Assembly: GCA_036320915.1 (NCBI GenBank)
Contig: JAXBDG010000005.1
Span: forward strand, 1,550,001 to 1,614,000
Length of the DNA stretch: 64,000 nucleotides
From: Linnemannia elongata
Taxonomy: Eukaryota > Mortierellomycota > Mortierellomycetes > Mortierellales > Mortierellaceae
Reading direction: 5' to 3'
The notes under the pieces were generated by a model. It was not told the origin of the DNA and ran no database searches. It worked only from the letters and a program-made list of their open reading frames with translations. The translations under genes were made by a program, and so were the position numbers. Shown here in pieces: positions 1 to 64,000 of this stretch; within the stretch, counting starts at the first letter, position 1; every line of letters begins with the position of its first letter.

Positions 1-953
1 CTGGACTCGTACTCCAGAGGATGATAGTATGTGTTCATATGGCCTAGTGTATGCATTTGTTGCTGTTGCTGTTGTGATGAAGACGGCTGCTGTTGTTGTT
101 GTTGCTGTTGCTGTTGCTCCTGTAATGACAGCGTAGCGATTTGCTCTATGGGCTGCTGGAGAGCAAGCATATTTGAGGAAATAGAGTGATGCTGATGAAG
201 GGGGAAGGGTGCCATGGCCATGATATCCATTGATGCAGTTGTTGGCACAGAGGCACGAAGGAGATTGGGAGGATTGGATCGGATGCTGGTGGTATGGACA
301 GTAGCCGTTGTGCCAGTCGTAGCGGTCGTTGGGGCTACGTTGAGGTATGGGTGAGCAAACGTAGGGTAAGGTCCGTTGGTCGTCGTCGTCGTGGCGGTGA
401 TAGTGGCACCAGGTGGCTTTAGAGGGAGTTCTTGCTTTAATAGAGAAGGGAAGGCAGGGCCTGATGAATAGACGGGCTCAATGATTGTGCTCGGAGAAGG
501 TACGGTCTGAACGAGAATAGGGGGCGAAATTGAGGCAGAGCTGGATTTTTGGCGCAAGGACTGTTGCTGCTGGAAACGCTGTTGCTGTTCTGCGAGGAGT
601 TGCTTCTTTTGACGGATCTGGAGATTTTGAAGCTGCAGCTGGGCTTGCTGTTGCTGCTGTTGAAGGAGGAGACGTTGCTGTAGCTGAACTTGTTGCTGCT
701 CCTGTTCTCGGGTGAGTTGTTGCTGTTGTTGCTGTTGTTGTGAATGTGGGTAGGGATGGTGAGGGTGTTGCAGGTGAGGATTGTTCTGTCCAATGATAGG
801 CTGGTTGGTGGACGAGGGTGCAACGAGGCTAGGGTGAGTAGGAGAAGGAGTAGAAGTAGAAGTGGAAGGAGCAGAAGGGGAAGGGGTTGAAGTAGAAGTA
901 GAAGAAGGGGCCGGGAAGGTATTCGGCAAGGTGGAGTGTGGATGGGAGATCAT
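1..953 (-). CDS. Gln-rich protein, N-terminal 317 residues (runs off the left edge)
   Basis: One frame is open from an ATG at 953-951 down to position 3 with no stop, so only the N-terminal 317 codons are visible. The protein begins MISHPHSTLPNTF and then has a Ser/Thr/Pro-rich stretch. Next come an eight-Gln run near 717-740, a long Gln/Leu-rich segment that is probably helical or coiled coil (about 600-720), a Thr-rich part, and another Gln run at about 61-120. Gln is encoded by mixed CAA and CAG, so this is a selected or old tract rather than a pure triplet expansion. Low-complexity proteins of this kind are often transcriptional regulators, but no DNA-binding domain is visible, so the function is unknown. 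An upstream exon cannot be excluded. Confidence 0.65.
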   Translation of the reverse strand, partial: MISHPHSTLPNTFPAPSSTSTSTPSPSAPSTSTSTPSPTHPSLVAPSSTNQPIIGQNNPHLQHPHHPYPHSQQQQQQQQLTREQEQQQVQLQQRLLLQQQQQQAQLQLQNLQIRQKKQLLAEQQQRFQQQQSLRQKSSSASISPPILVQTVPSPSTIIEPVYSSGPAFPSLLKQELPLKPPGATITATTTTTNGPYPTFAHPYLNVAPTTATTGTTATVHTTSIRSNPPNLLRASVPTTASMDIMAMAPFPLHQHHSISSNMLALQQPIEQIATLSLQEQQQQQQQQQQPSSSQQQQQQMHTLGHMNTYYHPLEYES

Positions 954-2578
954 GACAAAAGAAAAGAAAGCGAGAGAGAGGTGGGCCAAGGGTGGCGGCA
1001 GAAATAGGGCGGTGGGTTGATGGGGGGGTAAGTGAGGAGGAAGGAAGGGCAGTTGGCGATTGAGTCGGACTGAGTAACAAGTTCAAGTTTAGTGTGATGT
1101 TTAGTTTTGTTTATGATGGAGGTGAGTTATGCGACAAAATGGAAGGGCGTGTTTTTTGATCGCCTTCTCGTGGAATGGTTTTGGTGAGTGCGAAGAGACT
1201 CACAAAAGAGAGTGTAAGCGATGGAGTGGAGTGGAGTATGTGAGAGTGGTAGTGAGAGGAGGGGTGGAAGAGAGAGAGAAGAGAGTCGGAGAGGAGAGGG
1301 AAGAGGGGCAAAAAGATAAAAAAATTCTGCGATTGAGGAGAAGAGCGACACAAATGAGAAAGAAAGGCCTTTGATTAGTTTGCTAAGAAAAAAAGTTGCG
1401 ATTCAAATCCTGAAGACTCTAAAACCATTGTCGCTATAGGGACTAGCTGGGAGACTAAAACCATGAAGAGACACAAGGAAAGTGGGTGGGGGGAACTGAC
1501 TGGGAAGAGAGGAAAGGAGGCAAAAGACGGAAATGGGGAAGAAGAAGAGGAGGAAGGTTGTTGCAAGGTTATAGCAGACTCCGAACAATGAAGGTCAGTT
1601 ACTCAACCTAACAAAGAGGAAGATCAGGAAGATCGCGTCTTCTTGTTGTCTGTCTGTTTGCAGGCTGGCAGTGCAACAAAGCACAGTACGTAAAAAGCGG
1701 AGAAAGCTGGACGGGAGAGACCTGTCATAGGCTAAAATAACAAGAGCATGGAAAACAAACAGAGACAGAGAGAGAAAGGAAGGGGGCAAAAGGGAGGGAG
1801 AGAGAGAGAGAGAAGGAGAGAAAAGAACAACCAGGGGGGAGGGGCACAGCATATCATCAACAGCATCAACAACAGCATCGGCAATGAATGTTAGACACAC
1901 AGAGGTCAACTCTTCGAAGGCTACTTGAGTTGCACAGGTCTAGATGGCAGCTTCAAGGCGAGTAGGAAACAAGAGGGTAGGAGCAACAAGGACAACCGAG
2001 CGCATAAAGGGATCTCTCTCTTTGGACGGTTGAATAGGCGAAGCAAGCTCTTCATCATCTCCTTCATTCAAACAATAAAAGGGCTCCATTGTTCGCATCC
2101 TTTCATTGGAGGCATGGTTGTTATTTTCAATGGGAATAAAATGAAATAAAATATTTTGGCGACTGAAATTCCTGCGTTTCTGCGATTTCGGGTGTTGGAG
2201 CGGTTACTTTTTCATCTCAAGAACAGGGGTAAGGATGGGAAGGAGTGGAAGGAGCGTGGAGATGAGCAAAAGAGCGAATAGAACAAACATATCCTATCAT
2301 CCCAACCTTAAACAACAAACACTTTTCTTTATCGTCATTGCCATCATCGTCACTTCCACCACCACACAACTATCCAAAACACCGGTGAATAAGGAGGAAA
2401 GAAAGGGGACGCTGTGGTCACCTTTCCTGCTCTTGTATCCCGTTGGCATATCGCACGAGATCGTATCGCGTTGAATAAACAACAAATACCAACAAAACGA
2501 CAAGTTGTGAGAATCGATGTTCAGCGAAAAGAAAAAAGCATGAATAGTCGGCCCGGTTTGGTCATCAATTGGTTTTTG
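954..2578. other. Gene-poor interval upstream of the Gln-rich gene
   Basis: I see no convincing gene here. The stretch has purine-rich blocks, including a GA-rich tract around 1793-1825. Open frames on either strand are short, low in complexity and lack recognisable motifs. It probably holds the promoter and 5' leader of the leftmost gene. Confidence 0.5.
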
Positions 2579-2587
2579 GTGTCCACA
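2579..2587. repeat. Target-site duplication of foldback copy 1 (left; right copy 2919-2927)
   Basis: GTGTCCACA occurs directly before the element and again directly after it at 2919-2927. Confidence 0.88.
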
Positions 2588-2918
2588 TAGGCTCGCTTTC
2601 ATCCGTTTCATATTACGAGGGTTGGAAATCTTTTCGATTTCTTTAGGACACTCTTCATATGACGGCTGGAAGGCGTCCAGCGTACCTAAAGGGGATCCCA
2701 AAAAGGAAAGTTGTTAAGGGTTTTACACAGGCGTAGAACATTTTTTTTTGAGAAATCACGAAGGTGCTTCTACGCCTGTGTAAAACCCTTAACAACTTTC
2801 CTTTTTGGGATCCCCTTTAGGTACGCTGGACGCCTTCCAGCCGTCATATGAAGAGTGTCCTAAAGAAATCGAAAAGATTTCCAACCCTCGTAATATGAAA
2901 CGGATGAAAGCGAGCCTA
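2588..2918. mobile_element. Foldback (MITE-like) element, copy 1
   Basis: A 331-bp near-perfect palindrome. The left arm 2588-2738 and right arm 2768-2918, 151 bp each, are inverted copies around a 29-bp spacer containing nine T. The ends read TAGGCTCGC and GCGAGCCTA. It is flanked by a direct repeat GTGTCCACA at 2579-2587 and 2919-2927, a 9-bp target duplication (10 bp if the next shared T is counted). Long terminal inverted repeats with 9-10-bp duplications are typical of Mutator-like elements. No transposase is encoded, so this copy would be non-autonomous. A second copy lies at 42005-42336. Confidence 0.9.
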
Positions 2919-2927
2919 GTGTCCACA

Positions 2928-3398
2928 TGGCACTTCCCGCGCTTCCCTTATATGTGCTTTTTTTTTTTTTTTTTTTTTTTTTTTGCGCTGAGCGATCTCG
3001 CCCTTTTTCAGAAGCTATCGCTGATGCGACTCGCGTTGAACATGTTAGTTTTTAGTGACCAAGCAAAGCAAAGTGGGGTGGCAACCTCCGCACTTTCAAC
3101 CTCCCTTGTCGTACCTATCTCTCCCTCTACCTTCTTACACGTTCGATGTGCTTTTGAGAGTTGAGCCCGTTTTTAGTACCCAAAAGGCAAAGAAGTAACC
3201 ACTACCGCACTCCCCCTTCCCTGCCTTATTCTCCTTGCGTTTTCGTGTTTTGAAGTTCTCCCTGAAAGGGTAATAAAAATACGTGTTTGTTGTCCCCCCT
3301 CCCCCTCCTTTCTGCACATCAACCCACTTCATCTTGCCAAAAACCGTTAGCGACAATATGTTTTTTTTTTACTCGCATAAAAAAAAAAGGAAAGCCTA
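2928..3398. other. Intergenic stretch with a T27 tract
   Basis: A run of 27 T occupies 2958-2984. No gene is seen. The rest is probably the 3' flank of the minus-strand gene that ends at 3399. Confidence 0.5.
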
Positions 3399-4416
3399 CT
3401 ACAAATACATCATGCTCTCGGTGCTCGCCTCCTCCTCGGCCGTAGATGTGTTATAGTCAAACGCCTTATCTGCTGAGAACACACTCGATGTCTGATCTCC
3501 AACCACAACTCCTAACGCACGCGTCAAGTTCTCAATAATCGCCTATCATCGGGGTGATTGAGAGCGGAAGAAAGAATATTTTAGTTTAAGCTTGCATTCA
3601 GGCACCAGAAGAAAAAAAAAAAAACGCCAATCGCCACCCCTCCATCCCTGAATTGCACACCTCAAAAAATAAATGCAGACAGTTGACTGTGATCAGAAAT
3701 TCTTACCCTTGTTTCCCGCAGATTGGTACCCTTCTTGGCCGGGTACACAAGAGCAGTGGTTGGGATGTCGATGTATGTCAACAGCGTCAAGAACGTGCTC
3801 AAGATATGGTCACCCAGTGACACATCCTTAGGTATCGCTGTAAATCCCAGCTGCCCCTCTATTTGCAATTACGATGACAATCAAAGTTCGAGTTAATCGC
3901 ATCGTTCCTCTATGAAATTGAAATCGAGTGAGGACATCTTGAATCAACACGACAAAAACCACTATTACCTTGATGAAGTTGCACGATGTGGGTATCCTGA
4001 ACCTTGCTTGCGAAATTAGAAGCAGTAACCAACACAATCCGCTCCGTACCCGAAGCCCTAGCCTGCTTCACAATCGCCTCACACAAATACGAGCTCTGCT
4101 CGTTCGTGGGCGGAGCGACCGCAATCGTCAACAGTCCAATCCTTCCTCCTGGTACCGTCGAATACCGGATCGCATTCGCCTCAAGCGCTCTTTTCTTCTT
4201 CTGACTCGCCAATGATGTTGATGTTGCTGTGCTTCGCTTGTGCGTTGGTTCAGGTGTAGTGCAGAAGTGGGACCAGGCCGGGATAGAGTCGGCGTGAGGG
4301 GCTGCAGACAGGAGAATCTTGGGTCCTGCCATGAGCACATCGGGGAATGCCACCACGAGGGTTGACTCGAAGGCTGGGAGGGGTTCTGACTCTGCGCCGA
4401 TAGGTTCCTTGATCAT
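3399..4416 (-). CDS. Putative proteasome assembly chaperone (PAC1/Pba1-like), 247 aa
   Basis: Three exons, 4416-3969, 3858-3707 and 3542-3399, splice in frame (donors GTAATA and GTAAGA, acceptors ATAG) to 247 residues. The start is the ATG at 4416, MIKEPIGAESEP. A hydrophobic strand LVVAFPDVLMAG comes early. A central helix-strand unit SYLCEAIVKQ...ERIVLVTAS follows. The C-terminal segment reads IDIPTTALVYPAKKG and then IIENLTRALGV. The 'IP..ALVY' strand followed by an amphipathic helix resembles the end of PSMG1/PAC1, which pairs with PAC2 to guide 20S alpha-ring assembly. The family match is by eye and weak, so treat the product name as tentative. The gene structure itself is well supported. 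It is divergent from the CipC-like gene. Confidence 0.5.
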
Positions 4417-4887
4417 AATGTTCGTCCTGCTTGTTGGTTGGTCGTTGAAATGAGTGTGATGAGTATGTGTTTGTCGAAAGTGTGAGAAAAACTGAAAACG
4501 ACGTGTGCCTGTACCACTTTTTTTTTATGTCGTTCTCCGCGTTGCGCGGCGAGGCTTGCGTCTGCACTTTGCCCACGGCCTAAAAGGCCAGTCAAATGAT
4601 TTGATAGTGCACGTGATGACCGCGACTATTGCATGGCTGCAGGTCGCGAAAAAAAAAATAAATAAGAAAAACGTGTTGTGAATGTTCCAAGCATACCTCA
4701 AGGAGCCTTCGAGAACTCTGTCTTCCGATACTTTACCCGAACTATCTTCCAGAACTTCATGCAAAAAGAAAAAGAAAACGACAAAGAAAAAGGGGCCCAG
4801 CCACTTGACGTCATCATGACCAGACCAGTCGAGCACTAAGCATTGTTATGCTTTTGCCTGTACGAGTAAATTTCTTACTGTCCTGGG

Positions 4888-4918
4888 CCAATTGCAAAGT
4901 CCTCAATCAAAGGATTGG
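4888..4918. promoter_or_regulatory. Paired inverted CCAAT boxes upstream of the CipC-like gene
   Basis: CCAAT at 4888-4892 and its inverse ATTGG at 4914-4918 lie about 190-220 bp before the ATG at 5107, in the divergent spacer 4417-5106. CCAAT is the binding core of the fungal HAP/NF-Y complex. Function is inferred from motif and position only. Confidence 0.3.
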
Positions 4919-5106
4919 CCCACGCTCCTTCGCACCACAACTATGGAGGTCCTCTTCAGTCGATCCAATTTATCCGCCTCCACGCCCCTAAGCGCTACAA
5001 AAAGGCGTGCCTCAACAACCCACTTCTTCTCTTCACTCTTTCGTTCACCATCCAAACACAAAACACCTTTTTCCTTTACTAAGCCCATAAAATAAATCGC
5101 CAAAAA

Positions 5107-5406
5107 ATGTTCGGATTCGGCAACCACGAAGACGCTCACGCCCAGGTCTACGGAGGCCAAACACACCACTCCCAATGGTCCCACGAACTGATCGCCGGTG
5201 CCGCCGCTTTCGAAGCTATGAAGTCCGTCGAACGCGGCCGTCCTGAGGACAAACACCAGCTGTCGAAAGAAATCTTTGCGGCCATGGCGGGTGCCGAGGC
5301 CGACAAGTTGTTTGAGAGCAAGGGGTTGGATTTCTTGGACCGTGAGCGAGCGACCATGCAGGCTAGGCAGGAAGCTGAGAAGCTTTATGATCAGAACTAT
5401 CAATAA
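5107..5406 (+). CDS. CipC-like protein (DUF3759), 99 aa
   Basis: Intronless gene starting MFGFGNHEDAHAQVYG and ending in TAA at 5404-5406. The small acidic, helical protein shows the hallmarks of the CipC/DUF3759 family: an N-terminal MFGFG, a core HSQWSHELIAGAAAFEAMK, then KEIFAAMAGAEADKL and a C-terminal DRERATMQARQEAEKLYDQ helix. CipC homologues are abundant soluble fungal proteins induced by antibiotics and other stresses. Their biochemical role is unknown. Family members are usually 100-130 residues, so this is full length. The leader just before the ATG is rich in C, T and A, as is common for highly expressed fungal genes. The family assignment is firm; function is not. Confidence 0.9.
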   Translation: MFGFGNHEDAHAQVYGGQTHHSQWSHELIAGAAAFEAMKSVERGRPEDKHQLSKEIFAAMAGAEADKLFESKGLDFLDRERATMQARQEAEKLYDQNYQ

Positions 5407-5597
5407 GCAGCTTTTTCTTTATTCTTTGACTCTTTTCGTTCTTCTTTCTTCATTTCACGCAGACATCTCTCTTTTTTCATTCAACTCCAAATTGTACCTA
5501 CAGCCCAGACAAAATAAAACCGCTCTGCTTTCTTTTATTCATATCTGGTCGCATTTTTCTACGTGATGATCGGCTATGCCTTCCTCCTGAAGGTGGT

Positions 5598-6911
5598 TTA
5601 TCCTCGGACCTCGTAGACATCCGACATGTTCTCTAGCGCTACTGACCGGTGCTCCAAGTTGTTTGCGAAAAACTCCATCAACGGTCTCCATCCCGGCTAA
5701 AAAATAGTAATAATTTGACAGTCGAAATGACGAAAAGTTAACAACAAAGAGCTTCCACACACTCATAAAAAGCAACACAAGCAAAGCTATACCCTTGTTT
5801 TAAACACTCGCTCCTTTTCAACTTTTGCTTACCTCATCGCGGGGCATACCGTGGCCCATTCCAGCAACGATCCGGTGCTCAACATTCCCCTTCCCAAAGA
5901 TCCGCTGAACAGGCTTAATCCGCTCCCTAGCCTCCTTCACCGTCCGAGTCGCATCCTTATCGCCCTGAATAACCATAATCTTGGTCGTCAAAGGACTCGC
6001 TGCCGCCGTCCCATTCGCAGACTCTTCCATCATATACCCTGCAATGCTGATCACCGCCCGCAGGTTCATCCCTCCAAATGCCGCCAGGTCCAATGCAATC
6101 TCGGCACCTTGTGAGAATCCGAATAGAACGATTTGGCGATGGTTGAAACCGCAATGGTCGACACAGTGCTTCAGAAACTTGATGAGCTCTGGGCGGACAA
6201 GGTTTTTGACTTGCAGAATCCTCTCCGGCGCCTCCGGTCCCAGCACTATATAAAAAATTGAACGAACAAAAAGAACGGTCGTGTCAGAAAAGCCCGGTCG
6301 TAAAATGACTAATTGCAATGATACAGACCCGTACGATCAAAATGTCAAGGTAAATAATACGTACAATCACCGGTAAGGTTGTTGAACGATGGAAACCACT
6401 GGTACCCTTCCTCCTCCAAATAAGGAACCGGTGTGGGAGCCTGGATACAAACAGCAGCCGTCTGGGGCAATTGCAAACTCCTCGCGAGCTTTGTAAAATT
6501 TGGCTCGATCTTGTCTCCCAAGCCGTGAAAGAAAATCACAAGGTTCTCGTCCACATTGTCTATCGATGGGATGTACTTGAACTTGAGACGCGTGCTTGAC
6601 TTTTGCGGGGCGGGCTTCTGAAGAGAGGGTTTGCCGCTCTTCTTAGGTGCTGGTTCATTCACGTTCAACACTTTGCTGGGGTTCGGGAGTGTGGGTTGTT
6701 TGTTGTTTGTGGAAGTGGAAGTGGAAGTTGGTGGCGTTCCCTTTGCGTTGGAAGAGGAAGACACAGTCGAAGGGGTGCATGCGATCTTGTGAGTGGGCCA
6801 ATCTTTGCGCTGGCAGGCTTCCGAACAGTAATGAACCACTTTGCATCGGGAACAGCGGGTCACCGAGGGTGTCTTGCACACGACACAAGGGGGTTTGGGA
6901 ACAGATGCCAT
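5598..6911 (-). CDS. MYND zinc finger fused to an acyl-protein-thioesterase-like alpha/beta hydrolase, 350 aa
   Basis: Three exons, 6911-6371, 6245-5833 and 5696-5598, give 350 residues. Residues about 9-45 are a MYND finger: CVVCKTPSVTRC, then CKVVHYCSEACQRKDW and THKIAC. A Ser/Thr/Pro/Lys linker to about residue 115 follows. The rest is an alpha/beta hydrolase of the acyl-protein thioesterase/carboxylesterase type: FFHGLGD oxyanion region, nucleophile elbow GFSQG, acid loop QGDKDAT and catalytic His in GMGHGMPRDE. Thioesterases of this type remove acyl groups from protein cysteines or act on lysolipids. MYND fingers bind proline-rich partners. The first donor (GTGATT) is weak but is the one that keeps frame into VLGPEAPERI. 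The frame is also open upstream to an ATG at 6998; I chose MASVPKPP because the finger begins right after it. Confidence 0.85.
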
Positions 6912-7056
6912 GTGAGGTGAGGGTGTGAATGAAGAAAAGAGTGTGGTTGAAAGGGAATGCAAAAAGTAACAACCGAAAATTTCAATTTGCACTCGCAACA
7001 GTCAGAGCGGCTTAGCTCCGCCTCAAAGCTTTATGCGAACACGAGAAATCACTTTA

Positions 7057-9797
7057 TTACTTCGTATCCATGTCGTAGGTTTGGCGAATGATGAAAGCAG
7101 CAACATCACTATCGGACCAGTATTGCATGTGAACTATTGAGCAAAGCATGAAAAAAAATGGTGTTAATATTCTGTCAACAGCCCACCTTTACATAGCAAA
7201 AAGCATTGCACAAAGTGTCCTGCGTACCTGAAAGAGCAGAGATGTAGGCGTTCTCAAAGACTCCCTCCTGCAGACACCAATCGACGCGGCCAGTCTTGTT
7301 CAATGCCCTGACCTTGGCCTTGCTGATAATACTATTAGTCTCGGCGTTCAACCGCGGAGTCGAAGTTCCGTTGGTCGCACCTTCAACTTGCTCAGATCCA
7401 TCGCCAACAGTAGTCATCTCCGTGTCGCTTGTAGAGGCTGACCCTCCACCAGTCTCCTGAAGCTTGCTGTTATGAATCAGACCAGCATTATTCACAGGGT
7501 TGGTCTTGAAACCAAGGGCACGCGTAAACATCGATGTGGTGATTCCAAGCTTCACAGACTCGATCATTGTGTTGGCGCGGTTGGCCAGGTCGTTTCCAAA
7601 GTCCTGAATTCCAATGTGAAGACCCTTCAAACCTCCTTTGTGGTAAGGAACCAATGCAGGTCGATTCGTCGATCCAAATGAGCGCGAGATAAGAGGCTGT
7701 AGAAAAGAAGGCATACACGTTAGTATCAATCGTATTGCTCGATAATTCCATAGTCCACCGCATAACAATAGAAGTCAGGAAGAGGGTCGTACCTCGACAC
7801 GATGTGCGACAGGATCTGAACGATGGAAGACGTTGTAAAGATTTTCAACCGCAGGCCGGAAGCAAGGCACCGCGGTAGATTCGCCCGTCGTGGTCGAGTC
7901 TGACAATCTAGCGCCCAGCTTGCAGCCCTTTAGCAACAAGAACAAGCCTATAGGACTTCCAAGCGCGAAAAAGTTGGTAACAGGGAAGTCTAGCGAGACT
8001 GGGTTGTGGGATCCGTGATCGAATGAGATAAACTTTTCAAAGACAGGGGATGATGGGATGGGCTGGTAGTGACTGGGACTGAAGGGTTGGTGGTTGAGAA
8101 TGTCCAGTGCAAGCAACGATCCCAGGGAGTGTCCCAGAATCGAAACCTTGCCTCCTCGTCGAATAAAGTCTGGGTTGTGGAAAATGAACTTTTGGTAGAC
8201 CTTGTTGAGCTCGGTCGTGACAACCTCCATCATTTTGCGCTTGTAGTTGGGTGTCATGTACAACAGCACTATTTGTTCATACAAACGAAACGGGATTAAA
8301 ACGAAGTCTTGAACAATTCACTTTCACAACATCCAATCATGCCTATAAAGTCAGAGTACGTACCATCCATGAGAACATCAGAGACAAGCATGCGGATGGT
8401 GGGAACTCCATCCAGCATGATATCATCCATGGTCGGGCAGCCTTCCTCAGCCTCGGGCGTGCTCAAGTCGCGTTGCAAATCTTCGTCATCGTCGCTGGCC
8501 ATCCCAAAAACAATCTGGCGACGCCACTCCACAGGCAAAACTTGAACTCCTGATCCTGAGGGCATTGCGTACGGGTTCTTGGACGCAGTCGATCCTCTCC
8601 TCCTTGTGGGCGTATCGCGACCGTTGCTCTCAGCCCCTGATGCGGGCGTTGAAGTGCCTGGTGCTGGTGGATTGAATGTCGCAGCAGTGTCCTTGATGGT
8701 TCTGCGCATGACATTAACGTCATGGATAAAGTTGATGGCCTCCATCCTGTCTCCCAACTTTTGACCGACTCCATGAATGACGAGAACCAAGTGATCAATG
8801 GTCCGCTCTTCGTTCTCTTCCTCGTAGTCGCCAATCTCGTGTGATTCCTGGATAGTATCCTTCTCTTCCTCAGTGAGGCGCTTTGTCTTTTGTTTGAGTG
8901 TCGCCGCGACTTCCTTCTTCTTTTGAATTTCGGACGTTTCCTTCTTCTTGGTCTCAGCTCCTTCCTTCTTCTTCTGTGCCGCTTCTTCAGATGCTTTCTT
9001 GGATTGAAACTTCTCGACCTCATCCCACCCGCGAATGAGACGTGCGCCGCCCAGGTTTGCGTTCCAGGTGACTTTTGTGAAGATGGTCTTGGCCACTTTG
9101 CTTGTGATATCGTCACTACAGCATTAAAAAAACCAAAGTAGCCCAGTTAGGATTAGGGTTCTCTCAAATAGGGTACATAATCCCTGCATGAGCACGTTAT
9201 GGTCAATTGGGAGATACATACCTTAGCAACCAGGCATGGTGAGCGTCTGTAAAGACAACGTATTGAGAGATGTATTTGCCGAGGAGTGCCCAACTCTTCT
9301 CCGGTTTCTCCTCAATGATCTCCTTGCCAGTGGCATCCAATGTAGGTGGGGGCGGTGCGATCCAAGGGCGATGCTTGCTAGTGAATAGAACGACAACAAC
9401 AACAACAAAAAAACAACGAACACATGCAAGTACATATCTCATCAGTTAGTCAGGTGTGCGATATTTTTTTTGTTTGGTTTGCTGACAATTCCTTCTGCTT
9501 CAATGCATCCCACTCCCCATGAACATCCGATGTGCCATTCCCACCCTCCCCCTATCAGACAATGACTTTCTCGTACCTGTATCCGTATTCAATCTGCTGA
9601 GAGAGGTTGATCTCACAGGGGACAAACTTGCCATCGAGCTGCAAGAACCACACTGCACGCCTGACTTCATAAGTAGGACCAACCCAGTAAACCTGTATTG
9701 CAAAGAAAGACCGCCTTCAATTGTCAATTTTGTTTCTGTTTGATCGGCTTGTCTCGTGCTGGCACTTTTTTTCTTGTCAATACGATGGCGTTCCTGA

Positions 9798-9833
<36 letters not shown>

Positions 9834-10617
9834 AGGCACGACTTACAGGCTTTATCTCCATCTTATGAATGTTGACCTCGAATAGATAATCTTCATTCAC
9901 CAGAATCGACTCTCCTCCTGCTCCTGTCGTCGTTGCTGCTATCGATGAAGTCTGGAATTGTCCATTGGCATCAGGGACCTGAAGCCTCGAAGGCGGGTCC
10001 TGTCTGCTGTGTTGATGCTGCTGAGGTGTGAGTGGTGGTAAGTCTTCTGAAATACGTTTGCCATCCTGGCCAGGCTGTTGTGTCTTTTCATCACGAATTG
10101 GCTGGGTCAGTGCGTAGGCACGCTCGAGTGCGTTGGAGTCCCGGATACTGAAGGGCACCCAGGTGGTAGCAGGCTTCCTTGGAGGTGCCGGGGCCTTTGG
10201 GTTCCTCTTGGGTTCGTTGGGTTTTGTCAAGGGCGAGTCTACGGCATGGAACCATCGAATCTATTATGTATAAGGGCATTTGAGGCAATTGTGAATAAGT
10301 TTACTTTCTTTTGGCCATGGCAAGATGTAACTTGCTGTGGTGGACATCCTCGCACTGTCCCTTAAATAAAAGAGGGAATGGAGAAGGTGCCGTTGTGGAA
10401 AGGGGAAAAGACGTACGGGTTCGGGAGGGGCAGGAGTGTTGTCGTCATGTTCCTGGACAGGTTCGTTAGTGGCAGTAGCAAGGACAACGTCGGTCGAGGG
10501 AGGAGGAGAAGTTGGAGCAGCAGAGTCTGACTCTGCCATGGGGGGCTGAGGTGGAGGAGGAGCAGTTTCTACGGTATTAGGGTCGGGTTTTGGCTGCTTT
10601 TGGAACACTGAAAGCAT
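7057..10617 (-). CDS. DDHD-domain phospholipase (phosphatidic-acid-preferring PLA1 type), 886 aa
   Basis: Eight exons: 10617-10417, 10260-9847, 9692-9577, 9377-9222, 9115-8364, 8268-7793, 7696-7228 and 7133-7057. They join in frame to 886 residues. A Pro/Ala-rich N-terminus is followed by a WWE-like segment (RWFHAVDSPLT ... TTWVPFSIRDS) and a beta-rich module (VNEDYLFEVNI, VYWVGPTYEVRRAVWFLQL). Then come a Lys/Glu-rich charged linker, HLVLVIHGVGQKLGDR, VQVLPVEWRRQI and DVLLYMTPNYK. The nucleophile elbow is GHSLGS, followed by the C-terminal DDHD region (NFFALGSPIG, FHRSDPVAHRVEPLISR, GRVDWCLQE). The family hydrolyses phosphatidic acid and related phospholipids on ER/Golgi membranes or in cytosol. 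The intron between 10416 and 10261 is chosen because it yields the RWFHAVDSP segment. Translation could instead begin at the internal ATG at 10539. Confidence 0.9.
9799..9831. repeat. A33 homopolymer inside a lipase intron
   Basis: Thirty-three A on the plus strand, so a T run in the lipase transcript. It sits a few bases after the GTAAGT donor of the intron 9846-9693. Confidence 0.9.
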
Positions 10618-11191
10618 GGGGCGGTTATCGAGTCAAGTGTGATGGGAGTGAAGACGTGAAGGAGAGATGTGAAGGGTGTAGTGATGAGAGGTGAGAAGGA
10701 AAAGTGATGAAGAGATAAAGAACAGAATGAAGAAAAGAGGAGAGTTGGATAGAAGGAGTAAAGAAGAAAAGGAACAAAAAAAAAAAAAAAAATGCAAGGT
10801 AAAGAGACTTGGACGTCAATTGGTGGAGACGATAGACAATTCTACGCTGGCAACACTGCAAACAGAACCAACCATCAGGAAAATGCCTTGTTGGACACTA
10901 CTGCAATCGCCACGTGTTGGTGCCAAGAATGAATAATAAAACGAGTGTCAGAGTTGTCAGCAACTATGCCGCGCACACCTTGGCATCATCATCGTCGACA
11001 CGCTCTCATAGGGGAGAGGATATGGGAGCAAGTTGCTGGGGCAGAAAATCATTGTCGTGTGTTTGTAGGAAAATAATAGGCAGGCGAGCAAGGAAGGAAT
11101 GCATTGGTCGCATGTAACCAAGCTAGCGAAACAAACACAAACGAAATCAAGGCTGTGATTCTTTCAATAGTTTATTACTGTGAAGAGAGGG

Positions 11192-13219
11192 TCAAAAGGT
11201 GGCAGAAGTAGACGACGAACCCATCTTGTTCAGGTCAATAGCAGGGACCATACAACGTCCTCCAGCAATCGAGGCATCACCCTGGTGAGGAAGGCTCAGA
11301 CTCAAACTCGTGCTTGACCCACTATGGCTCGAAGACTGGGAATGAAATGGGCCGCTCATGCTACGTTGGCGCACCCTCTCGTGGTTAATGCTACTGCCGT
11401 CGCTGTCCGTCGGACCAAGAAGGATATCAATCGCGCGAATGACACGGCCGCGTCTTCTCGGAGGAGCTGCTGCAGCTGGTGCAGGAGGAGCAGTGGTGGT
11501 GCCGGATCCTACAGATTCGGTGCTGTCGGATCGTCGTATCTGCTGATCCTGTTGTTGCAACGTGCGATACAATGCCGATGTTGATAATGGTTGTTTCTGC
11601 TTGTTGTCTTTCTGTTTGCCCTTCTGCTTCCCCAGCTGCTTCTGCTGCTGTCGAAGTTGAGACTGAGATTGAGGCTGCTGCTTGAGGGTGGAATGCCACT
11701 GGATGGCATGCGACTGACCATTGCTCAACCCCTTCTTCCCGCCCAAAACCTTGCTCCACTGATACACTTTACCCTCCAGCCACCGTCCAAGCACACTCCG
11801 AGTGGCACGTTTAGGATCCAGAAAGTTCATGCTGCATTCGAACCGAAGAGTCCTCAGAAAACGTGGTCCATTGCCACTGTTGCTATTGTTACTGTTGCCT
11901 GCGGAGCCTGGACGGTGGGTCGTCCTTGCGCTCAAACTATGAGCGGATTTATCGGCAAATTTGTCGGCCATATCGGGAGAGTTGGCCCGGCGATGTGATG
12001 GTATTGTCGAATGGGCGTTATCGCAGGATGAAATGTTGACGCTGCCAGTCCCGCTTCCACTGCTGCTGTTACTGCCTTTGCTGTCCATGCGCTCGTACGG
12101 AAGGGGAACATACTCAATCGCATCCTGAGGTCGGTGGTAAAGTTGGTGTTGGTGTTGGTTATCGGTCGTCAATTGATCTCTTCCTTCAGCGCGGCTATTG
12201 CTACTCCCGGTGTTGCCGATATGGCCCCTGCTCTCATAGTCAACAATTTTGCCCTTTCCGTTGCTGATCTTGCTGGTGCTGTCACTTTCCGATCGATGCT
12301 CGCCCTCCAGAGCAACAAGAGGTCCCATAATCTCGCTCTCGACCTGGTACTCCAGCGTCCACGGATAAGTCTGCAGGAATGAGTACCGGGTCCCGTCCAT
12401 CTTACAGACACCTGTCTTCCGCACCGGGACCGGGCATGACCTGTCCAGAAAGTTCTTGGTCCCCTGATAGCTCTTCTCGTCCGCTGTTCGTTTCCTTGTC
12501 GCCGATGTTGTTTGTATCACTTGTAATGGTACTGGTGCTGTCGTTATTGCGGGGGTTGTTATATTGGCTGTTGTTGCTTCTGTCTCTGTCGCGACAGCCG
12601 TTGTCTCTGGTGACTCTAGACCATCCGTTCCCAAGTCCACATCTGCCTCCATGTCTCCATCTACCTCAAACTCCACGCCATCTGTTTGCGAATGCTGCGA
12701 GATATCCTGTGCTGGTGCTGCTGGTGCTGGTGCTGCTCGCTCAACAGGCTTGATGGAAAAGTACCTGTCCCGATCACATTGCACCCTCCGCATATCAATC
12801 TCTCCCCCTGTCGACTTGACCGCAACCTCCTCCAACTGTGGACTCTGCAACGTTATCCCTGTCCGGAATCGATACTGATTGTCCTTCACCAATGGCCGAA
12901 AAACAACTCGATCCCTCTCCAGATCAAACGACTCGAAAACAAACTTGACGCCCACCCGACGGACGTATTCTTGATAGAAGTAGAGCCGGAGAGATTTGGA
13001 GGCCATGGCTTGGACGAGGAAGGGAGCCGAGAGAGAGCGGAGGTAGCGGGATGTATTGTAGAGACTGAAGAGGTCGAGCGTTGGGACATGAGTGAGGACG
13101 AGGCGCCAGATTTCCGTGGGAAGAGTCTCTTGGAAGGGGTATGGTTGTTGATGTTGTTGCGGTTGTGGGTTTCCCACAGCCAGAGGGGCTGGGTACTTTT
13201 CGGTGGTAGCTCTTGCCAT
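11192..13219 (-). CDS. F-box-containing protein with long disordered regions, 675 aa
   Basis: A single exon from the ATG at 13219 (MARATTEKYPAP) to the stop at 11192. Residues about 27-65 form an F-box-like motif, QETLPTEIWRLVLTHVP then LDLFSLYNTSRYLRSL, so the protein probably recruits substrates to an SCF ubiquitin ligase through Skp1. Two further blocks look structured: about 70-190 (YQEYVRRVGVKFVFESFDLE) and 425-475 (RFLRTLRFECSMNFLDP, WLEGKVYQWSKV). Between them lie Ser-, Gln- and Thr-rich stretches. The frame is open further upstream to 13486, but that part reads like translated leader (Phe/Ser/Leu-rich), so MARA is preferred. No substrate-binding repeat such as LRR or WD40 is visible, and the target is unknown. 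Confidence 0.75.
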   Translation of the reverse strand: MARATTEKYPAPLAVGNPQPQQHQQPYPFQETLPTEIWRLVLTHVPTLDLFSLYNTSRYLRSLSAPFLVQAMASKSLRLYFYQEYVRRVGVKFVFESFDLERDRVVFRPLVKDNQYRFRTGITLQSPQLEEVAVKSTGGEIDMRRVQCDRDRYFSIKPVERAAPAPAAPAQDISQHSQTDGVEFEVDGDMEADVDLGTDGLESPETTAVATETEATTANITTPAITTAPVPLQVIQTTSATRKRTADEKSYQGTKNFLDRSCPVPVRKTGVCKMDGTRYSFLQTYPWTLEYQVESEIMGPLVALEGEHRSESDSTSKISNGKGKIVDYESRGHIGNTGSSNSRAEGRDQLTTDNQHQHQLYHRPQDAIEYVPLPYERMDSKGSNSSSGSGTGSVNISSCDNAHSTIPSHRRANSPDMADKFADKSAHSLSARTTHRPGSAGNSNNSNSGNGPRFLRTLRFECSMNFLDPKRATRSVLGRWLEGKVYQWSKVLGGKKGLSNGQSHAIQWHSTLKQQPQSQSQLRQQQKQLGKQKGKQKDNKQKQPLSTSALYRTLQQQDQQIRRSDSTESVGSGTTTAPPAPAAAAPPRRRGRVIRAIDILLGPTDSDGSSINHERVRQRSMSGPFHSQSSSHSGSSTSLSLSLPHQGDASIAGGRCMVPAIDLNKMGSSSTSATF

Positions 13220-13717
13220 CACGAGTAGAGAAGGAAGGGTATGTGTGTATGTGAAAGTGATGAAGAACGAACAGATAACAGATACAAAAAAGGGGGGTGG
13301 AATGGAAGAAACGGGTAATGGTGGTGTGAGGGAGGGAGGATGGTGTGAACAAAGGAAGGGAAGGGAAGTGAAAAAATTGACGGAAGGAAGATGAAAGAAA
13401 CAGACAGTTTTATGGCGAAAATAACAGCCAGTCAAGGTGGCGTGGCCACAGGCCCATGCACCGCATGCGCACACACGATTGGTCAAACGATTACTGTCCT
13501 CTTTACCGACGATTCACAATTCTTCTAGATAGACTCTCAACCAGAAGGGTGTTGCATATTTGTTTGTTCTTCTCTCTTTGTTCCCTCTCACTCTCTCTCC
13601 TCACACGCATGTCTCTCCAGTTGTATGTTTGTTGGGTTTCCTCGGTAACAGGGCGCGACAGCGGGGAACAAGGGCACGAAAATTAAGAAATATGTATTAA
13701 AAAAAAAAATAAAGACA

Positions 13718-16700
13718 CTAAGGTCGTGAGAGATTGATATCGTCAGCCGGCTCTGTAAAGGGCGCCGTCGTCGTGGTCATCTGAGGCTTCAACTCGGGAC
13801 TACCATCGGGCGTATCTCCTCCCGTCGCAGGGTCCTGGAACAACCTTTGGAACTGCCTTTCAACTGCAGCCTTGCCCTTGGACTGCGACTTTGGCGAAGT
13901 CGAACCTTCAGTAGCTGCAGTGGTGTTGAGTGATGTTGGCTCTGAAATCATGCCCATGTCGGACACACCGGTCGAGCTCAATTGGCGCAGATGCGCCTTG
14001 GCTTTGGCTAGACCTTCGGTCTCGGCCTTTGCGGGGCGGTCGGTAGGACTTCCGCTGGGCACTTGTAATGTCGATGGGCCTACGGCAGCTGGCGGTGATA
14101 GTGATGCGCCTGCCGCTACTGCAGGGACAGATGGTGGGAAGGAATATGGCTCGACTTGGGGTGTGGTTTCTGGTGATGCTCTATCGTTCTCGGCCTCCTC
14201 TATCACCAGATCTAACCCATTATTACGGTCCTTGTGGGCATCCTCCGCAATCATGGCTAGCTTCTTGGCCGCAGACTCGCCAGCATGGCTCACCAGCTCC
14301 GCAAAGATACCATTAGGATCCTGCAACAACTTGTGGGGTTCTCCGAACTCGGCAACCACTCCTCCATCCATAACCAAGACTTTGTCCGACTCGATGATCG
14401 TGTTCAATCGATGGGCAATCGTCAAGACGGTACAATCCGCAAAACTCTCCTTGATCGTCTCCTGCAACAACCGGTCCGTCACCATATCGATCGAAGCTGT
14501 GGCCTCATCCAACACAATGATCTTGGACCCAATGACCAGCGATCGAGCAATACAGATGAGCTGTCGTTGACCCAGGGAAAAGTTCTTGCCGTGCTCGATG
14601 ACGGGTGAGTCCAGCTTGAGTGGCATCTCCTTGACCTTGTCACCCAAGTGAACCGCATCCAGGGCTCTCCAGATCGCATTATCTTCATACTGCCCAAAAG
14701 GATCCAAATTGCTTCGAATGGTTCCGACAAACAGGACAGGCTCTTGAGGGATGATACCGACCTTGGTACGAAGGTCCTTGAGTCCAATCTTGGAAATGTC
14801 GACACCATCGATCAGAATTGCACCACCCGAGGCCTCGACAATACGCAACAGACCGACCAACAGTGTCGACTTGCCGGAACCTGTTCGTCCCACGATTCCA
14901 ACCTTGTCCTTGGGGTTGATGGTGAAGGAGACATCCTTGAGGACGGGTGGGGTGTTCTTGCGGTAGCTGAGAACCAAGTGGTTGAAATCGATGCGGCCCT
15001 CCTGGGGCCAAGAGGCATCGGGTTTGGTGGCTGGGTTCTCCGCAGGGGCTTCGGGATCGATCTTGCGACCGTAGTAGTCCAGCTGACCGACTGTAGAGAT
15101 CTGAGCCTGTACTTCACCCATCTGGCGAACTGTCCACTGGAGGAAGACAAGCATCTGGAGGGCGTTCGAGAGAGCCAGACCAGCGACTGAGGGGGCTTGG
15201 TGGATCGAGTGCCTGTGAATGACCAAGAAGAATGCAGTACTGTAGACCATGAAGGATGATATAACATCGAGGTAGAATGCCGTCCATGATTTGGCTATAA
15301 TGAAAAGGTGCAATTGTATGTGTGAGTAAAACGAGAGTCAGGCTATGGATTACCACACAAGAGAAGAGTGACATAAGACTTACTGGTCATCATGGCATAG
15401 AGGCTCTCGTGGTTCTTGTCGAGGACGTCCATGTTCATGCCGTCGAATCTCTTTTGGACATTGTAGGCGCGAATTGAAAAGAGACCCTCAAGAGTGGTAG
15501 TAATGTGCTGGAAGACAGGGGGTTTGCTCACAGCTTGAAAATCGAACGAACAAATAAAAATCGAATTAGTGGCGTACAATTAAGGATGCTATCATGCCAA
15601 TTCGATTTGCGACTGCCAGGGATTAGAGTTATTACCTTCGAGTTGCTTGAGCCTGCTATCCGCGGGGCTTCCGTACCAGATGACCAGGAGGGCGATGAGC
15701 AAGAGGACAATGACAGTGACAGCATTCTGCCAGTGAACCACACAGGCAATCAACAGGAAAGCACCTAGAGCAAGAGGGAAGTACTGTAGGAACAGCAGTG
15801 CTGCATCTGGCAGCGTGTCATCAACGGTGAACATACACTTTGAGAATGCAGAAAGAATGCGTCCAAGAGACGTCGTCTCAAAGAAGGACATTGGAGCCCG
15901 CATCACTGACTATTCCGGGAAAAAGAGGAAGGGACATGGTCAGTACAGTTTTCATTTCTACGAACCATACCGACATTAGCACACTTGAAAAGATGCATAC
16001 CTTGAAGGCACGATCGTGAAGCTCCTTGGACTTGAGTGTGGCTTCATGGGCAAACCACAGACCTCTCAGAAGGACAGCGGTGGCAAAGGCAGCGATGAAG
16101 GCGCCATAGACACCCAGATAAGTCTCATCTGTCGTGTTAAGCGTGTTTGGGACCCACAGACGTAACCAATAATCCGATCCGATACGGATGCCGTGCGCGA
16201 CAAAGAACAGTGCAATTAACAGCAGAGTCACTAGGACACCAGAGCCGGCGCGGAAGTACTTGACATAGTCCGCAAATCCAAGGTCGTCCATACTCTTGTC
16301 TTCTCCAACCAACGCCGCAGGGTTCTCCTCGTCATCGTCCGAGTCACTGTCCGAATCCTCCTCAACTTCGATCGTTCCCTCTGGCAAAGCGGTATGATGA
16401 TGGTGATGGAAGCTGTTGCCCTCGCCATCTGTGTAATCAAAGCTGTCCTTCTCACTGGCTCGGGTAGCATGGCGGCGAAGGGACGCTCCAGAAACAGACT
16501 TACGATGCTGCTGCTTCTGCCTGTGCTTTCGGTCCCTTGCGGCCCGGTTTCCGTAGATACCACCCTCAGGGATAGAGTAAATGGTCAACTCATTGCGGGA
16601 AATTGCGCGACTGAAGCCGTTGCTCATGGGTGAGTAATAGCCACCACCTCCTCCAGCACGATTGATAAAGCTGATGTTGACATGTTCTTCGAGTGTGCTG

Positions 16701-19641
16701 GCGAGGATACTGTCCTTGTTGATATAAGGAAGATGACGCTGCAAGAGACGAAGGCGTTCCTGAGGCGTGATCGTAGCGTAGTTCTGGTTGACAATTGTGG
16801 CAGTTCCGGGTGCATCACCGACTTTGGTGCCGGGAGGCAAGGTGTGTCGTCGAGGTCCGGCACCCAAACGCTCGCGCATCATCTTGTCCAGAGCAGCAGA
16901 TCCAGAAGCAGTGACTTGATTGTTGTTCTGGTTGGAAATGAGTTGCTCCTCCAATGTAAGCTCGGGTTCTTCAACGTCCCCAACAATATCCTCGACACCA
17001 ATGTCATTGCCAAGCTCATCGCCTTCCACATCGGCATCTTCGCTCGAGACATGGGTGTTGATCAGGGTGTTGAAGGTTGGTTCATTGGCCATGAGTTCCT
17101 GATACGTGCCCTGGTATGCGATCTTTCCAGACTGGAGCATGACAATTTTGTCGCAGCGGTGGAGGTACTGCAGCTGATGGGTAACAATGATGACTGTACG
17201 ACCAGCCAAGTAGCCACGGATGCACTGGTCAAAAATATGCTTACCGACGTTTTGGTCGACTGCCGAGAGGGGATCATCCATGAGCACAATGTCAGACTTG
17301 TGGTAAACAGCCCTTGCCAATGAGACCCGCTGTTTCTGACCTCCAGACCTATTTCATAAAGTCAATACAATGGAAAACTCTTTTAGTGTCCATTGCGAGA
17401 ATATGAGAGTTACAATGACTCCATCCTTGGAAAGAGTAACTTACAGGTTGGCTCCTCGCTCAGCGATTTCAGTTTGATCTCCATGAGCCAACAGCGTCAA
17501 ATCACGCTCGAGCGCACAGACCTTGACCGTGGTATTGTATCGCTCCTCCTCAAAATCCTTTCCAAAGACAATATTCTCGCGGAGGGTCAAGTTGTTCAAC
17601 CAAGCCTCCTGTGGGACATAGGACGATTTGCCGTACAACTTCAGTTTGGGTCCTGAGCCTGTTTGGCGAATCTGACCGAGAAGCGCTGCGACGAACGAAC
17701 TCTTTCCTGAACCAACATCTCCTACGATAGCGACGACCTCTCCTCGCTTGACTTTGAGATTGATGCCCTGCAAGGCTGGTCCGTTGTCATCGCCATCCCA
17801 GGTGAACTCTCCATCGACCAACTCGATCGCTGTGTCTCCTCCCTCTGTAACCGAGTACTCTTTCAGAGGCTCCACTTCAGGCTGTGTCAAAAAGTCGTCC
17901 AGTCGACGTAGTGCCAGTCTGGCGCCTATGCGGTAAAAAAAATACAATATTCAACTTTAATATACAAATTGAAACTCGTTTCATGAAACGAGATTATTGC
18001 GAGGAATGAGCAAGGGATCTTACCAGAGGTACTCTTGACGGCGATGGGCAACATCAGGAAGGGGTATCGGAGTGTGTTAAAGATACTGAGGGCAGTGAAA
18101 ACAACACTGCTGTCGATGGGACCAGACCGTTTGCTGTTGTATACAGCAAGGGAAGAGACGGCAACAATGACGGGAAGGGCAAAGACAACAGCCATGTTGA
18201 TAGCCTTGACTTGCAGGTTCTTCTTGAAAAGCGCCAACTCCCTGGCACGGACTTGATTGACCTGCTCCTGGAAGGGTGCCTCCCAGGCATAGAACTTGAT
18301 GAGCTTGATAGCTGTCAGAATCTCACTCATCAAGTGGACACGCTCCGTCGTTACTGCAGTCTGTTCGATCTGAATGTTGGAGGTAATCCGACCGAGATAG
18401 ACTTGAATAGGGAGGACCACCAGGACAAGAACTACGGCTGTCAGGGCTGCAGCCCATCCGACTGTGGGGAATGCCAGTGCGAGGATGAGGATGGTCTCGA
18501 CCATGGCCGACCATAGGAAATGAAAGTTGGTGACCGCTTCGACGATACGTGCGACATCGGTCGAGATGATGTTGATAATTTCTCCGGCCCCTCCACGGAT
18601 GCGGGCTAGGACAAGGGCTTTCCGGTAGATCAGGACGGAGATCGAAGCCTTGACCTGTTATTGAATGGATGGGCGTGAAAAAGAAAGAGAAGGAGGTTTC
18701 AAATCGACAATGCGGATAAAGAATTAATTTATCGGGTTAGCAACTGGATGCTTGGAACTCCTCTTGGTTTTTTTGTCGGTCCGCTTGTCCGGCTGTCCAT
18801 GTACTAATGGACATGTTGCCTTGGATCGCGAGAAGAAAAAAAAACAATCGTTTTGTTGTAGCATACCTGGATTCCGAGAGCGGTGCATTGGCCGTACAGT
18901 TGATGGATGGCAATCGAGCTTCCAAGAGAGGTCAACAGCAGACCCATCGCGTAAAGGTGACCCGTACTTGTCGGCATGGCCTGTTCCAAAAACTCGATCG
19001 AGACACGAAGAAAGTAGTACGCGCCTGCCCAGGTACACGCAGCCCAGATAAGCTTCCACACTCCGATGAGGATGTACTTTGTGCCGTAAAGCTCGTACAG
19101 TGCCCTGATAAGCTTGGGTTGCCTACACACAGTTGAGTTGGAAAAGAAAAAAGGGGAGCGGAAAGCCGTGTGTAACATACGGTGTCAGCAAATGCAAGAA
19201 GAAAAAAGGTCCATTCGCCGTGCCGTTACTTTCCATTTGATATTTGTTTGGTTTTTAAATGCATGCTCCTTACCGAGAGGCAGCAGCAGCACTGGCCTGT
19301 TCCCGCGACCATTTGACGTCCAGATCCTCTCCATTCTTCTTGGCCGTGAGCACATTCGCCAGTTTGAGAAGGATTTTCTTGATATTCGTTTGTTCGCGAC
19401 AGCGATGGATCAGCCCAAAAGCCCAGAGGTAGAACCAGTTGAGCAGGAAAAATCGGCCTCCCAAGACAAAGGGTTTTTTCTTTGGCTTCGAGACTCGTTT
19501 GACTCTTGTTGTTGTTGTTGTTGTTGGTAATGGTTGAGGTGGAGAATTTTCTGAAAAGGGGTCGATCTTGACCTCCTTAAATTCCTTGTCGATGGGCTCC
19601 TGTTCCGACGGTCGCACTTCGGTGTCGATGCGACTGGCCAT
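13718..19641 (-). CDS. ABCC-type full ABC transporter (Yor1/short-MRP-like), 1694 aa
   Basis: Eight exons: 19641-19274, 19122-18867, 18654-18024, 17925-17445, 17348-16001, 15909-15636, 15533-15384 and 15294-13718. They join in frame. The order is TMD1, NBD1, linker, TMD2, NBD2, and no N-terminal TMD0 is seen, as in Yor1 and ABCC4-type proteins. NBD1 (about 450-640) has Walker A GDVGSGKSS near 488, signature SGGQKQRVSLARA near 580 and Walker B IVLMDDPLSAVD, with Asp where a catalytic Glu is usual in other ABCs, typical of ABCC. NBD2 has Walker A GRTGSGKST near 1305, signature FSLGQRQL near 1408 and Walker B IIVLDEATASID. Only site 2 should be fully catalytic. The linker after NBD1 is long, acidic and His/Arg-rich. 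A Ser/Pro/Thr-rich tail of about 200 residues follows NBD2. Likely role: export of drug or organic-anion conjugates across plasma or vacuolar membrane; substrate not predictable. Confidence 0.92.
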
Positions 19642-20254
19642 GGCTGTGTGGTTGTTTTCCTGTCAGTCCTTCTTTCAATCTTAGTGTCGGTAGTTACTAT
19701 TGATATTGATACTTTGTGGAATAGGAGGACGAGTTGGTGAGGCTGGAAGTAAGCAAAGGAGGGAGGGAGAACAATGGCGGGTAAATTGCAGAGCTAAGAG
19801 CGCGTGCTTGAATGTCTGGGCGAAGCTGGAAGGATATTTGTGATACGATGTCGTACAAAGGGAAAATAAATACTCAAAAATATAGAATAAAAAATGTTGA
19901 AGGAAAGAGGAGAGAATGAAATGAGATGGAGGAGTGGAGAGAATGAATGAGAGAATGGAATGAGCAAAACCACGACGACGACGACGACAACAACAACAAC
20001 AACAAATGCAAAAAAAAGCGGCTGTTCAATGGTGACAGCGGTGTTTTTGTTTGGTTAGGCTGGCTGTCAAGCCCCACAACAAGTAAGCTCCACACATCTT
20101 AACGTCCCTCGGTGAGACAGGTTCACTTTTTTTTCGGTTATTTGAGACTTCTCGCGTTTCAATTCCACTAACGACAAAAAAAAAAAAAAAAAATACAGGA
20201 TCGGCTCTCCTCCACCTTGATCCATCATTCCCTTATCATCCAACAAAGGAGCTA

Positions 20255-20294
<40 letters not shown>

Positions 20295-20337
20295 GGATTT
20301 CTATTGTTTTTATTATATGTTTCTCTTTTCTTCACCC
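19642..20337. other. Intergenic spacer with T31 tract and AC-rich triplet runs
   Basis: This holds the upstream region of the ABCC gene and the 3' flank of the complex I gene. A T31 tract (20260-20290) lies about 48 bp beyond the complex I stop, and an A-run lies near 20176-20193. No gene is seen. Confidence 0.5.
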
Positions 20338-23158
20338 TCAAGCATGTGCCTCGATCTTAAATTCGGATTCGTCAGGGAGGTGGCTGCCCTTCGAGAATGC
20401 TACCGAGCACTTGGCCATCGTCGACGATGCACGGGTGATCGAGTCTGTCATGTAGTAATCAGAAATAACAGGGGTGAACACTGACTTGCTCGACTTGACT
20501 CCCGACTTGTTCAATGTTGAGAGACCCAATGATGCTACTGCCACTGAGCTAGGCTCAACAACGTTGTAGTGGGCGAATGAGGGGGCAATGTCACGGAGAC
20601 GGTCCCGAACCTGGTGAACGTCGTCGTATGGCAAAGTGGCTCCAGCAACCTCAGAGATGGCACGGATAATCTTCCAGTCCTCACGGGCTGCACCAGGTGG
20701 TGGTACAGCAGCGCGTGTCTGTTGGGGGCGACCCTCAGTGTTGATATATGTAGCGCTCTTTTCCGTGTATGTGGCTCCAGGCAAAATCACATCCGCATAC
20801 TGAGCTCCGACGTCTCCATGGTGACCCTGATAGACAACAAACGCATCCTTAGGAATATCAGAGGCAGAGATCTCATCGGCCTCAAGCAAGTAAACAAACG
20901 ACGACTTTTCGGTCTCTTTGGCCTGGGGAACAAAGCCGATATCATAAGCAGCGGCTCTGCTGGCAGCCTAGAGGTCCCGTGACGTACAAATTTAAATGTA
21001 CATGAGATTATTAGTAATTGAACCAGACACCATTGATGTAAGTCATATTAATTAAATCGTGTTTGATTAACCCAGTACTTACGCGCTGGAGTACGTTGTA
21101 GCCGTTCCAGTTCTCCTGGAAGAACTTGTCCTTGTGCTGGTTGATAATCTTGGACACCGACGAAAACACGTATTCGCTATCGGGCAAATCGTTGACGCCG
21201 CTTCCGATTATGATCATGGGGTTCTTAGCCTCAGCAAGCTGGGCAGAGAAGGCATGCTTACCAGAAACAAGGGCCTCAAGCGAGGCGGTGTCAGCACCGA
21301 TGTGCTCATAGTCGTAGGTCAAGTCGACAGGTGCGCCAACAAGTCCGATGTTGAGGCCGTTGTAGACGAAGGCCTTGCGGATACGAGCGTTCATGACGGA
21401 AGCCTCGTGACGAGGGTTGGTTCCGATCAAGAGGAGAGCGTCGGCCTGCTCAATGCCGACAATGGTCGAGTTCAGCAAGTAGTTGGAGCGGAAGTCGGCA
21501 CCGTGAGCGGGGGTATCCTGGCGACGGTTATCCACAGTAACGTTTTCTGATCCAAGAGTGTTGACAAGGTCCTTAAGGGAGACAAGCGATTCAGCGTCGG
21601 CCAATTGACCAGCAATGGCCTTGATGCCGGGACCAGCGGCCTTCATTTCAGAGGCGACCTTCTGGAGGGCATCAGCCCAGTTGACGTTTACAAAGGTATC
21701 GCCCTTGCGGATCATAGGGGTAGTCAGACGCTGGGTCTTGAGTCCATCGTATGCAGAGCGAGTCCTGTCTGAGATCCACTCCTCGTTGATGTCTTCGTTG
21801 AGACGGGGAAGAATGCGCATGACCTCGACGCCGCGAGAGTCGACGCGAATGTTGGATCCGAGAGCATCAAGAACATCGATCGACTCGGTGTTCTTCAGCT
21901 CCCAAGGACGGGCGTTGAATGTGTAGGGTTTAGAGAGAAGAGCTCCAACAGGGCAGACATCTGCTAAGTTTCCTGACATCTGTTATCCGTGATGAAGGTG
22001 AATATATATCGTCCGAATATCCATGCCAATGGTTGAATGCGCCACGTGGTGAAATAAGTGAAATAGAGGGTGAAAAAAGACGGCCATTGCTTAGCAAATT
22101 AATGTCCTATAACGTTTCTCCCGTCTGGAAGAAGCGAATGATTTGTCGCTTAATATCGGATACTTTACCTCAGAGTTCATGGTCTTCTCGATATAGGTTC
22201 CGATCTGCATGTCATTGCCGCGTCCAGAGGTTCCGAGATCCTGGAAACCAGCAACTTCGTTGGCGAAACGCACACAGCGAGTACAATGAATACAACGAGT
22301 CATGGTAGTCTTGATCAAAGGTCCGAGCTCCTTGTCCTCAACAGCACGCTTGCCAACAACTTCCGAGAAACGACCGCGATCAGATCCATACCGAACAGAC
22401 TGGTCCTGAAGATCACACTCTCCTCCTTGGTCGCAAATAGGGCAGTCCAGGGGGTGGTTTGCCAATAGGAACTCCATGACGCCCTCACGAGCCTTCTTGA
22501 CCAAGGTAGTGTCGGTCTTAATCTTCATACCGGGCATGACGGGGAAAGCACAGGAAGCGACGGGCTTAGGCGACTTTTCAACCTCGACCAGACACATTCT
22601 GCAGTTTCCTGCAACCGAGAGGCGTTCGTGGTAACAGAATCGGGGGATATGGACGCCGGCCTTCTCACAAGCTTGAATGACAGCGGAGCCAGCCTCTACC
22701 TTAACGGGCTTGCCGTCGACAAAGACCTCAACCTCATTCCTGGCGGCTGCTGAAGTACGGAAGTGACGGGGAGCTATATATCCGACCAATGAGTAATAGG
22801 GATATTAGCGTGCTGGACAGTGTCATAGCTGCTGTTATGATACTTTTGTACCAGGAGTAGCCTTCGTTTTGGCTAGTGTGGACCCAAGATAGTTATAGCT
22901 GAGTTGTCGAAGGCGCTATATCCTGAAATGATTCAACGCGCGTGAATCATGGCTCGAACATGACCGCGAATCCGAGAAGTCCGGCTGATCCGACGGCTTT
23001 CATTGACCAAGTTATAGATCTAGTATTGTGTGACAAGGTCAAAGCCACTCCTGGTAAAGTTGTCTCCGCAGAAGTTGTTGACAGTAAGTTGTTGCTATTT
23101 TACCTCCAGCCTGGCGCACAGCACGACCGGCGGATTTAGAGAAGAGCACGCGAAGCAT
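20338..23158 (-). CDS. NADH:ubiquinone oxidoreductase 75-kDa subunit (NDUFS1/NUAM-type), 728 aa
   Basis: Four exons, 23158-23104, 22773-22169, 21979-21083 and 20967-20338, give 728 residues, the normal length. Exon 1 encodes a mitochondrial presequence, [18 protein letters not shown], rich in Arg, Ser and Ala with no acid, and is separated by a 330-nt intron. The mature part starts near [14 protein letters not shown]. Iron-sulfur ligands follow in order: the [2Fe-2S] motif with [15 protein letters not shown], the His/Cys cluster motif [15 protein letters not shown], and the ferredoxin-like [10 protein letters not shown] with a later CPVGAL. The C-terminal molybdopterin-oxidoreductase-like domain includes [17 protein letters not shown] and [20 protein letters not shown]. 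This is the electron-transfer subunit of the complex I peripheral arm, facing the matrix. It is head-to-head with an ABC half transporter. Confidence 0.97.
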
Positions 23159-23670
23159 GGGGTGGTGGCGGTGGAGATGATCTTTGAAGGAGAAGTTGGG
23201 AGGGAGGTCCGGAGAAAGGCATTATGTGAGTAGAGGTCACGTGGCAGTTCTATTCAAAAAAAAATATGTATGTTAAAATGCTTTCCGTTTTTGGGCCGAA
23301 AGTCCTACAAACGTGGAGTAAAATGGCCAAGCTGCTGCGTGGAAATTGAAAAGCGAGCTAGTCCCTGAACATGCTCAATGACATGATAGATATCTTCTCC
23401 TCCCCCTTGCTGGCGGGGAGGGAGTTATTTCTTTTTACTGCTATTGTTTGCACGTCTACTTTGGAGTTTGGACCATGGCCAGTCCCTATCGTCTGCGCCA
23501 TGGCGTAGGATGCGCCACCACCTCTTGGAGTTCTTGGCAAAGGCACAAAACAATCATATAAAAAGGGGGACTTGCCCTTCGCCAATATATTATCTCAGAA
23601 CTCGCCCAACCAAGACACTCACACACACACTCTCTCTCTCACACACACACACATATAAAAACACTCAAGG
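23159..23670. promoter_or_regulatory. Divergent promoter region, complex I subunit / HMT1-like transporter
   Basis: A 512-bp spacer between two start codons. A TATA-like TATAAAAA at 23557-23564 lies about 107 bp before the plus-strand ATG. A CA/CT-rich repeat tract at about 23617-23653 sits just before that ATG. No comparable TATA motif stands out for the minus-strand gene. Confidence 0.4.
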
Positions 23671-26514
23671 ATGGCTCCTTCGGCTGTTTTCCACATCGAC
23701 AAGGCCCCACTAGAGGGCAGCCTACCCTTCTTACTGTTCACCCTCGCCATCGCATTTTCGCTGCCAAAGTATGCCTCCTTCTTTCCCCATCCTCCTCAAG
23801 TCCTCTGCCGCACAAGCCAAATCAAACAGCCCAGAACCCATCGGCTAACAACGTGTCCTGTTAATTGTAGATCCTCCTTCCGCAGATCCAACTCGACAGC
23901 AACAACAGCAACAAGTACCAAGGTCGACCTGCAAGGTGACAGCAGTGACAACGATGACAAGACAAAGAAGAGCATAGAGGACAGTGTCATCCGTGAGCAC
24001 AGACAGCAAACGTTCCTGGATCATGTTCTTCGTCGCTTCTACCAAGTTTTGTCTGTAACCTACCTCCTCGATGTGACCGTCATTGGATATCGTCTCAGCC
24101 AGGCTCAGCAAATGGATTCGCCCATGCTGTCATTAGCCTCCGCTAAGCTTACCGCATGGATCGCATTCACCTTGAACTGGATGTTCCTCGCCGTCGATAC
24201 CAAGATGTCAAGGTCCCATACATCATATTTGTTCCACCATCTCCTTGCATGGACTGCCCTTGTCGGCGCCCTTGTTTCGGTGTCTCCCTACATTGTCCAC
24301 GGCAGTCAGACTCTCCTCAGCGGTGACTTTTTCCGATCCAACATCGCGCTGAGCCGTCGAATACTTCTTCCATCGGTTACCAAGGATGTCCTTGAGAGAG
24401 TCATGATCGGCACATTTGCGCTTAGACTTGGTCTCCTATCAGCTATCAGTACCCTCTCAGTAATTCAGTTGTTCGGAGGGTTGGACATCAACCCCTTGCC
24501 CCTGCCTACCCCTCTGCTGAAGGACCCATCGACCAGGAAGACACAAAAGGTCAAACTGGCAGCCGAGTCAGCCGACAAGAAGGAGGAGCTCGAGAAGCAC
24601 GACACCACCGAGCAGTATCGAGCTGACGCCCTCAAATCCGTCATACCCAAGGTCCTGATGTCCATCCGTATGATGTACCCCATCGGTAACAAGAAACTGC
24701 AGCTTCTCCTTCTACTAAGATTTGCCCTCATGGTTTTCGAGAGAATTATCCGTATCCTGGTCCCTCTTCAAACCGAGCGCCTCCTCCGGGTCTTTTCTCC
24801 CGATGGCAAGACCAATGATTCTACCGCCCTCTCGAAGTTTGACGTCGGCTCGGTCATGCTCTATGTCTTTTACAACTACCTTCAGCGGCACTCAAGCATC
24901 CTGTCCCTTCTGCACAATGCCGCCGAGAAGCCTCTGGATTCCTTTGTTCGCGACACGCTTCAGCTTCGGTTCTTCGAGCACGTTCACTCTCTCTCGATGC
25001 AGTTCCACCTGAACAAGCAGCCTTATGAACTCCTTGGCATAATGCAGCAGGGAGTTCAGTCCGTCAGCCAAGTCACAAGCATCATCCTCTTCAATCTTCT
25101 GCCGACGGTATGTGACGTATCGGTGACTCTCCTCTACTTTTCCATTGTCTGGGGATGGAAGTATGGCCTCTTGATCATCTCCAACGCAATCCTCGTCACT
25201 ATCGCAAGCAAGCTCCATGGCCAAATGATGAGGAAGGTTTACCGGGATATGATCGAAGCTGGTGGCACAAGAAGGAGTCACCCACAAGAGACGTTAATGA
25301 ATGCAGAGACGGTCAAGTACTTCACCAACGAGGCATACGAAGTGGGGCGGTACGAAGAGATCATCGAATTGTCTCGGACGTCGAGCCCTAACCTGCAATT
25401 CAAGACTCAGGCCTTGTCCGTTATTCAAACCCTCATCTGGACGTGGAATCTCCTCGCAGGGTGTTTGCTGTGCGCCCACGAGATTTCGAGTGGAAAGCGA
25501 GACCCTGCCAGTTTTATGACCTTTGTCCTCTACTCGCAGCAGCTCGAGGGTCCTATCCAGTCATTAACGTGGGTGACTGATCATTTGCGGAATACCCTTG
25601 CCAGCGTAGACGAGATGATGGCGGTCTTGAATTTGGAACCCACTGTCAACGACGTCCCGGATGCGCCACCATTGGTCATGTCAGGCGGAGAGATCGAGTT
25701 TGAGAATGTCAGTTTCCAGTACAGCCACGACAAGAGAGGCCTCTCAAACGTCTCTTTCAAGATTCAGAAGGGTCAAACCGTTGGCATTGTTGGACCCAGT
25801 GGAGGAGGAAAGTCGACGATTTTGCGTCTCCTGGTCCGATTTTGGGACCCATCTTCTGGCAGAATTCTTATTGACGGACAGGACATATCCAAGGTCGCCC
25901 AGCTGAGTGTACGAGAGAACATCGGAGCCGTACCACAGGACCCCGTTCTATTTTACGACACTATCGGTTACAACATCAACTATGGTCGTACAACAGCATC
26001 CAAAGAAGAGCTCGAGGAAGCTGCCAAAGTCGCCCAAATCCACGACACCATCATGAAGTTTGAGAAGGGTTACGAGACCACGGTCGGATATCGAGGAGCC
26101 AAGCTTTCTGGAGGAGAGCGACAACGTATTTCGATTGCAAGGACAGTCCTCAAGAACCCACCCATTATCGTCATGGATGAGGCTACCTCGGCGCTCGACA
26201 GCATGACCGAGAGTGATATCCAGCAGGCGTTGACCAAGTTGACAGAGAACCGGACGACCATCGCCGTTGCGCATCGACTGAGCACGATCATGCATGCCGA
26301 TTTGATCCTCTACATCAAGGACGGAGAGATTGTCGAGAGGGGTACGCATGAGGAACTGATTCAGGCAGCGATTGATAACGGCGGACAGGGCGAGTACTAC
26401 AAGATGTGGAGGATCCAGACGGGCAAGCTCTATGGCGACAGCAACTCAACTGTTGGCGACAACGAGATGGAGACATGTACAGAAGCTGAGGAAGTCATGA
26501 GCAAGGAGGAATAG
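23671..26514 (+). CDS. HMT1/ABCB6-like ABC half transporter, 913 aa
   Basis: Two exons, 23671-23768 and 23871-26514. The 102-nt intron has a GTATGC donor, a CTAAC branch-like motif and a TTGTAG acceptor. It is a multiple of three without a stop, so it can also be read through (947 aa). An N-terminal membrane region (roughly to 280) precedes the canonical six-helix TMD (about 310-620) and one NBD. Walker A is GPSGGGKST near residue 674, the Q-loop region AVPQDPVLFYDTIGYN, the signature LSGGERQRISIART near 778, Walker [13 protein letters not shown] and the H-loop AHRLSTI. N-terminal extra helices plus this NBD match the HMT1/ABCB6 group, homodimers that move thiol-metal complexes or porphyrins at vacuolar or organelle membranes. 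Atm1 is the related alternative but lacks the extra N-terminal helices. No clear mitochondrial presequence is seen. Confidence 0.92.
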   Translation: MAPSAVFHIDKAPLEGSLPFLLFTLAIAFSLPKYASFFPHPPQVLCRTSQIKQPRTHRLTTCPVNCRSSFRRSNSTATTATSTKVDLQGDSSDNDDKTKKSIEDSVIREHRQQTFLDHVLRRFYQVLSVTYLLDVTVIGYRLSQAQQMDSPMLSLASAKLTAWIAFTLNWMFLAVDTKMSRSHTSYLFHHLLAWTALVGALVSVSPYIVHGSQTLLSGDFFRSNIALSRRILLPSVTKDVLERVMIGTFALRLGLLSAISTLSVIQLFGGLDINPLPLPTPLLKDPSTRKTQKVKLAAESADKKEELEKHDTTEQYRADALKSVIPKVLMSIRMMYPIGNKKLQLLLLLRFALMVFERIIRILVPLQTERLLRVFSPDGKTNDSTALSKFDVGSVMLYVFYNYLQRHSSILSLLHNAAEKPLDSFVRDTLQLRFFEHVHSLSMQFHLNKQPYELLGIMQQGVQSVSQVTSIILFNLLPTVCDVSVTLLYFSIVWGWKYGLLIISNAILVTIASKLHGQMMRKVYRDMIEAGGTRRSHPQETLMNAETVKYFTNEAYEVGRYEEIIELSRTSSPNLQFKTQALSVIQTLIWTWNLLAGCLLCAHEISSGKRDPASFMTFVLYSQQLEGPIQSLTWVTDHLRNTLASVDEMMAVLNLEPTVNDVPDAPPLVMSGGEIEFENVSFQYSHDKRGLSNVSFKIQKGQTVGIVGPSGGGKSTILRLLVRFWDPSSGRILIDGQDISKVAQLSVRENIGAVPQDPVLFYDTIGYNINYGRTTASKEELEEAAKVAQIHDTIMKFEKGYETTVGYRGAKLSGGERQRISIARTVLKNPPIIVMDEATSALDSMTESDIQQALTKLTENRTTIAVAHRLSTIMHADLILYIKDGEIVERGTHEELIQAAIDNGGQGEYYKMWRIQTGKLYGDSNSTVGDNEMETCTEAEEVMSKEE

Positions 26515-27024
26515 AATAGATACATATGATATGCACAGCCGCTGCCTCTTCTCACGGAATAGAAGGAATGGCGTCTCTGGTTGTTCTGGTTGGTGTTGAC
26601 GAGGGATAAAATAAACAAAAGCATTATCATAAAGAAAAAAAGGAAGCTTTAGGTGGGTGTGAGTCTGTATGTTTGTATTCTTTGATCTGAACCTTGTTTG
26701 AGGATGGGATACGGTGCCAGGGCTGTTCAGAATAAGGAGTTAGGACTCGGGCATCTGGATAGCACACCTTGTTGTCCTTGTCGCCCAATGCTCTCAACAA
26801 CGGACGCCTTTTTCCCGACACCCATTACCCATATGCAATGTACTGTACTATCAATTGCGTCTTTTAGTCTCGGACTTTTTGGAAGAAAGTATATTGGGTT
26901 GACCTGCTCGGCTTTTTTGTTTTTACTTCTTTTTATTCTTCTCACTTCTCTTCTCTTTCTTTCTTCTTCTTTCTTACTCTCTTCATCCCATCCCCATCTC
27001 CCCACTCACCACAGCACCTACAAG
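26515..27024. other. Spacer between tandem plus-strand genes
   Basis: About 510 bp with no gene. The last 100 bp before the next ATG are strongly pyrimidine-rich, a common feature of transcription-start regions of active fungal genes. Confidence 0.45.
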
Positions 27025-27747
27025 ATGTCTCTTCCCGACTACATGACCGATCGCAACGCCGTCCTGAACGACCAGGGCGTCAACTGGCGTGGAGGCAAGG
27101 CTCCCAACTACACCAAGCCCAACGCTCTTTTCGAGGCCGAGCGCACCCAAGTCCACCCCTCCGACTCGCTCGAGTTCCTTGTCGAGAATCTCGTCAAGAA
27201 CTGGGAAAAGGAAGCCTCTTTTAAGACCGAGGCTGTCGACTGGCGCACGATCGACCACAAGGTCTACAAGTTCTCGACCAACGGTGGCAGCTGGCAGTCA
27301 GTCGAGGACATGCTCCGCGTCGGAACCTACAACGCCCTTCTCGGCGAGACCCAGTACTACTCCTCCAAGAACTCTGGATTTGAAGAGTCCCACTTGACCT
27401 TCAAGCAGTCTCTCCGTGGAGGCTTCGCCTGGGAGTGCCTCAAGGTCTACTCTGGCCCCCCAGTCGTTGCCTTTAAGTGGCGTCACTGGGGCAAGTTCAC
27501 TGGAAAGCTTCGTTGCCCCGTCTCAGACACCGAGAAGCTCGTCGCCGACCCCACCAACGAGACCGTCGAGATCTTTGGCGTTACCATTGCCCACGTCAAC
27601 GACAAGTTCCAGATCGAGAGCTTGGAAACCTTTTATGATCCCGCTGCTCTCTTCAACGAGATGCTCAAGAACAGCCCCTCGGTCCTCAAGTGCCCCATCA
27701 CCGGCCAGTCCACCGGCGCCGACGAGGAGAAGGAGACTGAGGAATAG
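27025..27747 (+). CDS. Pathogen-related / SnoaL-like (NTF2-fold) protein, 240 aa
   Basis: A single exon starting MSLPDYMTDRNAVLNDQG and ending EEKETEE. The pattern PDYMTDRNAVL, followed by a helical stretch (SLEFLVENLVKNWEKEASFK) and then WRTIDHKVYKFSTNGG, matches the family of plant 'pathogen-related' proteins and their fungal homologues. These proteins contain an NTF2/SnoaL-like cone. C-terminal strands such as GPPVVAFKWRHWGKFTG and VEIFGVTIAHVNDKFQIES fit that fold. The family is soluble and cytosolic; the catalytic role, if any, is not established. Codon use is strongly biased to C-ending codons, which suggests high expression. The frame is open upstream to 26698, but that sequence is low complexity and looks like leader; MSLPDYM is the family-like start. 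Confidence 0.8.
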   Translation: MSLPDYMTDRNAVLNDQGVNWRGGKAPNYTKPNALFEAERTQVHPSDSLEFLVENLVKNWEKEASFKTEAVDWRTIDHKVYKFSTNGGSWQSVEDMLRVGTYNALLGETQYYSSKNSGFEESHLTFKQSLRGGFAWECLKVYSGPPVVAFKWRHWGKFTGKLRCPVSDTEKLVADPTNETVEIFGVTIAHVNDKFQIESLETFYDPAALFNEMLKNSPSVLKCPITGQSTGADEEKETEE

Positions 27748-28353
27748 ACCGCTTAAGTAAAACCACCAACACTCTCATCTCGTTTTCATTATACCAACAA
27801 TAATACCTCTATCCAACATATCGGCCACCTTGTCTGCTCAAAAGAACCGGCTGTTGTGTTTTTCGTGAATGAGAATGATGGTATTATCGCGGATCGAAAT
27901 GGAAGCAACAAAAAAAAAAAGCGGACGTTATGAGAAAGTAAAACTTTAATGCTGACCAAGAAAACATTGTTTTCTCCTCTTCATCCATTTACTTGCTCAC
28001 ACGTTAACTTCTTAACTTCGAAGAATGCCATGGAAAACACGACAAACACGACACAACCACAAGACGACGAAGCGCCCTCTTCCTTTTCACAAAAAAAAAA
28101 AAAAAAAAAAAGAGACGGCTCACCATCCGACGAACAATCTCAACGGAAGACAAATAATCCACCCATCCTGGATGGAGGCAGAACAACCAGTTTAGTCGCT
28201 TGTTTGTTTGTTTTGTCTGCTCTTCGTCTTCCCCTGTTTCCGCTAGGATTATTATTTGCGATGTTACACTGCCTCAATATCATTGTTTGCCCTGCCCTGC
28301 TCCATCCAATTAATTGCGCGGTTGCGCCTCGTTTGTCCGTTTGGATAGGTCTG

Positions 28354-28393
<40 letters not shown>

Positions 28394-28896
28394 TCTTGTG
28401 TTCAAACTTCAACCAAGTAAACCAAAGGTCTAACCTATTTTGCCATGCGGGATTACAAAAGGTGTTTCCCTTGCATTGGCAATGCAGCTGAATACACCAC
28501 AATATCTGCCGTGAAAACAAACATAGAAAAGGCTCACATGTTGTTTTTTCCGCCCTCTTTTCTTTTTTTTTTTTCTTTTTCATTCTTTCTCCCTGAACGT
28601 AAAACACTGCGGTACTCCAGTTCCCGGGACCTATTAGCCGTCACTTTATTGTTCGTACGGGGTTAAAAGAACCCCTTGAAAAAAGGGGCCTTTAATGACC
28701 ATTGATGAGCGTCCTGAACATGGGCTGTGCTTACATCGTCGAGGAAGTACATAGTTCAATGGGCGGGAGGAGTACACACATAAAATAGAAAAGAATGGCA
28801 AAGTTGCCTATTCTAATGACATATGTGTATTTATTATGAAAGGAGATGGACAGCATTCTATTCCGCCGCCGCATGTTTGCGTGACAGAAGGACGAA
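27748..28896. other. Convergent intergenic region with simple repeats
   Basis: About 1.15 kb between the 3' ends of two genes. It contains an A21 tract at 28091-28111 and a (TG)n microsatellite. No gene with recognisable features is seen. Confidence 0.5.
28354..28390. repeat. (TG)n microsatellite
   Basis: An uninterrupted TG dinucleotide run of roughly 18 units between two convergent genes. Confidence 0.95.
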
Positions 28897-30045
28897 CTAC
28901 GCAAAAATATGAAAGATTTGGATGTTGGGATCAGAGTTGACCTCGAAACGGACCTTACCCTCAGGTCCAGCCTCGATAGTCAAGAACTCTCCGTCGATGC
29001 AGAGCCGTCCTTGCGAGGGGGTCTCCAGTTCAATGGTTTTTGCCTTGATGTAGTCGACGTGATCCTGGTTCACATGGGTTCCAGTCGCTGTGGATCCAAA
29101 CATTTGCATGATCTCGGCTTGTCCCACATTCTGGACTGCCAAGACGTCCATCCAGTCGTCAGATGTCTTTGCAAAGGGAGTTGGAGTGAATCCTGGCTCG
29201 AGGGATGCCTGTTTGCTGATGAGGAGGTAGGTGAATGGTCCTGGCAACGTAAGCGTAGCAACGGCGCTGCTCTTGCTATCGGCCTGAGCAATGTTGTTGT
29301 CAGTCTCTGTATCGACAAGGGATGCTGAAATGCGGTTGTATCGTTGGATGGGGCCAAAGAACGACAGCTTGCCCTCGTATTGCTTCAGGTTCTCGACGTT
29401 CTTCATGGCCGCTTGGCGGAAGCGATCGTTGCCCAGGTGGCGGAACTCTTCCGAGTCATAGACGGTTGCGCAGTGAAGGCCATAGCTGTTGACGACGACC
29501 GTGTAGAGCTGCGACGTTTGTGTGGCCACGGACATCAAATGCAATGGGACTGTCTTTCCTGCAATGAAGCGATCGACCGCGTCCTGCACGCTCGTCACGC
29601 CAAGGCTGGTCGAGATGGCGTTTCCTGTACCCGTGGGGATAACTGAGAACTCGACCTCTGGGCGGAAGGCATCCGTCACAAAGCCAGTGCCCTCAACACC
29701 CTTCAGGATGCCATTGACAATCTCGTGAACGGTCCCGTCGCCTCCCAGAACAATGATCTGCAGCTTGGCAGATGTTGGGTATACGATCGTTTCATCGTCG
29801 CCAGTTCCTTGGGTGACGGTGCTGAGGGACTGGGCGAGGTCAGTGATGATGGGTTTGATGTTGTCTACAAAGTAGGAGACGACATGTCCCTGAGAGTTGC
29901 TTTCGATAAGGCGGAAGGGTTTGTTGGCGGCATTGAGGGCTGGCTTGACGGTGTTCTCCCAGGCTTCGAGGCCTTGTTTGCGTCCAGAGTGTGGGTTGAG
30001 GACGACGAGGACGGGGAACTTGTCGGAGGTAGGAATGATGCCCAT
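28897..30045 (-). CDS. Diacylglycerol kinase-family lipid kinase (long-chain-base/sphingosine kinase-like), 382 aa
   Basis: A single exon from the ATG at 30045 (MGIIPTSDKFPVLVVLNPHSG) to TAG at 28897. The catalytic DAGK fold is clear: the NPHSGRKQG nucleotide-binding strand-loop, the glycine-rich ATP loop VLGGDGTVHEIVNG near residue 127, and IPTGTGNAISTSLG. Near the C-terminus, LCIDGEFLTI is the 'DGE' acid motif of sphingosine kinases. The protein should phosphorylate a lipid hydroxyl, either a sphingoid base or diacylglycerol, using ATP; sequence alone does not separate these. No membrane segment or C1 domain is seen. The frame is open upstream to 30129, but MGIIPTSD sits just before the conserved strand and is preferred. 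It is divergent from the glycosyltransferase gene (30046-30958 between them). Confidence 0.85.
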   Translation of the reverse strand: MGIIPTSDKFPVLVVLNPHSGRKQGLEAWENTVKPALNAANKPFRLIESNSQGHVVSYFVDNIKPIITDLAQSLSTVTQGTGDDETIVYPTSAKLQIIVLGGDGTVHEIVNGILKGVEGTGFVTDAFRPEVEFSVIPTGTGNAISTSLGVTSVQDAVDRFIAGKTVPLHLMSVATQTSQLYTVVVNSYGLHCATVYDSEEFRHLGNDRFRQAAMKNVENLKQYEGKLSFFGPIQRYNRISASLVDTETDNNIAQADSKSSAVATLTLPGPFTYLLISKQASLEPGFTPTPFAKTSDDWMDVLAVQNVGQAEIMQMFGSTATGTHVNQDHVDYIKAKTIELETPSQGRLCIDGEFLTIEAGPEGKVRFEVNSDPNIQIFHIFA

Positions 30046-30958
30046 GGTTGCGATGAGTTGAAAGATGCTGTTGTTGAACGTGGTGAAGGAGTGATGTAGA
30101 AGAAAGTGAAGGGTGAATGCCAAAGGCAAATGAGGAAGGACGAAGGAATGAATCAGAGTGAGGAAAAACAGGCGTTCGCGGACAGGTTTACGACCTCTTT
30201 CAGGGGCACAAAAATAAGCGCAGCCAGGGAAAGAGGGAGGGCACTGAAGGTGATGAATACGTGGTTTGTCTCATCAGTTGTCTAACGGTGTTCGTTTCCT
30301 AACGCTGCACTGTTCCTGGATTGATCGTACCTGAGGCGGAGGATGATGTCACAGTCCATGTGGGCGTCGTTTTAACGCGTGCACTGGACAGAGATAGCTA
30401 GATATAGCCATTCCACTCCACCTTGTCCTCAACTAGCCATCCAGCTTGATCCAGTCGATTCAACCCAGACACCTCTGCACAGTGTCAACAAGACATCCAT
30501 GTATCATAGGTAGACAGACAGACAAGTCGCCAATGCGCCCCGCTCAAAATAGAATTTCTTGCACACACAGCACACCCTCAAACAATCATCAATGACCCAC
30601 GCTTGTAAATCTGAGCCACTCCTGTCGACCGGGTCCTCGTTGCCCTTGCTCTTGCTCTTGGGCGTCCCAATTATCCTATCAAGCAGTCCTTCGTTCACAC
30701 TTTACCCTCGGAGTGAGTGAGCTTACTGACCTAACACTTTGCCATCTCACTGCTCATCCTCTCCTTCTTTCTGTCCTTCTTTCTGTCCTTCTTTCTCACT
30801 TTCCTTCTTTCATTTTCTTCTCTCATTCATCTTCCTTTTCCTCATTCGTCTATTCATCCTCAGCACAGCTCAGCTCAGCCCAGCACAAGCTCACCGTCAA
30901 CCAGACAGACAGAGAACAGGAACACACATCCATCGACAAACCCAAAAGGACATCAGCT
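30046..30958. other. Divergent intergenic region
   Basis: About 0.9 kb between two start codons. It contains tandem CTTTCTGTC-like units at about 30765-30800 and pyrimidine-rich leader sequence before the plus-strand gene. No gene is seen. Confidence 0.4.
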
Positions 30959-33017
30959 ATGCCCATCAGAAGAACCTACTGGGCCATCGGCCTGGTCTTC
31001 TTCTTGCTCTTTGTCTTCTCCCACCGCAGGAACAACTATTCCAACGACGACAATAGCAGTTTCCCGCCCGGACACTCACAACAGCAACAAAAACCCTCGC
31101 CAGGACGTGGCGGCGAAGACTTACACAAGAAACCGCCACCAGGACCCCCAATCCTCGAGAAGCCCTACACCCGCGACCCCGCCGTCCTCGACAGCCACTC
31201 CAACAATCCCTCTACAACATCATTCAAACCCCTGATGGTCCCCAACACATCCAACCACTACGACAGTTTGATCATCATCCCCACCAGCTGGACTCAACTC
31301 CAGAACCGTGTCTGGGTCCGCGAGACGCTCTTTGGAATCAAAAACAACCTCGAGCCTTGTGCCCGATACGACGGCAATGTTATTTACAAGTTTTATATCT
31401 ATGGACAGTCGACCTGGCTCAAGCAAGGGATCTATACGGCTCAGTATATGCAGGCGCAGGTCCGGAGTCTGCATGGAGAGTTTATGGAATTTGATGATTG
31501 GCATTTCACGAACCGGACGGTTGAGAACCGGCATGATGTCTGGGGCGATGCATTGAACTGGGCCGTAAGTTGCTAACTGTTTTTCTCTGGTTTTGTTTGT
31601 TGGAACAGTTGAAGATTGTTGAAGGTTTAGTAGAACTGCGATATTTCTGTTATGACTGAGGACAGATAAACGCAGGGGGGAAGAATACGACGACTCATGG
31701 GACAGATCAGGATGGTGCGCTAATTTACACACTCCTATCTACCCAAAATAGGTGAACACGTTTGTGCCTCAGGAAAAGATCAAGGTGGACAAAGTCATTC
31801 TCTTTGACTCGACTTCAATCGTCAATGTTCAAAAGTTGGAATCCCTCGCCAAACAGGCGACCGCAGGACCTGCAGGATTGCTTATGACATGGGGCGAGAC
31901 GCCCACCAACCCCTTTGCCACCCTAATCTCCTTCTCCGCCGCCACCCAGATCTTGAAGAACCGAGTTAGCATTGAAGAGGACAGGACTTTCATGGACTTG
32001 ATCACCGCTGCGTCGATTTATTATAGCAGTCAGATCGTCGAGACTGTGAAGGTCATCCAGGGGGAGGCCCCACTCTGGCAGGGGGATATTGATCAGGTTC
32101 CAACATCGGCTGCAGTTATCGGATTGGTACACCAGCTCGAGGACTGGAGCCCACTCGCCCAACGGATCGCCGTCCAACCCATCTCACCCTGTGCCGTCGA
32201 CCCGCTCCGGAACAAGAATATTGCGGTCCTGACATCGTCCTACATCTACGCCGACATGTGTATGGCCGAAGCCGCCCTGCCCTCAGCCGACAACAAGCGC
32301 ATCTATGCCGAGAAACACGGCTATTACTTTGTCGCCCGCGCCGCGGAGTTTGCTCAGGAGGAATTCCGACATCGCCAACGGGTCTGGGGCAAGATTGGGG
32401 CCATCCAGAAGACACTTCCGCATTATGAGTGGTTGCTTTGGATGGATATGGATGCGATTGTTGCTAATTTGGACCAGGATGTGAGGGCGATTATTCGCAA
32501 GGCGGAGGAGTTGAATGAGAACAAGCAGAATGAGGTAAGCATTATTGTCTCCCGGCCGTTGAGGGATGTGATGCTGAATGCGGGAGTCATGTTGATCAAG
32601 AATACGGATTGGAGCAGGAAGTTCTTAAATGAAGTTCAGAGGCGCAAGACTTGGTATAATAAGAGGCCTAGTTATGAGCAAGGCGCCATCTGGGAGGTCA
32701 TGCGGGATCCTCTCTGGACTTCTGGGGTAAGCTTCGTCTTTGTCTTTTGTACATGCATATATTTCGATTCGTGTAAAGATCATATCAAGGTACTAATATA
32801 ATGCGTGTCAATGTTGAATGAATAGGTGTACCTCTTTGACAGGGACGTCCATACCATGAACACCTTCCCATCCTTCTACGAGCAGGGAGACTTCATTGTC
32901 CACTTTGCTCCCGCAGGATGTCCAGCTGTACCTGTGATTCAGGCCCTGAATAACATTCGGTCAGGCGATAGCATTGTCGGTGTCGGCGTCGAGCCACCAA
33001 AACCCAAGGCCGCATAA
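30959..33017 (+). CDS. Type II membrane glycosyltransferase, GT31-like plus GT34-like parts, 590 aa
   Basis: Three exons, 30959-31564, 31752-32726 and 32826-33017, all phase 0, give 590 residues. The N-terminus MPIRRTYWAIGLVFFLLFVF is a cytoplasmic Arg-containing tail plus signal anchor, typical of Golgi enzymes, followed by a Pro/Gln/Asn-rich stem. Residues about 110-330 contain VWVRETLFGIKNN, then NVIYKFYIYG and a partly conserved acid region, resembling a GT31 galactosyltransferase fold. Residues about 370-590 match GT34 (Gma12/Mnn10): IAVLTSSYIYADMC, KHGYYFVARAAEF, the metal-binding DxD in WLLWMDMDAIV near 433, LNAGVMLIKN, and FIVHFAPAGCP near the end. GT34 enzymes add alpha-galactose or alpha-mannose from nucleotide sugars to cell-wall glycans. 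The C-terminal half is the more certain catalytic unit. Confidence 0.85.
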
Positions 33018-33058
33018 AAACAACTCCACCTCTATTCCAACTCAAAATAAATTAGACA

Positions 33059-33061
<3 letters not shown>

Positions 33062-33098
<37 letters not shown>
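33062..33098. repeat. T37 homopolymer between convergent genes
   Basis: The longest homopolymer in the window. It lies 45 bp after the glycosyltransferase stop and about 80 bp from the stop of the opposing kinase gene. Confidence 0.95.
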
Positions 33099-33100
<2 letters not shown>

Positions 33101-33178
33101 GTTTGGTTACGCTGATTGTTATTGCAAAGGATAGTTCGAGTGTACTGTACACTACATATGAAGAAAGGTATCGTTCGT

Positions 33179-36100
33179 CTAGACTCCGCGGACGGTAAGA
33201 AGACTGGAAGAGTTGGACAACAGACTGCTTCTCTGACTCGATGCTCCGTCTGCAGTGTGCGTGTTGTGCGTGTTGGCGGTGTGGAAAGAGTCGATCGTCG
33301 TCTGGGAGAGGAGTCGTTCAATCGAAACGCCCTCCGCAAAGACAGTTTGTGGCTGTTGGAGACCATCTTCAGCGTCCATATCAGACTCTTCGTCCTCAAA
33401 CTCATCGTCATCAAACTCGTCGCCGCCTGAAGACCGATCAGCCTGGATAAGCATAACACCATCAGTTAGGGGATCCTGGATCAACACCGATGCTCCACGA
33501 CTCCGCGACCCGCGCTGCTTGCGCTCTCGCTTAGCCGCCCGAACCTCATCCGCGCCGACACTAATAATCTTGAGTCCACCTCCACCTCCATCACAGCAAC
33601 CCAGGACACCCTCAGAGTCGCTCATCAGCATCGGGTCGGCACTCAATCGGATCCGTTGATGGCGTCTCTTTTGACGTGCAGCGGCGATACGATTGTTCTC
33701 GAGCGAGTGCAGCTGAGTCTCGACGTTGTTGTTGTTGGCTTGAACACAACAGGGAAAGACCTCTCCATCGTTCGAGTCGACCAGATCCTCGTGCTCTCCA
33801 TCTAGACCCTCGTCGCTTTGTCCCAACAGATCACTATCATTGTTGTCCTCATCCTCGTCCTCGTCGTCCTCATCGTCATCCTCGACACTAAGAACAGTAG
33901 CTGACGGCAATCCGGCCTCCACCTGCTGCCCAAATTCATCCACACCCGTCGTCAGCACCGCCAAACAACTACGCTTCTGTAAAATCTCCCGCTTCTTCTT
34001 TTGGATCAACTTCCTCTGGTTCAAAAGCTTCAACTCCTCCTCAGCTTTGGCCCGTTCATCCAACCATTCCTCTAAAGTCTTGGAAAGCTCCTCCTTACGG
34101 ATAGGCTTGGAAAGGTATCGGTTCATCCCACTATCGATACATTTCTGTTGGTCCCCCGGCATAACACAGGCGGTCATGGCGACTATCAAAGGCGAGGTGG
34201 CTGTGACGCCGGGGACGGTGGCTCGGATCTCCTTGGTTGCTTCATGACCGCTCATGACGGGCATCCAGATATCCATGAAAACAATGTCGTACTGCTTGAC
34301 CTTCTTCGTCTTCTTACCTCCTCCTCCTCCTGTAGTCGTATTAGATGTCAAACTCGACCCATCCCCGCCTCCCTCAGCAGTAGCAGCTGCAGCAACTGCT
34401 TCAGCTCGCGCCCGACATTTCTCGACAGCCTCAAGCCCATTCGCCGCAAGCTCTGGCACAATCCCAATCCTACTCAGCATCTTGGAAATGACCTTTTGGT
34501 TCACTGGGTTATCGTCGACCAACAAACACTCCAACGACTCCATTTGCTTCTTGCGCTGGTCACTTCGAACATCGTTATCGGGCACCGCGGAGCAAGCGAG
34601 GGGCCATGCCCCCGTCATGAGTCCATGGAACATTGGGAGGAGTTTTGACTGCTTCACGGGTTTGATGAGATGTCCGACCGACGCGTCTTCCTGGTCCGAT
34701 TGGTAAGTGGCGGTAGTAAGGCCGCCAGAAAGGATTGGGCGGTGTGGCGAGGTTGGAGAGCTGCATTTCGGAAGAGTGCCAGCGCCATTGGCACCGCTAC
34801 TACTGCTCATGGTAGGGCTGGTGTTGAAGCAAGAGGACCGGTCCTTGCGAGAATTCCAAGGCTTGGTGACCAACATCCCACTGTTCATGGTGTTGGGCAT
34901 ACACCCCGCATGGGAATTGGGATGGCTACCAAAGGAATCTGAAGAGTCAGTCGCGGCAGTTAAGTTGTCGCTCGACCCAGAACCCTTGGAGGACTTCCTC
35001 TCCTTCACTGGCCCTCCTCCTGAAGCAGAAGAGTTCGGCGCCATGGACATGGGCGAGATCGGGCTGATTGGCGAGGGGCAACCGTGGGTGGCGATTTTGG
35101 AGGAATAGAGGCTGAGATCAGGGTGGTTGCGGCGATGATATGATACCAAGACGCAGGGTATGGGCTTTTCGGGCAACGGCGACGATGACGGAGCCGGCGA
35201 AGGAGGTGAGAGACCTGACGACCCTGTGTCACACTCCTGTCCTTGTGCGGGCAAACTGCGGATCTGTTGAAGGATCGCCAGACCAGGGTTGGCCTTTGCT
35301 TGCGGCCGATCGACATCGATCAGAACCACATCGACCTCATTGCGATGCTGCTTCAAGTAGTCGAGACCCTTTTGGATGTTGAAGACAAGGGTCTTATGGA
35401 ATCCCCAGGTGGATGACTGATGGATCCACGACGTTCTGGTGACCTTGCGGTCGTCGATGATCAAAAGGGTTCTGTCCTTGAAAAAGGCCAGGTTCAGCTG
35501 CTGCGAGACTGTTTGGCTGGACTTTGGAGAACAGAGAAGAGTCGTGAAGTAGAACGTAGAACCCACTCCCTCCTCAGATTCAGCCCACTAATAAGAACGA
35601 AACAAAAATGTCGTTTAGAGTCTGACAATATAGTTGTGTAACGACAAACAAATCAAAAAAAAAAAAAAAAAAAAAAAAAAAAGAAGAAATAAGGCGACTC
35701 ACCATTTCACCATCCATAAATTCAACAAGTCTCTTGGAGATAGCAAGTCCAAGTCCAGTGCCACCAAAGTTCCTGGTCACAGAGTCATCGGCCTGACTGA
35801 ACGACTTGAACAACTTGTGCATCCTCTGCGCAGGAATACCCACGCCTTGATCAGCGACAGACCACAACAGATCGACTCGATTCTCGTCCGACGACGAGGA
35901 CGACGACGACGAATGGCTGTCGCCGGGACTTTCCTGACTACGACTCGAGCTCCAATTCACTGTTGCTGGTTCGGGTACTGGTGCTGGTGCTGATGACGAC
36001 GTACTATACCCTGTATCGCTTCCAGAGCCAGACCTCAATCGTGCTCCAAGATCCGCCAAGTCCAGGCTCGAATCAGAACAAGCGTGCTCGACATTAACCA

Positions 36101-39100
36101 GCAGCCCCGACGTCTCATGAGTCCCCGCTGCTACTGCATGCTCCGGCGACGACGGCAAAGACTCTGATGTCTCCGTCTCATAGTGTGTCTTGTGAAACGA
36201 CCTCGCCATCCTAGGCTTAGGTTCCAGCTTCACAACAATATTCCCCTTCTCTGTAAACTTGATCGCGTTACTCAACAGATTCAGCAAAATCTGTCGAATA
36301 CGTACCAAGTCTCCCAGGACTTCAATCGGTGTATCAGGGTGAATGACAAAAGTCAGACCCAATCCCTTGGTGGCAGCCTGCATGAGAACCAGGTTGCATA
36401 CGGATTCCAACAGATGTGGCAGGTCGAGCTTCTCGGGAGCCAACTTGAGGTTTCCAGATTCGATCTTGCTGAAATCGAGAATATCGTCAATGACGGCCAT
36501 CAACTGGTTGCCACTCGACTCAATTGTCTCGGCGCAATCCATCAAGTCTGGGGAGAGGTCTGATTCGAGCAGGATCCTTGACATGCCAATAACCGCGTTC
36601 ATAGGCGTTCTATTTCCATATGTGAAAAGAAACAAATGGTTGCATAGTTAGAGTAAAGTTTCAACAGCAGGCTACACAAAATAAAAGGAACTAGCAAGCA
36701 ACCAACAATGTTTTACCTGATCTCATGCGACATGTTCGCCAAAAAGTTGGACTTTGCTGTGGCAGCAGCCTCGGCCTGATTCTTGGACTGTTTGAGATCG
36801 ATCAGAAGCGCGTCCGTGCGAAGGCGCTCCTCCTCCAGCTCAGCCGTCCGTGTTTGAAGATGCATCGTTCTCGTCCGAACCAGCTCCTCCATGTCGTTGG
36901 CATACTTCTCGAGCAAGGCCGCCATCCCTCCGATCATGTCACCGTCAGGACTAATGAGTCGCAGTCGATGTTGGATGTTAGCGAACGAAGGACGCATCAG
37001 GGGCTCAGACTGAAGACAATTGCGGATCAAATTGTTCAAGTGCGCGATACCCTCGTCCCTTTCGTTGTCGACAAAGGGGTCAGGTCTCAGGCCGTCATAC
37101 TTGATGAGATCCAAAAGCTGCGAGGGTCCATCGACCGGATCCATGTCCTGGAGCTGTCTCTCATAGGGCGAGGTCCGTGTCATGATCTCGTTAAAGACAA
37201 TGCCCGCGCTAAAGACGTCGCCAGACTTGGTGGCCACTTTGTGATAGACACGACCCCTGTGGATCATGTTCTCGGGAGCAACCCAAAGACCGGCATGGAT
37301 CTCGGCTGCAGTGCTCGCAATCAAGTAAGGGCATCCATCCTTCTCATTCTCATCCTCCTCAATTGCCGAAAGAGGGCGTGGCGGCACGACAGATCCGATA
37401 CTCAAAGCACGACTGTCAGTGCTCGCTCGCATGACCGAGTTTCTCTGTCCTTCTGTACTATCAGCTGCAGGAGCGCCATTCTCTGCTTGCACTGCGGTCA
37501 CTGTAACGGCAGGTGTGCTGACAGTAGTTGTCGATCGCCCGTATCTCGTCCGCTGAGTCTCCATGAGCTCCAAGAGGCCATATCCTCCGACTTTGACCTC
37601 CCACCGGCTCGTGACCAGACAGTTCGATGATCGCAGATCTCCATGACATTGGATCTTGGAGTTTTGTAGAAACTCCATCCCGCGCGAAATATCGCTCATG
37701 AACGACAACTTGAAGAGCCAGTTGAAGTTCAGGTCAGGGTTGGCCAGAACTTCAGTCAACGTACCCTTGGAGCAGTGCTCGTACACGATACAAATGTCCG
37801 GGGGTTGAAGACAGACACCGACCAGCTCGACCAGCTTTGGGTGTCGCAGCTCCATCACGTCCATGATCTCGATCCTCAACTTCCGTGTCAGGTTGACCTT
37901 GGATCCTCCAATGCGGCGAATAAAGACAGGCAGGTTGCGGTAGACACCGATCGCGTTCCCGGAGGCGTCCATCGGTTGGATCCCATTCACGCCGACGGCG
38001 AATGTAGAGTGACTCCGGTGGAATCGACCGGTGGGACGTGCGCCATATGCCGGCTTTTTCTTGGAACTAGAGAAGAATCCCTTCTCCATGTTCGACTCTG
38101 TGTTGCCCCCATCACTGCCGTTGCCATACGAGTCGTTGTCGTCGTCCTGGCTAGGATCCGGTTCCTGGCCCATGAGCTTGCTGTACGAGAGCTGCCATGA
38201 GTCATCAAGAATCTTCCTGTTCCTGTCGCGCTTCTGGAAGCAGTACATGAAGACGGCGGTCGCGGTGAGGCCAAATAAGACAAGACCTATTGGCAAGAAT
38301 ATCGCCAGAGTGTTGTCGTTACTCTGTTGCTGCTGTTGTTTCGACAAGAAGTACTTCTGGCAGGCAGGCGCCGATTGGCCCTCCTCGTCGCAGCTCCAAC
38401 AAAAAGTCGACCCTGTATGGTTGGTGAAGGTTCCGTCTGGGCATGCTGTGCAGTTTTGACTGTTGTAGGTGCTGCTGAAATGTTGGGCGGGACAAGGATG
38501 GCAATAAGGGCGGCCCACATGTGCTCCATTTTGTTGACGACAGAAGAGTGATGTTGTGTCGCCTTCCAAAGAAAACATTTGTCCCTTAGCGCAGACATAG
38601 TTGACGCGCGCAGGCCCAGTCTCGAAAAAGTTCCAGGTGCTGTCCTGAACCACTGTCGAAAACGCAAGCTGGAAGACGGACATGAATCCATTGAGATACG
38701 ACTGCTGGGACCACAAGTTGGCAACCTTGCCTTCCACAAAGTCAGCGAGCGCATAGGCAGATCGTCCAGTAGTCGTGATCGAAATGTTGTTGATGGCCGA
38801 GCTGTACCTCCGGACATATCCATATAGGCTTGTCGAGGTAGTGTGAAGGCTGTCGTATGGGTACACTTTAGACAGCTCGGAAAACTTTTGCTCCGACTGC
38901 AGGAACTCGGTCATGTCGAGGCGCACGCAAAAGGTGTTGAAGGCTGGTAGGCTGTTTGGACCCAGAATAGCCAGCATACGGTCGTACAAACCCTGGCACA
39001 TCAACATCTGCTGCTCGGGCTCGTCCGAGGACACGACACAGATGGGCCGTCTCCTTCCGTTGGCCAGGATGGCATCGGCATACTCGTTTCCTGCCAAGTA

Positions 39101-39828
39101 GCCGGTCTCGCCAACCCATGACAGGTGTTGGAATGAGGTGAGGTTAGTCACAGGCGAGCCAATGCCGACAATAGGGACAGGCAGGGCTTTTTTGGTGGTG
39201 TAGTTCCACGGAATCAATGCCTTACAGTCGACCGTGCCCGGTGTGTTGATATTGTTGTTATTGTTACTGTTGTTGCAGCCGAGTTGTTCGGTTTTGTTGG
39301 TGTTCGATGTCCGAGAGGGAACTTGGTCAAGAGACTTCACGACGGCGTAGTCGACATTGCTGAAATGACTGTTGCTCACAATCAAACCCTGCGTATGGCG
39401 GTAACTCAAGGCCGTGTCGATGCTATAAGCAACAACCTCAGTCCGGATCGGACTGCCGTATCGGTATTCTGTCATTTCCCAACCAAGAGCCTGTGCAGCA
39501 TCTCTGGCTCCTGTCGAAAGGGCGTTCCAGTGATCATCCGATGCCGAACTACCCAATTGTAAAGTGAAAGGGACCGTCAGGTTCTGTTACCCAAAGAAGC
39601 AATCGATACCTGGATCGTTTTGTAAAGGGGAGAGGATCATACCTTCCGGTCATGACACTAAAATTGAGGGCGTATTCCTTGAAAGTTGTGGCGGTCCATT
39701 GTTCCTGCATTAACATTGTCTTGGCATTGCGAGGGGTGACCAGCTTGGGTCCTGTCAAGATCTTGTTCTGGTTCACCATCTCGCCAAAGTTGAGCTATAC
39801 AGATTGATGAAAATGAGAACAAGCCAAA

Positions 39829-39865
<37 letters not shown>

Positions 39866-41223
39866 GAGCTTGTATCCTATCCGAGACGCGAATCACTTGC
39901 TTGCTTGTATTCGAGTTTAGTCGATATCTTACCTGGACGTAGAGCAAGAGAATAGGAATGAGGGTCTGAAGGTAGAGCATACTTGAGATGGAGTAGTGAA
40001 GTGTACCAGTAGTAAAAGCGGTCATCATTGCTGGGCTAAAATCAAAGGAAGCATACACAAACTCGCGTGTCCCGTTCAATGCTCTGGCCAGATTGAAGCT
40101 GGTCTCGAGGAAGACTGGCGATGTGAGGTAGACGACTCCCGTTACGGTCTTCATATCCACGATAGTATCCCTGAGGGTTTGGATAGAGTTTCCCAGGGTC
40201 GTGTTGCGAGGCTTGTCCACGTGAAGCATTCGTGTCGAAACATCACTTGAAAGACTAATACCGGCATCTAAAAATGCTTGCAGTACACCGCCGCAACGAT
40301 CTGCCATTGTTGGTATCTTGAGGCTTGGGCCGATGCACACAAAGTCCTTGGCGCCTTGGTGGATCAGTTGTTGACCCAGAGTTCTTCCTCCTTCAAACTA
40401 CAAAAAAAAAGTACACGAGAACACGAAGACGACCCGGTTAACATTTTTTTTTTTTTTTATCAATTTCAATTACGCAAATTTGCGAAAGAAGTTATTTTCA
40501 TTTTACCTCATCGGACATGACGGCAAGAATATTCAATTCCTTTGCAGCTGCTAGTCCAGTGTAAACGGCGATGACAGGGATGCCATGCTCCTTCGCTTTG
40601 AGGATAGGTTCCCGTAGGGCCTCGTAGTCAGGTATAGAGACAATCAGTGCATCGACAGGGTTATTGATAGCGCTATAGATGGCGTTGCTCATCCGTTGAG
40701 GGTCGTATTCCGTGTCGGCAAGATCGTCTGTGATGGAAACGGTGAGGGGCAATATTGCCTTTGCGTCCAGTTTTGCACCTTCTGGAAGGATAACTGAGGC
40801 TGTGTAATTGTATCAAAACGATGTGTATATGCAAATGAGCATGAGTGTCCAGCATGGTTAGTTGTTTGACCGTAAAAAGGATGATTCGAGAGCCCAAAGT
40901 CGCGTTTGTAATAAAATTGAAGGGAAGAGCGAGCAGCAGCAGCGACGTCTCTTACAATGTGTGACGAGGGATATTCGGAGATTGCCTTTGCGGGTATCGG
41001 TACAGTTGGGCCATTGGTGTGACTCCTTGGTTGTGTTGCTGAACCCTGGATCGATAGAGGGAGGATATGTTGGCACCGCTGGAGCCGGTACCAGCCCTGT
41101 GCTCGTCGTTGGCTGTTGCGCATTGATCGCTTGAAGTAGAGAGAAGAGAAGGAGGAATGTGAGGAGTAGTGGGCGATGTAGTGTTGTTGAGGCTGCTGGT
41201 GATGAAATTACAGTGTCCCTCAT
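33179..41223 (-). CDS. Receptor hybrid histidine kinase with PBP-like ectodomain and guanylyl-cyclase-type kinase-homology domain, 2441 aa
   Basis: Seven exons: 41223-40956, 40799-40507, 40397-39933, 39794-39643, 39548-36717, 36609-35703 and 35587-33179. The order is signal peptide (1-35, ending QAINA); periplasmic-binding-protein-like modules (about 85-690); Cys-rich repeat (740-790, [18 protein letters not shown]); one membrane helix (about 803-830); and kinase-homology domain (about 920-1250: [30 protein letters not shown]). A linker [15 protein letters not shown] follows, then HisKA with [15 protein letters not shown] (His about 1334), HATPase ([16 protein letters not shown]), receiver 1 (LIIDD, Asp about 1730, Lys in GHLIKPV) and receiver 2 ([23 protein letters not shown] with Asp about 2078, YLSKPI). 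The predicted role is sensing an extracellular ligand and signalling by His-Asp phosphorelay. The exon 2 acceptor may lie 6 nt further downstream. The acidic C-terminal 300 residues are disordered. Confidence 0.93.
35655..35682. repeat. A28 homopolymer in an intron of the receptor kinase
   Basis: Lies in the intron 35702-35588, about 20 bases after the GTGAGT donor on the transcribed strand, where it reads as T. Confidence 0.9.
39830..39863. repeat. A34 homopolymer in an intron of the receptor kinase
   Basis: Lies in the intron 39932-39795 between exons 3 and 4. It reads as a T run in the transcript and ends about 35 nt before the acceptor. Confidence 0.9.
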
Positions 41224-41995
41224 GGTTGTTATGTTGGGTATCGTAACGAGGGAAGATAAGGGATTGAAATGTGAAGGGAGAGGAAGGAGTGTTGTGTGAA
41301 TGTAAAATTGGGATTTGGAATGAATGAGTTTGGTTGATGGTCAATGGGTCATTCAAGATCAAGTCAAGGGTTGAAAAAAATTAATTCGTTTTGCAGCCGA
41401 AAGAAGGAGTCGTAATGGTAGATGAATGCGAATGTAATGAGCGATTAAATGGAGGAAGTGAATGAATAATGAATGACAGGAAGAGTGTGTGCGTGGAGGA
41501 GTATGTCAAGTCAGGACGGTAGCAATAGTGACAGTGGTAGTGGTCGTAAATGAGAATAGAGAATGGGGATAGGAGCAGAGTGGAGTAAAGTAAAGAGAGA
41601 GTTGGTGATGGCGTAGGTGAGAGTGGACTGTGCTGTGCCTGAGAAAGTCATAAAAAAAGTTGAGTGCAAATCGAAAGCCACTCCTCTGTCTTTCGGGTAC
41701 CAACCTGGATCTGTTCCTTTTTTTTTTTTTTTTTGGCCACCTTTTCCCCCCTTTTGATTTTCCCACTTCTCCTTCTATCATTCCTCCTCGCTCTCTTCTC
41801 CCATTCCTCTTCCCACTTCTCATACCTTTAGAGACACTTTCTGAGTTTTGTTTGACCCATGTTATGAATGACCCCTACCTTCAACACAAAAATAAAAACG
41901 GGTCTAAAATTTCTTCCAACGACCTGGATGGGTGGAACATGGCCTATGATAATCACCCCTGATTAAGCCTAAAAGGAGAATGAGCGATGATGATG
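41224..41995. other. Upstream region of the receptor kinase gene
   Basis: No gene is seen. The sequence near the start codon is rich in A and G on the plus strand, so pyrimidine-rich on the transcribed strand. A T16 run lies near 41719. Confidence 0.45.
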
Positions 41996-42004
41996 CTTCG
42001 TTTC
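41996..42004. repeat. Target-site duplication of foldback copy 2 (left; right copy 42337-42345)
   Basis: CTTCGTTTC occurs directly before the element and again at 42337-42345. Confidence 0.88.
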
Positions 42005-42336
42005 TAGGCTCGCTTTCATCCGTTTCATATTACGAGGGTTGGAAATCTTTTCGATTTCTTTAGGACACTCTTCATATGACGGCTGGAAGGCGTCCAGCGT
42101 ACCTAAAGGGGATCCCAAAAAGGAAAGTTGTTAAGGGTTTTACACAGGCGTAGAACATTTTTTTTTTGGGAAATCACGAAGGTGCTTCTACGCCTGTGTA
42201 AAACCCTTAACAACTTTCCTTTTTGGGATCCCCTTTAGGTACGCTGGACGCCTTCCAGCCGTCATATGAAGAGTGTCCTAAAGAAATCGAAAAGATTTCC
42301 AACCCTCGTAATATGAAACGGATGAAAGCGAGCCTA
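42005..42336. mobile_element. Foldback (MITE-like) element, copy 2
   Basis: A 332-bp palindrome whose 151-bp arms match those of the copy at 2588-2918 by eye. Only the spacer differs: one extra T, and GGG in place of GAG. The ends are TAGGCTCGC and GCGAGCCTA, with a 9-bp duplication CTTCGTTTC on both sides. Near identity of both copies and intact duplications indicate recent insertion. No transposase is present. Confidence 0.92.
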
Positions 42337-42345
42337 CTTCGTTTC

Positions 42346-44596
42346 TTTGTTCCTGAATGATAGAAAAAAAAAATATGATAAAAGAGAAACATAAACAAAC
42401 ATCATGTCCCATTTCTTGTTTCCACGCCACAGGGCACGGTAAAAATCATAACAAACCATTGTAAAGGAGCAGGTAATGGACAAGAGGCCACGGGATCATA
42501 CATGCAGTTGCATGAGAGGCATACATACCGCATCGCTTAACGAAGCATGGCATAGCATCAAACATGTCCGCAATGGTGAGAGCCGAAACATATAACCAAC
42601 ACTGTACACACACTATCATTATCAGATAATACTTCCACATCAAAGCACTGACAGACTTGTTCACTTCCTGTTCTTGTTTTGGGTGCTCCACAGTCCAAAC
42701 CTGTTTTTCCTCTTTCCTCTTCTGTCTTTAACAACAACACGCATCATCGTCATCATCGCCATCATCGCCATCATCGCCAACGTCCCACTCGTCACCTACA
42801 TTCTACAAAAAAAGCGAGGAGATGTTATTAACCGACTTGACTGACACAACTAGTAAACTGGATTTCTTTTTTTTTCTTTTTTTTTTCCCTCCCTCACAGC
42901 AGATAACGATCTAGGCCGTCCATACCTATCGACTACATACCCACGCAAAGATATACGCCATACAGCTGTACCTTAAGTAGCCTCTTCGCATATAACTCAT
43001 ACGCTCTCACTATCTCTCTTCCCGCCCTTCATATCCTCCAACTCTTTTCTATGTTCTCATGGACCTTATTTAATGACATCCTTTGATGAAATAAAAGACC
43101 AATCTTCAGTTTCCAGTCTCAAATCGCTGTTCGCGAACTTGGCCCAAACGGGCTCTCAATGGTATTACTATCGGGCCAGGGTTACTTTGACCGCAGAAGT
43201 AGATGTAATATGGGACCAAAAGCTGAGCAGGGAGAAAGGGAAAAGGCTTGTTGCATCCCCTTGACGAGCAGTGAGAAGGCAGACGGGTGGGTAATGCACC
43301 GAGAAAATAGTCGTCAAGGAAAACGCCGGTATAGTGGCTTCCATCTAATATTTTTTGCTCTTTCCGAGACTCGTATAACATCTGGCTATGTAATCTCATG
43401 GTCAATAATGAAATGTCCCTTCCTCGGCTTCCTCTTTTTTCCCTTCCCAAAAAATCTCTCGATTCGCTCAGTTTACTTTGCATATGCAATGTTGGCTGCG
43501 AGGTAACACAAACAGCAATGAGAATGAACCGTCGAGAAAATGGATGAAAGTAGATATATTATGAACGTTTTGAAGCGATCGGAGCACACCCATTCAATCA
43601 TTTGCTCTGTGACCGCAATCGACTGTGATCGAGGTGCATTGAACGAGAGATGGGATTCAGAAACAAAAAAAAATATTGGCGTCTGGATGACTTGACTTTC
43701 GCTTCTTCTCAAGCTTTTTATGTCCCTGCTGAAGGTTCCTTCGCCGAAACTCACTAATATCAAATCTCAGTTTGCAACTGAAGACCTTTAATTATCGAAA
43801 CATTCTCTGCCTTCTGTTTTGTAATAAGATTATATGTAGCCTGTAGGAGAATTCTTTTTCTTACTGTTCTTCTCGCAACAGCAGCCCGTTGAACTCTTGG
43901 ACCTCACATAGACACACAGACGCAAGGGAACAGCCACAAGTACACAGACGCTAACTCTCTCCCTTCCACGTACATCCATTACTCTATTTCCTTCCACATA
44001 CATTTTTAATACACATGAGACGAGTCCACTCGTTTGAGAAATTGGCGTAATCAAGGGGGTCGAGGCAGGCGGGAAAAAAAAAAGAATTTGGCCGTATTTA
44101 AATTATTTTTCGTCGAATTGATAGCGTCGACTGTCAATGCACCTGCTTGTTTCTTCCCCTTCCCCATTCTCCCCTCCTGTGCCGTTTTTATTTTTTCTGC
44201 TTCGCATATTTTTTGTATGTCGTCGTTTGCATAGTTGACGGCAGACGAGAGCCCTACATAAAAGAAGGACCATCTTCACAATTTTCACCTCTCCTCTTTT
44301 CTCTTTTCTTTTTCCCTTTTTTTCTTTACTCGCCTTTCTCTCACTTTCTGTGATACCTTTCTTCTCATTCCTCCTCTACCCTCTTTTCCTTTCGCTCCCC
44401 CTCACATCCCACTGCATTTACTGCAATACCCTTCTTTACCTCCTTCCCTTCCTTCACTCTTCACGTTTCCTCTACATCGATACCAGACCAATATCCCTCT
44501 TTGACGTCCCTTTCTCTCCGTTCTTCTTGACGAAACTTCAATTCCTCTCACAACAACAACAACAGCCCCTATATCCCCAAACTTCAACCTCCAAAA
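42346..44596. other. Long gene-poor interval ahead of the LPMO-like gene
   Basis: About 2.25 kb without a supported gene. An imperfect CATCATCGC repeat lies at about 42742-42780. The 250 bp before 44597 are very pyrimidine-rich (TTTCTC, CCTTCC runs) and probably contain the promoter and leader of the downstream gene. Confidence 0.45.
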
Positions 44597-46595
44597 ATGA
44601 AGTTCGCAGCCGCTCTCCTTTTGATCATCTCTTACATCGCCATGGCTTCGGCCCATATGGCCATGCTGTCCCCTGTACCCCGTGGTGGCGTCGGCACCAA
44701 GCAGTACAACGGCCGTATCCACGTAAGGCAACACCCCCTCCTTCCTTCCTTCCTTCCTTCTTCCCTCATCCACCAACCATCGCCGTCACCCCCTGTCCCT
44801 TTTTTCAGCTTTCCCTTTCCAATGCCTTTTTTGCTTGCCTCTGATCCAATCGATGGTGCTACTCGCGTACTAATGCCCGTTTGGAAACATAACTCATACT
44901 AAAATATATCTCCTTTCCTCTCCCTTCAATCTAATAAACCATCCACTTTCATTACCTTCCCTCTCTTCCCTGCCGACCCTCATTAATTCATTTACCTCCC
45001 GCCCTCCTCCCTTCTGCAAACGATCGAAACCCCTTCGCACAACTATAGGCCTTTATTGGATTCAAGGACAGCAAATATACCATGCGCTTCCCCTGTGGAG
45101 GCTACGCCCCCGGTCCAGTCACCAACATGCGTGCCGGTCAGACCATCAATGTCCGCTTCTATGCCTCTGGCATGAAGGCCAACGATATCCGCTCCCAGCC
45201 TAAGCCTACCAGCCCCAACCGCCAGTTCAGCCAAGCCCGCCACGGTGGTGGTATGGTAAGTTTCATCTTTTGTCTCCTTTATTGTTGAGTGTTGTTGATT
45301 TTCTACTTCTGGGGCTCATTTTGATAGTTCTTTTTGTTTTGTGCAACCGAGAGCTATTGATTCGTTCATCTGGGCGTGGAGAGAAATGGATTATGTAGAG
45401 TCTAGAAATTGAACATTCAGACATCCAACAGCACATAACACCAGTCGGCACCAGCAACAACAGAAGCGCTATAAGAAATCAGAGTTTCTCGTTGCACGTT
45501 GCACGAGTCTAAACTCTCGACGTTAGGGTGAGAGGGGGGCGTCGTCCATGAGTGGTTACCGAAAAAAATGCAAGATAAAAAAAGATGAGAGCAATTTTTT
45601 TTTCTCGCTCTCTCTTTCTCTCGCTCTCTTTCCCTCACTTTCCCCTTTTCTCCTGCTTTTCGCTTTTTTGTGCTCTTCTTGCTTTGTTGTTTGTGGCGGA
45701 TAGGGAAGATATTCTGGAGAGGTCAGAAGAGGGAAATCGTGACGGACCGACCGATCGACCGACCGCCACACAGCACAGAAAGTGAAGAGAACAGATACAC
45801 TATTATTTTATTTTATTATTTTTGCGCCCAGCTCTGACAGCTCAACTCTCTCTTTGTAACGTTGCATGCATTGTAAATGATAAGCCTCGAGCATTTATAA
45901 TTAACCATCTTTTCTTCGTCTGTTCTCTTGTTCCCTAAACAGTGTGAGTTCTCCCTCTCGTATGATAATGGCAAAACCTTCCACTTGATTGGTCGTTACA
46001 CGCGCACCTGCCCCGACGGTAAGCCTTTGTTTTCATTTAATATTTGTCTGACACCCTCGCGGTCATTCAGGCACCCTCCCAGTCATCCAGGCACACCACC
46101 CCGTCAGCCCACACACAATCTGTTTTTTTCATCAGAAATCGGGGTACCCCTCTCCTTCTATTTCCGACACATTTCGTGTGATCGGTTTATATGTCGTTTT
46201 TTTTTGCATGCTCTATTGATACTCTTGAAATTGCATTCAAGCATCTTCTCGAATATCCAGACTCTAATCATAACAAACACCCTCCTTCCCCTCTTCCAGC
46301 TTACTACCAGTGGCCAGTCAAGATTCCTGACAACGTCCCCTCCTGCACAGAGAAGAACAAGTGCCTCTTTGTCTGGACCTGGACCGCAAACATCCTCCCA
46401 CAGTGGTACATGAACTGCGCCGACATCCGTCTCACTGGTATCAAGAACGGTCGTCGTCCCTCAAAGTCGATTCAGATTGTCGATTTCCGCCCCCATCGCA
46501 TGCGCGTTACTGCCGCCGGCGATGGTACCAAGCACCGTTCTTCCACGGGCCCCAGCCGCAAGGAGATCAACGATAACATGAACGGCAGATACTAA
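44597..46595 (+). CDS. Secreted LPMO-like protein (AA11/AA16-type copper fold), 234 aa
   Basis: Four exons, 44597-44722, 45049-45255, 45943-46018 and 46300-46595, give 234 residues. A 19-residue signal peptide MKFAAALLLIISYIAMASA is followed at once by HMAMLSPVPRGG, so the mature protein starts with the His needed for a copper histidine brace. A second candidate brace His lies in ARHGGG, followed by the family-like CEFSLSYDNGKTF. FVWTWTAN and WYMNCADIRL supply the conserved core and axial Tyr seen in AA11/AA16-type lytic polysaccharide monooxygenases. Conserved cysteines (FPCGGY, TCPD, PSCTEKNKC, MNCAD) fit disulfides. Such enzymes oxidatively cleave chitin or related wall polysaccharides outside the cell. 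No carbohydrate-binding module or GPI signal is attached; the basic tail is short. Introns of 326, 687 and 281 nt are long for this window. Confidence 0.85.
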
Positions 46596-47096
46596 ACTAT
46601 AATGCCTTTGTTCTCATATTGTTTTTGACTCGATTTTTTTGTTTGTAATCTGCATTCCCTCCATACTCGTTCTACCAACGTTTTTGACCTTCTCGTGCAC
46701 ATTCTTGGTCCATCCAAGACAAGCCCCTCCCCCCCTCCCTCTCACACACCTAAAAAAAAAAGTCCCTTTACTAGGCAGTCCATAGCATGCGTGCGCTATT
46801 ACTCCAAAACGTCCATAATAAACAAAACGCCGAGTCATGCACCATATGTTTTCCTTCCCAGTCGGCAGGAGAGATTTTTTTTTTTTTTTTTTTTTTTGTT
46901 CATGTACAATATTTCATTCAATTTATTTTTTCGATTGAGTGCCTTTTTGTTGTCATCGTCCCTGAAACGCCCCCTCTACTCCCACTACCACTGCCACTAA
47001 ACCCCTTGTAAGCTAATTAATATTCATGCAAAGGAAAAAATGAAAAGAAAAAGGCAAAGAGAAAGAGAAAGACAAAGGGAAAAAAAAGATATCGAC
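46596..47096. other. Convergent spacer with T23 tract
   Basis: Between the LPMO-like stop and the Doa10 stop. It holds a T23 run at 46875-46897 and no gene. Confidence 0.5.
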
Positions 47097-50000
47097 CTAT
47101 CGATCGTCTTGGTTGTCCCGGATGGCTTGAAGCCGCTGACTCCGTCGAATCTGACTCGTACTACTACTTGAGCCCTGTTCGCTCGAGAACTCGTCCAGCG
47201 CACCCTCCATCGATCCCTCTCCGTATGTGTAAATATCATCATCCTCTATGCTGGATGACTGACCGGCTCGCTCAAACAAACTGCTGGAATACATTGGCTC
47301 CTTTCCGAGTCGTTGACCCTCCGTCCGATAATCTGTGATACCGTCATCATCATCGTCATCGCCCAACACAGATTCCAGATCTGGCATCTCATCGGGTTGC
47401 TCAACTAGGTCGTATATCCGTCGTCCAGACCGGAAAAGTGGTTGTGGTGCAGCTGGCTCATCCTGAGTATAATCGGCTTGTTCGGTTTCAGCTCCAAGCT
47501 CCTGGTGTTGCTGCTGCTCCTGCTCTTGAGCTGCCTCGGCGGCTGCGGCATTCTCTTCCTCCTCCGTCAAGTTGTGGAGCTGGCGGCCAATAAGGTATTC
47601 TTGATCGCGGATATACTGACTCTGGCTCCATCCGCTCAGAACCACGTATCCTTCTTTGACACCGAACACAATCAGGTAAACCACCATCATCACCGGATAT
47701 GACGTACGGAATAAGTTGGTTCTGGCAGCCCCCTCCAGGTTGAGGGACTTGGCTACAGTCCAAGCCAAACCAAAAGGACAGCCAATTGCAATAACAAAGA
47801 TACCCAGGGCAGGAAAGACAAGGCGACGGGTTGCCAATCCAACGGACCATCCCCCGATATCTGCTCCAACAAAAACTGCGTTCATGTCGACGGCAAAGCG
47901 GTTCGTAGGGAAGGACACGAGGACTTGATGAACAATTCTCATATAGAGCAAACCCAAGGCCCAAGTCTATAACGGAAGCAAAACGACAAACAATACACGT
48001 TAGGTCAGTTGATTATTTCCTAGAGTACTATTAGACATCTTCTCAAGTAATGCAAATAACGCCTCTTACCATTGTAAATATCATCTTGACGTCTTCGCCA
48101 AGGGCGGTTCGCAAAGGCAGAATCATGAACAGCTCCACCATGAATCCGAGGAGGAAAGGAAGTAGAACTCCGAATGCCAATCCAAAGAAGGCCGTCTTGG
48201 CAACGATCGTTCCAGTCTCCAGGATGGTCGTCAGTTGTACACGGATGTCGACACGAGGAGCTCCTGCCGACTTCAGAGCCCCATAGGCGGTGGCCAGCCA
48301 CTCTTGAATACGCCAAACGATGCCAACAACGTAGACGCCAACAACAAACGAGTAGACGTCGTGGACAGCACGCTCTGTCATGAATGTGATCAAGAACCTT
48401 CCGAGAACCACTAATGACAAAATTAAACCCCACAATTAATTACGGAACTCTGTACAAAAACTCAAAATGGAGCGAAAAATAGAGGAATTGCGAGACAACA
48501 CTTACATGGAACAACGATGGAGAACGCGAGGAAGAACATAGTCGAGGTCCACATGATGACGATAAACGAGATCAACCGTCGCTTGAAGTTGGGCGGCGTG
48601 TACACAACAACGGTATGATCCTTGGGGTTAATTGGTTGCCTTGGTTCACGTCCTCGAGGTAGAATCTCCATCAGGGGGTCGATCTCGGCAGGCATATCTT
48701 CCTTGGGGTCCAATGCTCGTCCTTCAGCATCAACTGGGACAAGGACTCTCCTGTTTTTCAAGTGGACCACACGATCGGTGCTAGGAACGCGGTAGAGGCC
48801 GCCATCGGGTACAAAGATAACAGGCGCGTCGACATCAAGCTCTTCGCCGCTGCCGACTGTACCGTTGCCGTTCGTCTCCACATTAGGAATGGGGGGACGG
48901 TACCGCAAGAGCCACGCCTTCCATGTACGGTAAACAATGTGACCCTCTTCCTCCGGATACCGCTTGCCATCATTACCATACATGAACGAGCTCAATCGCA
49001 TCGTCTCCGCCAGCTTTTTCCACCATCCGATGAACAAAATTTTGAATCGGTCCGCAGGATTCATCCATCGAATGGTTAAAGGCACAGCGAGATGGAAGAG
49101 CAGCATGTCGATGGGAATATCTGAGAGGGGCTCACTAGTAGGTCAACAATGTCAGTGATTGATGAGTACAATACTTCAGGGTCCAAATAAGCAAAAGCGC
49201 CGATAGTGAACACGCAGTGATGCCAAAAACACTTACTCTACAGGCCAGCGAAGGGGAAGAACGCCACGCATGACCCAATAGACAGTTTGGGTAGTCAGAC
49301 TGACACCGAGCACGATCAAGGTGAGATACATCAAGGCTCCTGTACCAAGCTTGCGGAGTTGCAGGAAGACCGGGCGCTCGAGAATCTCGCGCACTGGATG
49401 AAACCCCTCGTCATTAGGGTCTCGGATGAACCACATCACTCCAGGACGGACGACGCCTCGGCAAATGCTCACAAACATGGAAAAGTTGAACATGAATGTC
49501 GTGCCGGCAAGCCAGTGCATAATGATGCACCAGTTAGGCGACTGCTGATAGAATGCCCATCGAGAAGCCAGAGTAGCTCCTGGGAGAAGAGGTAACGTGG
49601 TGAGACCCAGGACAATTCCACAGAACAGTGGGAAGGCCACCATCTCCATTGAAACAAAGAACGCGATCTAGAATTGTAATAACGAAGTAAAGACACCAGA
49701 GTCAATTATTACATTCAACGTATTTGTTTCGAAAAGAACATTCCATTGGTAGCATTGAAAGCATAACCCTTAGTTCGCTTACCTTGATAATGAGACTCAG
49801 CTGCAGGATGATGTCCCGGACATACCTCCCGATGGTATGGTCATGAACTCGATGTGGACGTTTCATGTACCATGCTGCAACTGAACAAAGGATGGCGTAT
49901 CCAACAGCAATTGGCACAACCTTGTTGTCGAGAGATGAACCGTAGGCCGCCTCGGCCCATTTTGTAATAGCTTCCTGATACAGCTTTCCTCCAGCGGACA

Positions 50001-53000
50001 AGGGGAGCTGAGTAGTATTGGGGAGCATCGACACCACAGATCCCTGGACATTCTCCTGGGCTTGCATAGGCGCCAATGATCCTGCCTCGCCCAGCACTGC
50101 GCTCCAGACTGGGACAATGTGCTCCTGACCAAACTCCACGAGAGGCTTTAGCATCTTGCTTCCAAGGTACGATCCAGCGACAGGACTGACATAGGGCGAA
50201 ATGCGAGATGCTACTGCGAAAATGGGCTTGGATACTACAGCGACAGAGAATGGTACCAAGCGGTCGATCACGAAATCGGTGATAGGGTCGGTCAAACTGC
50301 TCAGAATCCGCAAAGGCATCCGCAAAACGTTGATGGGGTTCATTAGGACCGTCGTTTTGCCGAGCATATACGGGACCCAAACACCTAGTCCCAAACTAGC
50401 GCAGATAAGCGCTGACATGAGGAGCGAATTCTGGAGAAGTAGCCAGTACGTTCCGCGCATTCCGATCACCTCGAGAATACCGTCCCACTCCTCAACATTC
50501 ATATCGTCCAATTCGTCCATAGGCAGGTCTCCTGCCCCCGCGTTCGCCGCAGCAGCTCCGGCAGCCTCCTGTAATGCCGCAAAATTCCGAGGGTCCTGCT
50601 GCAAAATTGGCGGAAGCGCTGGTGCTGCAGCAACAGGTGGTCGTGGCGCCGGAACTGGGGCTGGGACGGGCTCTGGAGGATCGAAAACTCGAAAATCACG
50701 GAATCCGGCTGCGTCTTGAGGCGGAACCTGAAAGTGTTCTTCTGCCTGTCGCACAAGTGCCTCCCGCTGATGAACCATGCGATGAGCTCTATCCTCCAAT
50801 CGCTGAAGTGCCTCCAGTCTCTCCTCAACTGTCATTCCTGGCTGGCGAACCTGAGATTGGTCGAACAGAGCATCGATTTGACCGTTTCTCCATTCCAGAA
50901 GCTTCACCGAGTCCTTGAATGAAAGTTGGTTCGTCTCGGTCAGAGTGTCGTATCGGTCAATCTTCTCGTCCAGTGTCATCTCTGTGCCATCCGGTTTCAA
51001 GAATACATTATCGAGCGTCAAAGGAATGCCAGCCTTCCAGTACAGGGGTCTGTTATCCTTTCTGCGGATGATGTTGTCGCCTCCGAGCAATGCCGATGCG
51101 CTGGTTCTTGGTGCCGAAGATCCTTCCCCGTTGTCGTTCACCAATGACCCGATCTGGCGATGAATATCGGAGTTGTTGAAAGGCGATGATGACTCCTGAA
51201 CCCAACGGGAATCCCTGGAAGAATATTGCGAAGAAAATTGAGTGTTAGTGACATGCAGATGGAACCTCGCATAAATGTGTGTAATTTGAATACCGATGTA
51301 AACTTACGGGTGATACGTCTGGTTGAGGGGGTCATAAACATATCCTGGTCTGTTTGCGGTTGAAGATGACTCTGCTGGTGCGAGGAAGGTATCTCTGAGA
51401 TTGAGCTCTGGAGTGTCATGAAATGGATCGACCTCGTCGTCAAAAACGTCAAAGTTGTCAGCCCAGATGTTGTCCCGATTTTGACCGAGATTCGTAAGGT
51501 TGCGTCGACCCAGAGTTGGCGCAAAAGGTGGAGGATCGAGGCGACCGGTGGCGCGAACCTGTTGTGGCTCATGCTCCGCCACTGCTGGAACTCTGCCTGT
51601 AGCTGCTGCTGCTGCTGCATCCTGCTGTTGTCGTTGTAATTGTGCGGCCACAAGCAATCCAAGTGCGCCTTCGATTTCTGCCTGCTCCATCTGTTGCACT
51701 CTCTCCGCCGCGCGCTCCTGCAAGTCTGCAAATTGATCATCGATATCCTGGTTCTGGAGGACCCATTCACGAAGAAGGAAAATGGCAACAAACACGACTA
51801 CGACCACTGCGCTGACAACTTGTCCTTCAAAGCAATCGAGGATAAGCGTGCTATGGTTAAAAAACAAAAAGATCCGCCAACGTAATGCGTTAGAACTTTC
51901 TCATGTGCCACGTGTCTAGCTGAACCGAATATCGATCGACAACAAGGCGCCAAGGTATTTTTTTGTCCCTCTTCAGCTTTCCGCATGATAAGTCTTTTTT
52001 TGATGTAAACTTACCTGAGCCATTTGTGCTCCGGAGGGATGGTTTGTTGCACAAGTCGAGTGAAGCTTCCCAATTCCTCCGCCGCCTTTCCGCTTCCTGC
52101 CAGATTTTCTGCCGCACTGGTCGTCACAGCTGCTGTGGCATTTTGAATATACATGTTTGGCACACCCAATCCATTAGCACTGAATGCGAACCAATCTCCC
52201 ACCCAAAAGTAGAGCCGCCAGATCCAGATGGTGAAGTATGGGAGAATAACGAGCCATATACTGGCCACAAGGATTGCCCTGAGGATCAGCTTGATTCCCT
52301 TGGCAAGAGTATCGATGACTCGTTTGGCGAGAATCCAGAATGGGATGGTGTCTGGCATGTCGGGTGAATAGACTGTTTTTTTGGTAACAGTGCAATAGAA
52401 GAGGAGGGGAGGATGGTTGCGTTAATTTAGATCGTGCAGGCTTTTCCGTAGGTCGTTTGATAAAAATGATGCTATCTTGGTGTCCATGACGACTTACTTG
52501 GTGAGAAAACGAAAGAGTGCTTGCACAGTTCGCAATATCTACGATCGTCAATAGTTTCAATTGTTACGTTCCTGTTAATATGCCATCGTTTGTTGACAAT
52601 CAAGAGTTTCCAGTAGTACAGAGATGACCGTTGTCCCGAGTGTGTGGTACCTTTTGTTGCTGTGTTCCAGCCATTGTTGTAAGCTATGTTGAATGAATAG
52701 AACAGAGAAAAAGACATGGTGAGAGAGAGTGAGTGAGAGAGAGAGAGAGATTGGTTTAAAAGGATGCTACCGATCGAGCAGATGGATGTGACAATGCTGC
52801 GGCAAAGTGGATGGTGGCACCCTACCAGTCCTGATGCACAAAGCGGATGCTTCCTGAGCACTTGCAGGGGTGGTAAAGTGGCTGTTCAGGGGAGCCTTCA
52901 GATCGGCAGACCCTGCAAATCTCTATTATTGTGGCGACGTGATGTTTTCTGAGGTCAGTGAGCTGTCGTTCGTCCCTTGTTTCTGCGGATTCGTGAGCGG

Positions 53001-53089
53001 TTTTGACTCAAAGAGGTTGAGAGGTAGGGGGGCGTTGGACAATGACAAATGAAAGAAAAGGTAGATCCCGCACCTTCTTCCTCTTCCAT
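47097..53089 (-). CDS. ER membrane RING-CH E3 ubiquitin ligase (Doa10/Ssm4/MARCH6-type), 1596 aa
   Basis: Eleven exons: 53089-53074, 52922-52826, 52683-52651, 52538-52498, 52372-52015, 51850-51308, 51214-49783, 49667-49237, 49134-48506, 48410-48070 and 47966-47097. The first is a 16-nt start exon (MEEEE). The RING-CH finger spans four exons, residues about 8-57: [35 protein letters not shown]. It leads into the family's [13 protein letters not shown] and about a dozen or more membrane segments, with long cytosolic loops (Gln/Ala-rich near 240-300, Pro/Ala-rich near 440-520). After the last helix, [17 protein letters not shown] resembles the conserved C-terminal element of Doa10 (Asn about 1439), but it is followed by 157 acidic, Ser-rich residues. 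The protein ubiquitinates misfolded ER and nuclear-envelope proteins and sterol enzymes with Ubc6/Ubc7. The weak first donor GTGCGG is inferred because it restores the finger in frame. Confidence 0.93.
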
Positions 53090-53595
53090 CGTGAACGTGG
53101 CGATGGCGTTGCGTGGTAGCGGGCTCCTGTCAGACTTCGATGTGGGTGTTGAAAACGGTGAAATGTGGTGTCCTGTTTTCCAATGAAGGGCGAGTCTGTT
53201 TTGTTGAAGGGAGGGTGGGTTCTGGTTGAAGGAAAGAAGTGAAGGAAAACAAACTGACGAAATTGAACGAACGAAATATTATTGACGTGAATGCTTTTAA
53301 AGAATTATGCCCAAAGAGAAAGAGCCTTACATGCAAATAAAGAATTCTGACTACTTACATTCCATATTTACACATTCACTTTAGCCGTGCTTTCAGGCAC
53401 ACAGCAACGTGTGGTCCCTGGGTGATTGTTCACTTCACATTCACTTTCCATTCCTTCCTCCTGTCACTCTAACTTCATCACTTCATCAAAAACAACGAAC
53501 CTGACTTTTACTCTCTCTCTTCTCTGAACCTTTTCTCACCTCTCACCGTTCTGAAATCTGATTCCCTCCTTCCCAAAAGAAAGAAAGAAAATACC
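53090..53595. promoter_or_regulatory. Divergent promoter region, Doa10 / acyl-CoA carboxyltransferase
   Basis: A 506-bp spacer between two start codons. The plus-strand side ends in a pyrimidine-rich leader (CTCTCTCTTCTCTG, then GAAAGAAAGAAAATACC before the ATG). No clear TATA box is seen. Confidence 0.35.
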
Positions 53596-55779
53596 ATGGC
53601 GACCCATCTTGGCCACCAAACCAAGCCGACAAGGTCCAAAGTGAACACAAAGTCGCCGGAGTACCTTGCCAACTACACCGAGATGCTTACTCTGGTCGAC
53701 CAGCTTCAAGAAAAGCTTCATGAGGCTACCTTCCAGGGCTCGGATAGACTCTTGGCCTTGCACCACAAACGCGGATCGCTCCTTGGTAACAAGCGTGCTT
53801 TGACCTTGACCCAGCCGACTCACACCTAGGAAAAGAAATCGGTCTTTCAATACTTCCAAAACCAACGCACCTTTATTATTTGTTTTATCTCGATTTACCC
53901 CTTGTAGCCCGTGATCGAATCGAGCTGCTTCTGGACGATGATTCTCCTTTCATGGAGCTCTGCCCTCTTGCTGGATATGGCCAGGAAGACATGACTGTTG
54001 GAGGTTCCCAGGTCGCAGGAATCGGTCTTGTTTGGTATGTTGCCCGATCTGTTCGATGCTGAAGTACGAGCAAAATCAATTTACCAGATCCCAGATACAA
54101 CGCTGACACACGGTTCACCTTTCCATCTCGTGTTCAAAGCGGTGTCGAGTGCATGATTACTGCCAATATCCCGACTCTTGCAGGCGGTGCTTGGAATGCT
54201 TCGACCATGGCCCGAGGCTCAAGAATCAGTGAGATTGCATGGATTAATCGTCTGCCCCATATCCAGCTTGTTCAATCAGTATGCCCGCAATAATCAATAA
54301 TATCAACATGTGCTCCCGAGCAGAGCAGTGACTTTATCCCTTGATAGTAATGATTTACTGACACTCTTCCTCCATGGTTCTGGAATACTATGTAGGCCGG
54401 CGCAAACCTTGCTCAACAGAGTCGCGTATTCCACCCTGGCGGGGCTGGATTCCGTCACTTGGCAGAGAGGTAAACTAGCAATTAACAACTAGGCACTTGT
54501 TGTACCTTAGGTTTACTTCAATTCCTGAACCATCTTTTCTCATCAAAATCATGTTCAATGTACATTTAGATCCAAGGCTGGTCTTCCTTCGGCAGCTGTT
54601 GTCTTTGGAAACGCAACCGCCGGTGGTGCATACATTCCTGGCATGAGTGACTACGTCGTCATGGTCAAGGTAAGAAACTACACGCCTTGTGATTGAAGAG
54701 GACCATCCCAAGGAGACTGCCGTAGACAAATCGAAACAAGCTAACAGTGGTTCTATTACATCTGACATATCTAGGGCAAAGCCTATATGTTCTTGGGCGG
54801 ACCTCCCCTGGTGAAAATGGCTACCGGAGAGATCACCGACGCAGAGTCTCTCGGAGGTGCTGATATGCACAGTCGCAAATCAGGCGTGTCGGATCAATTA
54901 GCAATGGACGAGTACCATGCCATTGCTATGGCCCGTGAGTTCATCTCAGGTCTCAACTGGACCAAGCAGGGCCAGTTGCCCATCCGTCACTTGAAGGGTC
55001 TCTTCGACCAGCCTCTCTACGACCCCGATGAGATCTTGGGCATTGTCAGCGCCAACATTCGTATCCCTTTCGACGCCGTCGAGATCATTATTCGCTTAGT
55101 CGACGGATCTCGGTTCACGCAGTTCAAGCCATTGTACGGACCCAACTTGATCTGTGGTTGGGCGACCATCCACGGTATCCCCGTCGGTATCCTAGCCAAC
55201 AACAATGTTCTTTTCCCTCCCGAGGCCAACAAGGCTACCCAGTTCATCCAGCTCTGTAACATGCGCGATACACCCATCCTGTACCTCCACAACATTACCG
55301 GATTCATGGTCGGCAAGAAGTACGAGGAGGAAGGTATTATCAAGGCTGGTTCGCGCTTCATCAACGCCGTCTCGAACTCTCAGGTCCCTTGCATCACCAT
55401 TGTGATGGGTGCCAGTTACGGAGCCGGAAACTATGCCATGGCAGGACGTGCCTACAACCCTCGGTTCCTCTTCTCGTGGCCTAACAGCAAGTGCTCGGTC
55501 ATGGGTGCCGAGCAGTTGACAGGAGTGCTCGACATTGTGATGCGTGACTCGGCCAAGAAGTCCGGTAAGGTGATTGACGAGGAGATGGCCAAGGCTTCGA
55601 TGGATATGTTCCAGGCGATGGTCGAGAGCGAGTCGGATGTTTACTGGACTAGTTCTCGCTGCATTGACGATGGTGTTATTGATCCTCGAGAGACTCGCAC
55701 CATCCTTGGCTTTTGTCTCTCTGTCTGCTACAATACAGAGGTTAAGGGTGGCAACCTGTATGGTGTCTCGCGCATGTAG
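53596..55779 (+). CDS. Biotin-dependent acyl-CoA carboxylase, carboxyltransferase (beta) subunit, 544 aa
   Basis: Six exons: 53596-53785, 53908-54034, 54140-54278, 54396-54469, 54570-54669 and 54775-55779. The N-terminal half has the family signature [36 protein letters not shown] and the acyl-CoA oxyanion region [18 protein letters not shown], then [30 protein letters not shown] and [14 protein letters not shown] follow, then [17 protein letters not shown]. The C-terminal crotonase-like half includes [19 protein letters not shown] and [18 protein letters not shown]. It resembles methylcrotonoyl-CoA carboxylase beta subunits, which receive CO2 from carboxybiotin on a separate alpha subunit that is not in this window. 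Acyl-CoA specificity is uncertain (methylcrotonyl, geranyl or propionyl). The N-terminus [15 protein letters not shown] is not a convincing mitochondrial presequence, and the protein ends SRM, which fits a peroxisomal PTS1. Confidence 0.9.
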
Positions 55780-57171
55780 AAACGTATAGAGAAGGCCTTG
55801 GCAGCAAATAGAAGATATTGTCATGTCAGTCCTAGTATCAAATGAGATGCCCGCGTTGTTATCCACCTGGATTGTCTGAAAACTAGTATGTATGTCGTCT
55901 TTCGAGTGCCTTTAAAGACCGCTAAAGTGTCACTTATCGGCACACACATACATGTAGTCCCTTTCAATTGGCAGCCAGCCTCATTCTCCGATATGCCTGC
56001 TCGCACAACCTCCCTCCGCATCCTCTCGTGGACCTCTCTTTTTTGAGCACTTACTCTCACATTCCTTCCTTCCTCTCAAAGTCCTTGCCTTCACGACTTT
56101 TGCCATTTCGCTCCTTCCCATGAGATTTCTCCTCCCCCAGCTTCTACCATTAGAGGCAGGAGAAGACTCTTGGGGTCAAAACGAGCTGGTCTTCTTTTGT
56201 CAGTTTATGGCAATTCGAGGGGGAGATTTGTTTTTGTTTTCTCTTTCTTTTTTTTTCAGTGATAATGCCCGGATCCCGTAGACGCTCTTCCTTCCGTCCT
56301 ACAAGTGTGATAAGATATCATACGCTATGTTTGTTTAGACCTTTGTTCCCTCTTTTTCCCGAAAGTACAAGGGCTTAGGCGAGAGCATTGGGTTTATTGG
56401 GTTTGATAAGTTTGACTTGGAAGATGAGAGACGACATTTGAACATCAGGAAAGTGGAGCGTTAAATGCTCTTCCCGGCAGTGTCCGAGACTGGGACGCTC
56501 GATCCACCTATCCACCTAGGAGGTACAGAGCGGGTCATGGAGTAAGGGCGGGCTAAGAGAGTTGCCCGTTCTAAACGTGGCTCCTCCTGGCGAACAAAGT
56601 TTTTATTTTTATTTTTCTGTTTTTGCACTGAATGTTGTTCTCCACAACCTTCCTTATGGAGATCGATCGTTGATGGTGCCTTGGATTGTTCGGATAAAAA
56701 CATGAGCCATGCTTTTGGCACATGGGATTACGGGGGGGGGAGAGGAGAGGGATGGAGAAGTAATGCCGAGTGGAAGGTGGAGTGCGTTATTTTTTTTTAT
56801 TTTATTTTTTTGCAAGGCAAGGCAAGGCAAGGCAAAGGCCAAGGCCAAGGCAAAAGGTATCCACTCAGTGCTAGTTGTGAGGCAGCAGCAATGAATCCAG
56901 CGCAGATCGGGGCTACAAAATGATGACTGTTTGTTCGTTCAAGTATCAACAAACATAAGACGAACCGCCTTAGCTTTGACCCACTTTTTTCTTCTCTTCT
57001 TGTCTTCTTCTCTTCCCTTACTTTTTTATTATTCAAATTACTTCATCACACTACACTATAGACTACATCCCTACTCCTCCTTTTCCTCCCCTTTCTCATT
57101 CATACATTCATTCCATCGTAGACGACACTCTTTCCTTATTTATTGCATTACATTCCACCTTACACATAATA
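55780..57171. other. Gene-poor spacer with an AAGGC repeat
   Basis: About 1.4 kb without a supported gene. A CAAGG/AAGGCC pentamer-hexamer repeat lies at about 56813-56858, and a G10 run near 56732. Confidence 0.5.
56813..56858. repeat. AAGGC-type short tandem repeat
   Basis: Four CAAGG-like units pass into CAAAGGC and CAAGGC variants. Intergenic. Confidence 0.8.
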
Positions 57172-59249
57172 ATGACAACACAAGTACAACAGCATGAGCA
57201 GCTCCAGGCAGTAAAGCAGGTCCACCAGGCTGCCACCGTCGCTGTCGTCAAGCCAAGAGACCCCTTCTGGCTCGGAGGTATGAACTATCATTTCCAAGAC
57301 TTCTTACCTTGCCCAGCCGACAGAGAGACACTTCACGGATCCACTGGAAACAGGACAAGACAGAAACATGTTCACTACCTACGATGAAAAGGACGAGGAT
57401 AAGGAGGAGGGAAAACAAACAGAAGAGCAAACCGAGCCTGACCCATTGAAAACACTCATCAACAGCAAAGGGAGCAGTGAACATACCCCAACAACAGCAA
57501 ACATGCCGGAACCGAACCACGCTCGCACCCCTCGACCGCTTATAATTTTACTCCTCAGAGAGAACACCTCAAAATTGACTCATCCCCCTGGTTTTTTGTT
57601 TTTCCTACGTACCTTTTTTTAAATAGGTGCTGCCTCCTGTGCCGCCGCATTCGTATCCCACCCTTTCGATCTGGCCAAGGTCAGACTTCAGACGACACAG
57701 GGAGTCAGCAAACAGGGCATGATTGGAACCATGATCAACGTCGCACGTCATGAAGGATTCTTTGCTCTCTACACCGGTCTCTCGGCCAGCTTGCTCCGTC
57801 AAGGAACATATTCGACCGTCCGATTTGGAACCTACGACCTCTTGAAGGAAAAGTTCGGACCCAAAGATGGAAGTAAGTCTCTCTCTCTTTGCGCCGCTTG
57901 TCTTTCAAGGTTAATGATACCATTGTTGTTGTTGTTACCTCAAAACCCGGTCAGATCCTATCTGAGGCTGTTCAAGGATCGCTCTTTCGTTTTGTTTCGT
58001 TCGTTCATTTGCTGCTGGTGTCCATCTCTAAAAACAAACGGCTTAACCGTACCTGTTATATCCTGGAGACAATTGTCGATCGGAGTTGGTGGGGATTAGA
58101 TCCAACTAACACCCCGAGTATTTTCACTTCACCCACTTACCTCACTCACTAACCTCAAAACCGCCTCTTATCTACTTTACTCCTTTTAGGCAGAATCCCT
58201 GTGAGCACAATGCTGTTGTGCGGTGTTTTAGCAGGATGTGTCGGTGGCGGATTCGGAAACCCAGCAGATGTAGTCAACATCCGGATGGTCAACGACGGCA
58301 AGCTGCCCAAGGAACAGCAGAGACACTACAAGCATGCCTTTGATGGACTCTTCAGGATTGTCAAGGAGGAAGGACCTGCTCAGCTGATGCGTGGTTTGGG
58401 ACCCAACATGAACAGAGCCATCTTGATGACCAGTTCTCAATTGGTTTCGTACGATGGATTCAAGCGTCAGTTGTTGGCCACCCCTTGGTTCAAGGACAAC
58501 TTGGCTACTCATTTTGCTTCTTCGCTTCTTGCTGTAAGTTTGGGTTGTCATTTTTCGTCACGGCTGTATTTTTTGGTATTTTTGGGCGAATGTGTCATTC
58601 GACTCATTTTATTTAGGTCCAACCAACTCAACAAAACGAGAAAAACAACCAGCAGGACAACTGAGGGAGGGAAACATACATCTCATACAATACCTATTTT
58701 TTTGTCTTCTTTTTTTTTTACCACATAACAGGGTCTTGTTGCGACAACAGTGTGTGCCCCATTGGATGTGCTCAAGACAAGAATCATGAACTCTTCTGGA
58801 TCAAGTGTAAGTCTACGGTCTACGGGAATCTTCTCTTTTTGGTACTCTTGCCTTTTTGCTCCCTCTCTCGTGTGTATGCTGTGTCATTTTGCAATATTGG
58901 CAAGACACATGCACATTGCATGCATGCATGTAACGCAAAACAAGAAAAGAAAAGAAAAAGAAATATACCCCTATGCACCTATCGCACAAATAAGGGTCTT
59001 GCCTTCCCCGCAAAATAGATACAGGACATCACAAAAAGAAGAGCCTCCATTGACAATATGCCTCGTTTTTTTTTTTTTTCCTTCTAATAGACCTCATCGA
59101 CACAAATGTTTTTCCATATTGTCAAGAGCGAAGGCCCAACAGCCCTGTTCAAGGGCTGGCTCCCTGCCTTCTTGCGTCTAGGCCCTCACACCATTGTGAC
59201 CTTTATCGTCCTCGAACAGCTCAAGGTCATGGTGCACCAGAAGAAATAA
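57172..59249 (+). CDS. Mitochondrial dicarboxylate carrier (SLC25/DIC-like), 309 aa
   Basis: Five exons, 57172-57277, 57627-57872, 58190-58533, 58732-58806 and 59091-59249, give 309 residues, the usual carrier length. All three repeats carry the SLC25 signature: HPFDLAKVRLQ, NPADVVNIRM and APLDVLKTRI. Each is followed by a matrix helix (for example GFFALYTGLSASLLRQ). VVNIRMVNDGKLPKEQQRHY and the GPNMNRA stretch resemble dicarboxylate carriers that exchange malate or succinate for phosphate across the inner membrane. The Asn-rather-than-Lys second motif (NPADVVNIRM) is typical of that subgroup. The N-terminal 30 residues are Gln-rich and hydrophilic. Introns 1 and 2 exceed 300 nt. It ends 148 bp from a convergent ABC transporter gene. 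An oxaloacetate/oxoglutarate carrier is the main alternative. Confidence 0.88.
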
Positions 59250-59397
59250 ACTTTCCCCCCGCCCCCCAACCATACAGTTCATCGCACATTTTTCATCCTT
59301 GTTTTGGACCGTGGGAAACTTTTATTGCTTTTTTGTGCATGTACTTGTGTGTCATCACAGAGTCAGAGAAGGTTGCCCGGCCAACGGTCGGATGGGA

Positions 59398-62300
59398 CTA
59401 GGCAAGATCACCGTCTGTGCGTTTGGATGGCCCTGACCCTGCTGGTGTTTTGGACGAAGTCTCTCCTGAATCAGATAAGCGGTCATCAATAGCATCGTCA
59501 TGATAACTGTTTTCATCAGAGACCTCCTGGATACTATCTGACTCCGGAAGAACCGTCAGCTGGTTGGGCCGCTGCATCGTCATATTGATGCTTGGCCAGT
59601 CAAGTCGCCCCTGCATGAAACCGCGTCTTGGTGAAGTCGAAGGCCCGACACCACCACTACTATAACCCGAGCTGGACCCTGTTCCTGATCCGAAGTTGGA
59701 CCCGTACGCCGGAAGGGAGAATGACATCACCGCGCGTTGATCTCCATAGTACCCAGTTCCAGCTCCAGTTCCACGCGGGTATCGGCTGTTGTTGTGATGG
59801 TGGTGACCCCTACGGATACGGATCTTGCCGCCTCGAGCATTGTCGTCGTCGTCTGACGAATCGTCCTCGTCCGATTCTTCCTCGCCCTTGGACGAATCCT
59901 TTTGACTCGAATGGCTACTTCCGGCCGGTGTCCGATCCTCCCGGAGCTGTTGCATCCACATGGCAGCATAGATTCCTCCTGCCTGCATGAGTTCCTCATG
60001 GCTGCCCTGTTCTGCAATCTCACCATTCTGGATCACCAGAATTTCGTCCGCATCCACAATCGTCGACAGTCGATGCGCAATCATCAGCGTTGTCCTGTCC
60101 TTGGAGATCGACTCGATCGAGTTTTGGATATCCCGCTCCGTCTGTGTATCCAAGGCACTAGTTGCCTCATCCAACAGAAGAATAGGTGGGTTCTTGAGGA
60201 TTGTCCGTGCAATGGCCACTCGTTGCTTCTCACCGCCCGAGAGTCGCATGCCTCTCTCACCGACTCGCGTTGCGTACGCTTCTGGGAACCGCGAGATAAT
60301 TTCGTGGATCTGTGCTGCCTCTGCGGCCGCCTGGATGCGGCCATCATCCTCCCAATCCTCGTCATCCTCATATTCTCCTCCATCGCCTTCCACATCTGCG
60401 TCCTCGTCACCCTCCGTAATGCAAGCAGTCTCGGGTGAGGATTGAAGCGATGCATTCTTGCTCTTTCGTCCGCGACCAGTTGGTTTTGTAGGCTTTCCAC
60501 TCAACAGCAGACGACGACTTGACTCGCCGCCAGAACTCTCGCCAGACTGGATGCGTCGTCTCTGCATAGTTGAGCGTGAAGGATCAAACACCTGCGCCTG
60601 ATCCTGTCCGATTTTTCCGTATCCAATATTGTATCCGATTGATTCGTTGAAGAGGGCGGTGTCCTGAGGCACAATACCGATCTTCCGCCGCAAACTGGAT
60701 TGAGTCACCATCCGGATGTCCTGTCCGTCGATCAAGATCCTGCCTTGAGTTGGGTCATAAAATCGGAACAGTAGACGGAGAATCGTAGACTTGCCGCCTC
60801 CTGAGGGACCAACGAGCGCTAGCTTTTTGCCATGCGGGATCTTGAACGACACAGCCTTGAGATTTGGGTTCTGTGGGTTATAACCGAACGATACATTTTC
60901 TATATGTTGTTAAATTGTAATGAGGGTGTTAACTATTGTTTGTGCTGACTCGCCTGACATCACATCAGCATAGCGTAGGATAAAACGATCAAGTTCTTAC
61001 CGAAGACGACTTCGCCGCCAGTCATTGTAAGCGGCTTTGCCAAGGGCAGATCCTGAATCTCGACAGGCTCCTGAAAGAGATCAAGCATCTTTTCCATATC
61101 GATAAAGTTTTTCTAGAGATCAGATGACCAATGCAGTAGAACATTAAACAGATCAGTACATTACCTAGACTCATTCGCGAATAAAAGCAGTAAGAAATGA
61201 GCACCGTTTCATGTGTATTTACCTGAAGGGATCGATAAGACGTTCCGAAGAGATTGAGTGGGCCGTACAGTTGGGTAATGTAGGCGTAGTACATCACAAA
61301 GTCATCCACCTTCATCTCCTTTTGTGCGATTCGCTTGGCGCAAAGGAGACAGCCCAGAGCCAGGCCTCCTTGAATAACGACGTTCAGGGTGGTGTTAAGA
61401 ATACCGAGTGTGTACTGCGATTTCCGGTCCGCCTTTTGATAGGCATGGATGGCATCGGCGTACTTCCCGACTTCGTACTCCTCAGTGGCGAACAGCTTGA
61501 TGGTTTCGTAGTTGAGCAAAGAGTCGACTGCTCGCGCCTCCACTGCATTGTCGAGCGCATTAGACTCGCGGCGATAACGTGTCCTCCAGTCCGTCATGAG
61601 AATGGTCGCGTAGATATAACACATCATTGTAATAAAGACAATGATTCCAAAGTAAATGTCAAAAGCCTGTGTCAAGAAGATACATGCGACTGCGATATCT
61701 ACAAGGCAAGGCAAGATGTTGAAGAGCAACGAGGAGAGCAATGTAACAATCGATGAAACACCGCGATCTAACAAAGGAAGGAGGTTAAGCATAACACAAT
61801 ATTAGCAGACTGAAAGGATGCATGCAAAGAATCAAGACAACGGGTGATCTGTTACCTTGGACACGAAGCATTTCTCCAGTCTTGCGGTTGAGATGAAACC
61901 TCAATGAAAGGTTCAAGAGATGCTCAAACATCTTGACGGCCAGCTCCCGAGTGTTGAACTGACCCACAGGAATCCAGAGCAAGCCCTGAAGAGTATCGAC
62001 GGCACCAATGCTCCCTTGGAGCGCCCTTAGACCGATAAAAACCATGATCTCCATCCAGACGAATCGAGGGTTTTCACTCTCGTCTGTGGCTCCGTCTGAA
62101 ACCTGCCTCAGCGCGCCGACGACCGTGGCAAGCTGCCGGGGCACAAGCACGTTGACTACGCGTCCGATCACCAGTAGAACCAGACAAAGGAGAATGTGGA
62201 TCTGCAATTTGCGTGACTTGGATGGCCAGATATATGGGCGGAGGCGCTTGCAATGTCCGTAAAATTCCTTGAAGGTTGTGGGCCGCTTGTAGTCCTTTTG

Positions 62301-63264
62301 TGCAGATGCTGGCTGTGCGCCTCCTAGTCTTGTTGCAGATTTGTTCTTTTTATCCTTCTTGTTGGGTGCTGTTGTACTTGCACCGACATGGCTGTCCTGA
62401 ACTAGAGTGGCGTGACTTGATTGTGAAGATGGTGTGCGATCCTGAGTCAGATCTTGGAACCGTGAAGCTCGCGACTGGATTTCTTGAGCGAGTCCTAGGA
62501 GGACGAGACCGATACTCTGAGCGAATCGTGCTATGGTGGTGATGCGATTGAGGGTAGCGAAAGGTTTGCCGAGGTAAAAGTCCGCTTCTGATCGGTGACA
62601 AATCCAGAGTGAGAACGAGACGGTTGAGAGGATGAACGAACAGATCCAGAAGAGTCGCAGGGGATTTGAGAATCGAGAGCGGTTGCGTTCCTGGAATCCC
62701 AGCCAAGTCTGTCCGACCCATGCCAGACAGCAACAAATGGGCGAGGCCAGGGTCCAGCCCAGTCCGCGCGATTGGAACGACAGATTACCTAAGAAGCGAT
62801 GCAGCATGGAGGGGAAGAAAGAGAAGGCGGCAGCCATAAGGGCCGAGAGGATTAAAACTCCATCATGCGTCTTTGCATTGGATACTCCAAATGAATCTTT
62901 TAATACTTTTTTTTGTTCCACAGAAAGGGAAGGGGAAAAGAGGGTGATTGAGTGGTGAGGGAGGGCACGGTTGTGCGTCATCGCGTAGTACCTCAAATGA
63001 GCATATTCTTTTATGGCCTTTTTTTTTTTTTTTTTTCCTTCCGTTCTTATTTTCAGCCTCCGACATCCATGTGTAATCGTACTGTGTGCATACAAAGAGC
63101 AAACTTACCCTCCTGCTTGATCAACAAGACCAAGACGGCAACCAGGTTTGAGATTGAGATTAGGAGGCCCAGAACGAGGGTGATCAGGACCAGGTGTGTT
63201 GTCCGAACAATGGCTCCGAGGGGCTGGTCACTCCATGGTCTCTGATCCGGCAATCGTATCCTCC
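59398..63264 (-). CDS. Second HMT1/ABCB6-like ABC half transporter, >=1121 aa, 5' end unresolved
   Basis: Supported exons: 63264-63109, about 62905-61856, 61767-61223, 61112-61001 and 60899-59398. N-terminal helices include [20 protein letters not shown]. Then comes the TMD ([49 protein letters not shown]-like loop), and the NBD with Walker [28 protein letters not shown], signature [25 protein letters not shown] and AHRLSTI. About 95 Ser/Arg- then Asp/Glu-rich residues are inserted between the Q-loop region and the signature, and a Ser/Gly-rich tail of about 190 residues follows the NBD. The 62905 acceptor could be any of several nearby AGs that keep frame. No ATG is in frame before a stop upstream of 63264, so at least one 5' exon is missing; a weak candidate begins at 63565 (MHPCIYTF). 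Likely a vacuolar or organelle exporter of metal-thiol conjugates or porphyrins. Confidence 0.88.
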
Positions 63265-64000
63265 CTATCAGTCACATCATGGGTCATATCATAATATCCG
63301 ACGGATCAGTACGATAGTAGAAGAAAAAAAAATACAATAAATCGAGGTTAGCGCATTGCCATCAAATTGTATTTGCCGTTCTTCTTGTTGTTGTTTCGGA
63401 CTTGTTACCAAGAAGGAGAGGAGGGGTAGACGAGGAGATGAGATGATGGCGAAGACAACAGGGATAGAGGATGAGAGAGTCCAAATCCTTTTTACCAGAC
63501 AAACAAACAAACAAATAACAAGAACAAGAAAACAAGAAAACAAAAGTATAGATGCAGGGATGCATGGAACAATCCTTTTCGGGAAAAGAAACGTAGGAGA
63601 GGACAAGGGGAAAGGGGAGGAAGGCAAAAGGGGGGTTGACCCATTGAAACTATCCCTTTGAACCAACCCAAGAAGACGAACAGAGAGGACAGTTCAAGAG
63701 TAGCAGACTGGTGCCAACTGGCCTGGGATGGAACAGATCTAACATCTCCAGCTCCCCAATCCGTTTCAACTTCAAGTTTATTTTTTTTGGTCTTTTTTTT
63801 CAGACTTGTGGAAATAAAGGGGACAGAGAAGTCAAAGGGGAAGTGGAACCTTATGCTCATTGCAATTGCGATCCGAATTGGAGCATTGCCAAGTAATGGG
63901 GGAGAAGGAGCGAAAAGGGGAGTCATAAATGACCAGGAGTATGGAATGACAAAAAAAAAAAAAAGGTGCCTGGGTTGTTGTTTGTTTGTTGTTGTTGTAG
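63265..64000. other. 5' flank or unresolved first exon of the second HMT1-like gene
   Basis: No complete gene is seen. The first coding exon and promoter of the minus-strand transporter must lie here or further right. A frame beginning at 63565 can be spliced in phase (donor GTAACA near 63404, acceptor TGATAG at 63265), but it is low complexity and unproven. GTTT/GTTG repeats lie at the right edge. Confidence 0.35.

Follow-up and report, generated by a model that had tools for sequence, protein, structure and literature searches.

The gene at positions 33179..41223 of the window (the whole 64,000-nucleotide stretch of DNA that was analysed) probably encodes one of three related plasma-membrane receptors with a single transmembrane pass, in which the kinase-homology domain (KHD) and the start of the signalling helix (S-helix) share ancestry with their counterparts in animal receptor guanylyl cyclases (RGCs), a pseudokinase relays to a histidine kinase, and output enzymes have been exchanged at the S-helix. 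Comparison of the sequences showed the architecture, the affinity of the KHD for RGCs, the junction at the S-helix, and histidine-kinase motifs that are intact; it suggests this shared helical connector as the site where one output enzyme took the place of another.

Gene structure and domain organization

The gene ran on the minus strand from 41223 to 33179. In the spliced model, seven exons and six GT-AG introns of compatible phases gave one frame of 2441 aa, which stopped where the original prediction had placed its end.

33179..41223, minus: receptor hybrid histidine kinase gene, 7 exons, 2441 aa (spliced model and two paralogues)
41223-40956, minus: exon 1 (this and the following exons from the spliced model)
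40799-40507, minus: exon 2
40397-39933, minus: exon 3
39794-39643, minus: exon 4
39548-36717, minus: exon 5
36609-35703, minus: exon 6
35587-33179, minus: exon 7
41116..41181, minus: signal peptide core, aa 15-36 (hydropathy)
39678..40980, minus: PBP domain 1, Peripla_BP_4, CUT2 sugar-binding type, aa 82-381, spliced (Pfam and PDB matches)
38513..39677, minus: probable PBP domain 2, aa 382-738, spliced (weak matches)
38339..38512, minus: Cys-rich stretch, Ephrin_rec_like/NCD3G-like, aa 739-796 (Pfam; NCD3G below its cut-off)
38234..38317, minus: single transmembrane helix, aa 804-831 (hydropathy)
36938..37948, minus: KHD of RGC type, aa 927-1263, with a 91-aa variable insert (searches and trees)
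36767..36937, minus: S-helix, aa 1264-1320 (matches to NPR-A and TorS/BarA)
36441..36766, minus: HisKA/DHp, aa 1321-1393, containing intron 36610-36716 (Pfam; His1334 phospho-acceptor by motif)
35540..36440, minus: HATPase_c, aa 1394-1655, containing intron 35588-35702 (Pfam)
34625..35476, minus: receiver-like domain 1, degenerate, aa 1677-1960 (21.9 bits, cut-off 30.2)
34067..34534, minus: receiver domain 2, canonical, aa 1991-2146 (Pfam; Asp2078 by motif)

The order was thus signal peptide, PBP ectodomain, Cys-rich stretch, transmembrane helix, KHD, S-helix, HisKA, HATPase, and receivers. Hydrophobic 19-mers above the threshold were found at aa 15-36 (signal peptide), 323-341 (within PBP1), and 804-831 (transmembrane helix). 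The Pfam E values were 4.3e-18 for Peripla_BP_4, 3.4e-5 for Ephrin_rec_like, 5.9e-29 for PK_Tyr_Ser-Thr, 4.1e-11 for HisKA, 6.3e-19 for HATPase_c, and 5.2e-24 for Response_reg. All classes of domain on the originally predicted list of parts were present, except that the PBP domain is probably two rather than one and that receiver 1 is degenerate.

Two paralogues in the genome, C27 and C11, shared this layout. Its conservation in these two additional genes makes the architecture more than chance. The window protein and C27 were 92% identical in the KHD core, 91% in the S-helix, and 95% in HisKA, with lower identity in the PBP domains (51-54%) and receiver 1 (38%); the C27 model was uncertain at intron 2, where a conserved stretch was missing, which lowered the PBP1 value, and it required a GC-AG intron 4. 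C11 was spliced only over the part that starts upstream of the KHD and ends at the stop codon (1757 aa), and its PBP and Cys-rich parts and transmembrane helix were seen as open frames. The layout from receptor to histidine kinase in one gene had been predicted, and the single frame over seven exons and the two like paralogues bore it out. A gene-model artefact, with the receptor and the histidine kinase being two adjacent genes, has a negligible probability and was rejected: a single open exon (36717-39548) held the KHD, the S-helix, and the H-box up to the phospho-accepting histidine. The same junction recurred in both paralogues, each with a phase-2 intron after SHEI. In C27, the KHD, S-helix, and phospho-accepting histidine lay on one exon, as in the window gene, and in C11 one exon carried the C-lobe of the KHD from SAGII on, the S-helix, and the histidine.

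The kinase-homology domain

The KHD had been predicted to be of the RGC type, and bit scores, a reverse search, and trees agreed with this for the two RGCs sampled, NPR-A and GC-C. With the KHD as phmmer query, NPR-A (137.5 bits) and GC-C (87.4 bits) were followed by ABL1 (61.1 bits). A profile of the three KHDs gave 176.4 bits for NPR-A, 126.4 bits for GC-C, and 87.1 bits for the next solved kinase. In the reverse search from the RGC side, C27 (108 bits) and the window KHD (103 bits) ranked first, ahead of the next kinase at 60 bits; the intron-split KHD of C11 ranked only 7th with 55 bits. The kinase tree was built with 26 of the 30 kinase loci, and four with stop codons in their matches (L039, L043, L045, and L048) were omitted. 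The KHDs and the RGCs, represented by NPR-A and GC-C only, formed one clade in all five trees, with supports of 96/99 and 100/99 in two of them. The KHD grouped with unrelated kinases neither in the profile search nor in the trees, two RGCs being compared. In the KHD core, 46 of 122 residues were identical to those of NPR-A, and HMMER aligned the two over 126 residues each without a gap, with HGDLRSSNC facing HGNLKSSNC. As a control, two other kinases of the genome matched PDGFR/VEGFR/IRAK and MAP3K/GCN2, and no cyclase was among the 60 matches listed for either. By these comparisons, the nearest relatives of the KHD, among all kinases in the match lists and trees, are the KHDs of RGCs. Viral contigs searched with the KHD profile yielded 153 pattern matches and no relatives.

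An ordinary fungal tyrosine-kinase-like domain placed before an S-helix histidine kinase, its likeness to RGCs being the convergence of a degenerate kinase, would agree with the numerous PF07714 matches in the genome (at least 151) and with the frequency of S-helices ahead of histidine kinases (TorS/BarA match; available text of PMC1592074). Nevertheless, the best matches in both directions involved an RGC, the clade was strongly supported, and the catalytic-loop motif lay in a gapless alignment; such a domain is very unlikely and was rejected on the reciprocal matches and the clade.

The positions of the VAIK Lys, HRD Asp, and DFG Asp were occupied by R, D, and G in the window protein and C27 and by K, R, and G in C11. 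The RGC-type KHD is predicted to be a pseudokinase lacking the residue set of active kinases, because Gly replaces the DFG Asp in every copy and Arg replaces the VAIK Lys in two. HGD keeps the catalytic-loop Asp in two of the three copies, as would be expected of a dual receptor whose KHD is itself catalytic alongside the histidine kinase; the DFG and VAIK changes make this highly improbable, and it was rejected on them.

The S-helix junction

The S-helix directly followed the KHD and included the 15-residue linker highlighted in the original prediction (aa 1273-1287). It was matched from the cyclase side by NPR-A and also by the TorS/BarA kinase models, of which the TorS model spanned the S-helix to the H-box (P0001 879-943) below its full-length cut-off. 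With 25 residues in all three proteins and 18 in NPR-A, the spacing from ELV to ALL differed by one heptad, and the histidine lay 53 residues past ELV in all three. In prokaryote genomes, two relatives were found among 140 pattern matches, both Lachnospiraceae contigs that matched only query residues 371-423, which correspond to the S-helix/H-box. Since bacterial histidine-kinase models and two bacterial contigs match it too, the linker alone is no pointer to cyclases; what held of the proposed link is that the S-helix is common to RGCs and histidine kinases. Two AlphaFold models built on shallow alignments (5 and 3 rows) were of low quality, with mean pLDDT of 41 and 44, and gave no usable fold for the KHD or PBP2; in the first, only the helix was confident, with block means of 68 from aa 1284 and 87-92 over aa 1294-1323.

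The ectodomain

The ectodomain probably holds two PBP domains. PBP1 matched Peripla_BP_4 of the sugar-SBP type in Pfam, and no natriuretic receptor was among its 36 PDB matches. PBP2 gave no Pfam match and weak matches elsewhere: the ABC substrate-binding-protein model NF052284 of NCBIfam (E 8.9e-6, 25.1 bits against a curated 420), 4ru1 in the PDB profile search (E 0.04), and Foldseek matches from the poor AlphaFold model. The two domains were not significantly similar by hhalign (probability 2.4%). The Cys-rich stretch was NCD3G-like, below the NCD3G cut-off of Pfam. The notion that the receptor has the same input module as animal cyclase receptors was not supported as a whole: Pfam reported no ANF_receptor (PF01094) match for this ectodomain of Peripla_BP_4/sugar-SBP and Ephrin-like/NCD3G-like cysteine parts. 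Class C GPCRs likewise have a PBP fold with a Cys-rich stretch after it (NCD3G below cut-off; Foldseek CaSR matches from a poor model), whereas here one transmembrane helix and a histidine-kinase output follow.

The histidine kinase and the proposed mechanism

HisKA, HATPase_c, and a receiver are joined in one protein, as in hybrid histidine kinases. The H, N, G1, and G2 boxes and the receiver Asp/Lys were intact by motif position. The exon-6 piece (aa 1338-1638) scored best with the bacterial hybrid kinases BarA (197.8 bits) and TorS (185.0 bits), with LuxQ 4th (151.7 bits), all below full-length cut-offs. TorS and LuxQ have the PBP proteins TorT and LuxP as partners; here, the PBP is covalently joined, and a pseudokinase lies between the membrane and the S-helix. 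Receiver 1 reached 21.9 bits against the Pfam cut-off of 30.2, and for that of C11 Pfam gave no match even at E values as high as 10. The genome contained 2 HPt and 20 receiver matches as possible phosphorelay partners.

A small, probably sugar-like ligand would bind the PBP ectodomain and alter the dimer. The catalytically dead KHD may then act as an allosteric relay, by analogy with NPR-A, and turn or free the S-helix coiled coil, whose state would set the autophosphorylation of His1334. The phosphate could pass from His1334 to Asp2078 of receiver 2 and on to the HPt proteins and response regulators of the genome. We propose that an exchange of domains at the S-helix is why the fungal family and the RGCs have different output enzymes.

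Comparison with known receptors and origin of the fusion

Like NPR-A and GC-C, the protein has a signal peptide, a PBP-like ectodomain, one transmembrane helix, a degenerate KHD of the same clade, and an S-helix. It differs from them in having HisKA-HATPase-receivers in place of the cyclase, a Peripla_BP_4 ectodomain rather than ANF_receptor, and a helix one heptad longer from ELV to ALL. Bacteroides hybrid two-component systems also fuse a PBP ectodomain to a hybrid histidine kinase in one protein, but they have no KHD and their output is DNA-binding. The HisKA-HATPase-receiver order is that of fungal hybrid histidine kinases, for which 16 groups have been described in the accessible part of PMC5285503; that part names no KHD sensor for these groups, and the "unprecedented" architectures of early-diverging fungi mentioned there may overlap with the PBP and kinase-like sensor region found here by Pfam. 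No KHD-histidine kinase appeared in the titles and abstract openings listed by a literature search that covered few subscription journals. A 2019 survey of 72 genomes stated, in its available text, that no receptor-kinase architectures were evident in fungi and that hybrid histidine kinases were the sole resembling group (PMC6733946). The fungal family unites a receptor-kinase-like architecture with a hybrid histidine kinase, and an RGC-type KHD occurs here without a cyclase and outside animals. The family provides a natural case in which to ask whether KHD gating extends to an unrelated output enzyme, and it suggests an extracellular signal that is probably sugar-like.

As to the origin, an animal-type receptor cyclase, acquired or inherited by fungi, may have lost its cyclase in them and received a histidine kinase at the S-helix. 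We hold this as a tentative possibility. RGCs are widespread in animals (PMC1435932, in part), and the S-helix accepts either output (PMC1592074, in part). Against it, no KHD-cyclase was found in the genome; PF00211 (class III cyclase) had no Pfam match in the protein, and the only two loci found in the genome lay elsewhere, with PP2C upstream. Furthermore, the fungal KHDs clustered together (support 99/97) outside NPR-A/GC-C, the split of NPR-A plus GC-C being supported by 97/93 in one tree and only 81/39 in another.

Alternatively, the KHD-S-helix module may have originated in an opisthokont ancestor as part of a histidine kinase, for which animals later substituted the cyclase; this is doubtful. 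Two-component kinases are not known from animals. The presence of three copies, one of them divergent, shows that the lineage has not gained the form recently. It is rather unlikely that the whole PBP-transmembrane-KHD-S-helix module predates the animal/fungal split and first drove a histidine kinase. If it did, the ancestor of the animal RGCs, among them the receptors for natriuretic peptides and guanylin and those of the retina, would be a two-component receptor; its output would have given way to a cyclase at the S-helix as histidine kinases were lost from the animal lineage, and the fungal family would preserve the older form.

Gene model and domain architecture

The receptor hybrid histidine kinase (HHK) gene of the window (41223-33179, minus strand) contained seven exons that formed a single 2441-residue frame after splicing, and all six introns were of the GT-AG type with lengths of 94-156 bases. 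For intron 4, inspection of the sequence led to the acceptor that ends at 39549, which kept the frame; an alternative nearer acceptor ending at 39584 broke it. Exon 5 alone (36717-39548) encoded the kinase-homology domain (KHD), the signalling helix (S-helix) and the start of the histidine-kinase part, the H-box up to its histidine. Pfam matches followed the order Peripla_BP_4, Ephrin_rec_like, PK_Tyr_Ser-Thr, HisKA, HATPase_c and Response_reg, and the last three, lying after the KHD, bore out the histidine-kinase output of the original prediction. Hydropathy placed the following features:

aa 15-36, minus-strand gene: signal peptide
aa 804-831, minus-strand gene: transmembrane (TM) helix

A third hydrophobic stretch, aa 323-341, fell within the first periplasmic-binding-protein-like domain (PBP1), of which it would be a buried helix. 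Long poly-T/poly-A runs lay in intron 3 (39830-39863), in intron 6 (35655-35682) and past the stop codon (33062-33098).

Relationship of the KHD to animal receptor cyclases

NPR-A and GC-C were the two animal receptor guanylyl cyclases (RGCs) sampled in the searches and trees. A phmmer search of the PDB with the window KHD revealed NPR-A (137.5 bits) and GC-C (87.4) as the top matches, followed by ABL1 (61.1), among the best 60 of 1292 distinct sequences over threshold. A profile of the KHDs of the window gene and its paralogues on contigs C27 and C11 gave NPR-A 176.4, GC-C 126.4, JAK 87.1 (the sum of four stretches) and ABL1 81.7 bits, among the best 60 of 1284 such sequences. In the reverse search of the source genome with the NPR-A fragment, the top two places went to C27 (108 bits) and to the window gene (103), ahead of an ordinary kinase (60); the best piece of C11 was seventh of 24 matches (55 bits), because its KHD was split by introns. 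Two control kinases of the genome matched PDGFR/VEGFR/IRAK (L024) and MAP3K/GCN2 (L035), with no cyclase receptor in the best 60 of 1590 and of 1707, respectively.

In a tree of 32 rows and 233 columns (three KHDs, NPR-A, GC-C, JAK JH1 and 26 kinases of the genome), the fungal KHDs, NPR-A and GC-C formed one clade (96/99). The clade was kept in quick trees without six long rows (five rows, SH-aLRT 98.7), without GC-C (four rows present, 99.2) and without C11 and one long row (four rows present, 99.0), and it reached 100/99 in a 35-row tree with PDGFRA, MAP3K5 and MAP3K2 added. The fungal KHDs thus grouped with these two RGCs and not with unrelated kinases, and the predicted RGC-like KHD was upheld by top matches, reverse search and all trees. 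These comparisons argue for homology between the KHD of the three-copy family and the KHD of animal receptor cyclases. Since the NPR-A and GC-C split received 97/93 in the first tree and only 81/39 in the second, the fungal KHDs may or may not have split off ahead of the RGC paralogues.

In the register of the phmmer alignment, the VAIK Lys position was Arg in the window gene and C27 and Lys in C11, and the HRD motif read HGD, HGD and HGR, respectively. The DFG triad read GYG in all three copies, so that its Asp was replaced by Gly. Judged from these motifs, the KHD is unlikely to phosphorylate any substrate. The insert after GYG (37304-37576, aa 1051-1141; 91 aa) was longer in C11 and fast-changing, with 26% identity to C27 versus 92% in the adjoining KHD core.

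S-helix junction and proposed signalling

At the start of the S-helix, 10 of 24 residues were common with NPR-A (9 in C11). The spacing from ELV to ALL, 25 residues in all three copies, exceeded the 18 residues of NPR-A by exactly seven, or one heptad, and the histidine lay 53 residues past ELV in all three. The anticipated junction before the histidine-kinase output was borne out. The NCBIfam TorS model matched piece P0001 879-943 (aa 1272-1336; E 1.5e-8) with 33.2 bits, and BarA was the best match of the exon-6 piece with 197.8 bits, both under the full-length cut-offs. With matches from the cyclase and histidine-kinase sides, the S-helix was recognised from both parents, and by itself it cannot tell which came first. 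Relevant passages of the 2006 S-helix paper described a kinase domain upstream of the S-helix only in animal receptor cyclases, and all fungal cases as Sln1p-like (PMC1592074). AlphaFold modelled aa 1264-1335 as a single helix, of which only the part from roughly aa 1284-1294 onward was confident; the rest of the model was poor.

A ligand would change the PBP dimer, and this change would pass through the KHD to the S-helix and cause histidine autophosphorylation; the phosphate would move from the histidine to receiver 2, HPt and a response regulator. This order was proposed because of the domain anatomy, and each single step came from family knowledge. Receiver 1 kept Asp-like motifs in the window gene and C27 (21.9 and 14.0 bits against a cut-off of 30.2), its region in C11 had no Pfam match, and it was taken as a putative pseudo-receiver.

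Ectodomain

The best PDB match of PBP1 was 4ru1 (6e-26). Its matches up to E 0.01 numbered 36; purine repressors apart, these were named sugar- or substrate-binding or related proteins, with no natriuretic receptor among them, and PBP1 was assigned by sequence to the CUT2 sugar-binding type. A second such domain (PBP2) is only probable: the NCBIfam model of rhizopine-binding protein matched P0001 120-317 at E 8.9e-6 (25.1 of 420 bits, no single stretch passing), 4ru1 matched the region at E 0.04, and the best PDB hit, Mst1, sat on the Cys-rich part instead. Foldseek of a low-confidence model matched LacI-type and CaSR structures, and hhalign gave no significant match between PBP1 and PBP2. Pfam reported no ANF_receptor match in the three proteins. 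Equating the whole input module with that of RGCs therefore went too far, the ectodomain being of the sugar-binding PBP type. The receptor probably binds a sugar or a polyol.

Paralogues and genomic context

A search of the genome (51 Mb, 32 contigs) with exon 5 gave seven matches including the window itself, two of the others being weak kinase matches. C27:1471841-1474594 was 61% identical over residues 4-943 of 943, and C11 matched in three stretches (54-59%). A phase-2 intron following SHEI was common to the three genes, and the inter-PBP intron was kept in C27 with a GC donor. C27:1474605-1474704 (locus L018) needed a GC-AG intron (AG/GCAAGT), with GT-AG at that place in the window gene. 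Identity between the window protein and C27 was highest in HisKA (95%), KHD core (92%) and S-helix (91%), intermediate in the KHD C-lobe (69%), receiver 2 (65%), HATPase (60%), Cys-rich stretch (59%) and PBP domains (51-54%), and low in receiver 1 (38%), the TM and juxtamembrane region (36%), the KHD insert (26%) and the C-terminal tail (22%). Identities to C11 were 75/124 in the KHD core, 34/57 in the S-helix, 66/73 in HisKA, 83/155 in receiver 2 and 42/110 in the KHD C-lobe. The KHD core, S-helix and HisKA were the best-conserved parts, as would suit a transmission unit with varying ligands.

The three-copy receptor family is real and conserved, and is a new HHK variant with an RGC-homologous KHD. 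It accounted for 3 of the 15 HisKA matches (C28, the window contig; C27; C11), where the genome had at least 15 at E up to 0.001 and at least 14 above cut-off, besides at least two HPt, at least 20 receiver and at least 151 PF07714 matches. All three Peripla_BP_4 matches found in the genome were in these receptor genes. Only two class III cyclase loci were found, each with PP2C upstream, in the same open frame (L009) or the preceding frame (L010), which is the layout of fungal adenylyl cyclase. The organism is probably a fungus, perhaps Mortierella-like.

A survey of early-diverging fungal HHKs including Mortierella elongata mentioned "unprecedented" HHKs with TM helices, and may already have drawn the PBP-KHD-histidine kinase architecture (PMC5285503). 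Passages of another paper reported no evidence for fungal receptor-kinase architectures, HHKs being the sole group resembling them (PMC6733946), and the passages considered from PMC6944256 and PMC4758236 contained no like architecture. Literature searches that paired histidine kinase with KHD or with guanylyl/guanylate cyclase yielded no relevant paper, and an earlier description may exist.

About 0.8 kb upstream of the window gene lay a perfect inverted repeat (42005-42336; 151-nt arms, 30-nt loop), with a second copy at 2588-2918. Full-length arm pairs were found at ten places in the genome, two of them within the window, and both arms were 100% identical to the query in eight of the ten. 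The repeat is probably a MITE-like or foldback element that may have been active recently.
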